Assembly: GCF_014635865.1 (NCBI RefSeq)
Contig: NZ_BMDQ01000001.1
Span: forward strand, 62,001 to 126,000
Direction: 5' to 3'
DNA: 64,000 nucleotides
Source of the DNA: Winogradskyella haliclonae
GTDB lineage: Bacteria > Bacteroidota > Bacteroidia > Flavobacteriales > Flavobacteriaceae
Shown here: positions 1 through 64,000 of the stretch, piece by piece
How positions within the stretch are numbered: position 1 is the first letter of the stretch
Layout of the letters: each line of letters begins with the position of its first letter
The notes under the pieces: model-generated
The model's input: the letters and a program-made list of their open reading frames with translations, nothing else
Databases searched by the model: none
Told to the model about the DNA's origin: nothing
Made by a program: the position numbers and the translations under genes

Positions 1-768
1 TTCGTCTTCTTCAACACGAATAATTTTCTCTACATGTTCTTTTATAATCGGAAAATTACGGTCACCTAAATGCGTTCTTAAGCCATCTGCAACTGTGTGG
101 AAACTATCATTGGTTTCTATCTTTCCAGAAATTAAAGAACGGTAAGCATCATCTGCCTCCATTGGCTCGCCTCCCATAACTTTACAGTTTTTTGAAAAAT
201 TATGTGCTGCTAAAGCGGTACCTGCAATTAGTCCACCACCGCCAACTGGCGTTAAAATTACGTCTAATTCAGGATATTCCTCTAACAACTCCATGGCAGC
301 TGTGCTATTACCATAAATAACCTCATCTTGATTAGATGGGTGCATAAAAGAAGCGCCTTTTTCTTCTTTTATTTTGTTGGCTGTTGCTTCTCTCGCCTGA
401 GGTGTGGACTCACATTCAATGATTTCTCCATTATACGTCTTTACACCATTCTTTTTTACTTGAGGTGCATTCTCAGGCATTACGATATATGCTTTTACAT
501 CTAATTTCTGAGCTGCTAGCGATACTGCTTGAGCAAAATTTCCTGATGAGTGTGTTACCACACCACGGCTCCTTTCTTCCTCAGATAGAGATAATATAGC
601 ATTTGCTGCTCCACGCATTTTAAACGCACCCATCTTCTGAAAGTTCTCACATTTAAATACGATATTAGTACCAACCATTTCATCAATTAAGCTAGAACTT
701 AACACTGGTGTTTTATGAATAAAAGGTTTTATTCTATTATGGACTTCTATGAGGGTTGCTTTATCCAA
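1..768 (-). CDS. PLP-dependent threonine dehydratase/serine racemase family protein (3' end outside window)
   Basis: The visible 256 codons encode the N-terminal and central part of a fold-type II PLP enzyme that would deaminate or racemise threonine, serine or hydroxyaspartate. Seen: the PLP lysine in GAFKMRGA (Lys50), the substrate loop SSGNFAQ and the phosphate-binding loop PVGGGGL. The family is about 315-325 residues, so roughly 60 residues lie beyond position 1, and a regulatory ACT domain cannot be excluded. No ATG exists between the upstream in-frame TAG and the conserved N-terminus. I take TTG at 768-766 as the start, one base past the paaG stop, with AAAGGA at 781-776 at good Shine-Dalgarno distance. 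It is probably the last visible cistron of the paa transcript, though its reaction is not a phenylacetate step. Exact substrate unknown. Confidence 0.88.
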   Translation of the reverse strand, partial: MDKATLIEVHNRIKPFIHKTPVLSSSLIDEMVGTNIVFKCENFQKMGAFKMRGAANAILSLSEEERSRGVVTHSSGNFAQAVSLAAQKLDVKAYIVMPENAPQVKKNGVKTYNGEIIECESTPQAREATANKIKEEKGASFMHPSNQDEVIYGNSTAAMELLEEYPELDVILTPVGGGGLIAGTALAAHNFSKNCKVMGGEPMEADDAYRSLISGKIETNDSFHTVADGLRTHLGDRNFPIIKEHVEKIIRVEEDE

Positions 769-769
769 A

Positions 770-1549
770 TTAGTTTCCTTTGAAATTTGGCTTACGTTTT
801 TCTATAAATGCAGCGACACCTTCTACATAATCATTACTACTTGCTGCTTTGATTTGTAATTTAGACTCTAAAGCCAACTGATCTTCTAAAGTATTTGTCA
901 TTGACTTATTGAACAATTCTTTAATAAAACCTAATGCCTTAGTCGGCATATTGGCCAACTTTTCGGCTAATTGGCTTACTGTCTCTTCAAAACTATCTAA
1001 TGACACACATCTGTAAATCATACCCATTTTTTCAGCTTCTTCAGCCGAAATTTTATCGCCTAGCATGGCCAAAGCCTGAGCTTTCTGAAAGCCTATTAGA
1101 CGTGGTAAAAAGAATGTTCCTGCACTATCTGGCACTAAACCAATTAAACTAAATGCTTGAATAAAACTTACCTTTTCATGTGCCAAGACAATATCACAGG
1201 CCAGTGCAATATTAGCTCCAGCACCAGCAGCGACACCATTTACAGCTCCAATAATTGGTTTTTTTATTGAACGTAATCTCATTATTATTGGATTGTAGTG
1301 TTCTTCTAATATCTTTTTAAATCCTGGATTCAATTCTGGAGATGTCACTTCTTTTAAATCTTGACCCGCACAAAATGCTTTGCCATTTCCTCTTAGTACA
1401 ATTGCTCTTATATCATCGTTAGATTCACAATCATCTAATATTGACTGCAATCTTAAAGCCATCTCACGATTAAAGCTATTAAATACTTCGGGTCTGTTAA
1501 GTGCTATATAAGCTACTTTATTTTCTATTTTTATTTCTATAGAATTCAT
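770..1549 (-). CDS. paaG: 2-(1,2-epoxy-1,2-dihydrophenyl)acetyl-CoA isomerase PaaG
   Basis: A crotonase-fold enzyme of 259 residues. In the phenylacetate pathway PaaG isomerises the ring-epoxide made by PaaABCE to the oxepin-CoA. Seen: the oxyanion-hole segments FCAGQDL (about 59-65) and GAVNGVAAGAGA (101-112), the acidic catalytic position Asp141 in GLVPDSAG, and a C-terminus EGVAAFIEKRKPNF that matches PaaG proteins much better than beta-oxidation hydratases. It is separated from paaD by 239 bp, yet follows it on the same strand, so it is probably co-transcribed or has its own weak promoter. Starts at ATG. General enoyl-CoA hydratase is the only serious alternative. Confidence 0.9.
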   Translation of the reverse strand: MNSIEIKIENKVAYIALNRPEVFNSFNREMALRLQSILDDCESNDDIRAIVLRGNGKAFCAGQDLKEVTSPELNPGFKKILEEHYNPIIMRLRSIKKPIIGAVNGVAAGAGANIALACDIVLAHEKVSFIQAFSLIGLVPDSAGTFFLPRLIGFQKAQALAMLGDKISAEEAEKMGMIYRCVSLDSFEETVSQLAEKLANMPTKALGFIKELFNKSMTNTLEDQLALESKLQIKAASSNDYVEGVAAFIEKRKPNFKGN

Positions 1550-1740
1550 ATATTTTTATTTCTTTCTATTCATTTTTGTCTTGACACAAAAACGAATCAA
1601 AAAAGTCAAGTTGAAATGAGGAATTTTTCAATCATGTTTCACAAATTGAAAACCAAAAATAAAATCTAAATTCAGCCCAAGGTTTCCTGAATTCTTAACG
1701 ATTTGATTTTCATATTCTGCATTTCAACAGTTATTTCAAT

Positions 1741-1771
1741 GCTTCGCATTTATCATATCTAAAAGCGAAGC
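1741..1771 (-). other. stem-loop downstream of paaD
   Basis: GCTTCGC (1741-1747) and GCGAAGC (1765-1771) are perfect 7-bp inverted copies with a 17-nt spacer, 18 nt past the paaD stop. There is no T tract on the minus strand, so this is a possible RNA-processing or stabilising hairpin rather than a convincing intrinsic terminator. The rest of the 239-bp paaD-paaG gap holds nothing I recognise. Confidence 0.4.
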
Positions 1772-1788
1772 GGTCTATTCTCTATTGC

Positions 1789-2289
1789 CTACTTAAGACA
1801 TTTAAAATAATCGAATGGTTCTTGGCAGTATTCACACTGAAATTGTGCTTTACAAGCCGTTGAACCAAATTGACTTACTAATCGGGTGTTTTTAGAACCG
1901 CAATTGGTACATTTCACTAGTTTTTTTCCTTCAAGCAGTACCGCCTTATCTGCTTCTGTTTCTAGGGGTGCTGCAATACCATAATCTTCTAATGCTTTAC
2001 GGCCTCTTGGTGTAATCCAATCCGTAGTCCAAGCTGGATATAGAATTAGCTCAATTTCAGATTCGTAACCTGCATCTTTTAGAGCTTTTTTTATATCATC
2101 ACCTATAACATCCATTGCTGGACAGCCACTATAAGTTGGCGTAATTTCAACTTTAACAACACTCGCTTCAATAATTGCGGAACGAACAACGCCCATATCC
2201 ATAATAGACAGAACCGGAATTTCAGGGTCTGACACCTGCTCTAATATTGGTATTAATCTCTTATCGATATTTTGGTCTATTGCTACCAT
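1789..2289 (-). CDS. paaD: phenylacetate-CoA oxygenase component PaaD
   Basis: 166 residues: an N-terminal DUF59/MIP18-type domain (about 10-100, with the conserved SDPEIPVLSIMDMG start and YSGCPAM) and a C-terminal zinc-ribbon-like segment with paired cysteines CTNCGS and CEYCQE. PaaD is thought to help load or maintain the iron or iron-sulfur centres of the PaaABCE epoxidase, by analogy with MIP18/SufT proteins. It overlaps paaC by 7 bp, which implies translational coupling inside the paa operon. Start ATG, length normal for the family. Function is from family knowledge; only the domains and motifs are seen directly. Confidence 0.94.
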   Translation of the reverse strand: MVAIDQNIDKRLIPILEQVSDPEIPVLSIMDMGVVRSAIIEASVVKVEITPTYSGCPAMDVIGDDIKKALKDAGYESEIELILYPAWTTDWITPRGRKALEDYGIAAPLETEADKAVLLEGKKLVKCTNCGSKNTRLVSQFGSTACKAQFQCEYCQEPFDYFKCLK

Positions 2290-3038
2290 TCCATATTTGG
2301 GTAGGTTCTTTGCATGTATTGTAAATCGGCTAATAAATAACCTAAATGCTCAGTATGAATGCCTTGTTTTCCACCTTTTTGAAACCATTTAGATTCTGGT
2401 GTTTTTAATCTTGCTTCTTCAAGAAGTTCGCTAACTGATTTATAATAGTTCTCCTTTAGTTTTGTAACATCAACACCGACACCTTCCGCAACCATAGCTT
2501 TATCTGCACCTGTTTGATGAAATAATTCATCTGTGTACGTCCATAAATCATTAATAGCTTCTTGCATTTTCTGATTGCTTTCCTCAGTTCCGTCACCTAA
2601 TCGCTTTACCCAATCTAAAGAAAAACGTTCATGATAACTCACTTCTTTGACACATTTATTGGCTATAGCGGACAATGTTAAGTCAGAACTTTTTTGAAGC
2701 TCAGTAAGAAAAGCTAAATGATATACATCGAATAAAAATTGTCTTCCTATGGTATACGCAAAATTTGTATTAGGCTGTTCTGATAATAGGACATTTTTAT
2801 AGTCTCGCTCTTTACGAAGCATTGCAATATCGTCTTCTGTTCTGCCATCTCCAGCAATTTTAGCTGCATATTGAAAGTAGCTACGTACCTGACCAAATAA
2901 ATCCAGTGAGATATTTGTACAAGCGATATCAGTTTCTAGCGTTGGGCCATGTCCACAAAGTTCACCCATTCGCTGTCCTAGAATTAGGCTATTATCTGCA
3001 ATACCAAGAATGTAATTATATAAGTTTTCGTTTTTCAT
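2283..3038 (-). CDS. paaC: phenylacetyl-CoA epoxidase subunit PaaC
   Basis: 251 residues of the ferritin-like PaaC family, the structural partner of the catalytic PaaA in the multicomponent phenylacetyl-CoA epoxidase. Recognised from NYILGIADNSLILGQRMGEL near the N-terminus, the YFQYAAKI helix and the KCVKEVSYHERFSLDWV helix. PaaC proteins keep the four-helix fold but not the working diiron site. The start overlaps the paaB stop by one base (TAATG), and the stop overlaps paaD by 7 bp: tight coupling and a fixed subunit ratio are likely. Normal length, no sign of damage. Confidence 0.95.
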   Translation of the reverse strand: MKNENLYNYILGIADNSLILGQRMGELCGHGPTLETDIACTNISLDLFGQVRSYFQYAAKIAGDGRTEDDIAMLRKERDYKNVLLSEQPNTNFAYTIGRQFLFDVYHLAFLTELQKSSDLTLSAIANKCVKEVSYHERFSLDWVKRLGDGTEESNQKMQEAINDLWTYTDELFHQTGADKAMVAEGVGVDVTKLKENYYKSVSELLEEARLKTPESKWFQKGGKQGIHTEHLGYLLADLQYMQRTYPNMEW

Positions 3039-3325
3039 TACATGTGCTTTACTTCATCCGGTAAATCATAAAATGTAGGATGACGATATACTTTATCTTG
3101 GGCAGGCTCAAATAACTCCCCATTATTTTCAGGGTTTGAAGCAGTAATGTGTTTGGATTCCACAACCCAAATACTCACACCTTCATTTCGTCTTGTATAT
3201 ACATCACGCGCATTCTCTAGTGCCATATCAGAATCTGCAGCATGCAAACTACCACAATGCCTGTGTTCTAATCCGTTTTTACTTCTTACGAAGATTTCCC
3301 AAAGGGGCCAATTTTTAGTTGACAT
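3038..3325 (-). CDS. paaB: phenylacetyl-CoA epoxidase subunit PaaB
   Basis: A 95-residue small subunit. Seen: WPLWEIFVRSKNGLEHRHCGSLHA at the N-terminus and ARDVYTRRNEGVSIWVV in the middle, the hallmark pattern of PaaB, which bridges PaaA-PaaC heterodimers and is needed for electron transfer from PaaE. It lies between paaA and paaC and shares one base with paaC. The 74-bp gap to paaA is unusually long for this otherwise tight operon and contains short direct repeats. Start ATG at 3325. Confidence 0.95.
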   Translation of the reverse strand: MSTKNWPLWEIFVRSKNGLEHRHCGSLHAADSDMALENARDVYTRRNEGVSIWVVESKHITASNPENNGELFEPAQDKVYRHPTFYDLPDEVKHM

Positions 3326-3329
3326 AAAT

Positions 3330-3363
3330 TCTAGTATTGAGATATCTAGTATTGAGTATTGAG
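3330..3363. repeat. short direct repeats in the paaA-paaB gap
   Basis: TCTAGTATTGAG occurs at 3330-3341 and 3345-3356, followed by a partial copy TATTGAG at 3357-3363. The following bases carry an imperfect inverted copy (TACTCAACTCTCATATC, about 3379-3395). The block is AT-rich, low in complexity and inserted between two genes of one operon. It resembles the short dispersed intergenic repeats common in flavobacterial genomes. Whether it recurs elsewhere in the genome cannot be seen here. Confidence 0.55.
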
Positions 3364-3399
3364 AAAATTAAAATCTTACTACTCAACTCTCATATCTAA

Positions 3400-4356
3400 T
3401 TAAACTACTTGTTTTTCTTTTCTTGCTTGTTTCTTCTCAGCATGTGCCATTGCTGCATCTCGGACCCATTCGCCACGTTCCCATGCACCAACTCTTGCCT
3501 TCATACGTTGTTTATTCATTGGTCCGTGACCTTTTACCACCTGCCAAAACTCGTCCCAATCGATTTCTCCAAAGTCGTAGCTACCACGTTCTTCATTCCA
3601 TTTTAAATCTGGATCTGGAATTGTAAGTCCAATTAAATCTGCCTGAGGAACTGTTTGGTCAATAAATTGCTGACGCAAATCGTCATTAGACTTACGCTTC
3701 AGTTTCCATTTCATAGATTGCTCAGTGTGAACAGACACATCATCAGTAGGACCTAACATCATTAAACTTGGCCACCACCATCTGTTTAAGGCATCTTGAG
3801 CCATGTCCTTTTGTTCTGGTGTCCCATTAGCCAACTTCATCATAATCTCAAAACCTTGACGTTGATGAAAGCTTTCTTCTTTACACACGCGAATCATTGC
3901 GCGAGCATATGGTCCATAAGAGGTATTACAGAGTGGCACTTGATTGATAATGGCTGCGCCATCCACTAACCATCCAATGGCTCCCATGTCTGCCCAGGTA
4001 ATTGTTGGATAGTTAAATATACTTGAGTATTTCGCTTTACCCGTATGCAATTGTTCGTACATTTCATCCCTAGAAATACCTAATGTCTCTGTTGCAGAAT
4101 ATAGATATAATCCGTGCCCAGCTTCGTCCTGTACTTTAGCCAACAGGGCTACTTTTCTTCTTAGGGAAGGTGCTCTAGTAATCCAGTTGCCTTCAGGAAG
4201 CATCCCAACAATTTCAGAATGCGCATGTTGAGACATTTGCCGGATATGGGTTTTTCGGTACTTCTCAGGCATCCAGTCTTTAGGTTCAATCTTTTCGTCT
4301 CTTGCGATTCGTTCTTCGAAATGCTTCTCTAAACTTTTAATCTGCTCTTCACTCAT
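3400..4356 (-). CDS. paaA: phenylacetyl-CoA epoxidase catalytic subunit PaaA
   Basis: 318 residues, the diiron oxygenase that adds one oxygen to the aromatic ring of phenylacetyl-CoA. The carboxylate/histidine ligand pattern is intact: Glu48 (SEIVG), Glu78-x-x-His81 (DEAGHGLY) and Glu161-x-x-His164 (ESFHQRQG). The [10 protein letters not shown] and [20 protein letters not shown] segments are typical of PaaA. The C-terminus is a Lys/Ala-rich tail. It follows paaE by 63 bp, starts at ATG and has normal family length. Reductant should come from PaaE through its 2Fe-2S domain. Confidence 0.96.
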
Positions 4357-4393
4357 AGTTTTAGCTTTTAGCTGTTGGCTTTAGGCCACAAGC
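4357..4393. repeat. low-complexity GCTAAAAGC-type repeat between paaE and paaA
   Basis: On the minus strand the gap reads as reiterated variants of AGC-CAACAGC-TAAAAGC-TAAAA just before the paaA ATG. Such AGCTAAAAGC stutters are frequent intergenic filler in flavobacteria. It may have arisen by slippage. It lies in the 5' untranslated spacer of paaA, so it could alter translation initiation. Confidence 0.45.
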
Positions 4394-4419
4394 GAGTTAA
4401 TTTTCTTTTTCAATATATT

Positions 4420-5493
4420 TTAAACATCAAAATCGACTACCACTTTATCTGATGTCGGTACTGCTTGACAACTTAATACTAAGTTTTGCGATACTTCTTT
4501 GTCATCTAAAGCATAATTAATTTTCATTTCAACAGAGCCTTCTTTTACTTCACACTTGCATGTACTGCACACACCACCTTTACATGCAAAAGGTAAATCT
4601 GCACCGGCACCAAGGGCGGCGTCCAGAATATTGTCGTACTCTTTTGTCATAGTGAATAAGAATTCTTTTCCACCATCAACGATGGTCACTTCAGTACCTT
4701 CAACATTTTGTTGCGCTAAGCGCTCCGCACGTTTAATATCTTCTTCTGAAAGTCCAGTAACAAACAATTCGTAATGCACGAGTTCTTTTGGCAATCCTGC
4801 ATCAATTAGATACTGACTCACATACTTCACCATCTGCTCTGGCCCGCATAAAAACACTTCGTTAGTATCTGGTATATCTATAAAAGTACCTGTGAGTATT
4901 TTCATTTTTTCATCATCAAAACGACCGTTAAATAGCTCAATATCACGTCGTTCTTTAGTGAGAAAATAATAAATCTCTAATCTTCCAAAATACGTATTAC
5001 GCAGCTGTTCTAACTCTTCTTTAAAGATAATAGATTTCGCCGTTTTATTGACATAAAATAATTTGCAGGTCGAATTAGGTTCTGCCTCCAAATGTGCTTT
5101 TATCATTGACAACACAGGTGTAATCCCGCTACCTGCCGCAAAGAACAAATAGTTTTTAGATGCATCTGGGTTAACATCAACGCCAAACACCCCACTTGGC
5201 TCCATAACTTCTAGAACACTACCAGCAGTTAACTCTTCATTTACATATGTTGAAAATTTACCGCCAGGTATTTGTTTTACTGCTACTTGCCATATTTCTT
5301 GATTTGGACTCGAACATAATGAGTACGATCGACGAACATCTTCACCATTAATATCTGCCTTTAAGGTTAAATGCTGTCCTTGGCGAAAATGAAATTCTTC
5401 ATGTAATTCATTAGGAACATCAAAAGTTATTACTGATGTGTCCTCCGTTTCTTTGTATATATCTGCAACTTTTAAGTTGTGAAATTGAGCCAT
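4420..5493 (-). CDS. paaE: phenylacetyl-CoA epoxidase reductase subunit PaaE
   Basis: A 357-residue ferredoxin-reductase-like protein carrying electrons from NAD(P)H to PaaA. Domain order: FAD-binding barrel (RRSYSLCSSP), NAD-binding domain (FFAAGSGITPVLSMI, FLCGPEQMV), then a plant-type 2Fe-2S domain with Cys304, Cys309, Cys312 and Cys342. I place the start at ATG 5493. The open frame extends to a TTG at 5523, but that TTG lies inside the operator palindrome next to the predicted transcription start, and the extra ten residues do not look like the family. First gene of the paa catabolic operon. Confidence 0.95.
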   Translation of the reverse strand: MAQFHNLKVADIYKETEDTSVITFDVPNELHEEFHFRQGQHLTLKADINGEDVRRSYSLCSSPNQEIWQVAVKQIPGGKFSTYVNEELTAGSVLEVMEPSGVFGVDVNPDASKNYLFFAAGSGITPVLSMIKAHLEAEPNSTCKLFYVNKTAKSIIFKEELEQLRNTYFGRLEIYYFLTKERRDIELFNGRFDDEKMKILTGTFIDIPDTNEVFLCGPEQMVKYVSQYLIDAGLPKELVHYELFVTGLSEEDIKRAERLAQQNVEGTEVTIVDGGKEFLFTMTKEYDNILDAALGAGADLPFACKGGVCSTCKCEVKEGSVEMKINYALDDKEVSQNLVLSCQAVPTSDKVVVDFDV

Positions 5494-5513
5494 GGTTTTT
5501 TTATAATATCTCA

Positions 5514-5533
5514 AAACTAACAATTGTTAGTTT
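5514..5533. promoter_or_regulatory. perfect 20-bp palindrome, candidate TetR (PaaR-type) operator
   Basis: AAACTAACAATTGTTAGTTT is self-complementary over all 20 bases (centre between 5523 and 5524). It lies 21 bp upstream of the paaE ATG, just downstream of a -7 box at 5547-5540, so a bound protein would cover positions about +1 to +20 of the transcript. Placement directly after the tetR gene and before the paa operon fits a repressor lifted by an acyl-CoA-type ligand. Operator function is inferred from position and symmetry. Confidence 0.75.
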
Positions 5534-5539
5534 AAGATA

Positions 5540-5547
5540 CAAAGTTA
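5540..5547 (-). promoter_or_regulatory. -7 promoter element of the paa operon
   Basis: The minus strand reads TAACTTTG, an exact match to the Bacteroidota -7 consensus TAnnTTTG, 47 bp upstream of the paaE ATG. A clear -33 element is not obvious. The predicted start of transcription falls around 5533, at the edge of the palindrome. Confidence 0.65.
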
Positions 5548-5563
5548 TAAAATATAATCTAAA

Positions 5564-6133
5564 CTATTTGTTAATTCCGTTGAGTAGAATTTGACTTAAA
5601 CTTGTGGCAAGAGCCTCTTTATTAATGTCTTCTTTTTTTGGAATCCATAAATACAAAGATCTAAGTGTGGATAAAATTGAAAATAAGGTCACTTCTACGT
5701 CTACTCTCTGCAGCTCTCCTTCTTTCATTCCTTGGTTTAGAATGTCTCTAAAATGATCTTCATATTGCTGTCTAAGTTCTAAATAATGAGCTCTCTTTTC
5801 TTCTAAATGCATCCAATCAGAATTTAATGCTGCTAAACCATCTGTGTTTTCGATAGCAATTTTTACATGCAAATCTATAATTTGCTCTAACTTTTTAATG
5901 CTATTAGAATCGTCTTCGATGATTTTATGCATCCCTGCAGTAAAATCTTCTGCAATAGCTAAAACAATATCTTGTAAGATGGCTTGCTTGGATGAAATAT
6001 GATTATAGAGACTGGCAGCTTTTATGCCCATTTCAGTTGCCAAATCCCGCATGGTTACAGCACTATACCCTTTATTTTTAAATAATCGAGCCGCGACTCT
6101 AAGTATTTCTTCTTTTCGGGTTTCTTTTTGCAT
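5564..6133 (-). CDS. TetR/AcrR family transcriptional regulator (probable phenylacetate repressor)
   Basis: 189 residues with an N-terminal TetR helix-turn-helix (about 8-55: AVTMRDLATEMGIKAASLYNHISSKQAIL) and an alpha-helical ligand domain. The first ATG is at 6133; a TTG two codons upstream is less likely. It sits directly upstream of paaE on the same strand, with a perfect palindrome in between. I therefore infer that it represses the paa operon and senses phenylacetyl-CoA or a later intermediate, as known for PaaR-type TetR proteins in other phyla. The ligand is not shown by the sequence. Confidence 0.88.
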   Translation of the reverse strand: MQKETRKEEILRVAARLFKNKGYSAVTMRDLATEMGIKAASLYNHISSKQAILQDIVLAIAEDFTAGMHKIIEDDSNSIKKLEQIIDLHVKIAIENTDGLAALNSDWMHLEEKRAHYLELRQQYEDHFRDILNQGMKEGELQRVDVEVTLFSILSTLRSLYLWIPKKEDINKEALATSLSQILLNGINK

Positions 6134-6180
6134 TAACAATCGAGAATAAATATGTTATTTGGTAAGTTATTACTTTAAAA

Positions 6181-6210
6181 CTTGACTCTAAAACAATAAT
6201 TTTACGTTTA
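6181..6210 (+). promoter_or_regulatory. candidate promoter of the aromatic amino acid hydroxylase gene
   Basis: CTTG (6181-6184), an 18-bp spacer and TACGTTTA (6203-6210) approximate the Bacteroidota -33/-7 pair. The predicted transcription start would be about 8 bases before the ATG at 6225, giving a very short leader. Confidence 0.5.
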
Positions 6211-6213
6211 GTA

Positions 6214-6221
6214 CAAATATA
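6214..6221 (-). promoter_or_regulatory. -7 element of the tetR gene
   Basis: The minus strand reads TATATTTG, an exact TAnnTTTG match, about 80 bp upstream of the tetR ATG. It overlaps the 5' leader of the divergent hydroxylase gene, so the two promoters are interleaved and may compete. Confidence 0.55.
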
Positions 6222-6224
6222 CGC

Positions 6225-7982
6225 ATGAACAAGAATTTTGAAACCAACCCTTTAATTGACCTATTGCCTCCACATTTGAAGCAATTCATTAAACCTCAAA
6301 ATTACGACAACTATTCGCCAATAAACCAAGCTGTATGGCGTTTTGTGATGCGCAAAAATATTTCGTACTTAGGCAAAGTTGCGCATAAATCTTATCTCAA
6401 AGGTCTAGACTTAACTGGAATTTCTATAGATGAAATTCCTAGTATGTATGGCATGAACCGCATTCTAAAAGAAATAGGATGGGCTGCTGTAGCTGTAGAT
6501 GGTTTTATACCACCTAACGCTTTTATGGAATTTCAAGCTTATAAAGTCCTAGTGATTGCTTCAGATATTCGTCAGCTCGAAAATATAGAATACACACCTG
6601 CTCCAGATATCATTCATGAAGCTGCAGGTCATGCACCAATTATAGCCAATCCAGACTATGCTGAATATCTGAGGCGTTTTGGCGAAATAGGTGCCAAAGC
6701 CATTTTATCGTCACATGATAATGACATGTACGAAGCAGTGCGAAGGCTTTCTATATTGAAAGAAGCTAAAAATTCTAAGCAAGAGGATATTGACAAAGCT
6801 GAAGCAGAAGTCTACAAACTTCAAAATAAAAAAGTACCGCTATCTGAAATGGCTCAAATACGAAATCTTCATTGGTGGACAGTTGAGTATGGATTAATTG
6901 GCCATACTGATAAACCAAGACTTTATGGTGCTGGACTACTATCTTCAATAGGTGAAAGCAAATGGTGTTTGTCTGAAGAGGTGAAAAAAATTCCGTATTC
7001 TATAAAAGCTGCAGAAACTGAGTTTGATATTACTAAACCGCAACCTCAGCTTTTTGTAACGCCAGATTTCTCCTATTTAATGCAAGTTCTTGATGAGTTT
7101 GCAAACACCATGGCACTAAGAAAAGGTGGATGGCGTGGTTTGAGCAAATTAATTGAATCTAAAAAAGTAGGTACAATTGAACTAAATACTGGATTGCAAA
7201 TTTCTGGGGTATTTACAAGAATGATTCGTGACGAAGATAATCAAGTGGTATTCTTTAAAACCGAAGGACCAACAGCTTTAGCGAATCGTGAAAAAGAACT
7301 TATTGGTCATGGCATAGAAACTCATACCAAAGGATTTAGCTCACCGATTGGACGATTAAAAGGTATAAATTTGGCTATTGAAGATATGGGACCTAGAGAC
7401 CTAAAAGCCTATAACTTTTATGACAATAAACGCATCGCATTTGAGTACGAAAGTGGTATTACCGTTGAAGGTTTAAATATTACTGGTATTAGAAACCTGC
7501 AAGGGAAACTAATTTTAATTCAGTTTGAAGATTGTACTGTCAAATACAATGATGAGATTTTATTCTCTCCTAAAGACGGTACTTTTGATTTGGCTGTAGG
7601 CTCTTCTATAGTTTCTGCCTATGCTGGCAGTGCTGATTATCATTCTTTTGAAAACTTATATCATGTTTCTGAGAATACAACGATTCAACCAGAAACGGAT
7701 GAAACAAAGATTAAACTTAAAGCGTTGTACCAAAAAATCAGAGATTTAAGGCATAACAATTCTGCTACTTTTTCGGATATAGAATCTGTGTTAGAAACAC
7801 TTAAGACGAATCATTCTCAAGATTGGTTATTGTCTCTAGAACTTTTAGAATTGGCAGACAAGTATAATTTTTCGGACTTGAAAGTGAAAGCTCATGACTA
7901 CTTAAACGAACAAAAGAGTAGTCAACCCGACATTGCGCACTTAATTGATGATGGGTTAGAGATTATAAACGAAATGCATTAA
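6225..7982 (+). CDS. aromatic amino acid hydroxylase (phenylalanine 4-monooxygenase family) with long C-terminal extension
   Basis: 585 residues. The first ~330 form a pterin-dependent hydroxylase: iron ligands His131 and His136 in IIHEAAGHAP and Glu221 in WWTVEYGLIG, followed by RLYGAGLLSS. The probable reaction is phenylalanine to tyrosine with tetrahydropterin and O2. Bacterial PAH is usually about 260-300 residues; here about 250 extra residues follow (beta-rich, with FEYESGITVEGLNITG, then a helical tail). No known domain is recognised in that part. Divergent from the paa regulator, and only 2 bp before the rhodanese gene. The fused architecture is, to my knowledge, common in Bacteroidota, but its C-terminal role is unknown. 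Confidence 0.9.
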   Translation: MNKNFETNPLIDLLPPHLKQFIKPQNYDNYSPINQAVWRFVMRKNISYLGKVAHKSYLKGLDLTGISIDEIPSMYGMNRILKEIGWAAVAVDGFIPPNAFMEFQAYKVLVIASDIRQLENIEYTPAPDIIHEAAGHAPIIANPDYAEYLRRFGEIGAKAILSSHDNDMYEAVRRLSILKEAKNSKQEDIDKAEAEVYKLQNKKVPLSEMAQIRNLHWWTVEYGLIGHTDKPRLYGAGLLSSIGESKWCLSEEVKKIPYSIKAAETEFDITKPQPQLFVTPDFSYLMQVLDEFANTMALRKGGWRGLSKLIESKKVGTIELNTGLQISGVFTRMIRDEDNQVVFFKTEGPTALANREKELIGHGIETHTKGFSSPIGRLKGINLAIEDMGPRDLKAYNFYDNKRIAFEYESGITVEGLNITGIRNLQGKLILIQFEDCTVKYNDEILFSPKDGTFDLAVGSSIVSAYAGSADYHSFENLYHVSENTTIQPETDETKIKLKALYQKIRDLRHNNSATFSDIESVLETLKTNHSQDWLLSLELLELADKYNFSDLKVKAHDYLNEQKSSQPDIAHLIDDGLEIINEMH

Positions 7983-7984
7983 AC

Positions 7985-8293
7985 ATGGGACTATTTAGTT
8001 TTTTATTTGGAAAGAAGTCAAATCAAATTAAAGAATATCTAGAAAAAGATGCTGTAATTCTTGATGTTCGCACAAAAAAAGAATACGACGCTGACCACAT
8101 TGAAGGTGCAGTCCTTATTCCTATTTCAGAATTAAAATCTAGATTAAAAGAAGTGAAGGATTTAAATAAACCCGTTATTGCTCATTGCAGAAGTGGCATT
8201 CGTTCTGCGCAAGCTTCTCAAATTTTAAATTCTAATGGTATAGAAGCTATTAATGGTGGCGGTATTTCTACAATGAAAACTGCATTAAAGTAG
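7985..8293 (+). CDS. single-domain rhodanese-like protein
   Basis: 102 residues, one rhodanese domain. Seen: ILDVRTKKEYDADHIEGAVLIP and the active-site loop AHCRSGIRS with Cys68, so it should be able to carry a persulfide and act as a sulfurtransferase. A hydrophobic N-terminus (GLFSFLFGKK) may make a short membrane contact but is not a clear signal peptide. It starts 2 bp after the hydroxylase stop, so the two are co-transcribed; a functional link is not obvious. Start ATG at 7985. Confidence 0.9.
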   Translation: MGLFSFLFGKKSNQIKEYLEKDAVILDVRTKKEYDADHIEGAVLIPISELKSRLKEVKDLNKPVIAHCRSGIRSAQASQILNSNGIEAINGGGISTMKTALK

Positions 8294-8391
8294 ACGTTTT
8301 TCAAAAATATATCTAGGTGTTTTTACGTAGGAATTTATATTTATCATATTAAAAATCAGATATTTAGCATGTTTTATTGAGTTAATTTTTC

Positions 8392-8399
8392 TATCTTTG
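8392..8399 (+). promoter_or_regulatory. -7 element upstream of the first TTG-start secreted protein
   Basis: TATCTTTG is an exact TAnnTTTG match, 27 bp before the TTG start at 8427. This supports that start, since no ATG is available. The 133-bp gap after the rhodanese gene holds nothing else I recognise. Confidence 0.6.
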
Positions 8400-8426
8400 A
8401 ATTAGCTATTAATAAATAATTTTGTT

Positions 8427-9188
8427 TTGAAAGGTAATACCATAAAATTTTTATGCGTATCATTTTTTTTATTGTCCCCCCTTTTTTCTGTTTGTCAAAA
8501 ATCTGTAATATTCAAAAATGTCAACGTACTAGCCGAAGAATTAAAACATGAACTTAATGCTTCATGTGATAGTTTAATGCTAAACGGAGAGCGTCAAATT
8601 TATAGGGTAGAAATATTTAACCCTGAATTTAGTAAAGAAATACACTATAAGTCTAAGTCTGTAAAAGTTCCTATTGACGACCTACCTGTTGGCAGATATA
8701 CAGTTTTGGTTAGATTACATGACAAGCTAATTGCTATAAATTTAATACGTAAAGAGCCCTTTTATAAAGCAAAACCTAAAGATTTTAATTTCAGCATTAA
8801 TACAAAAGCTAAAGTATTAACACATGTAGAGGAAAGGTCAAATTCTGCAAACTCTATACATAATACCAAAGAAAATTCCGCAAAAAGGAATTCTAAGATA
8901 ATTCAAGGGTATTGGGTTGTAAAAACATCTCAAGGTCATATAGGCACAAAAATTACACGTCATTTTGCTACTGCTCAAGACCTTGAAAATTTAATATCTA
9001 AAATAAAATTAGAACAAAACACCCTTTCGGGTAGATATAATACCCTTAATATATGGGAGGTGTATAATTTAGATGCGTTTAAAGAAGCACATTCTAAAAA
9101 CCGTAATTACATAAAAGTAACAGACTCTCCGTATTTTAACCACAAGCCTTACTACTCGTATCTAGCAGAAGTAGAAAAAAGACCTTAA
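8427..9188 (+). CDS. secreted protein of unknown function, paralogue of 9997-10842
   Basis: 253 residues beginning at TTG; no in-frame ATG precedes the signal peptide (about 1-24, hydrophobic core IKFLCVSFFLLSPLFSV, then CQKS). The N-terminal domain shares NVNVLAEELKHELN, a DSLMLNGERQIYRVEIFN block and DLPVGRYTVLV with the paralogue 0.8 kb downstream. The C-terminal domain shares a WVV..GH.GTKITRHFAT segment, IWEVYN and SPYFN. Both genes flank an inverted DUF4230 gene. I recognise no named family. Exported, probably periplasmic or surface-associated. Confidence 0.75.
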   Translation: MKGNTIKFLCVSFFLLSPLFSVCQKSVIFKNVNVLAEELKHELNASCDSLMLNGERQIYRVEIFNPEFSKEIHYKSKSVKVPIDDLPVGRYTVLVRLHDKLIAINLIRKEPFYKAKPKDFNFSINTKAKVLTHVEERSNSANSIHNTKENSAKRNSKIIQGYWVVKTSQGHIGTKITRHFATAQDLENLISKIKLEQNTLSGRYNTLNIWEVYNLDAFKEAHSKNRNYIKVTDSPYFNHKPYYSYLAEVEKRP

Positions 9189-9198
9189 TCCTTTTTTA

Positions 9199-9807
9199 CT
9201 ACAGTAAAAGTTTTTCAAAATCAGCTTCGGCATCTAATTGCTCACCATTATATTCCAACTTCCAACCTAAGGAATTTGTAAGAATGTAAAACTTGGCTAG
9301 TTCGCTAATTAATCTGTTTTTTGCATTAGAAACCAAATTAGATTTTTCAATCTTATCCAACAAAGATTTATTTACACTTTCCTTGATACTATTGTAATCT
9401 TCAGCTTCAAATTGATTTAAAAAATCATCTTGAATATCATAATATTCTAAATCTGGGTTTATAGAAATTTCGTGTTCTGGTATTGATAATATTTTGAGAG
9501 TTTTAGTATCCTCATCCATTTTGTATTGCAACAAACTTAAATCATAAGCAATTGACACTTTAGCATTAACTACCACTATGGCTTTTTTCTCAGCAGTAAG
9601 GTAGTCCCCTAATATTTCTTTAGAGTTTTCATAGTTGAATACTTCAGAAAAATGACCCTCAGTAACCACAAGTTTACTTACATTTTTAAGCTGCTCTTGA
9701 AGTATATCTGATGAATTATTGATAACCACAGTAGATTCATGTGTACATTCTCTATAAACAAGTAAAATTGTTACGGTTAGTAATACGCCAAATAAAAATT
9801 TTCTCAT
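9199..9807 (-). CDS. DUF4230 domain protein
   Basis: 202 residues with one N-terminal membrane segment (about 3-20, FLFGVLLTVTILLVYREC), so the rest faces the periplasm. The body matches the DUF4230 pattern: VSKLVVTEGHFSEVFNYE, KKAIVVVNAKVSIAYDLS, and a C-terminal AKFYILTNSLGWKLEYNG. Function of the family is unknown. It lies head-to-tail against 8427-9188 (10 bp between stops) and is divergent from its paralogue at 9997. Start ATG. The 189-bp upstream gap shows no element I can name. Confidence 0.8.
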   Translation of the reverse strand: MRKFLFGVLLTVTILLVYRECTHESTVVINNSSDILQEQLKNVSKLVVTEGHFSEVFNYENSKEILGDYLTAEKKAIVVVNAKVSIAYDLSLLQYKMDEDTKTLKILSIPEHEISINPDLEYYDIQDDFLNQFEAEDYNSIKESVNKSLLDKIEKSNLVSNAKNRLISELAKFYILTNSLGWKLEYNGEQLDAEADFEKLLL

Positions 9808-9996
9808 ATAAAAATTTCAATAATTAATCAGAAGTATCACTTTTTCAGTTAATATTTATTTAAACGGTAAATTAAAGCAGATTAACTGAAAAACAATACT
9901 ATATGGCATAAAAATTTATCATTTAAATTAAAAGAATCTAATTTTATGCGCTTTTACGAAAGTAATATAATATTGAGCTAATAATTAAAAAACCTC

Positions 9997-10842
9997 TTGT
10001 TTAATTTAAAAATTATACTGCCTTTACTATTCTTATCAACCATAGTTTATGGTCAAAAATCTACATTGATACAAAACGTCAATTTTAGAGCAAAAGAACT
10101 TAAACATTACTTAAACAAAGCTGAAGACAGCCTTACTCTCGAGGCTGAACGTACCATCTACAAGGTAAACATTTTTAATAAGGATTATGATGAAACTATA
10201 GAAGTAAAAGACAAAAAAATAAGAATACCTCTTTATGACCTAGATATAGGTAGGTATGTGATAGAGGCTATCCTTCTTGACAAGCGTATCATTATTGTAT
10301 TATTTCGTAATGAACCATTGGTTAATCCATATACAACAGAAATAACTTCTCTAGAAAAAGACACTATTAGTGTTTTTGAAGAAGAAAAACCTATAGCTCT
10401 TGTAGACAATTCTGAGTACAGTGAAATAGAAACAGAAAAAACAAAAGAAGACACAAACTCTGACTCTAAAAACATAAGTGACTTACTTAACTACAAGCGA
10501 CCTATTGTTAAAAAAACATTTAAAAAGAAAAAAGAAAGAAAACGCAAATATAATTACTGGGTATATAGTAAGGTTAATAGTGGACACTATTCAAAAACCA
10601 TAAGAAAAATGGCCACAAAAAAAGAGATTGAGCGTATGATAAGAAGAAACCAATTGGATATAAAAACCTTAAAAGGTCAATCTAACATATTAAAAATATG
10701 GGAAGTTTATAATGCCACTTTATTTTTAAAGCATAAAGAATTAGATAAAGATTTTATTAATACAAAATCTCCATATTTTAACGAGATACCCTTTTACACT
10801 ACTGACAGTTATGGTTTTAATGCAAAACCTGAGGCAAATTAG
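9997..10842 (+). CDS. secreted protein of unknown function, paralogue of 8427-9188
   Basis: 281 residues, again with a TTG start (9997) and a signal peptide (FNLKIILPLLFLSTIVYGQ, about 2-20). Conserved blocks with the upstream paralogue: NVNFRAKELKHYLN, DSLTLEAERTIYKVNIFN, DIGRYVIEA, IWEVYN and SPYFNE. Between the two conserved halves it has a longer acidic, then Lys/Arg-rich linker (KKTFKKKKERKRKYNYW). The shared TTG start suggests deliberate low translation or a common origin by duplication. The last 4 bases overlap the convergent gldC stop. No family assignment possible. Confidence 0.75.
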   Translation: MFNLKIILPLLFLSTIVYGQKSTLIQNVNFRAKELKHYLNKAEDSLTLEAERTIYKVNIFNKDYDETIEVKDKKIRIPLYDLDIGRYVIEAILLDKRIIIVLFRNEPLVNPYTTEITSLEKDTISVFEEEKPIALVDNSEYSEIETEKTKEDTNSDSKNISDLLNYKRPIVKKTFKKKKERKRKYNYWVYSKVNSGHYSKTIRKMATKKEIERMIRRNQLDIKTLKGQSNILKIWEVYNATLFLKHKELDKDFINTKSPYFNEIPFYTTDSYGFNAKPEAN

Positions 10843-11165
10843 TTTTTTTTCAACTCTAATTTTTCGGCAAAATAATCGCAAAAATCTTTCATAGTCGCCG
10901 TCATTTTTTCATCTTGAGTAGCGCGCATAAAAGTATCACTCATAGTAACTAATGTTTGATGGAAGAATTGTTTCATTTCATCTATTGGCATATCTTTTGT
11001 CCATAAATCGATGCGCAACGTTTCTTGAGTGTTACCGTCCCAAACAGATAACATCATCGCTTTTGCCTCTTCATCTTGTATACCTCCATCTTGCGCTGAC
11101 CAACTTAATTTCTCTGGCACTCGATTTTCATCAAGCTCTACATTTAATTCAATTTTAGAATTCAT
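10839..11165 (-). CDS. gldC: gliding motility protein GldC
   Basis: 108 residues, recognised from KIELNVELDENRVPEKLSW, MMLSVWDGNTQETLRIDLWTKDM and the C-terminal DFCDYFAEKLEL. GldC is a small cytoplasmic or membrane-associated protein that aids gliding in Flavobacterium by stabilising GldB function; it has no known catalysis. It follows gldB by 11 bp on the same strand, the conserved flavobacterial order. Start ATG at 11165. Confidence 0.92.
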   Translation of the reverse strand: MNSKIELNVELDENRVPEKLSWSAQDGGIQDEEAKAMMLSVWDGNTQETLRIDLWTKDMPIDEMKQFFHQTLVTMSDTFMRATQDEKMTATMKDFCDYFAEKLELKKN

Positions 11166-11176
11166 CTTTATATTAA

Positions 11177-12145
11177 TTATCGTTTAGGTTTGTATTTTGA
11201 TTTTTTAAAAATTTCCTCACTATCTGTTCGCATAAGCGTCATAATATCAGTATCCGTCCGCTCAGCATAAGCACGAACTATTTGCCAACCAATATATTGC
11301 CCTATTCGTCCTGGAGATTCATTATCCAATTCTAAATAAAACTTTGAGAACGGTGCAGGAACCGTAAATCGTGTAAATAATTTAGGGTCCGTACTAAAAA
11401 GTAACTCTTTCTCCACAAAATAACTCCATATTTGAGATTCGTTTTCATTAGCCCATTTCATATCCTCAATAGTATATCCTATTTTATCTGCATCCGTAAA
11501 CTCAGGAATCATAACATCCTTAAAGTAAAGTAATTTACCGTGGTAAATAATTTCATCAAGAAACGTCTTTCTTTGAGACTGGTACTGATAACGGTTTGCA
11601 TATTTTTCTGCTATTTCTGGTAAGATTTGGTCAGGTCTCATTCTTTCAGCAAAATACATAGGTGTATTTTGATAGAACTCATGATCTTGACCTAGGTAAT
11701 TCATCATGTTTATAATAAGCAAATCATTTTGTAGCACTAATTTGTTTCTATAATCTACATAATCTGCTACAGTAATTACTCGAGGTAGCTTAAACGTTTT
11801 ATCATAATATTTTATATGCTGAAAAAAACGTTCAATCTCTTTTCTCTGAATTTTAAAATCCCCAAATACGTGCTTTCCTTCAGAAAACATTTGTTGTTGT
11901 AAATCGTCTTTAATTCTCTCAATCCAAGAAGAATCCGCTATATATTTAGGGAACAAAAAAGGAAACGTCTCTTTAACTTTTGGCAACTTTTCGGCATCAG
12001 TATTTAAAAGCACCTCATCAAACCGCTCTACTGTAAAATCTACATCTACTTGGGCTATTTCTTTCTCCAAAACATTCTCATTTTGGCAAGTCCAAAAAAG
12101 AAGTAACAGTAGATTAAATACTACATGTTTAAGTTTTACTTTCAT
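11177..12145 (-). CDS. gldB: gliding motility lipoprotein GldB
   Basis: 322 residues with a lipoprotein signal (LLLLLFWTC, lipidated Cys20). GldB is required for gliding and for the type IX secretion apparatus in Flavobacterium johnsoniae; its biochemical role is unclear. Family features: VDFTVERFDEVLL near the N-terminus, FPFLFPKYIADSSW, PRVITVADYVDY, and SPGRIGQYIGWQIVRAYAE at the C-terminus. Same strand and 11 bp upstream of gldC. Divergent from nadE. ATG start, normal length. Confidence 0.93.
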   Translation of the reverse strand: MKVKLKHVVFNLLLLLFWTCQNENVLEKEIAQVDVDFTVERFDEVLLNTDAEKLPKVKETFPFLFPKYIADSSWIERIKDDLQQQMFSEGKHVFGDFKIQRKEIERFFQHIKYYDKTFKLPRVITVADYVDYRNKLVLQNDLLIINMMNYLGQDHEFYQNTPMYFAERMRPDQILPEIAEKYANRYQYQSQRKTFLDEIIYHGKLLYFKDVMIPEFTDADKIGYTIEDMKWANENESQIWSYFVEKELLFSTDPKLFTRFTVPAPFSKFYLELDNESPGRIGQYIGWQIVRAYAERTDTDIMTLMRTDSEEIFKKSKYKPKR

Positions 12146-12179
12146 TTCAGAAATATTTTTAAAGCTAAATCCTTTAAGC

Positions 12180-12187
12180 TATTTTTG
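12180..12187 (+). promoter_or_regulatory. -7 element of nadE
   Basis: TATTTTTG matches TAnnTTTG exactly, 40 bp upstream of the nadE ATG at 12228. This supports the ATG and argues against the in-frame TTG at 12189, which would lie immediately after the box. Confidence 0.6.
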
Positions 12188-12227
12188 TTTGCAAAGGTAC
12201 ACTTCTTACCATAAAAATTCGAAAATT

Positions 12228-13034
12228 ATGCAAACAGAAAAAGTTATAGATTACATTGTTAATTGGCTTAAAGATTATGCTACAAACGCTAAAGTTAATG
12301 GTTTTGTTGTTGGGATTTCTGGTGGAATAGATTCTGCTGTAACCTCAACGCTTTGCGCAAAAACAGGTCTAAATGTTCTATGCATAGAAATGCCTATTCA
12401 TCAAGCGGCCAGTCATGTATCTAGAGCAGAAGAGCATATTGCTCAACTTAAAAAACGATTTTCTAATGTAAGCGAAACTCGAGTAGACTTAACTCCAGTT
12501 TTTGAAGAATTTAAAACAGAAGTTAGCCTTGATGGAAAACAAACCACGGTAGATATGGCGCTTGCCAATACTAGAGCCCGATTACGCATGACTACATTAT
12601 ATTATCATGCAGGCTTATTAGGGTTGTTAGTAGCTGGTACAGGAAATAAAGTTGAAGACTTTGGAGTAGGTTTCTATACCAAGTATGGTGATGGTGGCGT
12701 AGATTTAAGCCCAATAGCGGACTTATTAAAATCTGAAGTTTATGCTATTGGCGAAGTGCTCAAAGTACCAATTTCTATAATGAAAGCTGCGCCAAGTGAT
12801 GGCCTATTTGGAGACGCTCGTAGTGACGAAGATCAAATTGGGGCTTCTTATCCAGAACTGGAATGGGCTATGAAAATGAAAGACGAAGGACAAACTTCTG
12901 AAGATTTTGAAGGACGCCAAAAGGAAGTTTTTGATATTTTTATGCGCTACAACAGATCAAACAAACACAAGATGATCCCTATACCAATTTGTGAAATTCC
13001 TAGAAAATTGATGAAAAAAATGTTAAATTCATAA
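12228..13034 (+). CDS. nadE: ammonia-dependent NAD+ synthetase NadE
   Basis: 268 residues without an amidase domain, so it uses ammonia rather than glutamine. It adenylates nicotinate adenine dinucleotide and amidates it to NAD+. Seen: the PP-loop SGGIDS (31-36), ANTRARLRMTTLYYHA, GTGNKVEDFGVGFYTKYGDGG, and DGLFGDARSDEDQIGASY. The frame is open to TTG 12189, but the ATG at 12228 gives the family N-terminus. Gene order gldC-gldB-nadE-regulator-dnaG is a typical flavobacterial neighbourhood. Confidence 0.95.
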   Translation: MQTEKVIDYIVNWLKDYATNAKVNGFVVGISGGIDSAVTSTLCAKTGLNVLCIEMPIHQAASHVSRAEEHIAQLKKRFSNVSETRVDLTPVFEEFKTEVSLDGKQTTVDMALANTRARLRMTTLYYHAGLLGLLVAGTGNKVEDFGVGFYTKYGDGGVDLSPIADLLKSEVYAIGEVLKVPISIMKAAPSDGLFGDARSDEDQIGASYPELEWAMKMKDEGQTSEDFEGRQKEVFDIFMRYNRSNKHKMIPIPICEIPRKLMKKMLNS

Positions 13035-13061
13035 TTTTTTGCAAAAATACTTACATTTTCA

Positions 13062-13092
13062 ATTGTTTTGACTTTCTGTTTTCGTACTTTTG
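13062..13092 (+). promoter_or_regulatory. promoter of the NarL-type regulator gene
   Basis: ATTG (13062-13065), 19 bp, then TACTTTTG (13085-13092): a near-consensus Bacteroidota promoter. The start of transcription would be about 13098, giving a leader of about 60 nt. Confidence 0.65.
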
Positions 13093-13158
13093 TTTAGTTA
13101 ATACACACAATCCCCTTAAGAGCACATTTTTAATTAGTTATTACTAAAATCACCGATT

Positions 13159-13788
13159 ATGGCAAAGATACTATTGGTTGATAGTCATCCTGTTGTTCGA
13201 GAAGGACTAAAACAAACGCTAAATAAAAACCATGAATACCAAGTTGTTGGAGACTTATGTAGCGGCGTTGAAATTTTTGAATTCATTAGAGAAAATGATG
13301 TAGATATCATTATTTCTGAAATTGATTTACCAGAACTCAACGGCATTACCGCCTTACGTGCTATTAAAAAAGAGCACAAAACCATTAAAATACTAATGTT
13401 TAGTCATCAACCAGAAGAAATCTACGCCATCAGTACACTTAAAGCTGGTGCATCCGGTTATCTATCTAAAAATGCAAATACCGCAAAAATAGTTGAAGCT
13501 GTCGACGCTATAAATCAAGGAAAAGTTTATCTAAGCGAGAAAATGGACAAACATTATAGGTACACAGATACTGCAAAAAGTAGGGCACGTTTATTTAAGC
13601 GATTATCTACTCGTGAAACAGAAGTTCTTAAACTACTATCTATTGGAAAAAAGAATAAGCATATAGCTGCAGAATTAGACATTAACGAAAAAACAGTTAG
13701 CACATATAAGGCACGATTATTCAAAAAACTGAATGTAGATAACATTATAGACTTAGTTCACCAAGCTAAACATCACGATTTGACTTAA
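13159..13788 (+). CDS. NarL/LuxR-family response regulator with non-canonical receiver domain
   Basis: 209 residues: receiver domain (1-120) and a LuxR-type helix-turn-helix (about 145-205, LSTRETEVLKLLSIGKKNKHIAAELDINEKTVSTYKARLFKKL). By alignment with NarL (DD at the acidic pocket, D in LLDLNMPGMNG), the second acidic-pocket residue is Ser9 and the phospho-acceptor position is Glu54 (ISEIDLPELNG). The conserved lysine (GYLSKNA) is kept. It therefore probably works without phosphorylation or mimics the active state. No histidine kinase is adjacent. Convergent with dnaG, with a 4-bp overlap of stops. Confidence 0.9.
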   Translation: MAKILLVDSHPVVREGLKQTLNKNHEYQVVGDLCSGVEIFEFIRENDVDIIISEIDLPELNGITALRAIKKEHKTIKILMFSHQPEEIYAISTLKAGASGYLSKNANTAKIVEAVDAINQGKVYLSEKMDKHYRYTDTAKSRARLFKRLSTRETEVLKLLSIGKKNKHIAAELDINEKTVSTYKARLFKKLNVDNIIDLVHQAKHHDLT

Positions 13789-15752
13789 CCGCCAACTACT
13801 TTGCCTAATTTTCTTGATAATAACATTTTAAGGCCTAGATAGTCTTTAACATCTTCCATTATACTTTTACTATCTGAGTTTTCTTTTAAGGTTTCATCTT
13901 TAAAAGCTGCCACCTTTTGGTCAATTAAAAAACATCGCAAACTCAAAATAGTCTGACTAACCAATTGAGGTATTGTATGTTCTTTTTCTTTTGGGATAAT
14001 ATTATTACGCTCCCAATCATGCAAGGCATACTTTTCATCATCCATTAAAATTCCGGTAACCATAGGTGCAATTTCTGGCTTAAGTTCCTGCATAAAAGTT
14101 TTAGTAGAAAAGTCTACATCCTGGTTTAATTTATCTATAATGGAGTAGTAAAGCATTTTAAAATTGGCATCACTAAACTGCATTTCGTCTTCTTGTAAGT
14201 CCAAGTATATTTTTTCGAAAACTCGTGCTTCATGGACTACGGGTTCTAAAATTAAATCACCAGAAACGTCATCTTCTTTAAGTACTAAATCTTCAAACTT
14301 TTCGGTTTTATTGCCGTAGATTAATAAAATTTCTATAATCTTTCGCTCTAACTCATACTGAATATCAATTTTGCGAGTAGGCTTTGGTTCAGTCTTAACA
14401 ACATTAAAAGCTTTACGTTCTTGCTTATACTTTTTGTTAGCATCTTGAGATTCTTTCTTATTAATCTGAGCAAGAGTACTAAATAATACTGACTCGCTTA
14501 TATCCATAATACGAGCACATTCTTGAATATAAACTTCTTTTTTTATCTGATCAGGAATCTTAGCGATACTGTTTACAATATCTCTAATAGTCTCTGCCTT
14601 TTTAATAGGATCGTTCTTAGTATCTTCAAATAATAATGAGGCCTTAAACTGTATGAAATCTTTAGAATTATCCGAGAGATAATCTGTAACGTCTTGAAGT
14701 GTATTATTTTTAGAAAAACTATCTGGATCTTCGCCATCAGGAAAAGTACAAACCCGAACATTCATACCTTGTTCCAAAATTAAATCTATACCTCGAATAG
14801 AAGCGCGCATACCAGCTGCATCTCCATCAAAAAGTACGGTAATGTTATTTGTTAATCGTTTTATTAAACGAATCTGCTCAGGTGTTAGTGCCGTACCAGA
14901 AGATGATACAACATTTGTAATTCCACGTTGATAAAACTGAATCACATCTGTGTAACCTTCTACCAAATAGCAATTATCTTCTTTAGCAATGGTTTGTTTT
15001 GCAAAGTAAAGCCCATACAACACTTTGCTTTTATGATATATCTCACTCTCAGGAGAGTTAAGATACTTTGCCGCTTTTTTGTCATTACCCAAAATACGAC
15101 CACCAAATCCGAGTACACGACCACTCATGCTATGTATTGGAAATATCACACGACCTTTAAATCTGTCAAAATGCTTTTCTGGCTTTACAATAGTTAGTCC
15201 AGTACCTTCAAGGAATTCTATCTTGTAGCCATTTTTTAATGCATCGTCTGTAAAGGCTTGCCACTCATCTAAGGCATAACCCAATTGAAATTTCTTAATC
15301 GTCTCGTCTGTGAAACCACGCTCTTTAAAATAACTTAAACCTATGGCTTTGCCTTTATCAGTTTTATGCATGATCTTCTGGAAATAGTCATTGGCATACT
15401 CGCTGACTAAATATAAGCTCTCACGGGTATTCGCTTTTTCCTTCTCCTCATCTGTACGCTCGGTTTCTTCAATTTCTATGTTATATTTCTTGGCGAGGTA
15501 CTTTATAGCTTCAGGGTATGTAAAGTGCTCGTGTTCCATAAGAAAAGTCACAGCATTACCACCTTTGCCTGTTGAGAAGTCTTTCCATATTTGTTTTACA
15601 GGAGACACCATAAAGCTTGGTGTACGCTCCTCACTAAAAGGACTTAAACCTTTAAAATTGCTTCCAGATTTTTTGAGTTGTACAAAATCACCAATAACCT
15701 CTTCTACTCTGGCAGTCTCAAAAACTTGTGCTATGGAATTTTGTGAAATCAA
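13785..15752 (-). CDS. dnaG: DNA primase DnaG lacking the N-terminal zinc ligands
   Basis: 655 residues. Synthesises RNA primers at the fork. N-terminal region 1-100 aligns with the CHC2 zinc-binding domain, but the four ligands are replaced: GLSPFS gives Ser37 and Ser40, and KQIWKDFSTG gives Asp58 and Thr61. The TOPRIM core is intact (VEGYTDVIQFYQ, then LFDGDAAGMRAS). A C-terminal DnaB-interaction region follows. The start is TTG at 15752, since the family begins with ISxxxI and no ATG is available upstream. This zinc loss is probably lineage-wide rather than local damage, as the surrounding residues are well conserved. Confidence 0.95.
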   Translation of the reverse strand: MISQNSIAQVFETARVEEVIGDFVQLKKSGSNFKGLSPFSEERTPSFMVSPVKQIWKDFSTGKGGNAVTFLMEHEHFTYPEAIKYLAKKYNIEIEETERTDEEKEKANTRESLYLVSEYANDYFQKIMHKTDKGKAIGLSYFKERGFTDETIKKFQLGYALDEWQAFTDDALKNGYKIEFLEGTGLTIVKPEKHFDRFKGRVIFPIHSMSGRVLGFGGRILGNDKKAAKYLNSPESEIYHKSKVLYGLYFAKQTIAKEDNCYLVEGYTDVIQFYQRGITNVVSSSGTALTPEQIRLIKRLTNNITVLFDGDAAGMRASIRGIDLILEQGMNVRVCTFPDGEDPDSFSKNNTLQDVTDYLSDNSKDFIQFKASLLFEDTKNDPIKKAETIRDIVNSIAKIPDQIKKEVYIQECARIMDISESVLFSTLAQINKKESQDANKKYKQERKAFNVVKTEPKPTRKIDIQYELERKIIEILLIYGNKTEKFEDLVLKEDDVSGDLILEPVVHEARVFEKIYLDLQEDEMQFSDANFKMLYYSIIDKLNQDVDFSTKTFMQELKPEIAPMVTGILMDDEKYALHDWERNNIIPKEKEHTIPQLVSQTILSLRCFLIDQKVAAFKDETLKENSDSKSIMEDVKDYLGLKMLLSRKLGKVVGG

Positions 15753-15867
15753 GATTGAAATATAAACAGATTGTAAATTTAAGACAAAGTCTAGGTTTAA
15801 AAAATTTATGATTAGAAAGTTATACTTGCTAGCAATTTTTAAGTTTAAATAATAGCGCTATATTTAA

Positions 15868-15954
15868 ATGACTGAACTTACTAAAGATAACTTTTATCCT
15901 GTTACAATACTAAGCAGCGACTCTATAACAGTCGTTCACCAAATAAGCAACTAA
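15868..15954 (+). other. short open frame of 28 codons between dnaG and the GNAT pseudogene
   Basis: ATG...TAA encoding a peptide that begins MTELTKDNFYPVTIL. It lies in the 234-bp dnaG-GNAT gap. I recognise no family, and there is no good -7 box at the expected distance. It could be a remnant of a larger gene or chance. The only other feature in this gap is the palindrome CCACGTGG at about 15963. Confidence 0.2.
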
Positions 15955-15986
15955 TTAAAAAATCCACGTGGTGACTAATTATTAAA

Positions 15987-16513
15987 ATGGAAATTTTAAT
16001 TCGAAAACTTCTACCTAATGAATCCACTTCTTATAGAGAAGTAAGACTGTAATGTTTGAAGAATAATCCTAAGCATTTCACCACAAACTACGACGACGAA
16101 AAAACAAAAGAAAAATTATTTTTTCAGCCATATATTGAACAATCTGATAAAAATAATTTTGTTATTAGAGCATTTCATAACAAAACTTTAGTAGGGATTT
16201 CTGGATTTAAAAGACATGAAAGAAAAAAATTAATCATGGCGGCGTAATCATTCAAGTCTATGTAAGTCCAAAATATCAAGGCAAAAATGTAGGTTCTAAT
16301 ATCATAATATCTACAATAGATGAGGCATTCAAAATCAACGAAATTGAACAAATAGAAATTGGTGTTATATCTATCAATGAAAATGCCGAGAAATTATACA
16401 AAAAGATTGGTTTTGAGGAATTTGGGTTGCAAAAGAATTTTTTAAAAATTGACAACTCCTATTATCATCATAAAATGATGATGATTTACAAGACGCATTA
16501 TACCAATCGATGA
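15987..16513 (+). pseudogene. GNAT N-acetyltransferase, broken by a nonsense codon and a frameshift
   Basis: Read through, this gives about 175 residues of a GNAT acetyltransferase: an N-terminus MEILIRKLLPNESTSYREVRL, a GISGFKRHERKK segment, the acetyl-CoA loop YQGKNVGSN, and NENAEKLYKKIGFEEFG. Two lesions break it. TAA at 16050-16052 stands where the family expects a glutamate (VRL-E). A run of seven A (16223-16229) is one base short: adding one A restores KKINHGGVIIQVYV, while the present frame ends at TAA 16245. Two independent lesions argue for a true pseudogene rather than a sequencing error. Ends at TGA 16513. Confidence 0.85.
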
Positions 16514-16592
16514 CAGCAAAACATTTTACATAAAATTGAGGAAATCACCAATCAAAACACAATTATTCATAATTTACCTAGTTACATTTTAG

Positions 16593-16600
16593 TATCTTTA
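16593..16600 (+). promoter_or_regulatory. candidate -7 element of the AraC gene
   Basis: TATCTTTA differs from TAnnTTTG only at the last base, with TTTA 16 bp upstream. It would start transcription near 16607, leaving a leader of roughly 65 nt before GTG 16674. Confidence 0.4.
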
Positions 16601-16673
16601 AGGCACAAAGTATTCATACTTGTCTTAACCAATGTCTATCTGCCCATTTTAGAGGTACTATCAAAATATGTAA

Positions 16674-17060
16674 GTGACATTCTACGAATCAAAAATTAAA
16701 CATATAAAAAACAGCTGTTTTTCTAATGACAAACAGATACAAACCGTAATAGGTATAAAGAACTATATTGATAACAATTACGAGTCTGATTTAAATTTAG
16801 AGTTACTATCACACGCCAAGTTTGTTTCTAAGTTTCATATGTTGCGACTTTTCAAAAAATATTACGGGCTAACACCAAGACAGTATTTAATTGATAAACG
16901 TATTTACAAATCTAAAGAGCTACTCACAAACGGTGCATCTGTGACAGAAACTTGCTTTGCAGTTGGGTTTGAAAGCTTAGGCTCGTTTAGCACATTATTT
17001 AAAACTAAAACGGGGAAATCACCTATAGATTTTAAAAAAAGAGCAACTTTCAAGAAGTGA
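16674..17060 (+). CDS. AraC-family DNA-binding protein, HTH domain only
   Basis: 128 residues starting at GTG: a short helical lead and two AraC helix-turn-helices (about 25-123: LELLSHAKFVSKFHMLRLFKKYYGLTPRQYLIDKRI, then VTETCFAVGFESLGSFSTLFKTKTGKSP). No ligand-binding domain is present. Immediately upstream in frame is ATG TAA (16668-16673) followed directly by the GTG. The normal start may thus have been lost, or the minimal ATG-stop may tune initiation. It precedes the VOC gene by 49 bp, a pairing often seen in flavobacteria; it probably controls that group. Confidence 0.8.
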   Translation: MTFYESKIKHIKNSCFSNDKQIQTVIGIKNYIDNNYESDLNLELLSHAKFVSKFHMLRLFKKYYGLTPRQYLIDKRIYKSKELLTNGASVTETCFAVGFESLGSFSTLFKTKTGKSPIDFKKRATFKK

Positions 17061-17109
17061 GATACGATTAAAGTTCTGAACTTCGAAGCTCTAATTAAAA
17101 ACATCAAAG

Positions 17110-17505
17110 ATGAAAGTAACATTAATTAGCATTCCGGTTCGAGACCAAGAAAAAGCTTTAAAATTTTATACCGAAAAATTAGGCTTCTTAAAGAAGAAGG
17201 ATGCGCCATTAGGCGGAGGCAATAGGTGGTTAACTTTAGTATCTCCAGAATGGCAAGATGGCCCAGAACTTTTATTAGAGCCAGCTCCAAATCATTTTGA
17301 GCCTTGCAAAGTGTTTCAAGATGCATTGATGGAAGCAGGGTTTCCTTATACGCAATTTGATGTTGAAAATGTTGACGCAGAATATGATAGACTGATAAAA
17401 CTAGGTGTAGAATTTAGTGTGAAACCTACAGAAATGGGAACTGCAAAGTTTGCTGTATTTAATGACACTTGTGGTAACAATATCCAAATTGTTGAAATGC
17501 TATAA
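17110..17505 (+). CDS. VOC-superfamily (glyoxalase/bleomycin-resistance-like) protein
   Basis: 131 residues, two beta-alpha-beta-beta-beta modules of the vicinal oxygen chelate fold. Seen: ISIPVRDQEKALKFYTEKLGF at the N-terminus, GPELLLEPAP, and a C-terminal AVFNDTCGNNIQIVE. Most VOC proteins bind a metal and act on small electrophiles or drugs; the substrate cannot be read here. Follows the AraC gene and precedes another VOC-like protein by 16 bp: probably one transcript. ATG start. Confidence 0.88.
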   Translation: MKVTLISIPVRDQEKALKFYTEKLGFLKKKDAPLGGGNRWLTLVSPEWQDGPELLLEPAPNHFEPCKVFQDALMEAGFPYTQFDVENVDAEYDRLIKLGVEFSVKPTEMGTAKFAVFNDTCGNNIQIVEML

Positions 17506-17521
17506 AAATAAAACTTACAAG

Positions 17522-18070
17522 ATGAAAAAAATTATTTCCTTACTAATCATAGCGCTCAGCATATTAAGCTGCAATGATGTTAAACGTGACAATACCTCTG
17601 AAAGAGAATTAAAGGCATTGCAATCTGAGATTGATAGCTTAAAAAGATTAAAGGTAAATAAGCCATCTGAAATAACTGAGCAAATTGCTACGTTCTTAAC
17701 ATTCCAAGATAATAATGCAGAGAAGGCAATGAATTTTTATGTAGAATTGTTTAATAATTCAGAGATTGTCAACGTAAAGAGATGGGGGAAAGACGCTCCT
17801 ATTGAAGAAGGTAAGATCATGCATGCCACTTTTATTATAGACGGAAATTTGTTTATGTGTAGTGATAGTCCGCCTATTCACGATTGGGATTTTTCACCAG
17901 CGGTTTCTAATTACATAGAATGCGAAGATGAAAATGAACTTGAGCAATTATTTTCAAAATTATCCGAAAACGGTAATGTGACCATGCCATTAAACAATTA
18001 TGGCTTTAGTCAAAAGTTTGGATGGGTCATTGATAAATTTGGTGTTTCATGGCAATTGAACTTAAAATAA
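17522..18070 (+). CDS. lipoprotein with PhnB/3-demethylubiquinone-methyltransferase-like VOC domain
   Basis: 182 residues from ATG 17522 (the frame is open further upstream into the VOC gene, but this ATG precedes a proper signal). The signal ends at ALSILSC, lipidated Cys17. A short coiled-coil-like stretch (ELKALQSEIDSLKRLK) leads to the VOC domain: IATFLTFQDNNAEKAMNFYVELF, HATFIIDGNLFMCSDS, and FGWVIDKFGVSWQLNL. Lipid-anchored VOC proteins are unusual, since PhnB-like proteins are normally cytoplasmic. The N-terminal anchor may have been gained by fusion. Function unknown. Confidence 0.82.
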   Translation: MKKIISLLIIALSILSCNDVKRDNTSERELKALQSEIDSLKRLKVNKPSEITEQIATFLTFQDNNAEKAMNFYVELFNNSEIVNVKRWGKDAPIEEGKIMHATFIIDGNLFMCSDSPPIHDWDFSPAVSNYIECEDENELEQLFSKLSENGNVTMPLNNYGFSQKFGWVIDKFGVSWQLNLK

Positions 18071-18073
18071 AAA

Positions 18074-18487
18074 ATGAAAACATCAGGTTACTCTGGCACG
18101 CCACTAGCAAAAAAACTCGGTATTAAGAATGGGTTTAAAATTAAAATAGTTAATGAACCTGAAGGCTATTTTGAATTGTTTCTTGATCTTCCTGAAGATT
18201 TAAAAAAAATAGCAGATATAAAAACGAAAAAGGATTTTATACATTTTTTTACTAAAAATGCTTCTCAACTTGATAACGCTATTAAAGAGTTAAAACAAGA
18301 AATGGAACAGAATGGAATGCTATGGATTTCATGGCCAAAAAAGGCTTCAAAAGTTGAAACTGACCTTAATGGAAATATCGTAAGAGAAATTGGATTAAAA
18401 AATGGACTTGTAGACATCAAGGTTTGTGCTATAAATGATGTTTGGTCTGGATTAAAATTTGTTATTCCGGTTAAAGATAGAGTGTAA
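18074..18487 (+). CDS. DUF3052 family protein
   Basis: 137 residues. The pattern SGYSGTPLAKKLGIKNG at the N-terminus, MLWISWPKKASKVETDL in the middle and LVDIKVCAINDVWSGLKFV at the end is characteristic of DUF3052. Cytoplasmic, no signal. It starts 3 bp after the lipoprotein stop, so it belongs to the AraC-VOC-lipoprotein transcript. Function of the family is unknown. Followed by a shared bidirectional terminator. Confidence 0.88.
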   Translation: MKTSGYSGTPLAKKLGIKNGFKIKIVNEPEGYFELFLDLPEDLKKIADIKTKKDFIHFFTKNASQLDNAIKELKQEMEQNGMLWISWPKKASKVETDLNGNIVREIGLKNGLVDIKVCAINDVWSGLKFVIPVKDRV

Positions 18488-18527
18488 AAAAACGTACAGT
18501 AACGTATAATTTTCATCTAGAAAATAC

Positions 18528-18562
18528 AAAAGCCATAACCTAAAATTAGATTATGGCTTTTT
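18528..18562. terminator. bidirectional intrinsic terminator
   Basis: AAAAGCCATAA (18528-18538) pairs with TTATGGCTTTT (18551-18561) around a 12-nt loop, with T and A tracts on opposite sides. It lies between the convergent DUF3052 gene and the outer-membrane protein gene and would serve both. Confidence 0.85.
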
Positions 18563-18582
18563 GACTCAAAATATTGATTGAT

Positions 18583-19698
18583 TTAGTCTAAGTCCCAACG
18601 AAGTCCTAATGATATATTATTCTGGTCAAATGCTTGGTCTTTAAACAATGGGCTTAAATCGTATTTAGCATATACTGCTAAGTCTCCCCATCCAATATAT
18701 CCACTAAGACCATAAACAAAGTTTGAAGCATTAAAATTACGCTTCTCTTTGCTTTTTACTCGGTTACCATCAGCGTCATCGTAAACTAATTTTTGCATAG
18801 AACCTAGTCTTACTCCTCCATAACCTCCAATGCCAACTCTTAACTTATTGTCTGTAAAATAACGTACGCGATTACTGTACTCTCTTTTAGTTGATGGTCC
18901 AAATTCGAAATGTACTGGCAATACTAAATTGGTAACTCTAAATTTGGCGCTTTTAAGGTTTAAAGAAAAATCTTGTAATGTGGTTACATCTCCATTCTGC
19001 ACAAAATATCTATTGTTTTTGATGTCAAACTTATTCCATTGAAATGAAAACCCGTAGTTAAGTCTTACAAAGTTAGAATTCTTAAATAAGCGTGTACGCC
19101 ATGCCCATCCAAGTTCTACAAACCCAGAGCCTCCTAGTTTATAAGGTGAGTCATCTAAACCTTGACCATCACCAATAGCATTATTAAACCCTATTGCAAA
19201 AACCATTCTATTCGTAGTACGAATATCGTATTTAGGTGGTTTTCTTTTTCCTGATTTTATAGAAAACCCTATTCTGCTTCCATCTTCTCTATCTGCTACA
19301 AAACCTATGTAAGATGAGTTTTCGCTATCTAAATTCTCCGCATAAGGATTTCTTTCTACCAATGCTATTTTTTTATCGATAATTGCTAAGCGGTCTTCAA
19401 TGTTTGCAGCTCTCTTTTTTGCAGCTTCTTTTTTTAATCTTTCTGCTTCTCCTGCAGTAATTTTCCCCTCATCAAGCTGTCTGTTTATCCCTTCGATGTC
19501 AGCTTTTAGAAAATCCCGCTCTTGAGTTTCAATACGTTTCTTTTCTGCTTTTAAATTACTTATCTGCGCCATTTTATAAGCTTCCGTAGTACTTATAATA
19601 GAATCTTTTTTAGTTTCTTTTTGCTTTTCTTGAGCACTAATATTGCATACAAATAAGCATAGGGCTAGTGCTACAACATATTTTGTAATTGTTGTCAT
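18583..19698 (-). CDS. outer-membrane beta-barrel protein with N-terminal coiled coil
   Basis: 371 residues: signal peptide (1-22, ending NISAQ), a charged coiled coil (about 45-115, rich in Glu/Lys/Arg) and a C-terminal beta-barrel of alternating strands ending in the aromatic-poor LGLRWDLD. The barrel holds YIGFVADREDGSRIGFSIKSGKRKPP and repeated GG/GWGDLAVYAKYD strands typical of small flavobacterial porin-like proteins. The coiled coil in the periplasm could span to peptidoglycan. It lies downstream of an ECF sigma/anti-sigma pair on the same strand and may be its target or operon member. No specific function. Confidence 0.78.
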   Translation of the reverse strand: MTTITKYVVALALCLFVCNISAQEKQKETKKDSIISTTEAYKMAQISNLKAEKKRIETQERDFLKADIEGINRQLDEGKITAGEAERLKKEAAKKRAANIEDRLAIIDKKIALVERNPYAENLDSENSSYIGFVADREDGSRIGFSIKSGKRKPPKYDIRTTNRMVFAIGFNNAIGDGQGLDDSPYKLGGSGFVELGWAWRTRLFKNSNFVRLNYGFSFQWNKFDIKNNRYFVQNGDVTTLQDFSLNLKSAKFRVTNLVLPVHFEFGPSTKREYSNRVRYFTDNKLRVGIGGYGGVRLGSMQKLVYDDADGNRVKSKEKRNFNASNFVYGLSGYIGWGDLAVYAKYDLSPLFKDQAFDQNNISLGLRWDLD

Positions 19699-19758
19699 TG
19701 TTCGTTTTTTTAAAATTAATGATTTAGGTTTTTTGTTCCTTTTTTGATTGATTATACT

Positions 19759-20571
19759 CTAATTATTACGCTGGGCAACTGCAGTTTTTACCTTTTTGTA
19801 ATTGTCTTTTAACGTTTCATAAATACGAGTTCTAAAAGATTCTCCCATTGCCTCTTCAACGTCTTGAAGTAACGCATCTGCATTAACGATATTAGAACTT
19901 TTCTTCACCGCTTTGTCAATAAGCAATTCTCTATTTGCAACCTTTAAAAGTGAGTCTATTTGTTGATCTGTGACTGTATTCTTATTTTTTGATTTCACCT
20001 CTTGCATCACGCTAGCTACAGAGTTTAATTCTACCTCTAATTTTGGTGTCATCAACTCTTGAGGTGTCTTTTTAAGCTCTAAATTATCTGTTCTTTGCGG
20101 CACTTGTTTTTCAACTTTGGCCACATCATTCGTTACCGATTTAAGAATAACCTTATTAATCGTTTTAACTTGATTCACGTTCTTCTTAATAACAGTTTTT
20201 GGTGCTTCAGTTTGGGTTTCTACTTCTTTAATCGCGTCATCTTTTTCTATAGCAACAATATCTTCTGTCACAGTTTTATTAATATCTATAACCTTCTCTT
20301 CTGCTTTTGGTTGTATGATGTTCTTAATCTCATCTTTAACTATGCTGTTGTCTATTGAGGTTTCATCTTGTTGTCCAAAATATGAAATGGACACAAAAAT
20401 CAATGCTGCAATACTTGCCGCAATACCAAACCACCAAAAGGATGCTTTTTTGCTACGCTTATGATCAGCATCTAACTGCTCAGATAGCTTAGACCATGCT
20501 TCTGCAGACGGTGTAACCGTGCGCTGCTCTAGCTTGTCTTTTATTTGTTCTTCAAATTTAATTGGTGCCAT
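19759..20571 (-). CDS. single-pass membrane protein, probable anti-sigma partner
   Basis: 270 residues: a cytoplasmic N-terminus (1-42, FEEQIKDKLEQRTVTPSAEAWSKLSEQLD), one membrane segment (about 43-66, FWWFGIAASIAALIFVSISYFG) and a long Lys/Glu/Val-rich periplasmic part. It overlaps the ECF sigma gene by 14 bp. The topology and overlap are those of an anti-sigma factor, although I see no zinc-binding anti-sigma HxxxCxxC motif. The N-terminal PSAEAWSKLSEQL block recurs in flavobacterial proteins next to sigma factors. Role is inferred from context. Confidence 0.72.
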   Translation of the reverse strand: MAPIKFEEQIKDKLEQRTVTPSAEAWSKLSEQLDADHKRSKKASFWWFGIAASIAALIFVSISYFGQQDETSIDNSIVKDEIKNIIQPKAEEKVIDINKTVTEDIVAIEKDDAIKEVETQTEAPKTVIKKNVNQVKTINKVILKSVTNDVAKVEKQVPQRTDNLELKKTPQELMTPKLEVELNSVASVMQEVKSKNKNTVTDQQIDSLLKVANRELLIDKAVKKSSNIVNADALLQDVEEAMGESFRTRIYETLKDNYKKVKTAVAQRNN

Positions 20572-21121
20572 AACTGGTCTTATTTAAGTCTTTTATTTTT
20601 TGCTGAAGCAATTGTCTTGCTTTGTATAATTGCGATTTTGATGTACCTTCAGAAATCTGAAGCATCTCAGCAATTTCATAATGTTTATATCCCTCAATGG
20701 CGTACATAACAAACACCATTTTGTAACCTTCTGGCAAACTATCTATCAAACGTTGAATTTCTGCAACTTCAATGTTAGAATTAATACTATCTGTTGAATT
20801 TTGCTTAAAATCGACTTCTTCTACAGGAAACTCTAACTGCTTTTTGCTTCGTAAAAACGAGATCGATTCTCTAACCATAATGCGGCGTATCCAACCTTCG
20901 AAGCTACCTTCACTTTTAAAGCTTTTTAAATGCTTAAAAACTTTAAAAAAACCATTAAGCATTACCTCTTCGGCTTGATACACATCCTTAACATAATAAC
21001 GGCATACACTTAGCATTTTGGGCGCATGCAACTCATACAATATATACTGTGCTTCGCGATTGTTCTTCGCTGCTTTTGCTATGAGTTTCTTTTCGTTGTT
21101 ATGAAGTTGAATGACTTTCAT
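20558..21121 (-). CDS. ECF-type RNA polymerase sigma factor
   Basis: 187 residues with region 2 (about 25-95: AQYILYELHAPKMLSVCRYYV, then SEGSFEGWIRRIMVRESISFLR) and region 4 (about 125-180: IDSLPEGYKMVFVMYAIEGYKHYEIAEMLQISEGTSKSQLYKARQLL). It directs polymerase to a small regulon, probably envelope-related given the downstream anti-sigma-like protein and outer-membrane protein. ATG at 21121; the 14-bp overlap with the next gene implies coupled translation. The 134-bp upstream region holds a 7-bp inverted repeat. Confidence 0.92.
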   Translation of the reverse strand: MKVIQLHNNEKKLIAKAAKNNREAQYILYELHAPKMLSVCRYYVKDVYQAEEVMLNGFFKVFKHLKSFKSEGSFEGWIRRIMVRESISFLRSKKQLEFPVEEVDFKQNSTDSINSNIEVAEIQRLIDSLPEGYKMVFVMYAIEGYKHYEIAEMLQISEGTSKSQLYKARQLLQQKIKDLNKTSYGTN

Positions 21122-21140
21122 TCTGCGTTCTAGTTGTGAT

Positions 21141-21172
21141 GATTTGCACTTCTATTTATAAAGACGCAAATC
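21141..21172. promoter_or_regulatory. inverted repeat upstream of the ECF sigma gene
   Basis: GATTTGC (21141-21147) and GCAAATC (21166-21172) are perfect inverted copies with an 18-bp spacer, 20-51 bp upstream of the sigma ATG. It may be an operator or a leader hairpin. Position is the only support. Confidence 0.35.
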
Positions 21173-21255
21173 GTTTTATTTTGGTTGCCTGAAGCTAAAA
21201 ATTATTTATTTGAATTGGTGAAATACCAATAAAATCAATACATTATAGTTGAAAA

Positions 21256-22233
21256 TTATTTTTTACGTTCTATAACGTAATTGACCATCAAGATTAATGA
21301 AGCCTTAAATTCTGATTCTGGATAGCCCGTCAATAAGTCTAAGGCTTCTTTTTGAAATGCTATCATTTTCTTTTCGGCATAATCCAATCCGCCTTTTTCG
21401 ATTACAAAATCAATAACCTCTTTAACACGCTTCTTGTCTTTATTATGATTCTTTACAGAATTAATCAGCCAAGACTTTTCCTTTTTTGAAGCATGGTTCA
21501 GTGCATATATTAAAGGCAAAGTCATCTTTTGTTCTTTAATATCGATACCTGTTGGCTTTCCTATTTTGGTTTCGCCATAATCAAATAAATCGTCTTTAAT
21601 CTGAAATGCCATACCTATGAGTTCACCAAACTTCCGCATGTTTTCAACCTCTGGTGAATTTGGTTTTACTGAAGCTGCTCCAAGGCTACAACAAGCAGCA
21701 ACTAACGTTGCTGTTTTCTGACGGATGATTTCGTAATATATAGCTTCAGTAATATCTAGTTGACGAGCTTTTTCTATCTGAAGCAATTCGCCTTCACTCA
21801 TTTCTCTAACAGCTACAGAGATGATTTTGAGTAAGTCAAAATCGTTATTATCTATTGATAATAGTAATCCTTTTGACAATAAGTAATCACCTATAAGAAC
21901 AGCGATTTTATTTTTCCAAAGTGCATTTATGGAGAAAAATCCTCGACGACGATTACTATCATCTACAACATCATCATGGACAAGTGTTGCAGTATGAATA
22001 AGCTCGATTACAGATGCCCCACGATAGGTGCGTTCACTGACCTGACCATTATTCATCATCTTTGCCACTAGAAAGACAAACATAGGTCGCATTTGTTTTC
22101 CTTTTCGGTTTACAATATAATGGGTAATTCTATTAAGAAGCGGCACCTTGCTTGACATAGCGAGTTGAAACTTTTGTTCGAAAAGCTCCATTTCGTAAGC
22201 AATGGGTTGTTTTATTTGTTCGGTAATTTTCAC
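21256..22233 (-). CDS. polyprenyl (isoprenoid chain) diphosphate synthase
   Basis: 325 residues, trans-prenyltransferase. Seen: the first aspartate-rich motif HDDVVDDSNRRRG (Asp87, Asp88, Asp91, Asp92), KMTLPLIYALNHA, and the second motif FQIKDDLFDYGE. It would extend isopentenyl diphosphate to the long chain used for menaquinone or carrier lipid; chain length cannot be judged reliably by eye. Starts at GTG (22233), since the family N-terminus KITEQIKQPIAYEMELFEQKF begins there. Lies 42 bp downstream of rlmN on the same strand. Confidence 0.9.
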   Translation of the reverse strand: MKITEQIKQPIAYEMELFEQKFQLAMSSKVPLLNRITHYIVNRKGKQMRPMFVFLVAKMMNNGQVSERTYRGASVIELIHTATLVHDDVVDDSNRRRGFFSINALWKNKIAVLIGDYLLSKGLLLSIDNNDFDLLKIISVAVREMSEGELLQIEKARQLDITEAIYYEIIRQKTATLVAACCSLGAASVKPNSPEVENMRKFGELIGMAFQIKDDLFDYGETKIGKPTGIDIKEQKMTLPLIYALNHASKKEKSWLINSVKNHNKDKKRVKEVIDFVIEKGGLDYAEKKMIAFQKEALDLLTGYPESEFKASLILMVNYVIERKK

Positions 22234-22275
22234 TGTAATACAAAGATACGACCTAATCTATTTTTGGACTAGTAT

Positions 22276-23316
22276 TTACGTCTTATTTGCCAATTGCCCA
22301 CAAGCAGCGTCTATATCTTTACCGCGACTACGACGAACAGTCACCGTGATATTATTAGTTTCTAAAACTGACACATACATATCTATGGCTTTTGAACTGG
22401 CTTGTTGAAACATGCCGTCGTCTATTGGGTTATATTCTATAAGGTTGACTTTACTTGGTGCAAATTTGCAGAATTGCACTAAGGCATCTACATCTTTTCG
22501 CTGATCGTTAATACCATCCCACACTACATACTCATACGTTATTCTATTCTTCGTTTTTGAATACCAATATTCTAAAGCTTCTCGTAAGTCATTTAAAGGA
22601 AACGTAGCATTAAAAGGCATAATAGAAGTACGAACCTCATCAATTGCAGAATGTAAGGATACAGCCAACTTAAACTTTACTTCGTCATCTGCCATCTTCT
22701 TAATCATCTTTGGCACTCCAGATGTGGAAACTACTATTCGTTTTGGCGACATGCCTAAACCTTCATCAGAAGTAATTTTATCTATGGCCTTGATGACGTT
22801 TTTATAATTCATCAAAGGTTCTCCCATGCCCATAAATACAATATTACTCAACGGACGATTATGGTATAAACGACTTTCGTTATCAATAGCTACAACTTGA
22901 TCGTAGATTTCATCGGGATTAAGGTTACGCATACGTTTTAGGCGGGCTGTAGCACAAAACTTACAATCTAAACTACAACCCACTTGAGAAGATACACAAG
23001 CTGTTGTCCGAGTAGCTGTAGGAATAAGAACAGACTCTACAACTAAATCGTCATGAAGCCTTACGGCATTTTTAATAGTACCATCTTCACTTCGTTGCAT
23101 TTGATCTACACGGATATGGTTAATGACAAAATTATCTTCGAGTATCTGCCTAGTTTTCAAAGAGATATTAGTCATGTCCTCAAAACTATGCGCAGATTTT
23201 TGCCACAACCATTCATACACTTGATTACCACGAAAGGCCTTATCACCATTATTTACAAAAAACTCACGAAGTTGGTCTTTGGTTAATGCGCGTATGTCTT
23301 TTTTCTTAATTTCCAT
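22276..23316 (-). CDS. rlmN: dual-specificity 23S rRNA/tRNA adenine C2-methyltransferase RlmN
   Basis: 346 residues from ATG 23316; the frame is open 20 codons further, but that stretch is hydrophobic and unlike the family. Radical-SAM enzyme that methylates A2503 of 23S rRNA and A37 of some tRNAs. Seen: cluster ligands Cys114, Cys118 and Cys121 (GCSLDCKFCATA), GMGEPLMNY, VSTSGVPK, and the C-terminal acceptor cysteine in DIDAACGQL. Upstream a strong terminator isolates it from queA, so it needs its own promoter within about 45 bp. Confidence 0.95.
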   Translation of the reverse strand: MEIKKKDIRALTKDQLREFFVNNGDKAFRGNQVYEWLWQKSAHSFEDMTNISLKTRQILEDNFVINHIRVDQMQRSEDGTIKNAVRLHDDLVVESVLIPTATRTTACVSSQVGCSLDCKFCATARLKRMRNLNPDEIYDQVVAIDNESRLYHNRPLSNIVFMGMGEPLMNYKNVIKAIDKITSDEGLGMSPKRIVVSTSGVPKMIKKMADDEVKFKLAVSLHSAIDEVRTSIMPFNATFPLNDLREALEYWYSKTKNRITYEYVVWDGINDQRKDVDALVQFCKFAPSKVNLIEYNPIDDGMFQQASSKAIDMYVSVLETNNITVTVRRSRGKDIDAACGQLANKT

Positions 23317-23353
23317 TAAATGCAAAAGTAATGAAAAGCAAATAAGCGTTTTC

Positions 23354-23400
23354 ATTAAAAAAAGCCTCTTAAACATTAACTTAAACGTTTAAGAGGCTTT
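23354..23400 (-). terminator. intrinsic terminator of queA
   Basis: A perfect 14-bp stem, AAAGCCTCTTAAAC (23361-23374) with GTTTAAGAGGCTTT (23387-23400), followed on the minus strand by seven T. It lies 20 bp after the queA stop. On the plus strand it lacks a transcript to end. Confidence 0.9.
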
Positions 23401-23419
23401 CTAATTTATATGATTATTA

Positions 23420-24469
23420 CTAGATGATTAACATCGCATCACCATAAGAATAGAATTTGTATTTTTCTTTTACTGCTTCTGCATAAGCTTCTTTCATAAA
23501 ATCATGACCTGCAAATGCAGAAACCATCATCAGTAAGGTTGATTTTGGTGTATGAAAGTTTGTAATCATACAGTTAGCAATACTAAAATCATATGGCGGG
23601 AAAATAAACTTATTAGTCCAACCCATATAAGGATTTAATGTTCCGCTTGAAGACACAGAGCTCTCAATAGTTCGCATTGATGTCGTACCTACTGCACAAA
23701 TACGTTTCTTCTTTGCTTGACCATTATTAATAATATCAGCTGCAGCTTGTTTGATTTCGATTTCTTCACTATCCATTTTATGCTTAGATAAATCTTCAAC
23801 CTCAACTGGATTAAATGTCCCTAAACCAACATGTAATGTTACTTCTGCACGCTCTACACCTTTAATCTCTAAACGCTTTAATAAATGCTTTGAAAAGTGT
23901 AGACCTGCAGTAGGTGCAGCAACTGCACCTTCTCTACTAGCAAAAATAGTTTGATAACGCTCTTCATCTTCTGGCTCAACATCTCTCTTGATATATTTTG
24001 GCAAAGGTGTTTCACCAAGCTCTGTCAATTTTGCTCTAAAATCACTATAAGACCCGTCATAAAGGAAACGTAATGTTCGCCCTCTAGATGTTGTATTATC
24101 AATAACCTCAGCTACTAATGTTTCATCGTCTCCAAAGTATAATTTGTTTCCAATTCTAATTTTACGTGCCGGATCAACCAATACATCCCAAAGACGTTGA
24201 TCTTGATTTAATTCTCTTAATAAGAACACCTCAATTCGTGCTCCTGTTTTTTCTTTATTGCCATAAAGTCGCGCAGGAAACACTTTAGTATTATTTAAGA
24301 TCATCACATCGCCTTCATCAAAATAATCGATAACATCTTTAAACATTTTATGCTCGATGGTCTGGTTTGCTCTGTCTAAAACCATTAAACGTGACTCATC
24401 TCTATGTTCTGCAGGATGCTCGGCTAGTAATTCTTCAGGAAGCTCAAAGTTGAAGTGTGATAATTTCAT
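23420..24469 (-). CDS. queA: S-adenosylmethionine:tRNA ribosyltransferase-isomerase QueA
   Basis: 349 residues. Transfers and isomerises the ribosyl part of SAM to preQ1-modified tRNA in queuosine synthesis. Seen: [31 protein letters not shown] at the N-terminus, [21 protein letters not shown], the [13 protein letters not shown] motif and [14 protein letters not shown], then the C-terminal [12 protein letters not shown] region (here [19 protein letters not shown]). ATG start. Separated from aroA by 70 bp and ended by a strong terminator. Confidence 0.96.
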
Positions 24470-24539
24470 GTATAACTATTATTTTTTTGAATTGGCAAAT
24501 ATACAATCTCGAGATAGGGGTTGTCAAGTAAACTGGCAA

Positions 24540-25766
24540 TTATTTAATCTGAAAACCAACATGTACCAAATCCTTCCAAAAATCAGGATAAGATTTAGAG
24601 ACTACATCAGCCTCTTTAATTAAGATTGAAGTCTTTAAAGCCAATGGCGCAAATGCCATTGCCATACGGTGATCCTTGTAAGTTTCTATTTCGATTTCAG
24701 AATTAATGGCATCAGCAACATCCAAAACCAAAGCATCGTTAGTCACCGAGATATTTGCACCAAGCTTAGACAATTCATTTTGAAGCGCGACTAGTCTATC
24801 CGTTTCTTTAATTTTTAGTGTATGTAATCCTGTTAAGTGACAACTTATGCCTAAACCAAAAGCTGTTACTGAAATGGTTTGTGCAATATCTGGAGCGTTG
24901 CTTAAATCAAGACTGATTTTGGAGTCTTGACTGACAATTGATGATTTGCTAAGCGTGATATTATTTTCTGAGTAAGACGTCTCAACTCCAAACTGCTTAT
25001 AAATTTTAGCCAGAGCAGAATCACCTTGAAGTGAGTCTTTTTTATAAGACGATAATTCTATTTTGGTACCAACTTCACTTAACGCAACAATGCTATAAAA
25101 ATATGATGCTGAAGACCAATCCGATTCTACGACTAGGGTTTGCGGCTTTAGTTCTTCTTGCTTTGGGTCTATAGTGATGACATTTCCTTCAAATGAATTT
25201 TCTACACCAATTTGGTCTAATAAACCTAGTGTCATTTTTATGTATGGAACCGATGTAATTTTCCCATCTAAAGTTAGTTCTAGTCCATTTTCTAGACTTG
25301 AGGCAATTAACAACAATGCCGAAATATACTGACTACTTACATTAGCTTCAAGTCTCACTTTATGTTTAGCTAACTTCCTACCTCTAATTTTTAATGGTGG
25401 AAAGCCATCATTCTCTAAATAAGAAATATCCGCTCCTAAAGCAATTAATGCATCAACCAAAATGCCTATTGGTCGCTCTTTCATTCTTGGTGAGCCAGTT
25501 AAAATAGTATCTCTTCCTTCTTGAATTGAAAAATACGCTGTTAAAAAACGCATGGCAGTACCTGCATGATGAATATCTATTAACTGTTCATCTGACGCTA
25601 AGGCTTTTTGCATTAAACTAGAATCATCAGAATTGGACGAATTCTCAATCTTAATATTAGGGTAAAGTGCTTGAAGAATCAGCAATCTATTGGCCTCACT
25701 CTTTGAGCCAGTAATTGCAATCTTTGATGATGCTTTTGTATACGATTTTTGCAGATGTAATGTCAT
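24540..25766 (-). CDS. aroA: 3-phosphoshikimate 1-carboxyvinyltransferase AroA
   Basis: 408 residues, EPSP synthase of the shikimate pathway. Seen: ITGSKSEANRLLILQAL (phosphoenolpyruvate/shikimate-3-phosphate site), HAGTAMRFLTAYF, SPRMKERPIGILVDAL, SSQYISALLL, and the late motif LKIKETDRLVALQNEL with YKDHRMAMAFAPLAL. It lacks the usual LPGSKS lettering (here ITGSKS) and is slightly short, as in other Bacteroidota. It supplies chorismate for the aromatic amino acid operon at 32-36 kb. ATG start with a stable hairpin 11 bp upstream. Confidence 0.95.
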   Translation of the reverse strand: MTLHLQKSYTKASSKIAITGSKSEANRLLILQALYPNIKIENSSNSDDSSLMQKALASDEQLIDIHHAGTAMRFLTAYFSIQEGRDTILTGSPRMKERPIGILVDALIALGADISYLENDGFPPLKIRGRKLAKHKVRLEANVSSQYISALLLIASSLENGLELTLDGKITSVPYIKMTLGLLDQIGVENSFEGNVITIDPKQEELKPQTLVVESDWSSASYFYSIVALSEVGTKIELSSYKKDSLQGDSALAKIYKQFGVETSYSENNITLSKSSIVSQDSKISLDLSNAPDIAQTISVTAFGLGISCHLTGLHTLKIKETDRLVALQNELSKLGANISVTNDALVLDVADAINSEIEIETYKDHRMAMAFAPLALKTSILIKEADVVSKSYPDFWKDLVHVGFQIK

Positions 25767-25777
25767 AGAAAATAAAC

Positions 25778-25793
25778 TCCCGCCGAAGCGGGA
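25778..25793 (-). terminator. GC-rich cUUCGg hairpin upstream of aroA
   Basis: On the minus strand TCCCGC-TTCG-GCGGGA: six base pairs closed by a C(UUCG)G tetraloop, followed by GTTTATTTT. It lies 74 bp past the mazG stop and 11 bp before the aroA ATG. Most likely it terminates the upstream transcript, or it is a 5' mRNA structure controlling aroA translation; both fit. Confidence 0.6.
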
Positions 25794-25866
25794 ACAAATT
25801 TACTCGATAATAGAAATTAAACCACAATATTTATTGATAATCTCAATTTTTTATTTGCTTAGAATT

Positions 25867-26193
25867 CTATTTTAATTTCTCGTTATTGTGATGCCTATTA
25901 TGATCTCGTTTAGCTTTTTTATCCATCTTTTTATCAAAAGCAGATTGCAAATCGATACCGGTCTGGTTAGCCAAGCAAAGTACAACAAAAACCACATCGG
26001 CCAGCTCTTCTCCAAGATCTTTATCTTTATCACTTTCTTTTTCACTCTGCTCTCCATAGCGTCTTGCTATAATGCGTGCTACCTCGCCAACTTCCTCGGT
26101 AAGCTGAGCCATATTAGTAAGTTCATTAAAATATCGAACACCATGTTCTTTTATCCAACTATCTACTGCTCTTTGAGCATCTTGAATATTCAT
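25867..26193 (-). CDS. MazG-like nucleotide pyrophosphohydrolase
   Basis: 108 residues, a single MazG-type all-alpha NTP-PPase domain. Metal-binding acidic residues are seen as LTEEVGEVARI (Glu-Glu-x-x-Glu) and DLGEELADVVFVVL (Glu-Glu-x-x-Asp). Probably hydrolyses non-canonical or excess (d)NTPs. The C-terminal tail is rich in Lys/His/Asn. It lies 3 bp after the first DUF3857 gene, so it is likely co-transcribed. Exact substrate unknown. Confidence 0.9.
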   Translation of the reverse strand: MNIQDAQRAVDSWIKEHGVRYFNELTNMAQLTEEVGEVARIIARRYGEQSEKESDKDKDLGEELADVVFVVLCLANQTGIDLQSAFDKKMDKKAKRDHNRHHNNEKLK

Positions 26194-26196
26194 AAT

Positions 26197-28212
26197 CTAT
26201 ATTTTTGAAAGCACTATTTGTTCAGCTTGCTTCTCTACTACTTTTCCATAAAACTCTTTGAACACAGAATAATCTGAAGAATCTATAATTGGAGACTTTA
26301 AGTCAAGCTCAGTGCTTAATTGTACATAGCTCCCATTTTGCTTTGCAATAAATGTATACTTTACGGCACCTTCTTTAAACTCCATTACTTCACTTTTTGG
26401 TAGTGCCTCAACTTTGTAACCCTTAGGCAACATAATATTTACTTTAAATTTATCTTTGAATGGCATTGTAAAGTCTATGGGATATTGCCTTACATCCAAC
26501 TTAAAAGGATTTTCTTTTTCAGCCATAAATAACAATGGATTAAAATATAGTTTACCACCAATATCATCAATTGCATCATTAAGACGGTAATTGTATGAAA
26601 TTGAGAAAGCTCCATTATCCTTTGCATCCATTTTTGTTTCAGAAATTTCTATTGCACCTTTGTTTTTTTCCAACATCTTTGTTTGGTCATCTTGACTCAT
26701 TCCAACATATCTTTTCTTGTAGCGAAGCGCTAAGTTTGAGGTTATCATCTGCCTTACTTTACCAGTAAAACTTAAATCGTCTTCTAATTTAATATTTAGA
26801 GATGTTGATTCTAGAGACTGTTTATTAGGCATTAAAGATACCCAATTAGAGGAACCATCTCTCTTAATTAATCTTCCCTGCCAGTTAAGTGCACGTTCTG
26901 GAAGTACATTTAAAAAACCGTAAGGCTCAGTAGCATCAATTAACACATATTGCCCTTGATTTTCTACCATACAAATAACATAATTAAATCCTTTTCGTGT
27001 AGGGTATAGAGGAATTCCATTGTTTTTTGTACTCACTAATACAGGATTTGCATTAACACCCTGTGATCTAAGCATTGCGGTTAGTAATAAATTTACATCC
27101 CCTACATTGCCTTCACCTTCATTATAAGCTTTCTTTACACCTCTGTAAGTTGAATAACCATAATATCCATTCCACTTTACTTTAGACTTCACATAGTTCT
27201 GTAATAAAAATGCTTTTTCAAAAGGCTCTGTTATATCTTGAAGTATTGAAGAAATGTCATCTCTATAAAATTTTGTAAGCTCCAATTGCTTACCAAAATC
27301 ATCTCTATCATAAATAGATTTTGATACTTTTTCCCAACTAGACGCAAAAGTCTTTTCTGGAATACCATTGTCATCTAATATAGCTGCCAACTCAAAACTC
27401 ATTTTAGATAAGTAATTATCCATACTTCCAGCAAATGCTTCAGACTTAATAGCAGGAATATTACTTTCTGAAATTTTTACAACATTATCAAAATACTCAC
27501 TCTTTGAGGTTTGAAATGCATTTTGATTAACACCTAAATGAAGTTTACGAGTATTAGTTGCCATATTTACACTTCTAGCTTCCTTACTTTCTTTAAAATT
27601 TGGAGAAAAAAACGCCTTTAAATTTGACTTCTTATTATAATTAAAATATTGTGGAGTAGAAACTTTGACTCTCAACTCATTTATAGGTATTCTTTTTTGA
27701 AAATACACATCGTCTATCTCTAAATATGGAGATGAAATCTTATAAGTATATTCAATAACACAGCCATCTTGAATATTGGGCATCGTTAGTGTATTTATCT
27801 CAACAAAATCATTGAGTTTTTCTTCAAAAATACCATCATTTTTTAATTTGTCTTTTTCAACCTTACTGCCTTTAAGATTAAAAGTATGGCCTTTTAAATT
27901 TAATAGTTTTTCTGAAGAAGCCCCTGAACTACCTTTGTAAAGATTTATCTTATGCGTAGCCCATTCATAACCTTCTTTGTTATATATTTTTATTCGCTCG
28001 TGTACTTCTCGTTGCTGCATGAATCCTTGATTTTGAGTAAACAAAAAAGAAACTTTCTCATCTTTAAATAATACTGCTGCATTGGCCGATGAATCAATTG
28101 GATGTACTTTTTCTTGTAACTCTTCCTTAGAAACTTTGCCAAATTTATAATCCTGGGCTTTTGTTATTGTTACAAACGCCATTAATGTGATTAGTGTTAG
28201 TAGTTTTTTCAT
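26197..28212 (-). CDS. DUF3857 transglutaminase-like secreted protein, catalytic residues lost
   Basis: 671 residues: signal peptide (1-19, ITKAQ), DUF3857 domain (about 50-220), transglutaminase-like core (about 300-430) and a beta-rich C-terminal domain. In the neighbour at 28254-30158 the catalytic Cys and His are present. Here the same positions are Val373 (GDVNLLL, where SDCKGL is expected) and Tyr411 (FNYVICM, where NHVIL is expected); Asp426 is kept. It should not be a working thiol enzyme and may bind peptide or glycan instead. The pair probably arose by duplication and divergence. Confidence 0.85.
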   Translation of the reverse strand: MKKLLTLITLMAFVTITKAQDYKFGKVSKEELQEKVHPIDSSANAAVLFKDEKVSFLFTQNQGFMQQREVHERIKIYNKEGYEWATHKINLYKGSSGASSEKLLNLKGHTFNLKGSKVEKDKLKNDGIFEEKLNDFVEINTLTMPNIQDGCVIEYTYKISSPYLEIDDVYFQKRIPINELRVKVSTPQYFNYNKKSNLKAFFSPNFKESKEARSVNMATNTRKLHLGVNQNAFQTSKSEYFDNVVKISESNIPAIKSEAFAGSMDNYLSKMSFELAAILDDNGIPEKTFASSWEKVSKSIYDRDDFGKQLELTKFYRDDISSILQDITEPFEKAFLLQNYVKSKVKWNGYYGYSTYRGVKKAYNEGEGNVGDVNLLLTAMLRSQGVNANPVLVSTKNNGIPLYPTRKGFNYVICMVENQGQYVLIDATEPYGFLNVLPERALNWQGRLIKRDGSSNWVSLMPNKQSLESTSLNIKLEDDLSFTGKVRQMITSNLALRYKKRYVGMSQDDQTKMLEKNKGAIEISETKMDAKDNGAFSISYNYRLNDAIDDIGGKLYFNPLLFMAEKENPFKLDVRQYPIDFTMPFKDKFKVNIMLPKGYKVEALPKSEVMEFKEGAVKYTFIAKQNGSYVQLSTELDLKSPIIDSSDYSVFKEFYGKVVEKQAEQIVLSKI

Positions 28213-28253
28213 TTTTGAAAGATTGCGTTGGTTGGTGTTTAGTTGGTTGGTGT

Positions 28254-30158
28254 TTAATTAACTTTAAGTACAATTTTATTTTTATCGAGTTTTACAATAC
28301 GCTTTTTAAAATCTCTAAAAGTGCTGTAATCTTCTTTACTATAATTGCCCTTATTCATTATATAAGTTCTTGAATATTTTAATTTATTGCCGTCAATTTG
28401 TTCTATTCTATATTCATAGGAACCAAATTTAGATTCTGTTTTTTCTCCTTCACTCATAGCTTCAACGACAACACCTTCTGGTAAATTAATAATAAACTCA
28501 TCTACATCTTTGTATGCCCGTTGTAATTTAAAATCAAGATTACGCTTATCGTATCTTGGCGGAATATTTGTCATTCTATTAAACATATTGGGCATTAAGA
28601 TTAATCGATTACCACTTTTTGATGCATAATTTGTAGCTTTTAAATCAATTGTTTCTTTAAGAACCACCGCATTCTTATCATTATTAATATTAATTGACAA
28701 TACTTCTAGGTTATTAATATTGTCCCAATACTCTTTGTAGTTTAATTTTTGATCTCTCATAGATTGATTAACAACATGCCCGTGCAAACCATATTGATAC
28801 CCAGTAGTCTTTACTTCAACTTGAGCAGATATATCGCCAGTTGCGGTTATGTTTACATTTGCAGTTGTTATTTGTTGACTATCCTCAGCGTTATAAACTT
28901 TAGTGTGCGCTATTTTTCCGCCTTCAGGTGTTACCAAAAGCACATCTCTATCATCTGTAAAACCTGCAGTAAAACCAAAAGGATTGGTTTGACTTGTGCA
29001 TTCCAAGAAGATATTTTCTTCATTATTTGGCACACATAAAATAACGTGATTTCCTTCAGTTACCGAAAACTCACTATCTATACTTTTTATATCGTCATCT
29101 CCCCAAACTACAGTATAATATGACGGTACTCCAACCGCTTCTAAAAGTGCTTTTGTATAATTAGTTAATCCTTTACAATCAGAATATCCTAATTTATCAA
29201 CGTCCATAGCATCCATGGGTTTCCACCCACCAATTCCGACTTGTACACTAATATACCTTGTTTTGTCTTGCATGTATTGGTATACTAGCTTCGCTTTTTC
29301 TAGATTATCAGTTGTATTTGCTGTCAAAGCTTTCACCTCATCAATAGCAGATTGTGGTATTGCATCTGTACCAGTAATTAATTTGTTATACATCCATTTC
29401 CCAAAGTCTCCCCAATTGTTGTTTTCGCCTTTAACGCCTTCCATATTAAAAATGCTTAATGCAGATTTTAAACTAGGCACAATATTAGAAATCCCAGGGT
29501 TGTATGCTTCGTACTTAATACCACTTAGATTTTTGGCTTTTACATGAGTATCAGATAAGACTTCTATATTGTAAGTATCAAAATTCTCTGATTTTGTCCT
29601 GACTTTTACATTAGAATTATTAATGATTTTGTATTCCGAATTTTCAACAGACACATAATAATCATCTATAGGATGCCATTGCGGAACAAAAGCTGTACTC
29701 TTCATTTGCACTTCTGAAGAATATTCAATAGTATAAGGGTACTTTACAGGTGTATAGCTCAAATATTTTACACGACTGTCTGAATATAAAGTACCACCAC
29801 TAACCGCACTTTGGTCTGAAAAATCTCTAAGCTTAATTTTTTTAATCTCTTCACCAGATTCGTTATAAATCCGAGCTTCCATTTTCTTAATCTTAGTATT
29901 ACTATCATAGCCTTCAAAGGCATTTTGATGGCGATTACCATATTCATTAAACACTGTTACAATACGTTTTGTAGTAATATACATATCGTCAAAATCATTG
30001 ATTTCTACAATCTGCTTATCAAACCTCACAACTGCATTGGCTTTAATTTTTAGGTTTATTGGTATTGTACTCGCTCTATAATCTATGTCTGACTGGGAGG
30101 AGGAAACTGCAAACAAAAGAGAAAAGACACAAGCTAAAAGTGCTTTTATATACTTCAT
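28254..30158 (-). CDS. DUF3857/transglutaminase-like secreted protein
   Basis: 634 residues from ATG 30158, which starts a proper signal peptide (MKYIKALLACVFSLLFAVSSSQ); the frame is open 17 codons further. Layout: DUF3857 (about 40-200), transglutaminase core (about 280-390), C-terminal beta domain. Candidate catalytic residues are Cys328 (SDCKGL), His371 (GNHVIL) and Glu386 in place of Asp (FLECTS). Periplasmic thiol hydrolase or cross-linking activity is plausible, but the family is uncharacterised. Lies directly upstream of its degenerate partner. Confidence 0.86.
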   Translation of the reverse strand: MKYIKALLACVFSLLFAVSSSQSDIDYRASTIPINLKIKANAVVRFDKQIVEINDFDDMYITTKRIVTVFNEYGNRHQNAFEGYDSNTKIKKMEARIYNESGEEIKKIKLRDFSDQSAVSGGTLYSDSRVKYLSYTPVKYPYTIEYSSEVQMKSTAFVPQWHPIDDYYVSVENSEYKIINNSNVKVRTKSENFDTYNIEVLSDTHVKAKNLSGIKYEAYNPGISNIVPSLKSALSIFNMEGVKGENNNWGDFGKWMYNKLITGTDAIPQSAIDEVKALTANTTDNLEKAKLVYQYMQDKTRYISVQVGIGGWKPMDAMDVDKLGYSDCKGLTNYTKALLEAVGVPSYYTVVWGDDDIKSIDSEFSVTEGNHVILCVPNNEENIFLECTSQTNPFGFTAGFTDDRDVLLVTPEGGKIAHTKVYNAEDSQQITTANVNITATGDISAQVEVKTTGYQYGLHGHVVNQSMRDQKLNYKEYWDNINNLEVLSININNDKNAVVLKETIDLKATNYASKSGNRLILMPNMFNRMTNIPPRYDKRNLDFKLQRAYKDVDEFIINLPEGVVVEAMSEGEKTESKFGSYEYRIEQIDGNKLKYSRTYIMNKGNYSKEDYSTFRDFKKRIVKLDKNKIVLKVN

Positions 30159-30230
30159 GTAAAACATAATATTAGAGAACAATATACCAATAGAAAAGTA
30201 ATAAATCAATAGCCCAATGTAAATTTATTC

Positions 30231-30683
30231 TTACACTTTTTCTTTACTATCTATTATAATGGTAACAGGTCCGTCATTAAGCAGTTTCACCTTCATATCT
30301 GCACCAAATTCTCCAGACTGGACAGATCTACCAAGATTGCTTTGCAATGTTGCTATGAAATTTTCATATAACGGAATTGCTATATCAGGTTTTGCCGCTT
30401 TTATATAACTAGGGCGATTGCCTTTTCTTGTGCTTGCATGCAGTGTAAATTGACTCACTACTATTACATCTCCTTTAGTGTCATGAATAGACTTATTCAT
30501 CACCATATTTTCATCAGGAAAAACACGAAGTCCAACAAGTTTACGACATAACCAATCAATATCTTCTTGTGTATCTTCCTCAACAATACCCAAAAGCACC
30601 AACAAACCATTACCTATGGAAGCCACTATTTTTTTATTTATCGTCACTGAGGCTTCCGAAACACGTTGAACAACTACCTTCAT
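30231..30683 (-). CDS. dtd: D-aminoacyl-tRNA deacylase
   Basis: 150 residues. Removes D-amino acids (and glycine) mischarged onto tRNA. Seen: the N-terminal VVVQRVSEASVTI, the cross-subunit catalytic motif VVSQFTLHA, and the C-terminal LNDGPVTIIIDS (GPVT). Cytoplasmic homodimer. It lies 3 bp downstream of rsgA, ATG start, normal length. Its location beside rsgA and queA/rlmN makes this a translation-quality neighbourhood. Confidence 0.96.
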   Translation of the reverse strand: MKVVVQRVSEASVTINKKIVASIGNGLLVLLGIVEEDTQEDIDWLCRKLVGLRVFPDENMVMNKSIHDTKGDVIVVSQFTLHASTRKGNRPSYIKAAKPDIAIPLYENFIATLQSNLGRSVQSGEFGADMKVKLLNDGPVTIIIDSKEKV

Positions 30684-30686
30684 AAT

Positions 30687-31637
30687 TTAATTTTCTTCCC
30701 AATTATCTGTTCTGTAATGCTCATCCTCTCCTTCTAAAATTTGAAGATAACTTCTATAACGCGAATATGAAATCTCATCATTTTCTAAAGCTTCTTTAAC
30801 TGCACATTTTGGCTCTTTAAGGTGAAGGCAATTATTAAATTTACAGTCTTGCTTAAGAGCAAAAAACTCTGGAAAATAATCTCCTATTTCTTCTTTTTCC
30901 ATATCTACAACGCCAAAGCCTTTTATACCAGGTGTATCAATAATTTTGGCATCGAAACTTAAATCAAACATCTCTGCAAAAGTAGTTGTATGTTGTCCTT
31001 GCATATGCTGGTTTGATATCTCTTTTGTCCTTAGGTCTAAAGAAGGCTCAATGGTATTAACCAAAGTAGACTTACCAACTCCTGAATGTCCGGCAAACAT
31101 ACTTACTTTACCTTCCATAAGTGCTTTTACTTTATCTACATTCTTTCCTGCAGCAGCAGATATACCTATACATTCGTAGCCTATCTTTCTATATATGCTT
31201 GCTAAATATTTCACTTCTAAAATGGTCTCTTCATCATAAGCATCAATCTTATTAAAAAGTAAAACAGTTTTTATGCTATAAGCTTCAGCAGTGACTAAAA
31301 AACGATCTATAAAACTGGTAAATGTTGGCGGATTATTTATGGTAATCAACAAAAACACTTGATCTACATTAGAAGCTATGATGTGTGTTTGTTTTGAAAG
31401 GTTTACAGATTTTCTAACGATATAATTTTTTCGTTCTTCGATACGCTTAATAACACCTGTTTCTGTATTATTCTTAGTTTCAACATCAAATTCAACACTA
31501 TCTCCAACAGCAATTGGGTTGGTACTTTTTATACCTTGTATTCGGAATTTACCCTTAATACGGCATTCATAAAACTTCCCATTCGGTGTTTTTACGCTGT
31601 ACCAGCTTCCTGTTGATTTGTATACTGTTCCTGTCAT
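30687..31637 (-). CDS. rsgA: ribosome small-subunit-dependent GTPase A RsgA
   Basis: 316 residues from ATG 31637; the upstream 7 in-frame codons (LLLIYL) are not family-like. Circularly permuted GTPase in 30S maturation: OB fold first, then G4 (LLFNKID), G1 (AGHSGVGKSTL), G3 (IIDTPGIKGFG). The C-terminal zinc site is CKFNNCLHLKEPKC. First gene of the minus-strand run rsgA-dtd-DUF3857-DUF3857-mazG. Confidence 0.95.
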   Translation of the reverse strand: MTGTVYKSTGSWYSVKTPNGKFYECRIKGKFRIQGIKSTNPIAVGDSVEFDVETKNNTETGVIKRIEERKNYIVRKSVNLSKQTHIIASNVDQVFLLITINNPPTFTSFIDRFLVTAEAYSIKTVLLFNKIDAYDEETILEVKYLASIYRKIGYECIGISAAAGKNVDKVKALMEGKVSMFAGHSGVGKSTLVNTIEPSLDLRTKEISNQHMQGQHTTTFAEMFDLSFDAKIIDTPGIKGFGVVDMEKEEIGDYFPEFFALKQDCKFNNCLHLKEPKCAVKEALENDEISYSRYRSYLQILEGEDEHYRTDNWEEN

Positions 31638-31718
31638 TAAATAAATTAATAGTAACAAAGTAACAACTTTTAACTAAAAAGAGTTTACTTTAATACCATA
31701 AAACAAAAACCAACAAAC

Positions 31719-32213
31719 ATGAAAAAAAATTTTTTATTTATTGCAGCTATAGCTGTAGGACTCGTTTCATTTTCTTTTATTAATAAGGAGAATTCTAATG
31801 AAGAAAAAACAGTAGCACAAGTAGAGTACAAAGTTGTTACAGTTGTAGAATCTATTGTTCCAAATGGTTTGGGACGATCAAGAATGATTTCAGCTAACGA
31901 AATAAAAGATTATAAAGAATACACCACGACCAGATCTGGAGACAAGGATAAAGACGAAAAAAACAAATCTAAAAGAGGTGATATACGTATAAAGGACTAT
32001 GAAGAAACCAAACTATTAAACTTTTATAATTTAGGAGGAATTCGCTTTCAAAATATTGCTGCAAATGATGCAATTATGACTTCTAAAATTAACACTATGA
32101 TAGCTGAAGGTTGGGAAATAGCTTTTATAAACACTGGTGTTGAGAGTGTCGGTGGAAAAGGAGACAATAAGGGTATTTTTATTACTCGTTATACATTTAA
32201 GAGAAGTCTTTAA
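31719..32213 (+). CDS. secreted protein of unknown function
   Basis: 164 residues with a signal peptide (MKKNFLFIAAIAVGLVSFSF, about 1-20). A predicted basic/acidic loop (RSGDKDKDEKNKSKRGD) divides two small domains. The second has GGIRFQNIAANDAIMTSKINTMIAEGWEIAFINTG, which resembles the short domain of DUF4177-like proteins (GW-containing), but I am not confident. Monocistronic, divergent from rsgA, and ended by a strong terminator. Promoter not obvious. Confidence 0.7.
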   Translation: MKKNFLFIAAIAVGLVSFSFINKENSNEEKTVAQVEYKVVTVVESIVPNGLGRSRMISANEIKDYKEYTTTRSGDKDKDEKNKSKRGDIRIKDYEETKLLNFYNLGGIRFQNIAANDAIMTSKINTMIAEGWEIAFINTGVESVGGKGDNKGIFITRYTFKRSL

Positions 32214-32229
32214 TTTTATTTATATCTAT

Positions 32230-32261
32230 AAAAAAGGCTCGCAAATTGCGAGCCTTTTTTT
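32230..32261. terminator. bidirectional intrinsic terminator
   Basis: GGCTCGCAA and TTGCGAGCC form a 9-bp GC-rich stem with a one-base loop, extended by A-T pairs, with A6 and T7 flanks. It sits between the convergent 31719 gene and the aromatic operon and ends both. Confidence 0.9.
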
Positions 32262-33342
32262 AATTATTAATAATCTTTTCTTGATGATTTATAGATTCTT
32301 GATGAATCGCTTTAAATACACGAAGTATAAACTCTTCACTTAGGTTCTTCTCTTCTCCTTGAAGAATCATTTTTCCTAAAATCTCGTTCCAACGTTTAGA
32401 CTGTAATACCGCTACGTTATGGTCTTTTTTAAGTTGACCAATAGCATCAGCAACATTCATACGTTTACCAAGCATTTCAATCAATTGATGATCTACTACA
32501 TCGATTTGTGTTCTTAAGGTATTAATATTATTTCTAAACTCAGCTGCTTCACCAACCTCTTTACGGATGCGTAAATCTTCAGTGTACTTTATTAACGTTT
32601 CTGGCGTAATCTGTTGAGCAGCATCACTCCATGCTCTATCCGGATTATGATGTGTTTCAATCATTAAACCATCATAATTTAAGTCTAATGCTGTCTGACT
32701 TAGTTCGAAAATAATATCACGTCGCCCAGCAATATGCGACGGGTCTAATATTAATGGTAAATCTGGAAAACGGTTCTGTAAATCTACAGCAATCTGCCAT
32801 TCTGGATTATTACGATATCTCGTTTTTTCGTACGTAGAAAATCCTCTATGGATTACACCTAAATTCTTTACATCAGCCGTATAAAAACGTTCTACTGCAC
32901 CTAACCACAACGCTAAATCTGGATTTACTGGATTTTTTATTAAAACTGTTTTATCTGTTCCTTTTAAGGCATCTGCAATATCTTGAACAATAAATGGACT
33001 TACAGTCGTACGGGCACCAATCCAAAGGATATCTATATCATGTTTTAGAGCTAAATCTACATGATTTGCGTTAGCAACTTCAGTTGTTGTTAATAAGCCT
33101 GTTTCTTCTTTTGCGCGTTGCATCCACTTGAGTCCTAACGCACCAACACCCTCAAAATTTCCTGGTCGTGTTCTAGGTTTCCAAATACCCGCCCTAAAAA
33201 CAGTCGCATCACTATCTTTTAATTGGTGTGCAATCTTTAACACTTGTTCTTCAGTCTCTGCGCTACATGGTCCAGCAATAACTAATGGATGTTCTAACCC
33301 AAAGGCATCCAACCAATTTCTTAGTTCTTTTTTATTTTCCAT
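32260..33342 (-). CDS. bifunctional DAHP synthase / chorismate mutase (AroQ type)
   Basis: 360 residues: DAHP synthase of the KdsA-like class (about 1-265: VIAGPCSAETEEQV, FRAGIWKPRTRPGNFEGVG, LIKNPVNPDLALW, and DPSHIAGRRD) joined to a chorismate mutase type II helical domain (about 270-360: LRTQIDVVDHQLIEMLGKRMNVADAIGQLKKDHNVAVLQ). It makes the first committed shikimate intermediate and converts chorismate to prephenate. The fusion is known in Bacteroidota. Last gene of the attenuator-controlled operon, so feedback acts on the entry step too. Confidence 0.93.
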   Translation of the reverse strand: MENKKELRNWLDAFGLEHPLVIAGPCSAETEEQVLKIAHQLKDSDATVFRAGIWKPRTRPGNFEGVGALGLKWMQRAKEETGLLTTTEVANANHVDLALKHDIDILWIGARTTVSPFIVQDIADALKGTDKTVLIKNPVNPDLALWLGAVERFYTADVKNLGVIHRGFSTYEKTRYRNNPEWQIAVDLQNRFPDLPLILDPSHIAGRRDIIFELSQTALDLNYDGLMIETHHNPDRAWSDAAQQITPETLIKYTEDLRIRKEVGEAAEFRNNINTLRTQIDVVDHQLIEMLGKRMNVADAIGQLKKDHNVAVLQSKRWNEILGKMILQGEEKNLSEEFILRVFKAIHQESINHQEKIINN

Positions 33343-33355
33343 ACTTTCTTATTCT

Positions 33356-34207
33356 CTATTTAATTCCGTTAAGAATTTGTTTTATATAATTTGTTGATTC
33401 CATTTCTTGATAGACTGATTGAAAGTCATCCTTCTCCATTAGCCTCTTAAAATGTTTTAAGTTATTTATGTATTTATCTAATGTTTCAATAACATTAGTT
33501 TTATTTTGTTTAAATATTGGTGTCCACATAGCTGGAGAACTTTTTGCCAAGCGTACTGTACTCTCAAAACCACTACCGGCCATATCAAAAATATCACGTT
33601 CATTTTTTTCTTTTTCAATCACAGTTTTGCCTAGCATGAATGAGCTAATATGTGATAAGTGCGACACATAAGCAATGTGCTTGTCATGTGCCTTGGGATT
33701 CATATATCGAATACGCATCCCTATATCTGAAAAAAGAGCCAAAGCTTTCTCTTGAAGTTTAAAAGCTGTTTCTTCAACCTCACAAATGATATTTGTCTTA
33801 TTTTGAAAGAGCCCTTTAATAGCCGCTCTTGGTCCTGAAAATTCTGTACCTGCAATAGGATGCGCTGCAAGATAATTTCGTCGATTAGGGTGATTTTTAA
33901 CCCTAAGACAAATATTTTCTTTTGTAGAACCCACATCAAAAACAATTGTGTTTTCTGAAATGTTATCTAAGATTTTTGGCAGAAGGTCTAAAGTTACATC
34001 AACAGGAATAGCCACAATAACCAAATCAGATTTAGACAACTCATTTAAAGACGTAGATTTATCAATCACTCCAAGAGCGATGGCTTCCTCTAGATGAGCT
34101 TCATTATTATCTATACCATAAATTGTGGTATTTGGGTATTTAGTCTTAATATCTAAAGCAAAACTCCCTCCAATTAATCCAACACCAATTATAGTAACAT
34201 TCTTCAT
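33356..34207 (-). CDS. tyrA: prephenate dehydrogenase TyrA
   Basis: 283 residues. Oxidatively decarboxylates prephenate to 4-hydroxyphenylpyruvate with NAD+. Seen: Rossmann GVGLIGGSFALD, VAIPVDVTLDLLP, DVGSTKENI, AAHPIAGTEFSGPRAA, and HIAYVSHLSHISSF with the catalytic histidine region. Starts 1 bp before the upstream aminotransferase stop region (gap of one base) and precedes aroF/CM by 13 bp: one operon. ATG start. Symbol given for the dehydrogenase alone, since no chorismate mutase is fused here. Confidence 0.94.
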   Translation of the reverse strand: MKNVTIIGVGLIGGSFALDIKTKYPNTTIYGIDNNEAHLEEAIALGVIDKSTSLNELSKSDLVIVAIPVDVTLDLLPKILDNISENTIVFDVGSTKENICLRVKNHPNRRNYLAAHPIAGTEFSGPRAAIKGLFQNKTNIICEVEETAFKLQEKALALFSDIGMRIRYMNPKAHDKHIAYVSHLSHISSFMLGKTVIEKEKNERDIFDMAGSGFESTVRLAKSSPAMWTPIFKQNKTNVIETLDKYINNLKHFKRLMEKDDFQSVYQEMESTNYIKQILNGIK

Positions 34208-34208
34208 C

Positions 34209-35354
34209 TTATTTTACTCTTGCTATAGCTTCTTTAATTACTCCTTCCTCTTCGCATATAGAGAATCGTACATAACCCTCACCTTTACTACCAAAAACAG
34301 TTCCCGGAGCAATGAAAATACTATGTTCTTTGAGTACTAAATCCGTAAACTCTTCACTCTTAAGATGTGGCGGTAGTTTTGCCCAAACAAATAACCCGGT
34401 TGCATCCTCATTATATGTGCAGTTTAGTGCCTCAGCTAATTCCCATACCAACTGACGACGCTTTCGGTATATACTATTTAAACTTTCGAACCACATCTTC
34501 GAGCTAGTCAATGCTTCTATAGCTCCTTTTTGGATGCCATAAAACATCCCAGAATCCATGTTGCTTTTTACTTTTAAAACCGCATTAACATAATCATAAT
34601 TACCAACAACCATTCCTGCACGCCAACCAGCCATATTAAAGGTTTTGCTAATAGAGTTAAGTTCTAAACAGACATCTTTAGCTTGCCTATATTGCAGTAT
34701 ACTTTTAGGCTTGTTATTGAGTATAAAACTATAAGGATTATCATTAACAATAAGAATATTATGGCGTTTACCAAAGGCTATTATATCGTCATAAAACTTA
34801 TGCGGTGCATTAGTTCCTGTTGGCATATTTGGATAGTTAATCCACATGATTTTTACTTTACTCAAATCCATGCGCTCAAGTGCTATAAAATCTGGCAGCC
34901 AATTATTATTCTCTTTTAAATCATAAAAAACAGGTTCTGCTTCTAATAATTTGGTAACACTAGTATAGGTTGGATAACCTGGATTTGGAATTAAAACCGC
35001 ATCACCTTTATTTAAAAATGCCATGGAAATGTGCATAACACCTTCTTTACTTCCCATTAACGGTAGTATTTCTGTCTTAGCACTTAAATGCACATTATAA
35101 TGTGCTTTATAGAAATCTGCAACTGCATCTCTAAACTCTGGAATACCCTGATAACTCTGATATTTATGAGCACCGGCATGATTTAGACTCTCTTCTAAAG
35201 CCATAACAGCTTTTAAAGGCGGGTCTAAATCTGGACTACCAATTCCTAAATTAATTATTGGCTTGCCTTGTGACTTTAAAAAAGCTACTTCTTTAAGTTT
35301 TATTGAGAAGTAGTACTCTTTTACCTGTTTAAGTCGGTCTGCTACTTCTATCAT
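34209..35354 (-). CDS. class I/II aminotransferase of the aromatic operon
   Basis: 381 residues, fold-type I PLP enzyme. Seen: INLGIGSPDLDPP, the PLP-binding NPGYPTYTS region, WINYPNMPTGTNAP, VNDNPYSFIL, and the Schiff-base lysine in NSISKTFNMAGWRAG. Position between pheA and tyrA points to transamination of phenylpyruvate/4-hydroxyphenylpyruvate (or prephenate). The fold is also that of LL-diaminopimelate/aspartate aminotransferases, so substrate range needs assay. Overlaps pheA by 4 bp (ATGA). Confidence 0.88.
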   Translation of the reverse strand: MIEVADRLKQVKEYYFSIKLKEVAFLKSQGKPIINLGIGSPDLDPPLKAVMALEESLNHAGAHKYQSYQGIPEFRDAVADFYKAHYNVHLSAKTEILPLMGSKEGVMHISMAFLNKGDAVLIPNPGYPTYTSVTKLLEAEPVFYDLKENNNWLPDFIALERMDLSKVKIMWINYPNMPTGTNAPHKFYDDIIAFGKRHNILIVNDNPYSFILNNKPKSILQYRQAKDVCLELNSISKTFNMAGWRAGMVVGNYDYVNAVLKVKSNMDSGMFYGIQKGAIEALTSSKMWFESLNSIYRKRRQLVWELAEALNCTYNEDATGLFVWAKLPPHLKSEEFTDLVLKEHSIFIAPGTVFGSKGEGYVRFSICEEEGVIKEAIARVK

Positions 35355-36184
35355 GATTTTCCGTTTTTATATTCGCCTAAAATCTTGAAATTTTCTGCCA
35401 TAATACTTACTATAGATTTTGCTTTATTATAATCTGAATATACATCAAAAGTAACATCTATAAAAAAAGCATATTTCCATGGGGTATTAATTTTTGGTAA
35501 AGATTGAATTTTAGTAAGATTGAGTTTACAATCGCTCAGCACATTAAGTATTGCGGCTAGGCTTCCACGCTTGTGGTCTAACTCAAACTTTAAAGATGCC
35601 TTATTGATTTCTGTATTAACTATTTCGTTTTTATTTTTTTTGACAATCACAAAACGAGTTTCGTTATGCTTTATGGTCTGAATACTTCTTTCTAAAATTT
35701 CTAAATTATATAATCTAGAAGCCCTTTCACTAGCAATTGCAGCAATTCTCGATACTTTATCTTCTGAAATCATTTTGGCAACATCTGCAGTATCTCTTGT
35801 TTCTATTAACTTGATATTAGGGTATGATTTAAAAAACTCCTTACATTGTAATAACGCCATAGGATGCGAATGCACCTCTGTAATTTCTTCAATGCTTTGC
35901 CCTGGGAACACCATTAAGTTATGCTGAATATCTAAATAATACTCTCCTATAATTTGTAAATCGTTTGTATCAATTAAGGCATAATTTGGAATAATTGAGC
36001 CCGCTATAGAATTTTCAATCGCCATGACGGCAACATCGGTTTTGCCTTCTAATAAACTATTTACAAGTTCATCAAAAGTCATGCACTCTTTAAAAGAATC
36101 CACATCCTCAAAATATTGCTCTGCAACACTGTGATGAAAAGATCCTTTTATGCCTTGAATAGCTATGTTGTTTATTTTATTCAT
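35351..36184 (-). CDS. pheA: prephenate dehydratase PheA with C-terminal ACT domain
   Basis: 277 residues. Converts prephenate to phenylpyruvate. Seen: the dehydratase domain (IAIQGIKGSFHHSVAEQYF, VMAIENSIAGSIIPNY, KHNETRFVIV with the TRF motif) and an ACT domain (about 195-275, SLKFELDHKRGSLAAILNVL) for allosteric phenylalanine control. First structural gene of the aromatic operon, 26 nt after the attenuator terminator. Thus it is regulated by both attenuation and feedback. ATG 36184. Confidence 0.94.
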   Translation of the reverse strand: MNKINNIAIQGIKGSFHHSVAEQYFEDVDSFKECMTFDELVNSLLEGKTDVAVMAIENSIAGSIIPNYALIDTNDLQIIGEYYLDIQHNLMVFPGQSIEEITEVHSHPMALLQCKEFFKSYPNIKLIETRDTADVAKMISEDKVSRIAAIASERASRLYNLEILERSIQTIKHNETRFVIVKKNKNEIVNTEINKASLKFELDHKRGSLAAILNVLSDCKLNLTKIQSLPKINTPWKYAFFIDVTFDVYSDYNKAKSIVSIMAENFKILGEYKNGKS

Positions 36185-36209
36185 TTCCTAAGAGAGATAA
36201 TTTGTATGC

Positions 36210-36242
36210 AAAAAAAAAGTCTCGATTTTCATCGAGACTTTT
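36210..36242 (-). terminator. attenuator terminator of the pheA operon
   Basis: On the minus strand AAAAGTCTCGAT (36242-36231), GNRA loop GAAA, ATCGAGACTTTT (36226-36215), then an uninterrupted T9 tract overall. It is a strong intrinsic terminator in the 5' leader, 26 nt before the pheA ATG. Its 5' arm can instead pair with CGAGGCTT at 36278-36271. Confidence 0.9.
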
Positions 36243-36268
36243 AATTTATATGTTTTAAATACTATATA

Positions 36269-36334
36269 CTAAGCCTCGCATCTTTTACTAAAAAAGAAGT
36301 AGAACCAGTTATAATATGTTGTATTTATTTGCAT
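36269..36334 (-). CDS. aromatic-rich leader peptide of the pheA operon (attenuator)
   Basis: A 21-codon ORF, ATG 36334 to TAG 36269. Residues 7-15 read YYNWFYFFF: eight aromatic codons (Phe, Tyr, Trp) in nine. Its last codons plus stop (GAG GCT TAG) contain CGAGGCTT, complementary over 8 bp (one G-U) to the 5' arm of the downstream terminator. The expected behaviour: stalling on scarce charged tRNA leaves this arm free to form the antiterminator. Completion of the peptide covers it and lets the terminator fold. The genes downstream make Phe and Tyr, so substrate and control match. No such leader is in the usual annotation sets because of its size. Confidence 0.85.
   Translation of the reverse strand: MQINTTYYNWFYFFFSKRCEA
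36271..36278 (-). promoter_or_regulatory. antiterminator arm of the pheA attenuator
   Basis: CGAGGCTT on the minus strand can pair with AAGTCTCG of the terminator 5' arm (36240-36233). That arm is then unavailable for the terminator. The site overlaps the leader-peptide stop codon, exactly where a terminating ribosome would hide it. Confidence 0.8.
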
Positions 36335-36428
36335 TGTTAATTATATCGTTCGCTAATGTAACCAATAAATTGAAAAATAAAAATTGTTGAAATACTTTTT
36401 TACAACTTACGTTTTCTGTTTTAATACT

Positions 36429-36436
36429 TATTTTTG
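36429..36436 (+). promoter_or_regulatory. -7 element of gldA
   Basis: TATTTTTG is an exact TAnnTTTG match, 16 bp before the gldA ATG, implying a leader of only about 10 nt. The gap to pheA also contains the pheA operon leader on the other strand. Confidence 0.55.
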
Positions 36437-36452
36437 AAAAAACCTTTTTTAC

Positions 36453-37346
36453 ATGTCAATAGAAGTAAACGCTATTACTAAAACTTACGGAACACAAAAA
36501 GCACTTAATAACATTTCTTTTTCTGTTAAACCAGCTGAAATTGTAGGCTTCTTAGGCCCTAATGGTGCAGGGAAGTCTACCATGATGAAAATATTGACGA
36601 CTTATATCAACCCTACTGAAGGCGAGGCAAAAGTCAACGGGCATAAAATTGATACTAATAAAAAAGAGGTGCAAAGCTCTGTAGGTTATTTGCCTGAGCA
36701 TAACCCACTCTACTCAGAACTTTATGTTCGAGAATATTTAAAATTTAATGCAGATGTCTATAACGTAAGTAAACAGCGCATTGAAGAGGTTATAGAACTT
36801 ACTGGATTAACGCCCGAAGCTCATAAAAAAATAGGACAACTCTCAAAAGGATATCGTCAGCGTGTAGGTTTGGCTAATGCATTATTGCACAATCCTGATG
36901 TCTTAATTTTAGACGAACCAACAACTGGCTTGGACCCTAACCAATTGGTAGATGTCAGAAATCTAATTACTACTATTGGCCAAGAAAAGACTGTTTTTTT
37001 ATCTACACATATTATGCAAGAAGTTGAAGCTATGTGTGATCGAGTTATCATTATTAATAAGGGTGAGATTGTCGCAGACAAATACCTAAATGAATTAAGA
37101 AAAGGACAAGAACAAACTGTTATCGTAGAGTTTGATTATAGGGTTGAAGAAGCTTTTTTATTAAAATTACCTAAAGTAAAGTTGGTAAAAAACACACATG
37201 GATTTATTTATGAAATAACGTTTTCTTCAACTGATGATATGCGTTCTTATGTTTTTGATTTTGCTCATGACAATGAACTAAAAATACTCCAGCTTAATCA
37301 AAAAAATACAAGTTTAGAAAGTCTGTTTAGAGAATTGACTAATTAA
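36453..37346 (+). CDS. gldA: gliding motility ABC transporter ATP-binding subunit GldA
   Basis: 297 residues, ABC ATPase. Seen: Walker A GPNGAGKST, Q-loop area VGYLPEHNPLY, signature LSKGYRQRVG, Walker B VLILDEPTTGLDP, H-loop FLSTHI, followed by a C-terminal domain of about 75 residues. The YLPEHNPLY variant and C-terminus identify GldA, which pairs with GldF/GldG membrane subunits in gliding flavobacteria. Those partners are not adjacent here, as is normal in the group. Convergent with the DUF2807 gene with an 8-bp overlap. Confidence 0.92.
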   Translation: MSIEVNAITKTYGTQKALNNISFSVKPAEIVGFLGPNGAGKSTMMKILTTYINPTEGEAKVNGHKIDTNKKEVQSSVGYLPEHNPLYSELYVREYLKFNADVYNVSKQRIEEVIELTGLTPEAHKKIGQLSKGYRQRVGLANALLHNPDVLILDEPTTGLDPNQLVDVRNLITTIGQEKTVFLSTHIMQEVEAMCDRVIIINKGEIVADKYLNELRKGQEQTVIVEFDYRVEEAFLLKLPKVKLVKNTHGFIYEITFSSTDDMRSYVFDFAHDNELKILQLNQKNTSLESLFRELTN

Positions 37347-38088
37347 AAATCAATCGCCCATTAAAGGTTTCTTCGACATCCACAATTGGTGGTTGATTAA
37401 CCGAAATCACATTACCTGTTGACAAAATTGAACCCGTAATAGATTGTTGCGGATTTATCACCATATCATTAGAACCACGATGAAATATAGAAATATTTTG
37501 AGCTATCAACATTTCTGATTCTAAACGACCATTACCAGCAGGAAAACTTACGGACATATTTTCTGCCTCTCCTGAAAGGTAGAAAAATGACAAATTATTA
37601 GATACAATCTTTAGATTTTCTACATCTAATTGTAGCCTAAAATCACCGATAGGAAAACTATTTGGCAATGAGAAATCTTCAGATATTAAATCTAGATTCT
37701 CAAAATTTAAAATACCATCAGATTTTATTTCAAATTGTGTAGAACATCTTATTTCTATTAAACTTGGAGTGGTTACATACACTTTAGTTATACCAAAATC
37801 ACGAACAAAATTACAATTATTACTATCCGTTAATACCAACTGATTTGACACAACTTCTACCGTAATATCGTTAAGCAAATTTTCGCCAGTCTCAACTACC
37901 ACACTTTGCGAAGGACCTTGCTTTATGATTAATTCTATATCGCGATTTACAAGTATTTTTTCAAAATTAGTAACCAAAAACTCTTGTTGCACAATGCTTC
38001 CAGCTGTTTGAAAACAATCTAAAGCACTGTCGCTATCACAGCTTAAAATCAGAAATGTACACACTAAGTATATCAGTCTTTTTTTCAT
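37339..38088 (-). CDS. DUF2807 (GIN domain) lipoprotein
   Basis: 249 residues: lipoprotein signal with Cys17 (LILSC), then a right-handed beta-helix-like head domain of the GIN type (VTNFEKILVNRDIELIIKQG, VEVVSNQLVLTD, FEIKSDGILNFENLDL). Such lipoproteins are surface or periplasmic and of unknown role, possibly adhesion. Overlaps the acyloxyacyl hydrolase by 4 bp and follows it. ATG start. Confidence 0.86.
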   Translation of the reverse strand: MKKRLIYLVCTFLILSCDSDSALDCFQTAGSIVQQEFLVTNFEKILVNRDIELIIKQGPSQSVVVETGENLLNDITVEVVSNQLVLTDSNNCNFVRDFGITKVYVTTPSLIEIRCSTQFEIKSDGILNFENLDLISEDFSLPNSFPIGDFRLQLDVENLKIVSNNLSFFYLSGEAENMSVSFPAGNGRLESEMLIAQNISIFHRGSNDMVINPQQSITGSILSTGNVISVNQPPIVDVEETFNGRLIFN

Positions 38089-39176
38089 AATCTAATACCA
38101 ATTCCTAGTTCTACTGCTTCAGCTCTTGCACCATGAGATTTTAGTGTCAAGGTACCAAACCATTTTTCACCAAAATAGCGTTTTAATCCAGCTCTAAAAT
38201 ACACGCGACTCTCAAAATCAAATGGATAATAAACATAATATCCTACTTGAGTCTCTATCGAAAATTTATTCACAAACAGTTCATGCCCTGCAAATACACC
38301 TACACGCTTATAATCCTCATCCCCAGTAACACCATTATTTAATTGGGCAGTACTTTCAAACCTAATCAACTCTTTTAAAAAATTAGAGAAAAACACATCC
38401 ACACCAAATTGAATTGCATTTGTATGTGTTAATCGCTTATCCGCATAAGCAGATAGGATATAAAACGGGTATTGTGCACTACCAACGATATCGCTTTGAT
38501 TAATACCACTTCTAAATACAAAATTATATTTTACAGACTCAGTAAATTTCTCATCCGTTAAATCATTAATATACTCTGTATCATTTTCATCTAGATTATA
38601 AGTAACACCAACATTAAGAGCAACAGTATTAATGCTTGTATTTGGGGCCTTCACATTAGCGTTAGAATAATGTATAAATGATAGCCCTGTTTGAAGTCCA
38701 AAACGATTAAAAATTCGCTCTTTCTTATAATTAAGCATTAAGTATGTACTGCTTAGTATTCTAGATCCAAAAGCAATATTTTTTGGGTTATCGATGCGAT
38801 CATAAGGGTTTGATGTATGCGCAACACCTTGACCAATTCGCAACATTAGATTTCTATTGAAAAAATAGAAATTATAATGAGCGTATACCCCAAAATTATT
38901 ACCTAAAGCTTCACTCTTTAAATTTTGATAGATAAAAGAAGCTCCATAGTCTGGATAGTTATAACGCTGCTCCCATGCTTCTTTACCGAATGTTTTCTTA
39001 TTCCAACTTAAAATTACGCCTTCTGGATGCCCAGAAATCAACCCTAATATATCGTTATTATGGAGTGTAATGTAACCTTTGAAATAGTTGACATCAAAAA
39101 AAGAATCTGAAGTTTTATTTTGAGCGGATAAAAGTACCGACACCAAACAAAACAAACTTACTAACCCTTTTTGCAT
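38085..39176 (-). CDS. acyloxyacyl hydrolase, PagL-like lipid A deacylase family
   Basis: 363 residues: signal peptide (1-18), then an outer-membrane beta-barrel. The stretch SFIHYSNANVKAPN holds the His and Ser of the PagL-type active site (H-x-S-N), and the C-terminal strand ends VELGIGIRL. The PagL family removes the 3-O acyl chain of lipid A. In Bacteroidota the long members are annotated as acyloxyacyl hydrolases and their activity is less certain. Overlaps DUF2807 by 4 bp. ATG start. Confidence 0.83.
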   Translation of the reverse strand: MQKGLVSLFCLVSVLLSAQNKTSDSFFDVNYFKGYITLHNNDILGLISGHPEGVILSWNKKTFGKEAWEQRYNYPDYGASFIYQNLKSEALGNNFGVYAHYNFYFFNRNLMLRIGQGVAHTSNPYDRIDNPKNIAFGSRILSSTYLMLNYKKERIFNRFGLQTGLSFIHYSNANVKAPNTSINTVALNVGVTYNLDENDTEYINDLTDEKFTESVKYNFVFRSGINQSDIVGSAQYPFYILSAYADKRLTHTNAIQFGVDVFFSNFLKELIRFESTAQLNNGVTGDEDYKRVGVFAGHELFVNKFSIETQVGYYVYYPFDFESRVYFRAGLKRYFGEKWFGTLTLKSHGARAEAVELGIGIRL

Positions 39177-39239
39177 TTTTACATTTTAAAGTCGCAAATG
39201 TAAGCAAAAATGATTCACTACATTAAATAACCTTCTCTA

Positions 39240-39338
39240 TTAAAACAAAAAGTAAGCTGCCATTAGAGAGATAATCGTTAAAAGTAAAATTTGAACACCA
39301 AATCTAAGCTCAGATTTATATTTCTTAATTGTTTTCAT
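39240..39338 (-). CDS. 32-residue predicted single-pass membrane peptide
   Basis: ATG 39338 to TAA 39240, beginning MKTIKKYKSELRFG and followed by a strongly hydrophobic helix (VQILLLTIISLMAAYFLF) to the end. The positive N-terminus and one membrane segment of about 18 residues are typical of real small membrane proteins. It sits between metF and the acyloxyacyl hydrolase on the same strand. Family not recognised. Probably missed by standard gene calling because of its length. Confidence 0.5.
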   Translation of the reverse strand: MKTIKKYKSELRFGVQILLLTIISLMAAYFLF

Positions 39339-39411
39339 TGCTTATATTTTTTACAAAAGTCTAGATATAAGTTGTCTTAAATGTTAAGCTAATCAGAAGC
39401 ATACGTTAAGA

Positions 39412-40368
39412 TTAAAAAACAGCTTCTGCTACTTTTTTTACATTGCTACTTTTTCCCATAGAATAATAATGTAAAACAGGTATACCAGCCTTTTGCAACT
39501 CTTTTGATTGTTCAATACACCATTCGACACCTACTTGCCTCACCTGGCTATTGTCTTTGCACTTAATAATTTCAAGAATTAAATCTTGAGGTAAGTCTAC
39601 ATGAAATCTGTGTGGGATTAAATTTAATTGCTTCTTTGTGGCTATGGGCTTTAAGCCAGGAATTATTGGCACTTCGATACCTGCATTTCTACATTTTTCT
39701 ACAAAATCGAAATACTTCTGATTGTCAAAAAACATTTGTGTTACAATATATTCGGCGCCTTTCTTAATTTTTTTCTTTAAAAAATGAATATCACTATCTA
39801 AACTAGGAGCTTCAGCATGTTTTTCTGGATAGCCGCCTACACCAATACAAAAGTTGGTTTTACTACAATTTTCTAATTCATCATCTAAATAAATACCATT
39901 ATTTAAATCTGAAATTTGACTCACCAACTCGCTTGCGTAAGAATGGCCATCCTTTTCGGGTTTAAAATAAGTTTCATTTTTTACCGCATCTCCTCGAAGT
40001 GCTACAACATTATCAATACCCAAAAAATCAAGATCAATTAAGAAGTTCTCAGTATCTTCTTTCGTAAAACCTCCACATAGTATATGAGGTATTGCATCTA
40101 CACTATATTTATTTTGTATCGCAGCGCAAATACCTACTGTACCTGGGCGTTTTTTTACAATCTGTTTTTTAAGCAAACCATTTCCGACATCTTTAAAGGT
40201 ATACTCCTCTCGATGATAAGTGACGTCTATAAATGGAGGATTAAATTCCATCAATGGATCTATATTGTTAAAAATAGACTGAATATCTTGACCTTTTAAT
40301 GGTGGTAATATTTCAAAAGAAAACTGCGTGTTTCCATTTGCATTTTTTATATGTTGAGTTACTTTCAT
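39412..40368 (-). CDS. metF: methylenetetrahydrofolate reductase MetF
   Basis: 318 residues from ATG 40368 (an in-frame GTG at 40398 lies within metH and is not family-like). Reduces 5,10-methylene-THF to 5-methyl-THF, the methyl donor for MetH. Seen: FSFEILPPLKG, PPFIDVTYHREE, VALRGDAV, GVGGYPEKHAEAPS, VTQMFFDNQKYFDFV and IIPGLKPIATKKQL. Last gene of the methionine operon. It begins 2 bp after metH(C) ends. Confidence 0.95.
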   Translation of the reverse strand: MKVTQHIKNANGNTQFSFEILPPLKGQDIQSIFNNIDPLMEFNPPFIDVTYHREEYTFKDVGNGLLKKQIVKKRPGTVGICAAIQNKYSVDAIPHILCGGFTKEDTENFLIDLDFLGIDNVVALRGDAVKNETYFKPEKDGHSYASELVSQISDLNNGIYLDDELENCSKTNFCIGVGGYPEKHAEAPSLDSDIHFLKKKIKKGAEYIVTQMFFDNQKYFDFVEKCRNAGIEVPIIPGLKPIATKKQLNLIPHRFHVDLPQDLILEIIKCKDNSQVRQVGVEWCIEQSKELQKAGIPVLHYYSMGKSSNVKKVAEAVF

Positions 40369-40370
40369 AA

Positions 40371-43052
40371 TTAATCTACTAGATTTGGGTTTAACCACTT
40401 TTCAGCCTGTTCTATACTTATTTCTCTTCTATTAGCGTAATCTTTTAATTGATCTTGGGTAATTTTACCTAAGCCAAAATACTTGGCTTCTTTGCTTCCA
40501 AAATAATAGCCACTAACACTTGCAGCTGGCCACATTGCTAAGCTCTCTGTGAGCTTTACACCAATGCTTTTTTCGACATCCAATAGCTTCCAAATTGTAT
40601 TTTTTTCTAAATGGTCAGGACAAGCTGGATAACCAGGTGCTGGTCTTATACCTTTATAGTCTTCAGCTATTAATTCTTGATTAGACAAGTTTTCACTTGA
40701 GGCATATCCCCAATGTTTTGTTCTTACTTCTTTATGCAAATATTCGGCAAAGGCCTCTGCCAAACGATCAGCCAAAGCCTTAATCATAATGGAATTATAA
40801 TCATCGTTATCAGCCTCAAACTGCTCTGCTAATGCCTTAGTACCAAACCCTGTTGTTACACAAAATGCACCTATATAATCTTGTATTCCAATTTCTTTTG
40901 GCGCAATAAAATCAGCTAATGCATGATTTGGAATACCCTCTCGCTTTTTGAGTTGTTGTCTAAGCGTTAAAAAAATATTCTGAAGTTTTCCTTGTTCATT
41001 ATAGACTTCTATATCATCATCATTTACCGTATTAGCAGGAAATAATCCAAATACAGCTTTTGCTTTTAGGAGTTTTTCATCAAAGACGCGTCTTAATAAT
41101 TCTTGAGCATCAGCAAATAGTTCTTTGGCCTGTTTACCTACAATTTCATCTTCTAAAATATTTGGGTATTTACCATGTAAATCCCAGCTTCTAAAAAAAG
41201 GGGACCAATCGATATAGGCCTCAAGTTTTTGAATATCAAATTCTTCGATAACTTGAATTCCTATGTGCTTTGGCTTTACTATTTCATTGGCTTCCCAATC
41301 AATTTTATATTTATTCTTTCGAGCGTCTTCAATTGACAAATAGTCTTTTCGCTTTCCACGAGTTAAAAATTGCTCACGAAACTTATGATACTCTTCTCTT
41401 ATTTGATTCTTATACAATATATTATTCTCTTGTAATAAATCTCCAACAACAGTAACAGCACGAGATGCATCGTTGATATGAATAACCGTATTTTGATAAT
41501 GTGGTGCTATTTTTACAGCCGTATGAGCTTTGCTAGTTGTTGCGCCGCCAATTATTAATGGGATTTTAATCTTTTGCTTTTCTAATTCTTTAGAGACGTA
41601 TACCATTTCGTCTAAAGACGGTGTAATTAATCCACTTAGGCCAATAACATCGACCTGTTCTTTTATAGCAGTTTCAATAATTTTTTCTGGCGGCACCATA
41701 ACTCCTAAATCGATAATCTCATAATTATTGCAACCCAACACCACACTAACTATATTTTTACCTATGTCATGAACATCACCTTTTACAGTTGCCATTAAAA
41801 TCTTACCTGCGCTTTCTACTTTTCCATCTTTCTCTTTTTCAATGAATGGCTGCAAGTAAGCCACAGCTTTTTTCATTACACGAGCTGACTTTACAACTTG
41901 TGGCAAGAACATTTTTCCACTTCCAAATAAATCGCCTACAACATTCATCCCAGTCATTAAATGCCCTTCAATTACTTCAATTGGTCTAGAAACAGATTGT
42001 CTAGCTTCTTCTACATCTTCAATTATATAAGTATCTATACCTTTAACTAAGGCATGAGTTATTTTGTCTTGCAATTTATCATTTCGCCATTCTTGAACGG
42101 TTTCTACATCTCCTTTCTTATTGCCTTTTACAGTTTCAGCAAAGTCTAATAAACGTTCAGTAGCATCATCTCTTCTATCAAATAGTACATCCTCAACTCG
42201 TTCTAAAAGTTCAGCATCAATCTCATCGTAAATTTCAAGCATTGTTGGGTTTACAATGCCTAAATTCATTCCATTTTTTATAGCATGATACAAAAATGAA
42301 GAATGCATGGCCTCTCGCACGGCATTATTTCCGCGGAAACTAAATGACACATTACTCACACCTCCAGAAACATTAGCATATGGCAAGTTTTCTCGAATCC
42401 ATTTGGTAGCGTTAAAGAAATCTAATGCATTTTTTCGATGTTCTTCCATTCCTGTTGCTACAGGAAAAATGTTAGGGTCAAAGATGATATCCTGAGCTGG
42501 AAAACCAACATCATTAACTAAAATATCATACGAACGTTTGCAGATTTCAATTCGTCTCTCGTAAGTATCCGCTTGTCCTTTTTCATCAAAAGCCATAACA
42601 ATTACTGCAGCACCATAACGTTTTATTAACTTGGCTTGATGTTTAAATTGTGTTTCACCTTCTTTTAGGCTAATAGAATTTACTACGCTTTTACCTTGCA
42701 CAACTTGCAAACCTGCCTCTATGATTTCCCATTTAGAACTATCAATCATAATAGGCACTTTTGCAATATCTGGCTCTGAAGCAATAAGATTTAAAAAGGT
42801 TGTCATCGCCTGCACACCATCGAGCATACCTTCATCCATATTAACATCAATGATTTGTGCGCCGCCTTCCACTTGGTCTCTAGCTACACTTAAGGCTTCT
42901 TCAAACTTCTCTTCTTTAATAAGCCTAAGGAATTTACGAGAACCTGTAACATTTGTACGCTCACCAACATTAATAAAGTTAGATTCTGGAGTCACTACAA
43001 GAGGTTCTAGACCTGATAGGGTTAAATATTTTTTACAGTCACTATCTGCCAT
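40371..43052 (-). CDS. metH: methionine synthase MetH, C-terminal part (pterin, cobalamin and activation domains)
   Basis: 893 residues: pterin-binding domain (about 15-280, [27 protein letters not shown]), cobalamin-binding cap and domain (about 330-560, with the B12 lower-ligand motif [11 protein letters not shown] and [15 protein letters not shown]), and the SAM-dependent reactivation domain (about 590-893, [19 protein letters not shown]). MetH is normally about 1,220 residues in one chain; the homocysteine domain is on the separate gene upstream. The split is precise at the domain boundary, and the genes overlap by one base (TAATG). Confidence 0.95.
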
Positions 43053-44053
43053 TATGCTTCAACTTGTATTTGCCTTGGTTTGTATTTTGATGCCACATTA
43101 GCAATTGCTTTTATATGCTCTGGATTTGTGCCGCAACAGCCACCAATAATATTTATTAAATCGTCTTTTAAATAAGCTTCAATATAACCTTGCATTTCTT
43201 CTGGAGTCTCATCATACTCACCAAATGCATTTGGTAAGCCCGCGTTTGGATGTGCTGAAGTGTAGAAGTTTGTTTCGTTAGAGAGTCGTTGTAAATAAGG
43301 CAGTAATTGTTCTGCACCCAATGCACAATTAAAACCAACACTTAATAACGGAATATGCGATATTGAGGTTAAAAATGCTTCAACCGTTTGGCCAGAAAGC
43401 GTTCTACCTGAAGCATCAGTAATGGTACCTGATACCATAATTGGAATATCAATATTTTTTTCTTCCTTGACTTCTTCAATAGCAAATAACGCTGCTTTTG
43501 CATTTAGTGTATCAAAGATGGTTTCGACTAAAAGTACATCTACACCACCATCAATTAAAGCCTCAACTTGTTGCTTGTAGGCTTTTCTTAACTCTTCAAA
43601 AGTGACAGCTCGATATTCGGGCTTATTTACATCTGGTGATAAACTTGCTGTACGATTTGTTGGCCCAATGCTTCCAGCCACAAATCGAGGTTTACTAGGG
43701 TTTTGACTTGTAAATTCTTCAGCTACTGTTTTTGCAATTTTAGCTGATTCGTAATTTAATTCATAAACCAAATCTTCCATATTATAATCAGCCATTGCGA
43801 TTGTTGTACCAGAAAATGTATTGGTCTCCACAATGTCTGCACCCGCTTCAAAATATTGTCTATGCACATCTGCAATAGCTTCGGGTTGTGTTATTGATAA
43901 TAAGTCATTATTACCTTGTAAAGGAGATGGGTAATCTTTAAATCGTTCTCCTCTAAAATCTTCTTCAGTAAAACTATGTCTTTGTAACATAGTACCCATA
44001 GCGCCATCTAGAACTAGAATTCTTTTTTGTATTTCTTCTTTTATCCTACTCAT
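43052..44053 (-). CDS. metH: methionine synthase MetH, N-terminal homocysteine-binding domain (separate gene)
   Basis: 333 residues, homocysteine S-methyltransferase barrel. Seen: [38 protein letters not shown] (first zinc cysteine) and [15 protein letters not shown] (two zinc cysteines). It must act together with the cobalamin half encoded just downstream. Stop and next start share one base, so equimolar synthesis is likely. Split MetH is known in Bacteroidota. Overlaps hom by 4 bp (ATGA). Confidence 0.93.
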
Positions 44054-45117
44054 AAGGTATTAGCTATCTTAATAATATCTGAAAACAACCCTCTTGCTGT
44101 TACTTCTTTTCCTGCTCCAGCGCCTTGTATCACCAATGGTCTATCATTGTAAGATTCGGTATATATTTCAAAAAGTGTGTCTGTGCCTTTTAATTGTCCT
44201 AATGATGTTTGACGTGATTCAGAAACTAATTTAACATTAAAAATATAGTTTTCAACATCTAATTCACCGATATAACGTAAAACCTTATCACCATTTTGCT
44301 CTGATTTACTTTTATGAAAAATTGGATTTAGCTCAGTAATACGGTCATTAAATTGTTTTAAAGTCGTTTTTCCATTTAACGTTTTAGGCACTAATGATTG
44401 GATTTTTACATCAGAGAGATTACTCTGTAAGCCAAGTTCTCTTCCTAATATCAATAATTTTCTAGCGACGTCTTTACCAGACAAATCATCTCTTGCATCT
44501 GGTTCTGTATAACCTTTCTGTGAAGCATCTTTCAGAACTTCAGAAAACTCAATATCTTCATTAGAAAAACGGTTAAATATATAACTCAAAGAGCCAGAAA
44601 AGACACCTCTAATTTTCTTAACTTTTTCACCTGATTGATTTAAATTTTTAATTGTCTCGATAATCGGTAAACCGGCACCGACATTAGTTTCGTAAAGAAA
44701 GTTGCTTTTTAATCTTGCTAGTTTTTGTCTCAGGATTTTATAAAACTCATAATCTAATGTATTTGCAGCTTTATTTGCTGCTACAATATGAAAACCCTTG
44801 TCGATAAAAAATGGATATTCTTTTACAAATGCCTCACTAGCTGTAGCATCTACAATAATAACATTCTCCAATCTAAATTGTGATACAATTTCTTGAATAG
44901 AACTAATCGAATAACTCCTTGATTCCTTATTAAATAGAGATTGCCAATCATGACCTAAACTTTTTGCATACAGTCCTTTTTTTGAATTACAAACAAATGG
45001 AATCCTTAAATCTATATTATGTTTTAATCTCAAATCAGGTTTAAAATCAATCAATTGATTGATTAAGGTAGACCCGACATTACCTATTCCGAATATAATT
45101 AAGTTGACTTCTGTCAT
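44050..45117 (-). CDS. homoserine dehydrogenase
   Basis: 355 residues. Reduces aspartate semialdehyde to homoserine. Seen: Rossmann IIFGIGNVGSTLINQL, IVDATASEAF, HIVAANKAANTL, YETNVGAGLPIIETI, FSGSLSYIFNRF, and the catalytic region GYTEPDARDDLSGKDVARKLLILGRELG. It lacks an aspartokinase domain and an ACT domain. Its start lies inside the end of metX (38-bp overlap), an unusual nesting that suggests strict coupling. It belongs to the methionine operon rather than a threonine operon here. Confidence 0.92.
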   Translation of the reverse strand: MTEVNLIIFGIGNVGSTLINQLIDFKPDLRLKHNIDLRIPFVCNSKKGLYAKSLGHDWQSLFNKESRSYSISSIQEIVSQFRLENVIIVDATASEAFVKEYPFFIDKGFHIVAANKAANTLDYEFYKILRQKLARLKSNFLYETNVGAGLPIIETIKNLNQSGEKVKKIRGVFSGSLSYIFNRFSNEDIEFSEVLKDASQKGYTEPDARDDLSGKDVARKLLILGRELGLQSNLSDVKIQSLVPKTLNGKTTLKQFNDRITELNPIFHKSKSEQNGDKVLRYIGELDVENYIFNVKLVSESRQTSLGQLKGTDTLFEIYTESYNDRPLVIQGAGAGKEVTARGLFSDIIKIANTL

Positions 45118-46096
45118 CTATACTAAGTTTTTGTTTAAAAATGGGAACTAATAATTTTGAAAGTTGTTGATATTCTATTAAAAAGGCATCATGCCCATGA
45201 ACAGATTTAATCTCACCAATAGTTACATTTTTTTTAATTGATTTAAGCTCTACAAACGTATTCCAGTTTTCTTCAGGTTTAAAAAATAAATCTGTGTTGA
45301 TAGTTATAATATGTATACTTCCTTCAATGTTCCGAACTACATTCTTGAGCTCATTTATGTGATCAGCAACATTAATAGTTTTCAAAATTTGATTCATCAT
45401 TTTATAGGCAGAAATCTGAAAACGTCTCGATAATTTCTCGCCATGATGGTTAAGCCAAGTCTCAACATTATGAAGAAATCTATCTGCTTTTGTTCTATTA
45501 AACTTTTCTGATAAAGACTCAGGAGTTCGGTAAAAAGTCATGGCATGCAAACGAGCATCAGCTATTGGGTCAAGTGAGTTTTCTAAAATACGTTCTTGAA
45601 CAAAACAATTAGCAATAAGCCAATCCGTGGCTTTCCAATCTGAAGCAATAGGAATGATATGCTCTGCTAATTTTGGCCGCAAAGACGCTAACTCCCATGC
45701 AATACCTCCTCCAACCGAACCTCCAATTACAGCAAATAATTTTGAAACTTGTAAACTCTGTAAGCCTATAGCAAACAATCTTGCGATATCTTTCGCTGTA
45801 AATTCTTTATAATATTCCACAAAATGCTCCTTAGTTTTACCAAAACCATTACCTGGAATATTAAAAGATAGTATGGTATATTGAGAAGTATCGATAATTT
45901 TCCCTTTTCCGACGATAGCATTCCACCAACCGTTTGCTCCAGTTACTTGTGAATTTCCTGTCAATGCATGATTAACAAGGACAATAGGCGCCTTATGTAA
46001 AGGTCTTCCAAAATCCTGATAGCTTAACTTTAGACTTATACTACGTCCTGAGTTTAACTCAAAATGGTCTATCTCTATATATTTAAGTGAATTCAT
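45080..46096 (-). CDS. metX: homoserine O-acetyltransferase (MetX-type alpha/beta hydrolase)
   Basis: 338 residues. Acetylates homoserine for direct sulfhydrylation by MetY. Seen: VLVNHALTGNSQVTG, the nucleophile elbow GGSVGGGIAWE, the ITINTDLFFKPEE acid, and SVHGHDAFLIE with the catalytic His. Acyl specificity (acetyl or succinyl) cannot be proven by eye, but the MetX fold and MetY neighbour fit acetyl. Follows metY after 75 bp containing a terminator-like hairpin. ATG start. Confidence 0.9.
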   Translation of the reverse strand: MNSLKYIEIDHFELNSGRSISLKLSYQDFGRPLHKAPIVLVNHALTGNSQVTGANGWWNAIVGKGKIIDTSQYTILSFNIPGNGFGKTKEHFVEYYKEFTAKDIARLFAIGLQSLQVSKLFAVIGGSVGGGIAWELASLRPKLAEHIIPIASDWKATDWLIANCFVQERILENSLDPIADARLHAMTFYRTPESLSEKFNRTKADRFLHNVETWLNHHGEKLSRRFQISAYKMMNQILKTINVADHINELKNVVRNIEGSIHIITINTDLFFKPEENWNTFVELKSIKKNVTIGEIKSVHGHDAFLIEYQQLSKLLVPIFKQKLSIDDRSQLNYIRNR

Positions 46097-46111
46097 AAAA
46101 TAGTTTTAGAA

Positions 46112-46153
46112 AAAATTGTATCAAGTTGTGTGCATTGAAACACACAACCTGAT
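46112..46153 (-). terminator. intercistronic terminator-like hairpin between metY and metX
   Basis: A 13-bp stem with one G-U pair: left arm 46120-46132, loop 46133-46140, right arm 46141-46153. On the minus strand it is followed by ACAATTTTTT. It lies inside the predicted methionine operon, just after the metY stop. It may trim downstream expression or mark a second transcription unit. Confidence 0.7.
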
Positions 46154-46171
46154 ATACTAAACACTAATCAA

Positions 46172-47476
46172 CTATAAATTAAGACTACATGCTTTTGGGG
46201 TTCCAACGGAAATAAAAGCTGCCTTTAAATCTGCTTTTAAATCCTCAACATCCTCAATACCTACTGAAAGCCTCACTAAATCTTTTGTTACACCAGTACT
46301 TTCTTGCTCTGCATCTGTAAGTTGTTGATGCGTTGTACTAGCTGGATGAATAATTAAAGATTTTGTATCTCCAATATTAGCCAATAGCGAAAACAGCTTA
46401 GAAGTATCTGCTACATGCTTGGCCGCATCAAAACCTCCTTTGAGACCAAATGTTACAATTCCACTTTGACCATTTGGCAGGTATTTATCCGCAAGAGTTT
46501 TGTATTTACTAGTTTCTAAACCTGGATAATTAACCCAAGCTACTTCTTCTTGTTGCTGTAGCCATTTTGCCAAATTCAATGCATTTTCACTATGTTTTTT
46601 AATCCTTAACTCTAAAGTTTCTAAACCTTGGATAATCTGGAATGCATTAAAAGGACTTAAAGCACCTCCATAATCTCTTAAACCTTCAATACGCACTTTA
46701 GCTATAAATGCGGCTGCTTCTAAAGCTTCAGAATAAATTAGTCCGTGATAACCTTCAGATGGCTCCGTAAATTCTGGAAATTTTCCGTTAGACCAATCAA
46801 AAGTACCAGCATCAATGATTATTCCTCCTAATGCTGTACCATTTCCATTAATATACTTTGTTAAAGAATGAACAACAATATTTGCACCATACTCGATAGG
46901 ATTGAGTAAAAATGGTGTAGCAACTGTGTTATCAACAATAAGTGGTACCTTAAATTCTTTAGCTTCGTTGGAGATTGCAGCAATATCTAAGACATCTAGT
47001 TTTGGATTACCTAATGATTCTACAAAAAATACACGTGTATTTTCTTGAGCTGCATTTTTAAAATTCTCAGGATTTGATGGATCTACAAATGTTGTTGTAA
47101 TCCCATGTCTTGGGAGTGTCACCTTCAAAAGATTGTAGGTACCTCCATACAAACTACTTGATGCAACTACATGATCACCAGCTTTAAGCAAAGTGAGTAA
47201 TGCCGTAGAAACTGCCGAAGTTCCAGAAGCTGTAGCAACTGCAGCAATACCACCTTCTAGCGCAGCTAAACGTTGTTCTAAAACATCCGTAGTAGGGTTA
47301 TTAATTCTTGTATAAATATTTCCTGTTTCTGCTAAGGAAAATAAATTAGCAGCATGGTCAGAATCATTAAATACATAAGCTGTTGATTGGTAAATTGGAA
47401 CTGCTCTTGTTCCGCCATTTAAGTTGACATCATGTCCTGCGTGCAACGCTTTAGTTGCAAATTTTTGGTTACTCAT
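46172..47476 (-). CDS. metY: O-acetylhomoserine aminocarboxypropyltransferase MetY
   Basis: 434 residues from ATG 47476 (nine codons upstream in frame are not family-like). PLP enzyme of the Cys/Met metabolism class that makes homocysteine from O-acetylhomoserine and sulfide. Seen: FATKALHAGHD, RAVPIYQSTAYVF, GNIYTRINNPTTDVLEQRLAALEGG, ASSLYGGTYNLL, and the Schiff-base lysine HSLTKYINGNGTALGG. First gene of the methionine operon, with a SAM-I riboswitch in its 5' leader. Confidence 0.95.
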   Translation of the reverse strand: MSNQKFATKALHAGHDVNLNGGTRAVPIYQSTAYVFNDSDHAANLFSLAETGNIYTRINNPTTDVLEQRLAALEGGIAAVATASGTSAVSTALLTLLKAGDHVVASSSLYGGTYNLLKVTLPRHGITTTFVDPSNPENFKNAAQENTRVFFVESLGNPKLDVLDIAAISNEAKEFKVPLIVDNTVATPFLLNPIEYGANIVVHSLTKYINGNGTALGGIIIDAGTFDWSNGKFPEFTEPSEGYHGLIYSEALEAAAFIAKVRIEGLRDYGGALSPFNAFQIIQGLETLELRIKKHSENALNLAKWLQQQEEVAWVNYPGLETSKYKTLADKYLPNGQSGIVTFGLKGGFDAAKHVADTSKLFSLLANIGDTKSLIIHPASTTHQQLTDAEQESTGVTKDLVRLSVGIEDVEDLKADLKAAFISVGTPKACSLNL

Positions 47477-47616
47477 TTTTCTAATTTTTTTGAGTTTAAA
47501 CAATACTTAAAATCATCTCGAAAACAAACGAGATATATAGCTTCTTTCGAGGCTAGCAAATAGAAAAATGTTATAAAGAAATTATACGCAATTGCTAATG
47601 AGCAATTGATTTTTTG

Positions 47617-47735
47617 GTTATCTATCTCGAAAACGAGAAATGATTCGTCTTCAAAGTAGAATTTAGCACCTTCTTAGTAAGTCTAAGGGTTGCTAAGGCT
47701 TCAACGGGTCTATTCCCTTCACCTTTCTTGATAAC
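47617..47735 (-). promoter_or_regulatory. SAM-I (S-box) riboswitch of the metY operon
   Basis: The minus strand shows the S-box core: P1 GTTATC (47735-47730) with GATAAC (47622-47617), AAGAAAGGTGAAGGGA, ACCCGTTGAAGCCTTAGCAACC, and AAGGTGCTAAATTC. A P4-like hairpin TCTCG-TTTT-CGAGA closes the core. This is a near-textbook consensus. Downstream hairpins (CAATTGCTCATTAGCAATTG; ATCTCG/CGAGAT) lie before metY and could form the switch. High SAM should lower metY-metF expression. No long T tract is visible, so translation control is as likely as termination. Confidence 0.93.
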
Positions 47736-47764
47736 ATTTCAAAAAGTTGATTGAACTTTCTGTA

Positions 47765-47772
47765 CAAAGATT
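47765..47772 (-). promoter_or_regulatory. candidate -7 element of the metY operon
   Basis: The minus strand reads AATCTTTG (one mismatch to TAnnTTTG), with TTTG 21 bp upstream. It lies 30 bp before the riboswitch aptamer, which fits a transcript that begins just before it. Confidence 0.5.
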
Positions 47773-47846
47773 CAATTATAAAAATTTAAAATCCAAATCT
47801 TTTTTTGACTTTATCATTTTTTAACATTTTGCATTTTAATAATTAC

Positions 47847-47868
47847 TTAAGAAGATTACGCTTCTTAA
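47847..47868. promoter_or_regulatory. 8-bp inverted repeat in the metK promoter
   Basis: TTAAGAAG (47847-47854), 6 bp, CTTCTTAA (47861-47868). It overlaps the expected -33 region of the metK promoter (-7 box at 47884). Candidate operator for an unknown regulator, or chance in AT-rich DNA. Confidence 0.5.
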
Positions 47869-47883
47869 TTTGATATAAATGTG

Positions 47884-47891
47884 TACTTTTG
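47884..47891 (+). promoter_or_regulatory. -7 element of metK
   Basis: TACTTTTG is an exact TAnnTTTG match. Transcription should begin near 47897, just before the SAM-II aptamer. Confidence 0.65.
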
Positions 47892-47904
47892 CACCGAAAT
47901 AATT

Positions 47905-47955
47905 AAGAGGAATGATTTGACTGATTGCAACCTCTGGAAAAAATTGCTAAAGACA
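47905..47955 (+). promoter_or_regulatory. SAM-II riboswitch of metK
   Basis: The order AGAGG, AATGATTTGACTGATTGCAA, CCTCT, GGAAAAAATTGCTAAAG fits the SAM-II pseudoknot: P1 AGAGG/CCTCT, ligand loop TGATTT...ATTGCAA, and the 3' strand TTGCTAAAGACAGT. ACTG (47920-47923) can pair with CAGT (47954-47957). It is 75 bp before metK. GTCAAATC at 47980-47987 is complementary to the loop segment GATTTGAC (47914-47921), a possible competing structure. SAM should lower metK expression. Confidence 0.85.
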
Positions 47956-48029
47956 GTGTTATGCTTTCCATACTATTGCGTCAAATCTTCATAAAATAGA
48001 ATCTCGATAATCGAGCAAAATTAAAATAT

Positions 48030-49286
48030 ATGGCGTATTTATTTACTTCGGAAAGTGTTTCTGAAGGACACCCAGACAAAGTAGCAGATCAGATTAGTGA
48101 TGCTTTAATTGATAACTTTTTAGCGTTTGACAAAAACTCTAAAGTCGCTTGTGAAACCTTGGTTACGACTGGACAAGTTGTATTAGCCGGAGAAGTAAAA
48201 TCTGACACTTATTTAGATGTACAGCAAATTGCAAGAGATGTGATTAATAAAATTGGTTACACTAAAAGCGAGTATATGTTTGATGGGAGTTCTTGCGGTG
48301 TTTTATCTGCAATCCATGAACAATCCCCAGACATTAATCAAGGTGTTGAAAGAGCTAATCCCGAAGACCAGGGTGCTGGTGACCAAGGTATGATGTTTGG
48401 TTATGCCACTGACGAAACCGAAAACTATATGCCCTTAGCTTTAGAGCTGTCTCATAGATTGCTAACTGAATTGGCTGAATTAAGACGCGAAAATAAAGAC
48501 ATTACCTATTTGCGACCGGATGCTAAATCTCAGGTGACTATTGAGTATAGTGATGATAATATACCGCAGCGTATTGACGCCATTGTATTATCAACACAAC
48601 ATGATGATTTTGATGCTAGTGACGATATAATGTTGGCTCAAATTAAAAAAGATATAGTCACTATTTTAATTCCTAGAGTGGTTGCTAAATTACCTGCACA
48701 TATTCAAAAATTATTTACAGACGATATTACCTACCACATTAACCCAACTGGTATTTTTGTTATTGGAGGTCCACATGGTGATACAGGCTTAACTGGTCGT
48801 AAAATTATTGTAGACACTTATGGCGGAAAAGGTGCGCACGGTGGTGGTGCTTTCTCAGGAAAAGACCCAAGTAAAGTTGATCGATCAGGTGCATATGCCA
48901 CAAGACACATTGCTAAAAACTTAGTCGCTGCTGGATTGTGTAAAGAAGTATTAGTACAAGTAAGTTATGCTATTGGTGTTGCAAAGCCAACAAGTATTAA
49001 TGTTGAAACTTACGGTACAGCAACGGTTGATAAAACCGATGGTGAAATTAGTAAAATTGTAGAGTCTATATTTGATATGCGTCCATATTTTATTGAGCAA
49101 CGCTTAAAATTAAGAACGCCAATTTATTCTGAAACTGCTGCATACGGACATATGGGACGTACACCAGAGATAAAGACATTAACATTTAAAAACCCAATGG
49201 GACAAGAAGTTACCGAAATTGTCGAGACATTTACATGGGAAAAATTAGACTATGTCGATAAAGTAAAAGCTGCTTTTGATTTGTAA
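48030..49286 (+). CDS. metK: S-adenosylmethionine synthetase MetK
   Basis: 418 residues. Forms SAM from methionine and ATP. Seen: [80 protein letters not shown], and the [19 protein letters not shown] loop. Length normal. Under a SAM-II riboswitch with its own promoter. A small stem CTCGAT-A-ATCGAG lies about 20 bp before the ATG. Ended by a strong terminator. Confidence 0.97.
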
Positions 49287-49311
49287 TTGAAATCTGCTGA
49301 TATAGATATAT

Positions 49312-49340
49312 AAAAAGCCTTCTCAATTGAGAAGGCTTTT
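49312..49340. terminator. bidirectional intrinsic terminator
   Basis: AAAAAGCCTTCTC and GAGAAGGCTTTT form a 12-bp stem around AATT, with A and T flanks. It serves metK and the convergent M28 peptidase gene. Confidence 0.9.
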
Positions 49341-49343
49341 ATT

Positions 49344-50900
49344 TTAATTTCTACCACCATCACGGTTTGGTGAACGAGGCGAAGGCCAAGTCCGTTGTTT
49401 ACCTGTTCTTGGGTTTATTGGTAACACTATCTGATCTCTGGATGTTTTCTCAGCATCTTCAGATGCCATATAAGCTAAAACTGCTGTTAATATGGCATTA
49501 TTTCTTACATCATCAAAAATAATCTTATCGTAAGTATCCCTGTTAGTATGCCAAGTATAATTCCAATAAGACCAATTTAAAGCACTTAAATTAAACGCAG
49601 GTGCACCTTTAGCTAAAAACGACGCATAGTCTGAGCCACCTCCACCTGGTAAACCAGGAAACGTTGTTTCTATGTGCTCTGTAATATCCTTTGGGACTGC
49701 GTATAACCAACGTGATAAATAATCGTATGAGTTTAGAAATCCACCACCTGAAATTCTAACTACACGACCAGTACCATTATCTTGATTAAATAATGCTTGT
49801 AATCCATCGACAACATCAGGATGATCTTCTACAAATGCTCTAGACCCATTAAGTCCTTGTTCTTCACTTCCCCAATGCCCTGCAATAATTGTACGCTTTG
49901 GATTTGGATAATGTTTTTTTAATAAACGCATAGCTTCCATCATCACTAAAGTACCTGTACCGTTATCTGTAGCTCCTGTTCCGCCATCCCAAGAATCGAA
50001 ATGAGCTGATAATATTATGTATTCATCTGGTTTTTCAGAGCCTTTGATTTCTGCAATGGTATTAAATGTTGGCACACGTCCTAATTCCTTTGATTCGGCA
50101 ACAATTTTTAGTTTTGGCGTATGCCCAGATTCAGCGAGGCGGTAAAGCATTGTATAATCCTCTAATTCTAAATCTACTGTTGGAATTTTCTTTGTACGTG
50201 CGCTAAATATTTTATTAACTCCAAAACCTCTAGACCATCTACTAGCTACTATTCCAGAAGCACCAGCATCTTCTAATGCAACAATAATTGACCTTGTATT
50301 ATATCCTGAACGTCCAATATTGGCTCGCCACTCTTTAGTTTGTGTATCTCTTTCATCTTTCATTTTTTGAAAAGATTCTTCTGTAGCAAACTCTTCCCAA
50401 TTATAATCTGGTCGACCTGTTGGTTGTTTCATTGATATTAAGACCAGCTTTCCTTTTACATTAGGTAACCATTTCTGAAATGAAATAGAATCTTTAATAT
50501 TCTTAGGCAACGTAATAACTTCTGCGGTAACTCCCTCTGAACCTGTACTTGGATTCCATGCTAATTGAGTACCTTTTAAAGATTGTACGCGCGGCTCTAG
50601 CATATCAATATGCGTGATACCACGTTCCCAACCACGCCATTCTCCCCATTTTTCTTTTTTTGCATCGATACCCCATGACTTATATTTTTCTATCGCCCAA
50701 TTATGTGCATTGAGCATCTGTGGTGTACCTACTAATCGCGGACCTACCACATCCATTAGCTCATGTCCGATACTCTTTAATTGAGAATTTTCATTAGCTT
50801 CTTTTACTATACCTTTAATAACTGAATCTTTGTCTTGAGCATAAGTAACACTTAGGTTAAAAAGAAAAGCTAATAAGAATAGTCCTAAAAATCGTTTCAT
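49344..50900 (-). CDS. secreted M28-family zinc peptidase with PA-type insertion
   Basis: 518 residues: signal peptide (1-21, VTYAQ), propeptide-like region, a protease-associated insert (about 135-265), then the di-zinc M28 domain: SAHFDSWDGG, TDNGTGTLVMMEAM, GHWGSEEQGL, FNQDNGTGR and WHTNRDTYDK. The Pro/Arg-rich tail ends RSPNRDGGRN. The layout is that of carboxypeptidase Q-like enzymes, periplasmic or secreted. Lies beside the GLPGLI cluster on the same strand but with 127 bp and a terminator between. ATG start. Confidence 0.9.
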   Translation of the reverse strand: MKRFLGLFLLAFLFNLSVTYAQDKDSVIKGIVKEANENSQLKSIGHELMDVVGPRLVGTPQMLNAHNWAIEKYKSWGIDAKKEKWGEWRGWERGITHIDMLEPRVQSLKGTQLAWNPSTGSEGVTAEVITLPKNIKDSISFQKWLPNVKGKLVLISMKQPTGRPDYNWEEFATEESFQKMKDERDTQTKEWRANIGRSGYNTRSIIVALEDAGASGIVASRWSRGFGVNKIFSARTKKIPTVDLELEDYTMLYRLAESGHTPKLKIVAESKELGRVPTFNTIAEIKGSEKPDEYIILSAHFDSWDGGTGATDNGTGTLVMMEAMRLLKKHYPNPKRTIIAGHWGSEEQGLNGSRAFVEDHPDVVDGLQALFNQDNGTGRVVRISGGGFLNSYDYLSRWLYAVPKDITEHIETTFPGLPGGGGSDYASFLAKGAPAFNLSALNWSYWNYTWHTNRDTYDKIIFDDVRNNAILTAVLAYMASEDAEKTSRDQIVLPINPRTGKQRTWPSPRSPNRDGGRN

Positions 50901-50968
50901 AATTTTGGTTTGAAAAGTTAGACCAACAAATTACAATATTTGTATCACATCTAAAATCTATAAAAGTT

Positions 50969-51003
50969 AAAAGCTCACAATGCATAATGTATTATGAGCT
51001 TTT
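50969..51003 (-). terminator. terminator of the outer-membrane receptor gene
   Basis: AAAAGCTCA (50969-50977) pairs with TGAGCTTTT (50995-51003), with further AAT/ATT pairing inside the loop. On the minus strand TTTT follows. It ends the GLPGLI/receptor cluster before the M28 gene. Confidence 0.75.
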
Positions 51004-51026
51004 GTTTATTATATCAAGAGCAAATA

Positions 51027-53807
51027 TTATAAAGTATAAATAGCTCTAAACGTTATAAAACGTGGTTGTAAAAATGTAGCTGAATTAGATACAGAAAAAT
51101 TACCAACATTGTTATTGATATTAGCATCAATATTTAGTATGTTGTTTGCTCTAATCTCATATTCCCATTTAGCATCTCTATTTTTTCTGTACCCTAATCG
51201 AGCACTCCAAGTCGTGAAAGATTCCGATTCTCCCTCAACATTTTGATTATTATATGCATAATCAGTAACAAAAGTAACCGAGTCCCATATATACGCATCA
51301 AAACGAATAGATGGCGCATTAGTTATAATTTTCGTGTTTCTTGAACCTTGATTATTATTACTAATGCTATATTGATACCTAAGTCTTACATTGGGTGCTT
51401 CTCTGAAATTTGTACGTATTTCTGGTCTGTACGATTGAACAAAACTTTCATTTTCTGATTGTCTTCCTCCTACAAACTGATTACGTAAACTATAATTAAA
51501 TCGAGCAAATATTCCTGTTCTTATTTTACCAAATCTCTTATTCCAAGAACCAAAAGCCGTCAGGGTTTCATCTGCAAACTGTGAATTAAAAAATGTACTA
51601 GTAGTAATTACGTTATCAAAATTAGCTATGGACCTAATTTGATCTATATTCTTATTATAATTAACTACAGCAAACACATTAGTATTATTGAACAGGTTAA
51701 AGCTTCTATAATTTAAAGATAAGTTATGAGAGAGTCCATTTTGTAATTCAGAATTACCATAGGCTAAGGCGTCAAAATTATTAAGCACCAATCCTTCGGC
51801 AAGGTTAGTCACATCCGTAAATTGATTACTCATTCTATAGTTGAATTGAAGACTTTCTGATTTTTTGAACTGCACTCGAGCTTCAAACTCTGGCAATACC
51901 CTAAAAAAATTATCTTTAAATCTAGTTCCAAATTGTGTGTTTTGATTTCCATAAGCATGCACAGATACTCCGGGTCTAAATGTAAATTTACCTGTTCTCA
52001 CATTGTAACGCGTTGCTAGATACACATCACTAAAATTGTATTGAGTATCATTTACTGCGGCTAGTGAATTACCATCTAAGTCATCAATTGTAGGGTTTGC
52101 ATCTTGTATATTAGTAGGGTCATTTTGATCTAAAAATTGAAAAATATTAGAATTAAAATCTTGACGACTTACTATTGTTCCTAAGGTAAAACTGATATTA
52201 CTCTTAGGGTTTAAAATATTGTAATAATCTAATTTTGCGTCTAGCTGATTAGATTTTACACGTTGATTTTGACCAAGATTATAAAAATTCAAACTTCTAT
52301 CTAATCCTAATTGTTCTGCTGTTTCATCATAAGCATCTTCGTCTACTGCCGGTGGAATATTACCAAAACCATTATCATTATTTGTCGGATCATTATTTAA
52401 AAACGCATCATAAAATGGGTCTTCGTCTTTAATTAAATGTTGAGCCTCAAAAGCAAAAATATTATTCTCATTAAGTGTATAATAATAGTTTAAGTTTTGA
52501 TTAATGCTAAACGGAGTTACTTCATCTAATTGATTAGTAGTACCTATTACTGATGAAATCTCAGTTTGGCGTTCTTCATCTTTAGACAAACTCGCAAGCA
52601 CATCATAATCTAACTGGTTATTAGCATTGGGTTTATAGGATGCACTTAACTTGACTAAGCCTTGATCAGAGGCCTCCTTACCTGTATTGATTGTCTCTTC
52701 GTCAGGGATACCTAAATCTGGATCTGTATAACGTATAAAACTCTCTTGTCTTGTTCTTAGTCTTGTGGTATTGTAAATTAAAAATCCACTTAAGTCTAAA
52801 GCTTTATTTGGTGAATAACTGAAGTTGGTTGCCAATAATTTTGACTCCACTTCCTGGGCTCGTGCTGCAGTCGTTAATCCGCCCAAACCATTATTGCCCA
52901 AATTAAGGTTTGTGCCACTATCTCGACTTGGTGCTCTAAAACCACCACCAAAGTTTCTAACATCTCTGTTAGACAATGCTGGCTCACCAATATTATTAAT
53001 GTCACCAATAACATTAACACTATATTTTGGGCTGTAATAAAACAACTTAGGCTGGACCAAATACAACTCATCGTTTGGTGAAGGTGCAGAACCTACACCT
53101 GCAGTGATATCTCCAAACCAGAAGTTTTCTTTGCCTTCTTTAAGCTTAATATTTATAGCTACACTATTTTGATTGTTTTGTACGCTTCTTAATTGTCCAA
53201 CTTCAGAGAAATTACGTAAAACCTCTATTTTATCTACTGCGTTAGAAGGTATATTTTCTGTAGCTAATTTAGAGTCGCCATCAAAAAAGTCTTTTCCATT
53301 AACGGTGACTTTTTGCACCACATTACCTTCGACTTCTATTTGTCCATTATCATTAATCTCTACTCCCGGAAGTTTCTCAAGAACATCACCTAGTTTTCGT
53401 TCTGAGCCATTTTTAAAAGAATCTGCATTGTAAACAATAGTATCACCTTTTATGGTTACAGGCATCTCATATGTTAATTCAACAGCATCAAGTGCGTTAT
53501 CTAATGCCATTACAAAATCCTTTTTAATATCTACTTCTTTAGTCTCAAAAACCATGTTAATGGTTTTCATACCAATATATGTCACTTGCACATTGTACTT
53601 GCCATTTTTACCAAGTGCAATTTTATACTCGCCTTTAGCATCCGTAATTCCATAAGATTCCAATGCTTTTGTCTCTTGATTTATGGCAATAACATTAGCA
53701 AGCTCAAGAGGCTGACCAATACTATCCTTTACGACTCCAGACATTTTAACTTGCGAATAGGAGCTTATTACTACTATCATTGCTAGCAGCGTTAATATTT
53801 TTTTCAT
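51027..53807 (-). CDS. outer-membrane beta-barrel receptor with CarboxypepD-reg-like domain (copy 1)
   Basis: 926 residues: signal peptide (1-19), carboxypeptidase regulatory-like beta-sandwich (about 20-105, VVKDSIGQPLELANVIAINQ), a plug-like region (about 115-230, LGDVLEKLPGVEIND), then a large beta-barrel ending FITFRAIYTL. It resembles the OMP_b-brl_3/TonB-receptor group, but no TonB box is seen. Very similar to the protein at 55712-58561 over its whole length. Follows a GLPGLI gene by 36 bp. Substrate unknown. Confidence 0.88.
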   Translation of the reverse strand: MKKILTLLAMIVVISSYSQVKMSGVVKDSIGQPLELANVIAINQETKALESYGITDAKGEYKIALGKNGKYNVQVTYIGMKTINMVFETKEVDIKKDFVMALDNALDAVELTYEMPVTIKGDTIVYNADSFKNGSERKLGDVLEKLPGVEINDNGQIEVEGNVVQKVTVNGKDFFDGDSKLATENIPSNAVDKIEVLRNFSEVGQLRSVQNNQNSVAINIKLKEGKENFWFGDITAGVGSAPSPNDELYLVQPKLFYYSPKYSVNVIGDINNIGEPALSNRDVRNFGGGFRAPSRDSGTNLNLGNNGLGGLTTAARAQEVESKLLATNFSYSPNKALDLSGFLIYNTTRLRTRQESFIRYTDPDLGIPDEETINTGKEASDQGLVKLSASYKPNANNQLDYDVLASLSKDEERQTEISSVIGTTNQLDEVTPFSINQNLNYYYTLNENNIFAFEAQHLIKDEDPFYDAFLNNDPTNNDNGFGNIPPAVDEDAYDETAEQLGLDRSLNFYNLGQNQRVKSNQLDAKLDYYNILNPKSNISFTLGTIVSRQDFNSNIFQFLDQNDPTNIQDANPTIDDLDGNSLAAVNDTQYNFSDVYLATRYNVRTGKFTFRPGVSVHAYGNQNTQFGTRFKDNFFRVLPEFEARVQFKKSESLQFNYRMSNQFTDVTNLAEGLVLNNFDALAYGNSELQNGLSHNLSLNYRSFNLFNNTNVFAVVNYNKNIDQIRSIANFDNVITTSTFFNSQFADETLTAFGSWNKRFGKIRTGIFARFNYSLRNQFVGGRQSENESFVQSYRPEIRTNFREAPNVRLRYQYSISNNNQGSRNTKIITNAPSIRFDAYIWDSVTFVTDYAYNNQNVEGESESFTTWSARLGYRKNRDAKWEYEIRANNILNIDANINNNVGNFSVSNSATFLQPRFITFRAIYTL

Positions 53808-53843
53808 GATGTGGTTTGTTAGTATTTTTGAGTTTGATGTAGA

Positions 53844-54680
53844 TTAGTTTCGACCACGACCTCTACCGCGACCTCTATTATTACGGAATTCTTCCATTTT
53901 ATCAGTAGTGATTTTTGTGTATTCTTCTTGGGTAACAACATCTCCCTTTTCTGGTTTCTTAATATTCTCTTTGTCTTTCGAATTCATTACTATTTTAGTA
54001 CAAAGTATAGTAGTATTCCCTGCATTTACTTCTAAAATCAATCCTGGTAAACCCCAATAATTATCAGGCCCTTGATTAACTGGCACTTGTGGTGTATACC
54101 ATGCAACAACATCAACTGTACGCCCTGTCTTTTCTTCTTCCTGTTTGTCTTCACCTCCTCTTGGGCGCCTAAAACTTGACATATCAAAACTTGTATCAGG
54201 AACTGTAGCTGTTGCTTTAAAAACTGTATACTGCCCTATTTGTTTCGATTCTTTTCCCATTGTCCATTGTATAGGGCTTAAATCATCTTTTATTAAAAAT
54301 TGTTTCCCAAAAAACTCTTGATCTACAAGTATTTCTTTTGATTTAATGTTTTTATATTTTGGACCACTAGTTAAGCTACTTGCAAAGGCGCCAAAACCAC
54401 CTCTACCGCCTTGGGCTTCTAATTTTTCTTCTTCTTTATATATAGATTCTTCTCTATTAAAGACTAATACATACCGCTTTTCAAGAAAACTTTTCATTCT
54501 CTCTTGAATACGTTTCATCTGCTCTGGACTTGGTTGCTGTCCACCTCTACCAAATTGACTAAAATCCATTGTTGTTTTTGTCTGGTAGTACGCTTTTCCT
54601 TGGAAATCTTGACCAAATGTTGAACTACTTAAACAGATTGCTAATACTAGGATAAGTGATTTAAATACTGATAATTTCAT
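53844..54680 (-). CDS. GLPGLI family protein (copy 1)
   Basis: 278 residues: signal peptide (1-23), then a GLPGLI-family body: DFQGKAYYQTKTTMDF, YVLVFNREESIYKEEEKL, FLIKDDLSPIQWTMGKESKQIGQYTVFKA, AWYTPQVPVNQGPDNYWGLPGLILEV (name-giving motif). The tail is Gly/Arg-rich (EEFRNNRGRGRGRGRN). Function unknown. Same transcript direction as the receptor downstream (36 bp gap). The 91-bp upstream gap contains GTTAAA repeats. Confidence 0.9.
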   Translation of the reverse strand: MKLSVFKSLILVLAICLSSSTFGQDFQGKAYYQTKTTMDFSQFGRGGQQPSPEQMKRIQERMKSFLEKRYVLVFNREESIYKEEEKLEAQGGRGGFGAFASSLTSGPKYKNIKSKEILVDQEFFGKQFLIKDDLSPIQWTMGKESKQIGQYTVFKATATVPDTSFDMSSFRRPRGGEDKQEEEKTGRTVDVVAWYTPQVPVNQGPDNYWGLPGLILEVNAGNTTILCTKIVMNSKDKENIKKPEKGDVVTQEEYTKITTDKMEEFRNNRGRGRGRGRN

Positions 54681-54736
54681 TTTTGAATTGCTTTAACTTA
54701 ATGTTATTTACATTAAGACTAGCAAATAGACAAAAA

Positions 54737-54768
54737 GTTAAATCGGACTTTGTTAAACTTGAGTTAAA
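54737..54768. promoter_or_regulatory. GTTAAA direct repeats upstream of GLPGLI copy 1
   Basis: GTTAAA occurs at 54737, 54752 and 54763; the last two are spaced 11 bp. It resembles, less perfectly, the GTTAA array at 60053. Candidate binding sites of the OmpR-type regulator at 61652. Confidence 0.4.
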
Positions 54769-54771
54769 GAA

Positions 54772-55602
54772 TTAACCACGTCGTCGACCTCGATTATTTC
54801 TAAAATCTTGCATCTTTTCTATAACAGTAGCTTGGTAATCTTTTTTGTTGATTTCCTCACCTCGTTTTGGTGCTTCAATCTCAATAGTCTCCTTAGGATT
54901 GATTATAATTTTAGAGCATAACATAGTGGTATCATCCATACTAACTTCTAAAATTAATCCAGGTAATCCCCAAAACTCTGATGGCCCATGACTAACAGGG
55001 ATTTGTGGAGAATACCAGGCTTCAACCTGTGTCATTTTTATTTCTGGTTCTATAACTGCTCCGGTAGAATCTTTTTGTGGAGTATTTCTTCTCATTTTAT
55101 CCCAAGAAAAATTATACCATGATAATTCGTCTGATGGTATTAAAGCCATAGCCTTAAAACAGGTATAATTCCCTATTTGCTTTGTTTCAGAACCCATTTT
55201 CCATTCTATTTTTTGAAGCTTATCTTTTACTAAAAACTTCTTCCCATAAAACTCTTGGCTTTGCACTAATTGATTATCCTTTACATTTTTATACTGATCG
55301 CCTTGAGCAAAGTTTTTTCCCCAAGAATCAGTTGCTCCAGACATGGCGTCTAATTTTTCATCTTCTTTAAAAAAGGATTCGGTTTTATTAAATGTTAAGA
55401 CATACGTTTTTTCCAACCTATTCTTCATACGTACTGCAACTTGCTTTTTTTGAGCCTCGCTTAATCTTGCACCCCAACGCCCTAAATCCATTTTAGATTT
55501 TGAAAAGTAATATGCTTTGCCTTGAAATTCTTGGGCTTCGCCTTTAAAGGAAAAACCTACTAAGATTGTTAAAACACCTAATTTGAAAAGAATTGATTTC
55601 AT
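54772..55602 (-). CDS. GLPGLI family protein (copy 2)
   Basis: 276 residues: signal peptide (1-23, FKGEAQ), then FQGKAYYFSKSKMDLG, YVLTFNKTESFFKEDEKLDAM, QIGNYTCFKAMALI, AWYSPQIPVSHGPSEFWGLPGLILEV. The tail QDFRNNRGRRRG resembles copy 1. The two are close relatives in tandem and look like a local duplication. Lies 109 bp after receptor copy 2. ATG start. Function unknown. Confidence 0.9.
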   Translation of the reverse strand: MKSILFKLGVLTILVGFSFKGEAQEFQGKAYYFSKSKMDLGRWGARLSEAQKKQVAVRMKNRLEKTYVLTFNKTESFFKEDEKLDAMSGATDSWGKNFAQGDQYKNVKDNQLVQSQEFYGKKFLVKDKLQKIEWKMGSETKQIGNYTCFKAMALIPSDELSWYNFSWDKMRRNTPQKDSTGAVIEPEIKMTQVEAWYSPQIPVSHGPSEFWGLPGLILEVSMDDTTMLCSKIIINPKETIEIEAPKRGEEINKKDYQATVIEKMQDFRNNRGRRRG

Positions 55603-55711
55603 GATAATGTAAAGTTGATATTATTGTTTAACAAATTTACGTAATCATTAAACAAAAATCATTCTGTTTACCAAAACATTAACAGACATATCTCATTTAC
55701 ATCTTTACACT

Positions 55712-58561
55712 CTACAAGTCATAACGCAATCTAAATGTTATAAATCTTGGTTGAATGAATATCTGATTAAAGCTTGTTGAAAAATCATTTACATTATTCT
55801 GATCTCTAGAACGTGTATTTAAGAGGTTAGTGGCTCTAATCTCGTATTCTAATTTAGAATCTTGGCTTTTTCTATAAGATAGTGTAGCATTCCAAAAATC
55901 GAAAGAATTTAATGTCTCGCTTTCATTACTGATGCGAGTATAACTATAATCTGTTTTAAATGTCAATGATTTAAAGATATATGCATCAAATTCGATAGAA
56001 GGTGCATTTGTAACGAACTTAGTATTTCTAGTCCCTTGATTATTATCTGCCACTCCATATCTATAGGCTAACTGAACATTCGGGGCTGTTCTGAAATTGG
56101 TTCGTATTTGCGCAAAATAATTTTGATTATAGTTTTCGTTTATTGTTGGCACTCCTAAAAACAACTGATTAAACTTATTATAGGTAAAGCTACCGCCTAT
56201 AGTTCCCGTTATTCTTTTAAACCTCTTTTGAAAATTTCCATTAGCAGTTATCGATTCATTATCTACCGGAGAATTAAACAAAGTCCTTGTTCTTATAACA
56301 CTATTAAAATCAATATCACTCTGCACTTGATCTATACTTTTTGTATATGTGATATTAGCAAAAGCATTTGTGTTATTAAATTGATTAAAACTAGAATAGC
56401 CTAAACTAGCAACATGCAAAAGTGCATTATCTAGAACTGGATTACCGGAGAAAGGAGAATTAAAATTATTTAGCACTAATCCTTGAGCAAACTGTTTGAC
56501 ATCATTAAACTGTGCTCTCATATTATAACTTAGCCTTAAGTTCTCACTCTTTTTTAATTGAATCCTTGCTGAGAAATCTGGTAAAATACTGAAAAAGTCA
56601 TCATTAAACTCATCTCCAAACTGCTTGTTATTTACTCTATAAGCATGCAAATTAAACCCTGGCGTAAAGGTAAATATGCCTGTTTTAAATTGATAATGTA
56701 ATCCCAGATAAACGTCTGAGAAATTGTATTCTATATTATTAGTATTAAGTCCATCATTAATTAATGGCGTTGGAATAAACTCAGGACGATTTGAATCTTC
56801 TGTATTACCCAACAACTGAAAAAAGTCAGAATTAAAACGTTGACGACTTAAAATAGCACCTAAAGTAAGATTGATATTACTTCTTTCAGTAAGGACATTC
56901 CAATAATCTATTCTTGTATCTAATTGATTTGATTTGACACGTCGTTCTTGAGATAAGTCATAGTTATTAAAACTCCTATCTAAACCTAAATTATCAGCAG
57001 TAATATCAAAAGCATCAGCATTAGGGTCATCATTATTAGCTGGATTATTCTCTAGTATAGCATTATAAAATGGGTCTTCATCTTGAATTAAGTATTGCGA
57101 TGAAAATGCAAAAATATTATTTGTATTTACAGTGTAATAATAGTTTAAACTTTGTCTCACGCTAAATGGAGTAGCATCCCTAAATTCATCTGTATCACCA
57201 GTTACAGTGGAGAAAAAATCTTTAACTTGGGATGTTTTTGATAAACGTCCTTGTAAATTATACTCTAATTGGTTATTTGAATTAGGCTTATATTTTCCAC
57301 TGAGTTTTAGCAAACCCATATCTGAAGCCTGTTGTGTTTGACTAAGGCTTGCCTCATCTGGAGGTGTATTTAGAGATTCATCTATTGGTGTATTAGGATT
57401 ATCTTCAAATTGTACATATTGTGTAATACGATTCAATCTTTGCTCTATACGACTACTAGAAAATATACCAAAACCATTAATATTTACTTTTTTATTTGGT
57501 GAATACGTGAAGTTTGCTGCACCAAGTTTGGTATTTACATCTAAAGCAGCATTATTCTGCAAGGCTAAAAATCCTAGATCATTACTTCCTAAATTAATAT
57601 TTGTACCACTTGAAGTGCTTGGAGCTCTAAACCCACTATAAAGTCTAAAAAGATCACCTCTATTTAATACAACTTCTCCAATATTATTAATGTCCCCTAT
57701 AAGATTAATACTATATTTTGGACTGTAATAAAATAGTTTAGGCTGAAAAATATAGAGGTTATCTCCTTTTAAAGTAGAGCTAGAAGGTAATCCAGCATTC
57801 ACAGCAACACTACTGTTTGTTATATCAAAATCACTAGATGACCCTGCGCCTGCAGTAATATCACCAAACCAAAAATTCTTTTTACCTTCTTTAAGTTTAA
57901 TATTTAAAGCTATATTATCAGAATTATCCTGAACGCCTTTAAGCTGATCTACCTCAGAAAAATTTTTCAAAAGCTGTACTTTATCTACCGCATTAGCTGG
58001 TATGTTTTTAGTTCCTAATTTTGTATCTCCATCAAAAAAAACTTTTCCGTCCACCATTAACTTTTGGATTGTTTTGCCTTCCGCTTTAACCTCGCCTGCT
58101 TCATTAACTTCTATCCCTGGCATGTTCTTTAATAAGTCACCCAGTTTTCTATCAGTAGGCTTCTTAAACGAGTCTGCATTATAAGTTATAGTATCTCCAT
58201 CTATTTTTACAGGAATTTCGTAGGTCAGTTCAATTTCATCTAACAGATTGTCTTCCTTTAGAACAAAATTTTTAATAGCGTCTACCTCCTTTGTTTCATA
58301 AGTATTGCTGATGGCTTTATATCCTATAGAGCTCACTTGCAATACATACTTAGTATTTTTCTCTAGATTAAGTTTGTATTTACCTGCTTCATCTGTAATA
58401 GCAAATGATTCAAGACCATTTGTCTCTGCATTAATAGCTACAACATTAGCAAGTTCTAATGGATTACCGATACTGTCTTTTACAGTTCCATTTATTTTAA
58501 TTTGTGCATAAGAGGAGTTAGCCACTATGAATAATAACATAGCAGTATAAATATATTTCAT
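55712..58561 (-). CDS. outer-membrane beta-barrel receptor with CarboxypepD-reg-like domain (copy 2)
   Basis: 949 residues with the same layout as copy 1: signal peptide, NGTVKDSIGNPLELANVVAINAETNGLESF, ELTYEIPVKIDGDTITYNADSFKK, LGDLLKNMPGIEVNE, then the barrel. Shared blocks run to the end (FITFRLRYDL against FITFRAIYTL). A roughly 20-residue Ser/Leu insertion (SSSTLKGDNLYIF area) distinguishes it. It follows GLPGLI copy 3 by 147 bp. Probable partner of a GLPGLI protein; substrate unknown. Confidence 0.88.
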   Translation of the reverse strand: MKYIYTAMLLFIVANSSYAQIKINGTVKDSIGNPLELANVVAINAETNGLESFAITDEAGKYKLNLEKNTKYVLQVSSIGYKAISNTYETKEVDAIKNFVLKEDNLLDEIELTYEIPVKIDGDTITYNADSFKKPTDRKLGDLLKNMPGIEVNEAGEVKAEGKTIQKLMVDGKVFFDGDTKLGTKNIPANAVDKVQLLKNFSEVDQLKGVQDNSDNIALNIKLKEGKKNFWFGDITAGAGSSSDFDITNSSVAVNAGLPSSSTLKGDNLYIFQPKLFYYSPKYSINLIGDINNIGEVVLNRGDLFRLYSGFRAPSTSSGTNINLGSNDLGFLALQNNAALDVNTKLGAANFTYSPNKKVNINGFGIFSSSRIEQRLNRITQYVQFEDNPNTPIDESLNTPPDEASLSQTQQASDMGLLKLSGKYKPNSNNQLEYNLQGRLSKTSQVKDFFSTVTGDTDEFRDATPFSVRQSLNYYYTVNTNNIFAFSSQYLIQDEDPFYNAILENNPANNDDPNADAFDITADNLGLDRSFNNYDLSQERRVKSNQLDTRIDYWNVLTERSNINLTLGAILSRQRFNSDFFQLLGNTEDSNRPEFIPTPLINDGLNTNNIEYNFSDVYLGLHYQFKTGIFTFTPGFNLHAYRVNNKQFGDEFNDDFFSILPDFSARIQLKKSENLRLSYNMRAQFNDVKQFAQGLVLNNFNSPFSGNPVLDNALLHVASLGYSSFNQFNNTNAFANITYTKSIDQVQSDIDFNSVIRTRTLFNSPVDNESITANGNFQKRFKRITGTIGGSFTYNKFNQLFLGVPTINENYNQNYFAQIRTNFRTAPNVQLAYRYGVADNNQGTRNTKFVTNAPSIEFDAYIFKSLTFKTDYSYTRISNESETLNSFDFWNATLSYRKSQDSKLEYEIRATNLLNTRSRDQNNVNDFSTSFNQIFIQPRFITFRLRYDL

Positions 58562-58708
58562 AGGATACTGTTTATTGTGATTTAATGATTAATGAAACAT
58601 CCATAACTTTGTTTTATGAATTAAAAAAGACTTATTACGGATGTTCCATTTATTTTGAAAGATGATATGCTATAGAATAAAAATATAGCGCCATTTATTA
58701 TAGTTGGA

Positions 58709-59614
58709 TTAGCCTCCAATTCTTATCATTTGTACGCCCTCACCGTTCCTACCTCTTCTAGATCTGAATTGTTCCATTTGTTCTTCAGACTTTTTTCTTA
58801 TGATTTTATCATACTCTTCTTGATTAACTTTTTTTCCTTTTTTTGGTTCCTTAATCTCAAATCCGTCTTTTGGGTTAATCTCTATCTTACTGCAAACTGT
58901 AGTAGTTCTGCCATCATTAACCTCAAGAATCAACCCTGGAAGACCATGATAGATACTTGGACCAGTACTTACCGGTATTTGAGGTGTATACCAAGCAGTA
59001 ACTACTACTGTAACCTCTTTAGTTTCTGGCTCTTTCTTTTCTTTATCATCTTCATCTTTATCATTAATACTAAAACTAGTAACTGTACTTACTGTTTCCG
59101 TTCTTGTGAATGTCTTGGTAGCTTTGTAACAAGTATATTCTCCTATATTCTTGGTTTCATTTTCTAATTTCCAGTCGTGTTCTTGGAGTTCGTCTTGTAT
59201 TAAAAATAACTTCCCAAAAGTTTCACTAGAACTTGTATATCTTTTTTCTTTAGTATTTTTATATAGTACATCACCTTCTCCTCCATTAAAACTAAACGAG
59301 ATATTGACACCACTAGAATTAGGTTGTGGCGCTGCTAGTTTTTCTTCTTTTTTATATATAGACTGCTGCTTATCAAAACTCAACTTATAGGTTTGCTGAG
59401 ACCCTTTCTTTAATTGCGCTATGATTTGCTCTTTCATTTCTGAAGAGATACTAATGCCATTAGCTGATGCTTTTTTACTAGTACCTATAGCAGTACTATC
59501 TATATCTATACCCAATTTTGTTAGCGTCTTGTATGTAGCTACACCTTTAAATTCTTGTGCATATGTTGTACTTGTCAACAGTACAACTAATAATAGTTTA
59601 ACTATAATTTCCAT
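58709..59614 (-). CDS. GLPGLI family protein (copy 3)
   Basis: 301 residues: signal peptide (1-19, TTYAQ), EFKGVATYKTLTKLG, TYKLSFDKQQSIYKKEEKL, FLIQDELQEHDWKLENETKNIGEYTCYKATKTF, and AWYTPQIPVSTGPSIYHGLPGLILEV. It is more divergent than copies 1 and 2, with a Glu/Lys-rich insert (NDKDEDDKEKKEPETKE). C-terminus RSRRGRNGEGVQMIRIGG has a basic tail plus an extra end. It starts 2 bp after the 59617 gene, so they are coupled. Confidence 0.9.
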   Translation of the reverse strand: MEIIVKLLLVVLLTSTTYAQEFKGVATYKTLTKLGIDIDSTAIGTSKKASANGISISSEMKEQIIAQLKKGSQQTYKLSFDKQQSIYKKEEKLAAPQPNSSGVNISFSFNGGEGDVLYKNTKEKRYTSSSETFGKLFLIQDELQEHDWKLENETKNIGEYTCYKATKTFTRTETVSTVTSFSINDKDEDDKEKKEPETKEVTVVVTAWYTPQIPVSTGPSIYHGLPGLILEVNDGRTTTVCSKIEINPKDGFEIKEPKKGKKVNQEEYDKIIRKKSEEQMEQFRSRRGRNGEGVQMIRIGG

Positions 59615-59616
59615 AT

Positions 59617-59991
59617 TTATTTATTTTTTGATTGATAGTATTTGATCGCAGCTTTTCTAAGTTTTGTGACATTTTCAAGAAAAGTTTCTTTATCACTAGT
59701 ATTGCCCTTTATTTCATAGCTCATACTAGACTTAAGACCATTAGACATTTTTTTACCATTACACTTAATTTTAAAAGTTAAGTCTTCACCCTCAGTGGTT
59801 TCATCTAACAACTGTTTAAAATCTTCAATTGTAAATGTAGACTCTATCTCTTCAATCGAATCTACTTCTACTTCAATTTTTACATTTTCCACTTTTACGT
59901 CATTGTCTTTTACTTCACCTTTAAGATTTAGAGATTGCCCAAAAATCGATGCAGAAAGGCATAATGCTATTACTGTAATTAAGTTTTTCAT
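59617..59991 (-). CDS. small secreted protein heading the GLPGLI cluster
   Basis: 124 residues with a signal peptide (1-18, ASIFGQ), then an acidic stretch (DNDVKVENVKIEVEVDSIEEIEST) and a mixed domain ending KLRKAAIKYYQSKNK. Not a recognised family. First gene of the minus-strand cluster and 2 bp before GLPGLI copy 3. Its promoter region is shared with the divergent histidine kinase. ATG start. Confidence 0.72.
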   Translation of the reverse strand: MKNLITVIALCLSASIFGQSLNLKGEVKDNDVKVENVKIEVEVDSIEEIESTFTIEDFKQLLDETTEGEDLTFKIKCNGKKMSNGLKSSMSYEIKGNTSDKETFLENVTKLRKAAIKYYQSKNK

Positions 59992-60022
59992 TTTATTCTT
60001 TTATTTTTTGATTAGTACACCA

Positions 60023-60030
60023 CAAATATG
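60023..60030 (-). promoter_or_regulatory. candidate -7 element of the GLPGLI cluster
   Basis: The minus strand reads CATATTTG (one mismatch to TAnnTTTG), 32 bp upstream of the ATG at 59991. Transcription would start near 60016, placing the GTTAA array at about -37 to -66. Confidence 0.4.
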
Positions 60031-60052
60031 ACAACTTGTTCTTAGTTTTAAA

Positions 60053-60082
60053 GTTAATCAACGTTAACGTCTGTTAACCGAT
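60053..60082. promoter_or_regulatory. three GTTAA direct repeats at 10-bp spacing
   Basis: GTTAATCAAC, GTTAACGTCT and GTTAACCGAT begin at 60053, 60063 and 60073: exact 10-bp periodicity, one helical turn. OmpR/PhoB-type regulators bind tandem half-sites of this kind. The array is midway between the kinase promoter (start about 60118) and the GLPGLI promoter (about 60016), at roughly -36 to -66 of each. Binding by the regulator at 61652 is inferred. Confidence 0.7.
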
Positions 60083-60105
60083 TAGTCTAGATTGAGAATA
60101 ACATC

Positions 60106-60113
60106 TACTTTTG
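60106..60113 (+). promoter_or_regulatory. -7 element of the histidine kinase gene
   Basis: TACTTTTG is an exact TAnnTTTG match ending 4 bp before the ATG at 60118, with TTAG 20 bp upstream. The transcript is therefore predicted to be leaderless or nearly so. Confidence 0.6.
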
Positions 60114-60117
60114 AAGT

Positions 60118-61659
60118 ATGAATGATAAACGCTATAAATATATATTGTATACAATTACGCTTGTAATTATTGCTACAATAGGTATTCAGATTTATTGGAA
60201 CTACAAAAACTATCTCACCAATAAGCAACAACTTATTAATGATGTACAAGTAAGTTTGGATAAAGCTGTAGACGACTATTATGCAAATCTGGCAAAAGAA
60301 ACACGTGTTGGCTTTTCTTTTGAAGAGACATCTACAGATAAGATATTTGAAGAGGATAGTCCTTTTACTAAAATATTAGAAAACATAGACGAAAAAAATG
60401 GTACAATTAAGTCCATTGACTCAATTGACACAAGTGAAATAAAAAGTCTAGCCGTATTTACAGGATTTAGTGCAGACTCCTTAATGAGAGAACATAATAA
60501 GCAACGTAAATCCATTTCTGCAGATTCAATTAAGAAAACTTTAGAAGATATAAGACAAACACAGCCTTCATTTGATGCCTCGGATATACAAATGCTTTCT
60601 ACAAAAATATTTATATCAATTAAAAACGATTCTTTAGATGTTAGAAAGGTTAACAAATTTCTTATTGAAGATTTTAAACGAAAAAAAATAGAGCTAGACC
60701 ATCATTTAGCATATTTCGAAAAAAAGCCTGATAGTTTATTACAAATTCGTATGAAAGAGTTAACAAAGAATTTACCACAAAGTGAGCATGAAAATTATGA
60801 TTTACAGGTTGAGTCTAAGTCTACTTTTTTACCTGAAGGCAGTTTATTAAAGTTGAGTTTTGACAATGAAACCTTTAATATCCTTAAGCGTAGTTTTAGT
60901 GGCATTCTTATATCTACCTTTTTAGTTTTGGCAGTAATAAGTTGCTTATTTTATCTTCTAAAAATCATAAACCATCAGAAGCAGCTAGCCGAAGTTAAAA
61001 ATGATCTAATTAGTAATATAACACATGAATTTAAAACACCTATTGCCACTATTGGAGTTGCACTAGAAAGCATCAACAACTTTAATGTAATAGAAGACCA
61101 AGAAAAGACGAAAAAATATATAGACATGTCTTCTAACCAGCTTACTAAACTCAATCTCATGGTGGAGAAGTTATTAGAAACAGCGACGCTTGATAGTGAA
61201 AGCTTAGACCTCAACAAAGAAGAGATAGATATTGTAGCCTTACTAACATCGCTAAGCTCAAGATACCAAGCGCATAATACAACTAAGACCATACAAACAA
61301 GTTTCAAGATTGAATCCTTAAGTGCCAAGGTTGATATTTTTCATTTTGAAAATGCACTGAATAATATTTTAGATAATGCTATAAAATATGGTGGTGACAT
61401 AATTACTGTGGATTTGATTCCGAATAAAAACAGCTTTAATATTAATATTTCAGATAATGGCACTAGCTTAACAAAAGCAAGTAAAGAACGTATTTTTGAG
61501 AAATTTTATCGCGTACCAAAAGGTAACAAACATGATGTTAAAGGTTTTGGTATTGGCTTATATTACACCAAAAGTATTGTTGAAAAGCATAACGGAAATA
61601 TTAGCTTAGACCTTAATAATAAACTCACCACTTTTAAAATAGAATTACCAAATGGCTGA
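60118..61659 (+). CDS. membrane sensor histidine kinase
   Basis: 513 residues: membrane segment 1 (about 8-27), a periplasmic sensor of about 235 residues with no recognised fold, membrane segment 2 (about 263-284), HisKA (phospho-His in SNITHEFKTPIATIG, about 300-314) and HATPase (N box ENALNNILDNAIKYGG, then FGIGLYYTKSIVEKHNG). It should phosphorylate the overlapping response regulator (8-bp overlap). The lack of HAMP is notable. Divergent from the GLPGLI cluster, which it may sense and control. Confidence 0.92.
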   Translation: MNDKRYKYILYTITLVIIATIGIQIYWNYKNYLTNKQQLINDVQVSLDKAVDDYYANLAKETRVGFSFEETSTDKIFEEDSPFTKILENIDEKNGTIKSIDSIDTSEIKSLAVFTGFSADSLMREHNKQRKSISADSIKKTLEDIRQTQPSFDASDIQMLSTKIFISIKNDSLDVRKVNKFLIEDFKRKKIELDHHLAYFEKKPDSLLQIRMKELTKNLPQSEHENYDLQVESKSTFLPEGSLLKLSFDNETFNILKRSFSGILISTFLVLAVISCLFYLLKIINHQKQLAEVKNDLISNITHEFKTPIATIGVALESINNFNVIEDQEKTKKYIDMSSNQLTKLNLMVEKLLETATLDSESLDLNKEEIDIVALLTSLSSRYQAHNTTKTIQTSFKIESLSAKVDIFHFENALNNILDNAIKYGGDIITVDLIPNKNSFNINISDNGTSLTKASKERIFEKFYRVPKGNKHDVKGFGIGLYYTKSIVEKHNGNISLDLNNKLTTFKIELPNG

Positions 61660-62335
61660 TCCTATAAAAATATTATTAGCGGAAGATGAAGCCGCGTTAG
61701 GACAAATTATAAAAGAGAGTTTAGAAACTCGAGATTTTGAAGTTTTACTTTGCGAAGATGGCGATAAAGCTTTTAAAACCTATAAAACTGAAAGTCCCGA
61801 AATTCTGGTTTTAGATGTAATGATGCCAAAAAAAGATGGCTTTACTTTAGCTAAAGACGTTCGTAAAATCGATGATACTATTCCTATTATTTTCTTAACC
61901 GCTAAATCTCAAACTCAAGACGTTGTCGAAGGCTTTACCATTGGCGGTAATGATTATTTAAAGAAACCTTTTAGTATGGAGGAGCTCATTGTTAGGATAC
62001 ATAACCTCATTAATAGAACCAAGCTTCAAAAAACAGCAGATGTATTAACTATTGGTGATTATACGTTTGATTTTCCAAAACAATTATTAACCTATAAATC
62101 TGAGGAAACGCTTCAGCTAACGCATCGAGAAGCGCATCTTTTATTTCATTTAATTAAAAATAAAAACAAAGTTTTAGACCGTTCTTTAATATTGAATAAA
62201 CTATGGGGGACAGATGATTTTTTCTCAGCTAGAAGCATGGATGTCTTTATCTCAAAGCTCAGAAAAAAACTAAAACAAGACGACCGTATTCAAATATTGA
62301 ATGTTCGAGGATTTGGGTATAAACTAACTGTTTAA
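61652..62335 (+). CDS. OmpR-family response regulator
   Basis: 227 residues: receiver domain with Asp11/Asp12-like acidic pair (LLAEDEA) and phospho-acceptor Asp55 (LVLDVMMPKKDG), Lys in YLKKPFS, then a winged-helix domain (about 130-227, LTHREAHLLFHLIKNKNKVLDR and ARSMDVFISKLRKKL). Overlaps the kinase by 8 bp, so they form one two-component system. The GTTAA array upstream is the likely autoregulatory and cluster-regulating site. Resembles RprY-type regulators of Bacteroidota, but I do not assign the symbol. Confidence 0.93.
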   Translation: MADPIKILLAEDEAALGQIIKESLETRDFEVLLCEDGDKAFKTYKTESPEILVLDVMMPKKDGFTLAKDVRKIDDTIPIIFLTAKSQTQDVVEGFTIGGNDYLKKPFSMEELIVRIHNLINRTKLQKTADVLTIGDYTFDFPKQLLTYKSEETLQLTHREAHLLFHLIKNKNKVLDRSLILNKLWGTDDFFSARSMDVFISKLRKKLKQDDRIQILNVRGFGYKLTV

Positions 62336-62391
62336 CGATTCTACTTATGGCTTAGTGATTGTGGTTTGATTTTTGTACTTTTCAAATCACT

Positions 62392-63174
62392 ATGAAATCT
62401 TTGTTTTATCTTATTTTTTGTTTTTCATTTTTTGCTTTTGCCCAAGATGAGATTCAACTTCAGTTTGAAGCATCTATAGACTTAAAAGCCAAAGATGTTT
62501 TTGGCGTAGATACTTTTGGCACACTATATTACTCTGATGACAACCAGAGTTTTTATAAAAAATCGGCAGATACAACTATTAGCTATGCTAATTTTCAATT
62601 AGGCAAAATTACCTCAGCCAACACCTTTAACCCATTAAAAATAAATCTGTTTTACCAGGATTTTAATACCGTAATTATTTTAGACAACCGATTAGCAGAA
62701 ATCACTAAAGTAGATTTCAATACAATACAAGACTACAAAAACGTATCATTTGTTTCTACTGGCTATGACAATACACTTTGGCTTTTTAATCAAGACTTAC
62801 AACAACTTGAGTTATATGATTACCTAAATAATAAGACTCGTGTAAAAACTGTGCCTATACAGTCTCAGGTATTAGATTTAAAAAGTGATTATAACTACTG
62901 CTACTTACTTACAGAGAAACATCTTTATATATACAGTTATTTTGGAAGTTTAATCCATAAAATTGAAAACAAAGGCTATACAGAAATGGCATTTAGCAAA
63001 GCTAATCTAGTTTTAAAGAAAGAGAATGCGTTGTTTTTGCTACCAAAAAACAGTATTACTATAAAACCATTAAAAACTTCAGATTTGTTAATAAATCAGT
63101 TTTTGGTAACCAATGAAACCTTGTATATTTACAACGACGAAAAGCTACGTCGCTACCAATTAAAATCACAATAA
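62392..63174 (+). CDS. secreted protein, beta-propeller-like, function unknown
   Basis: 260 residues from ATG 62392, giving a signal peptide (MKSLFYLIFCFSFFAFAQ); the frame is open 11 codons further to a TTG. The body consists of repeated short beta stretches ending in Tyr/Phe-Asp (FGVDTFGTLYYSDD, NTLWLFNQDLQQLELYDYL, CYLLTEKHLYIYSYFG), which look like WD/NHL-type blades. It precedes the deoxynucleoside kinase by 3 bp. No functional assignment. Confidence 0.8.
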   Translation: MKSLFYLIFCFSFFAFAQDEIQLQFEASIDLKAKDVFGVDTFGTLYYSDDNQSFYKKSADTTISYANFQLGKITSANTFNPLKINLFYQDFNTVIILDNRLAEITKVDFNTIQDYKNVSFVSTGYDNTLWLFNQDLQQLELYDYLNNKTRVKTVPIQSQVLDLKSDYNYCYLLTEKHLYIYSYFGSLIHKIENKGYTEMAFSKANLVLKKENALFLLPKNSITIKPLKTSDLLINQFLVTNETLYIYNDEKLRRYQLKSQ

Positions 63175-63177
63175 ATT

Positions 63178-63792
63178 ATGCATGTTGCTATTGCGGGGAA
63201 TATCGGCGCAGGAAAAACTACGCTCACAAAATTACTAGCCAAACATTACAAATGGGAAGCGCAACTTGAAGATGTTGTAGACAATCCATATCTAGATGAT
63301 TTTTATAACCAGATGGAGCGCTGGAGCTTTAATTTACAAGTCTATTTCTTAAATAGTAGATTCCGTCAAGTCAATCAAATTCAACAAGGAAAAAAAGATA
63401 TTATACAAGATAGAACCATCTATGAAGATGCTTTTATTTTTGCACCTAATCTACATGCAATGGGTCTAATGACCAATCGTGATTTTGAAAATTACTCATC
63501 TCTTTTTGAGCTAATGGAATCTTTTGTAAAAGGTCCAGATTTATTAATTTACCTGCGTAGTTCTATTCCAAATTTGGTTGCTCAAATTCATAAGAGAGGA
63601 CGTGACTACGAAAACACGATTAGTATTGATTATTTAAGTCGACTTAATGAGCGTTACGAAGCCTGGATTAGTAAATACACTAAAGGCAACCTTTTAATTA
63701 TTGATGTAGACGACCTAGATTTTGTTTCAAATCCCGAAGATTTAGGAGGCATTATTAATAAAATTGATGCAGAAATTAACGGTTTGTTTTAA
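63178..63792 (+). CDS. deoxynucleoside kinase
   Basis: 204 residues, dNK/dGK-type P-loop kinase. Phosphorylates deoxyadenosine/deoxyguanosine or related nucleosides. Seen: P-loop GNIGAGKTTL, the ERWSFNLQVYFL helix, the QDRTIYEDAFIFA catalytic DR region, and the lid IHKRGRDYENTIS. ATG at 63178, 3 bp after the previous stop. Substrate range is not readable by eye. The 144 bp that follow show no clear terminator. Confidence 0.9.
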   Translation: MHVAIAGNIGAGKTTLTKLLAKHYKWEAQLEDVVDNPYLDDFYNQMERWSFNLQVYFLNSRFRQVNQIQQGKKDIIQDRTIYEDAFIFAPNLHAMGLMTNRDFENYSSLFELMESFVKGPDLLIYLRSSIPNLVAQIHKRGRDYENTISIDYLSRLNERYEAWISKYTKGNLLIIDVDDLDFVSNPEDLGGIINKIDAEINGLF

Positions 63793-63936
63793 GATTACTC
63801 TTAGTTATTTTTTAATTAATTAAAATCATAGGCTCAAAACCTATACAATAACTATACAGCTATGACTTAGTTGTAATATGCCATTGTTGTTTTACGTACA
63901 AAGATTGTAACTTACAGAATCTAAACAATTCACCAA

Positions 63937-64000
63937 ATGGCAAATCGAAAGATTGAAATCGCAAAACTATCAGAACTTAAAGATAAGCAACCTGCTTATG
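63937..64000 (+). CDS. start of a gene cut by the window end, possibly Rieske-type 2Fe-2S protein
   Basis: ATG 63937 opens a frame of 21 full codons (MANRKIEIAKLSELKDKQPAY) before the window ends. The start resembles small Rieske/nitrite-reductase-like ferredoxins of flavobacteria, but the cluster-binding motifs would lie beyond the edge. The assignment is weak. Confidence 0.45.
   Translation, partial: MANRKIEIAKLSELKDKQPAY

Follow-up and report, generated by a model that had tools for sequence, protein, structure and literature searches.

The window, i.e., the whole 64,000-nt stretch of Winogradskyella haliclonae DNA analyzed here, carries on its minus strand the operon pheA-aminotransferase-tyrA-DAHP synthase/chorismate mutase, preceded by a short open reading frame (ORF) and an intrinsic terminator and flanked upstream by the divergent gldA (Table 1). 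Profile matches agree with the genes that the initial annotation had placed in this operon. Re-reading of the letters likewise bears out the 21-codon leader (ATG...GCT, then TAG) with its aromatic codons 7 to 15, and the 8-bp pairing proposed to compete with the terminator lies as described, between CGAGGCTT and AAGTCTCG of the terminator 5' arm, including one G-U. The terminator itself has the announced 12-bp stem, GAAA loop, and T9 tract, except that the tract does not lie wholly outside the stem: four of its nine T's are paired inside it, which leaves five unpaired U's after the stem. The gap between terminator and pheA ATG (36184), given earlier as 26 nt, measures 25 nt.

Table 1. Features of the pheA leader region and operon in the window.
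Feature	Position	Strand	Description and basis
-33-like element	36379..36383	-	TTTTT in the window (ends in TTG in most relatives); relatives' position
-7 box	36353..36360	-	TACATTAG, resembles the flavobacterial sigma-A consensus TAnnTTTG; relatives and PMC9723704
Leader peptide ORF	36269..36334	-	MQINTTYYNWFYFFFSKRCEA, stop TAG; kept in 105/107 distinct upstream regions
Control codons 7-15	36290..36316	-	Tyr Tyr Asn Trp Phe Tyr Phe Phe Phe; column counts in relatives
Putative 1:2 (protector/pause) hairpin	36272..36306	-	Trp-to-Phe codons with SKRCE codons including arm 2; ~-5.2 kcal/mol
Arm 2 of antiterminator	36271..36278	-	CGAGGCTT; pairs with arm 3 in relatives' folds
Arm 3, antiterminator partner of arm 2	36231..36242	-	AAAAGTCTCGAT, terminator 5' arm; folds and alignment
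Intrinsic terminator (3:4)	36210..36242	-	12-bp stem, GAAA loop, T tract; folding energy
Terminator loop	36227..36230	-	GAAA
Terminator 3' arm	36215..36226	-	
T9 tract	36210..36218	-	
pheA, prephenate dehydratase	35351..36184	-	first structural gene; NF008865, E 1.2e-60, 205 bits (cut-off 219, just missed)
Class I aminotransferase	34209..35354	-	below every cut-off shown
tyrA, prephenate dehydrogenase	33356..34207	-	NF006307, above cut-off
DAHP synthase fused to chorismate mutase	32260..33342	-	best match NF009239, below its cut-off
gldA	36453..37346	+	divergent upstream neighbor of leader and pheA

Among the 50 ATG-started ORFs of at least 150 codons in the window, pheA alone has within 300 nt upstream a short ORF with more than 6 aromatic residues per 9 codons (8; next best, 6), and 9-codon stretches with at least 8 aromatic residues occur just twice in the whole window, in any frame on both strands. 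The fold of the 236-nt leader beats all 200 of its dinucleotide shuffles (z = -3.18).

A -33 element is a part of flavobacterial promoters. In the relatives of the window's leader, TTG stands exactly 18 nt before the -7 box in 87 of the 101 leaders examined, the window being an exception with TTTTT instead of TTTTG. The box, present as TACATTAG, TACTTTAG, or TAATTTAG upstream of the leader in 102 of 105 regions, resembles TAnnTTTG, the -7 consensus reported for flavobacteria (PMC9723704). Since the distance from box to ATG is 10 to 19 nt in 80 of 101 leaders, the 5' untranslated region of the relatives' leaders is probably ~6 to 15 nt long. For the window, transcription is predicted to start near position 36348, with an untranslated region of ~14 nt. 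Flavobacteria are described as having no Shine-Dalgarno sequences (PMC9723704).

Protein searches with pheA matched 66 of 68 genomes of the genus and 178 of 199 genomes of a family sample, and 80 loci of 517 were kept from named genomes. The resulting 139 loci gave 107 distinct upstream regions which, being the best matches, over-represent Winogradskyella and genera close to it; among the named hosts are Winogradskyella, Gelidibacter, Psychroserpens, Lacinutrix, Mangrovimonas, and Hanstruepera. Gene order is pheA-aminotransferase-tyrA-DAHP synthase in all 77 named loci with enough sequence (three more are too short). Alignment A1 of 57 nonredundant leaders served to build the covariance model R1. 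A leader is present in 105 of the 107 regions; the two counted as misses, L035 and L112, come from contigs with 131 and 153 nt of sequence ahead of the pheA match; in the L035 genome, R1 matches directly before pheA. The peptide YYNWFYFFF is highly conserved among close relatives, with the Asn column kept in 78 and the Trp column in 95 of 105 near leaders. Judged from this comparison, the leader is not a product of chance. The look upstream of pheA in relatives that the initial annotation had proposed thus came out in its favor, with aromatic codons, terminator, and 2:3 pairing all conserved. Within the peptide, the Phe codon after the conserved Tyr (A1 columns 34 to 36; window 36298-36296) is TTC in 99 of 105 leaders and the next two are nearly always TTT; this TTC could interrupt an otherwise long series of T's or take part in the 1:2 hairpin.

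R1 matches 156 of the 199 family-sample genomes at an E value of ≤0.01 and about 108 (hand count) at ≤1e-4, the position relative to pheA being tallied for part of the 156. All 16 weaker or displaced family matches fetched (L177 to L192) lie before pheA with an aromatic ORF. Among the 29 class-sample R1 loci fetched (L197 to L225), 10 (8 from families other than the window's) show an aromatic ORF ahead of pheA; the others of these 29, mostly with E values of ~0.003, look like chance, hence family matches near 0.01 may also be chance. Second R1 matches in four family genomes (L193 to L196) were set aside as terminators after other genes, without an aromatic leader. In the window's own genome, R1 scores the pheA leader at 3.5e-15 and its next match at 0.09, so that we see no second copy there.

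The position of the control codons relative to arm 2 is nearly invariant. Counted from the first nucleotide of the last aromatic codon to that of the arm 2 motif GAG(A/G)C, the spacing is 15 nt in 95 of 100 leaders, 12 nt in three, 18 nt in one, and 27 nt in one, the other five of the 105 having an arm 2 off this pattern (GAGAT, GGGAC, GGGGC). The stop codon wanders in the same 100 leaders: relative to the start of arm 2 it lies at -9 nt in 28, -3 in 1, +6 in 20, +9 in 3, +15 in 47, and +21 in 1. On a quick pheA tree of these leaders the stop class changed at least 16 times, with 38 of 97 inner branches weakly supported; the well-supported branches force at least 4 or 5 stop changes per class. 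Because the spacing is fixed while the stop shifts, the conserved quantity is the distance from control codon to arm 2 and not the length of the peptide. On geometry, with the standard footprint of a ribosome, every stop position except perhaps the single one at +21 would place the terminating ribosome over arm 2; the +21 stop may leave arm 2 partly bare. Several Winogradskyella leaders (e.g., L008, L009, L017, and L106) stop right after FFFS, yet retain AAAGGAAC/AAAAGAAC untranslated, pointing to a role of this segment at the RNA level.

In the 57 aligned leaders, the terminator has nine consensus pairs, one with changes on both sides. When arm 4 is removed, the minimum-energy fold puts arm 2 on arm 3 in 54 of 57 leaders by script and likewise in the printed folds of the other three. 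The six 2:3 pairs are formed in 98.8% of alignment cells, and 2:3 together with the inner 1:2 helix in 95.0%, against 48 to 61% for versions slid along the alignment. The segment separating the arms is more stably folded than its own shuffles in 88% of rows (mean z, -0.98). In L134, arms 2, 3, and 4 all depart from the consensus together. Mean energies are -12.0 kcal/mol for the antiterminator and -13.2 for the terminator (-9.5 versus -15.3 in the window), and in 41 of 57 leaders, window included, the terminator is the more stable of the two, so that the antiterminator has to prevail through the order in which the arms are made.

An initial reading of ours without any 1:2 hairpin was dropped after the results on covariation and synonymous shuffles of this hairpin. 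The eight pairs of its inner helix, joining the Tyr-Phe-Phe-Phe codons to the Ser-Lys-Arg-Asn codons, are formed in 92.1% of cells with two-sided changes at four pairs, and the helix reaches -3.5 kcal/mol versus -1.8 for synonymous shuffles (median fraction, 0.09; 11 of 55 at ≤0.05). Extension into arm 2 lowers pairing to 89.0%, with a version slid by two columns scoring higher on covariation (0.184 versus 0.177), and the whole 1:2 hairpin gives -7.1 versus -6.0 kcal/mol for synonymous shuffles (median fraction, 0.34; 4 of 55 at 0.05). In 48 of 55 folds, arm 2 is engaged with upstream sequence. The 1:2 hairpin as a whole is thus putative, slightly ahead of its synonymous shuffles, and its outer pairs are weakly supported. 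RNAalifold on the 57-row alignment found no conserved fold besides the terminator and, without arm 4, gave four consensus pairs only, the inner loops being clade-specific; leaders were folded one by one instead. Near loci are related and their 2:3 arms hardly vary, so that covariation close to the window is thin and the argument rests mostly on distant families.

In the class-wide sample of Bacteroidia, 78 of 295 genomes gave a match to prephenate dehydratase (PF00800), a lower bound in a search that recovered all 14 controls; auxotrophy or a limit of the search are possible causes of so low a count. An ORF with at least 6 aromatic residues per 9 codons lies upstream of pheA in 48 of the 78 regions (at least 7 in 38), and among 1,560 Markov shuffles 2.2% reach at least 6 and 0.06% at least 7. 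Nine regions belong to the window's own family, window included, and all nine pass; outside it the count is 39 of 69. Thirty of the 78 regions have no such ORF at the tested level, including all eight of f13 and both of f2 and of f68, with four f17 regions that score 5 counted as misses. Leaders with a terminator number 49, from 46 loci in 16 families (f1 included), three ORFs without a terminator by script (two in L265, one in L271) and one TTG-started ORF (L262) having been dropped. In this set, the spacing from last aromatic codon to arm 2 is 9 to 18 nt in 45 of 49 leaders; both ends were picked by script, arm 2 by best pairing, and these spacings are less exact than those of the family set.

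Arm 3 varies by family (GTCTCG, GTCCCGGC, TCCTGAT, TCCCGCTT, and others) and arm 2 changes to match. The summed arm 2-arm 3 pairing of the 49 leaders is 591, versus a mean of 437 (standard deviation, 15.6; maximum, 492) in 2,000 permutations that re-paired them. The mean score is 12.1 with a leader's own arm 3, 8.7 with a foreign arm 3, 7.1 with the zone shuffled, and 5.9 with the zone before the aromatic codons; 45 of 49 leaders beat their own cross-family mean. GTCCCG-like arms recur in different families, and for that reason no more than 22 of 49 arm 2 zones outscore 95% of foreign arm 3s. This covariation across families is the best evidence for a selected 2:3 pairing. The earlier claim that terminator and antiterminator exclude each other is supported: the 2:3 pairing is kept within the family, and its two arms change in concert across the class.

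Altogether, the locus presents the features that mark attenuators of the trp/his/phe type, namely, a leader ORF with clustered codons, a terminator before the first gene, and exclusive 2:3 and 3:4 pairings that are conserved and covary. We therefore hold it very likely that the element is a ribosome-mediated transcription attenuator sensing the charging of tRNA-Phe and tRNA-Tyr, and perhaps also of tRNA-Trp. From the leader, terminator, 2:3 pairing, and spacing, all supported by the comparison, we infer how stalling, masking, and termination would proceed, with what kinetics, and in response to which amino acids. RNA polymerase would start ~14 nt before the leader ATG and a ribosome would begin the 21-codon leader, to stall within codons 7 to 15 under shortage of Phe or Tyr. 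Once the last Phe codon occupies the A site, arm 2 would start ~14 to 15 nt downstream, just beyond the standard ribosome footprint; free arm 2 would pair with arm 3 once the latter is made, thus blocking the terminator and letting the operon be transcribed. If neither amino acid is scarce, the ribosome would reach the stop codon and cover arm 2, arm 3 would pair with arm 4, and transcription would end before pheA. The putative 1:2 hairpin would probably hold or pace the polymerase until the ribosome arrives.

Other accounts of the same features can be weighed against this attenuator. The leader peptide could, with a bound aromatic amino acid, arrest its own ribosome in the manner of TnaC, and the terminator would respond to that arrest. 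The close conservation of YYNWFYFFF near the window, Asn and Trp columns included, speaks for such an arrest. Arrest peptides, however, conserve sequence rather than composition, and the aromatic order is free across families (YFYGFYFYFTSKSRD, FYFSFYFYPSHRG, YFWFYYYFFKALPG, FYYYFFFSTSSGC) while Phe/Tyr content, the rough spacing, and the terminator persist; we consider nascent-peptide arrest very improbable.

We give even less credit to an ordinary terminator or insulator beside a fortuitous short ORF. Similar GCCTCG/GTCTCG hairpin terminators do stand after other genes in these genomes (L193 to L195), but gldA is divergent, so that no gldA transcript needs ending at this place, and the near-universal presence of the leader among the distinct upstream regions, the excess of aromatic ORFs over shuffles across the class, and the covariation of arm 2 all argue against it. 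The element could also be a metabolite- or tRNA-binding RNA, either a T-box or a new riboswitch, without a translated leader. A new riboswitch would be expected to lack an Rfam match, and indeed, between 36150 and 36500, no T-box or other Rfam cis-regulatory family scores above its gathering threshold; the 18 subthreshold matches hold no T-box either. Against such an RNA stand the RNAalifold result, with the terminator as the only conserved fold, and the nature of the conserved part, an ORF enriched in the amino acids that the pathway makes, and we likewise find it scarcely credible. Near-matches such as MicC and BSnc120 were discarded, being far under cutoff and seemingly driven by the terminator hairpin.

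Within the attenuator model, the amino acids sensed deserve separate treatment. The initial annotation had Phe, Tyr, and Trp charging act together; Phe and Tyr are well supported, both occurring in 49 of 49 class-level leaders, and Trp is possible. It could be that Trp is not sensed at all, the signal being Phe and Tyr alone, and that UGG is kept near the window for pairing of its GG with arm 2 in the 1:2 hairpin. Trp occurs in 16 of 49 class-level leaders and is absent from 33, versus 95 of 105 at the Trp column of the near leaders; the second G of UGG forms a standard pair with the last C of arm 2 in 53 of 56 leaders; and the best trpE match of the genome has a WWW leader of its own. Conversely, a single UGG can stall a ribosome, the DAHP synthase of the operon also feeds Trp, so that sensing it would make sense, and the first G of UGG is paired in just 34 of 57 leaders. 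We regard a leader blind to Trp as a serious possibility, at somewhat below even chances; pairing of its GG with arm 2 may in part account for the persistence of the Trp codon near the window. The WWW leader, MQTNKTWWWSFTNETFVK, lies with a terminator before the best trpE match (430 of 518 bits, below its model's cutoff) at about 1385130-1385245 of contig C1, on the minus strand (L296). A His leader, MNITQLHHHFHLIAQAR, lies with a terminator at about 257420-257540 of contig C2, on the minus strand (L302), before the gene preceding hisD, which we take to be hisG. With these leaders at hand, leader-peptide attenuation seems a habit of the organism, in which Trp has its own sensor.

In two other families the arrangement is doubled. 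Two complete leader-plus-terminator modules stand in series before pheA in 6 of 28 loci of f50 (L314, L315, L317, L318, L320, and L321; L276 is the genome of L318) and in 10 of 27 loci of f63 (L336, L338, L343, L346, L348, L349, L350, L353, L356, and L357); other script thresholds gave 3 and 11, respectively, and the partial matches L331, L332, and L360 were left out of the counts. The module starts are 125 to 179 nt apart, and both modules are Phe/Tyr-rich, each with its own intrinsic terminator, as in L348, where MAIQLDNRSFYFFSFYFYGKP and a terminator are followed by MNIPNQATGKNYFFFFYFFYGSP and a terminator of its own. Our guess is that f50 comprises relatives of Hymenobacter. We lean toward a model of an old class-wide pheA attenuator in Bacteroidia, whose arms and peptide order drifted while the logic was kept, and which in f50 and f63 would act as two gates in series for the same signal. 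If this model is true, such a series would reveal how one attenuator multiplies the effect of another. To our knowledge, serial leader attenuators for the same amino acid have not been described. The two ORFs of Salmonella mgtCBR reportedly sense different signals. These mgtCBR "tandem attenuators," the relevant match in our literature search on serial attenuators, have two short ORFs in one leader that control transcription, comparable to the modules of f50 and f63 (PMC3641672). Both modules of f50 and f63, for their part, are built on Phe/Tyr codons, each with an intrinsic terminator of its own.

In its logic, the proposed switch follows the trp, his, and phe leaders and is not wholly new. 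The pheL leader of the Escherichia coli and Salmonella pheA genes is Phe-specific. With it (RF01859, Phe_leader) and with the trp, his, leu, thr, and ilv attenuators, the window element shares a product-codon-rich ORF, exclusive 2:3 and 3:4 pairings, a terminator just before the first gene, and, putatively, a 1:2 hairpin, a general scheme set out for the ribosome-mediated attenuators of trp, his, leu, thr, and ilv (PMC1183508). It differs from pheL in combining Phe with Tyr, in an arm 2 inside or just after the ORF, in a variable stop, and in a four-gene Phe/Tyr/DAHP synthase operon, and the window leader scores 21.9 bits with RF01859 against a gathering cutoff of 55. Bacteroid-trp (RF01692) is also a cis-regulatory RNA of Bacteroidetes, its name pointing to trp genes (Weinberg 2010, PMC2864571); it belongs by name to another pathway and has no match in the window.

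Predicted attenuators are said to have been placed in Bacteroidetes as well by Vitreschak et al. in 2004. Leader peptide systems were stated in 2010 to have been known from Proteobacteria and Actinobacteria only, until the Firmicutes case of that same study (PMC2965389), and leader-like short ORFs have been noted in Bacteroides (PMC7366714). The transcriptome of Flavobacterium psychrophilum published in 2021 reported conserved structured 5' elements upstream of pheA and hisG in Flavobacteriaceae, without an Rfam match, and clues for leader-peptide attenuation upstream of amino acid operons (PMC9723704). The remark that such attenuation is little described in flavobacteria was therefore only partly right. 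The F. psychrophilum pheA element very likely belongs to the same family as the window's and is described, in the portion of that report available, without leader sequence, spacing, pairing, or spread beyond the family (PMC9723704).

Three things seem to be new: the spread through the class, the constancy of the spacing, and the tandem double attenuators in two other families. Our searches of an open-license library brought up no earlier account of them, which is no proof of absence. The spread extends trp-type attenuation, as defined in Enterobacteria, to what is apparently a main control of aromatic amino acid synthesis in Bacteroidia. The fixed 15-nt spacing with its wandering stop amounts to a natural mutational series on how ribosome position hides or frees an RNA arm, and makes ribosome-polymerase coupling in this phylum directly testable.

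Some minor observations concern the neighborhood of the leader and the rest of the window. In four Gelidibacter loci (L039, L070, L098, and L109), repeats lie between attenuator and pheA, several ending in hairpins like AATCCCGCCGAAAGGCGGGAT, and displace the leader farther upstream; Winogradskyella L009 has a different insert at the same place. The Rfam scan of the whole window gave two matches only, SAM and SAM-II, both away from the leader: a SAM-I riboswitch at 47615-47737 on the minus strand and a SAM-II riboswitch at 47901-47960 on the plus strand stand back to back, 163 nt apart. These are two unrelated SAM sensors, presumably driving divergent units.
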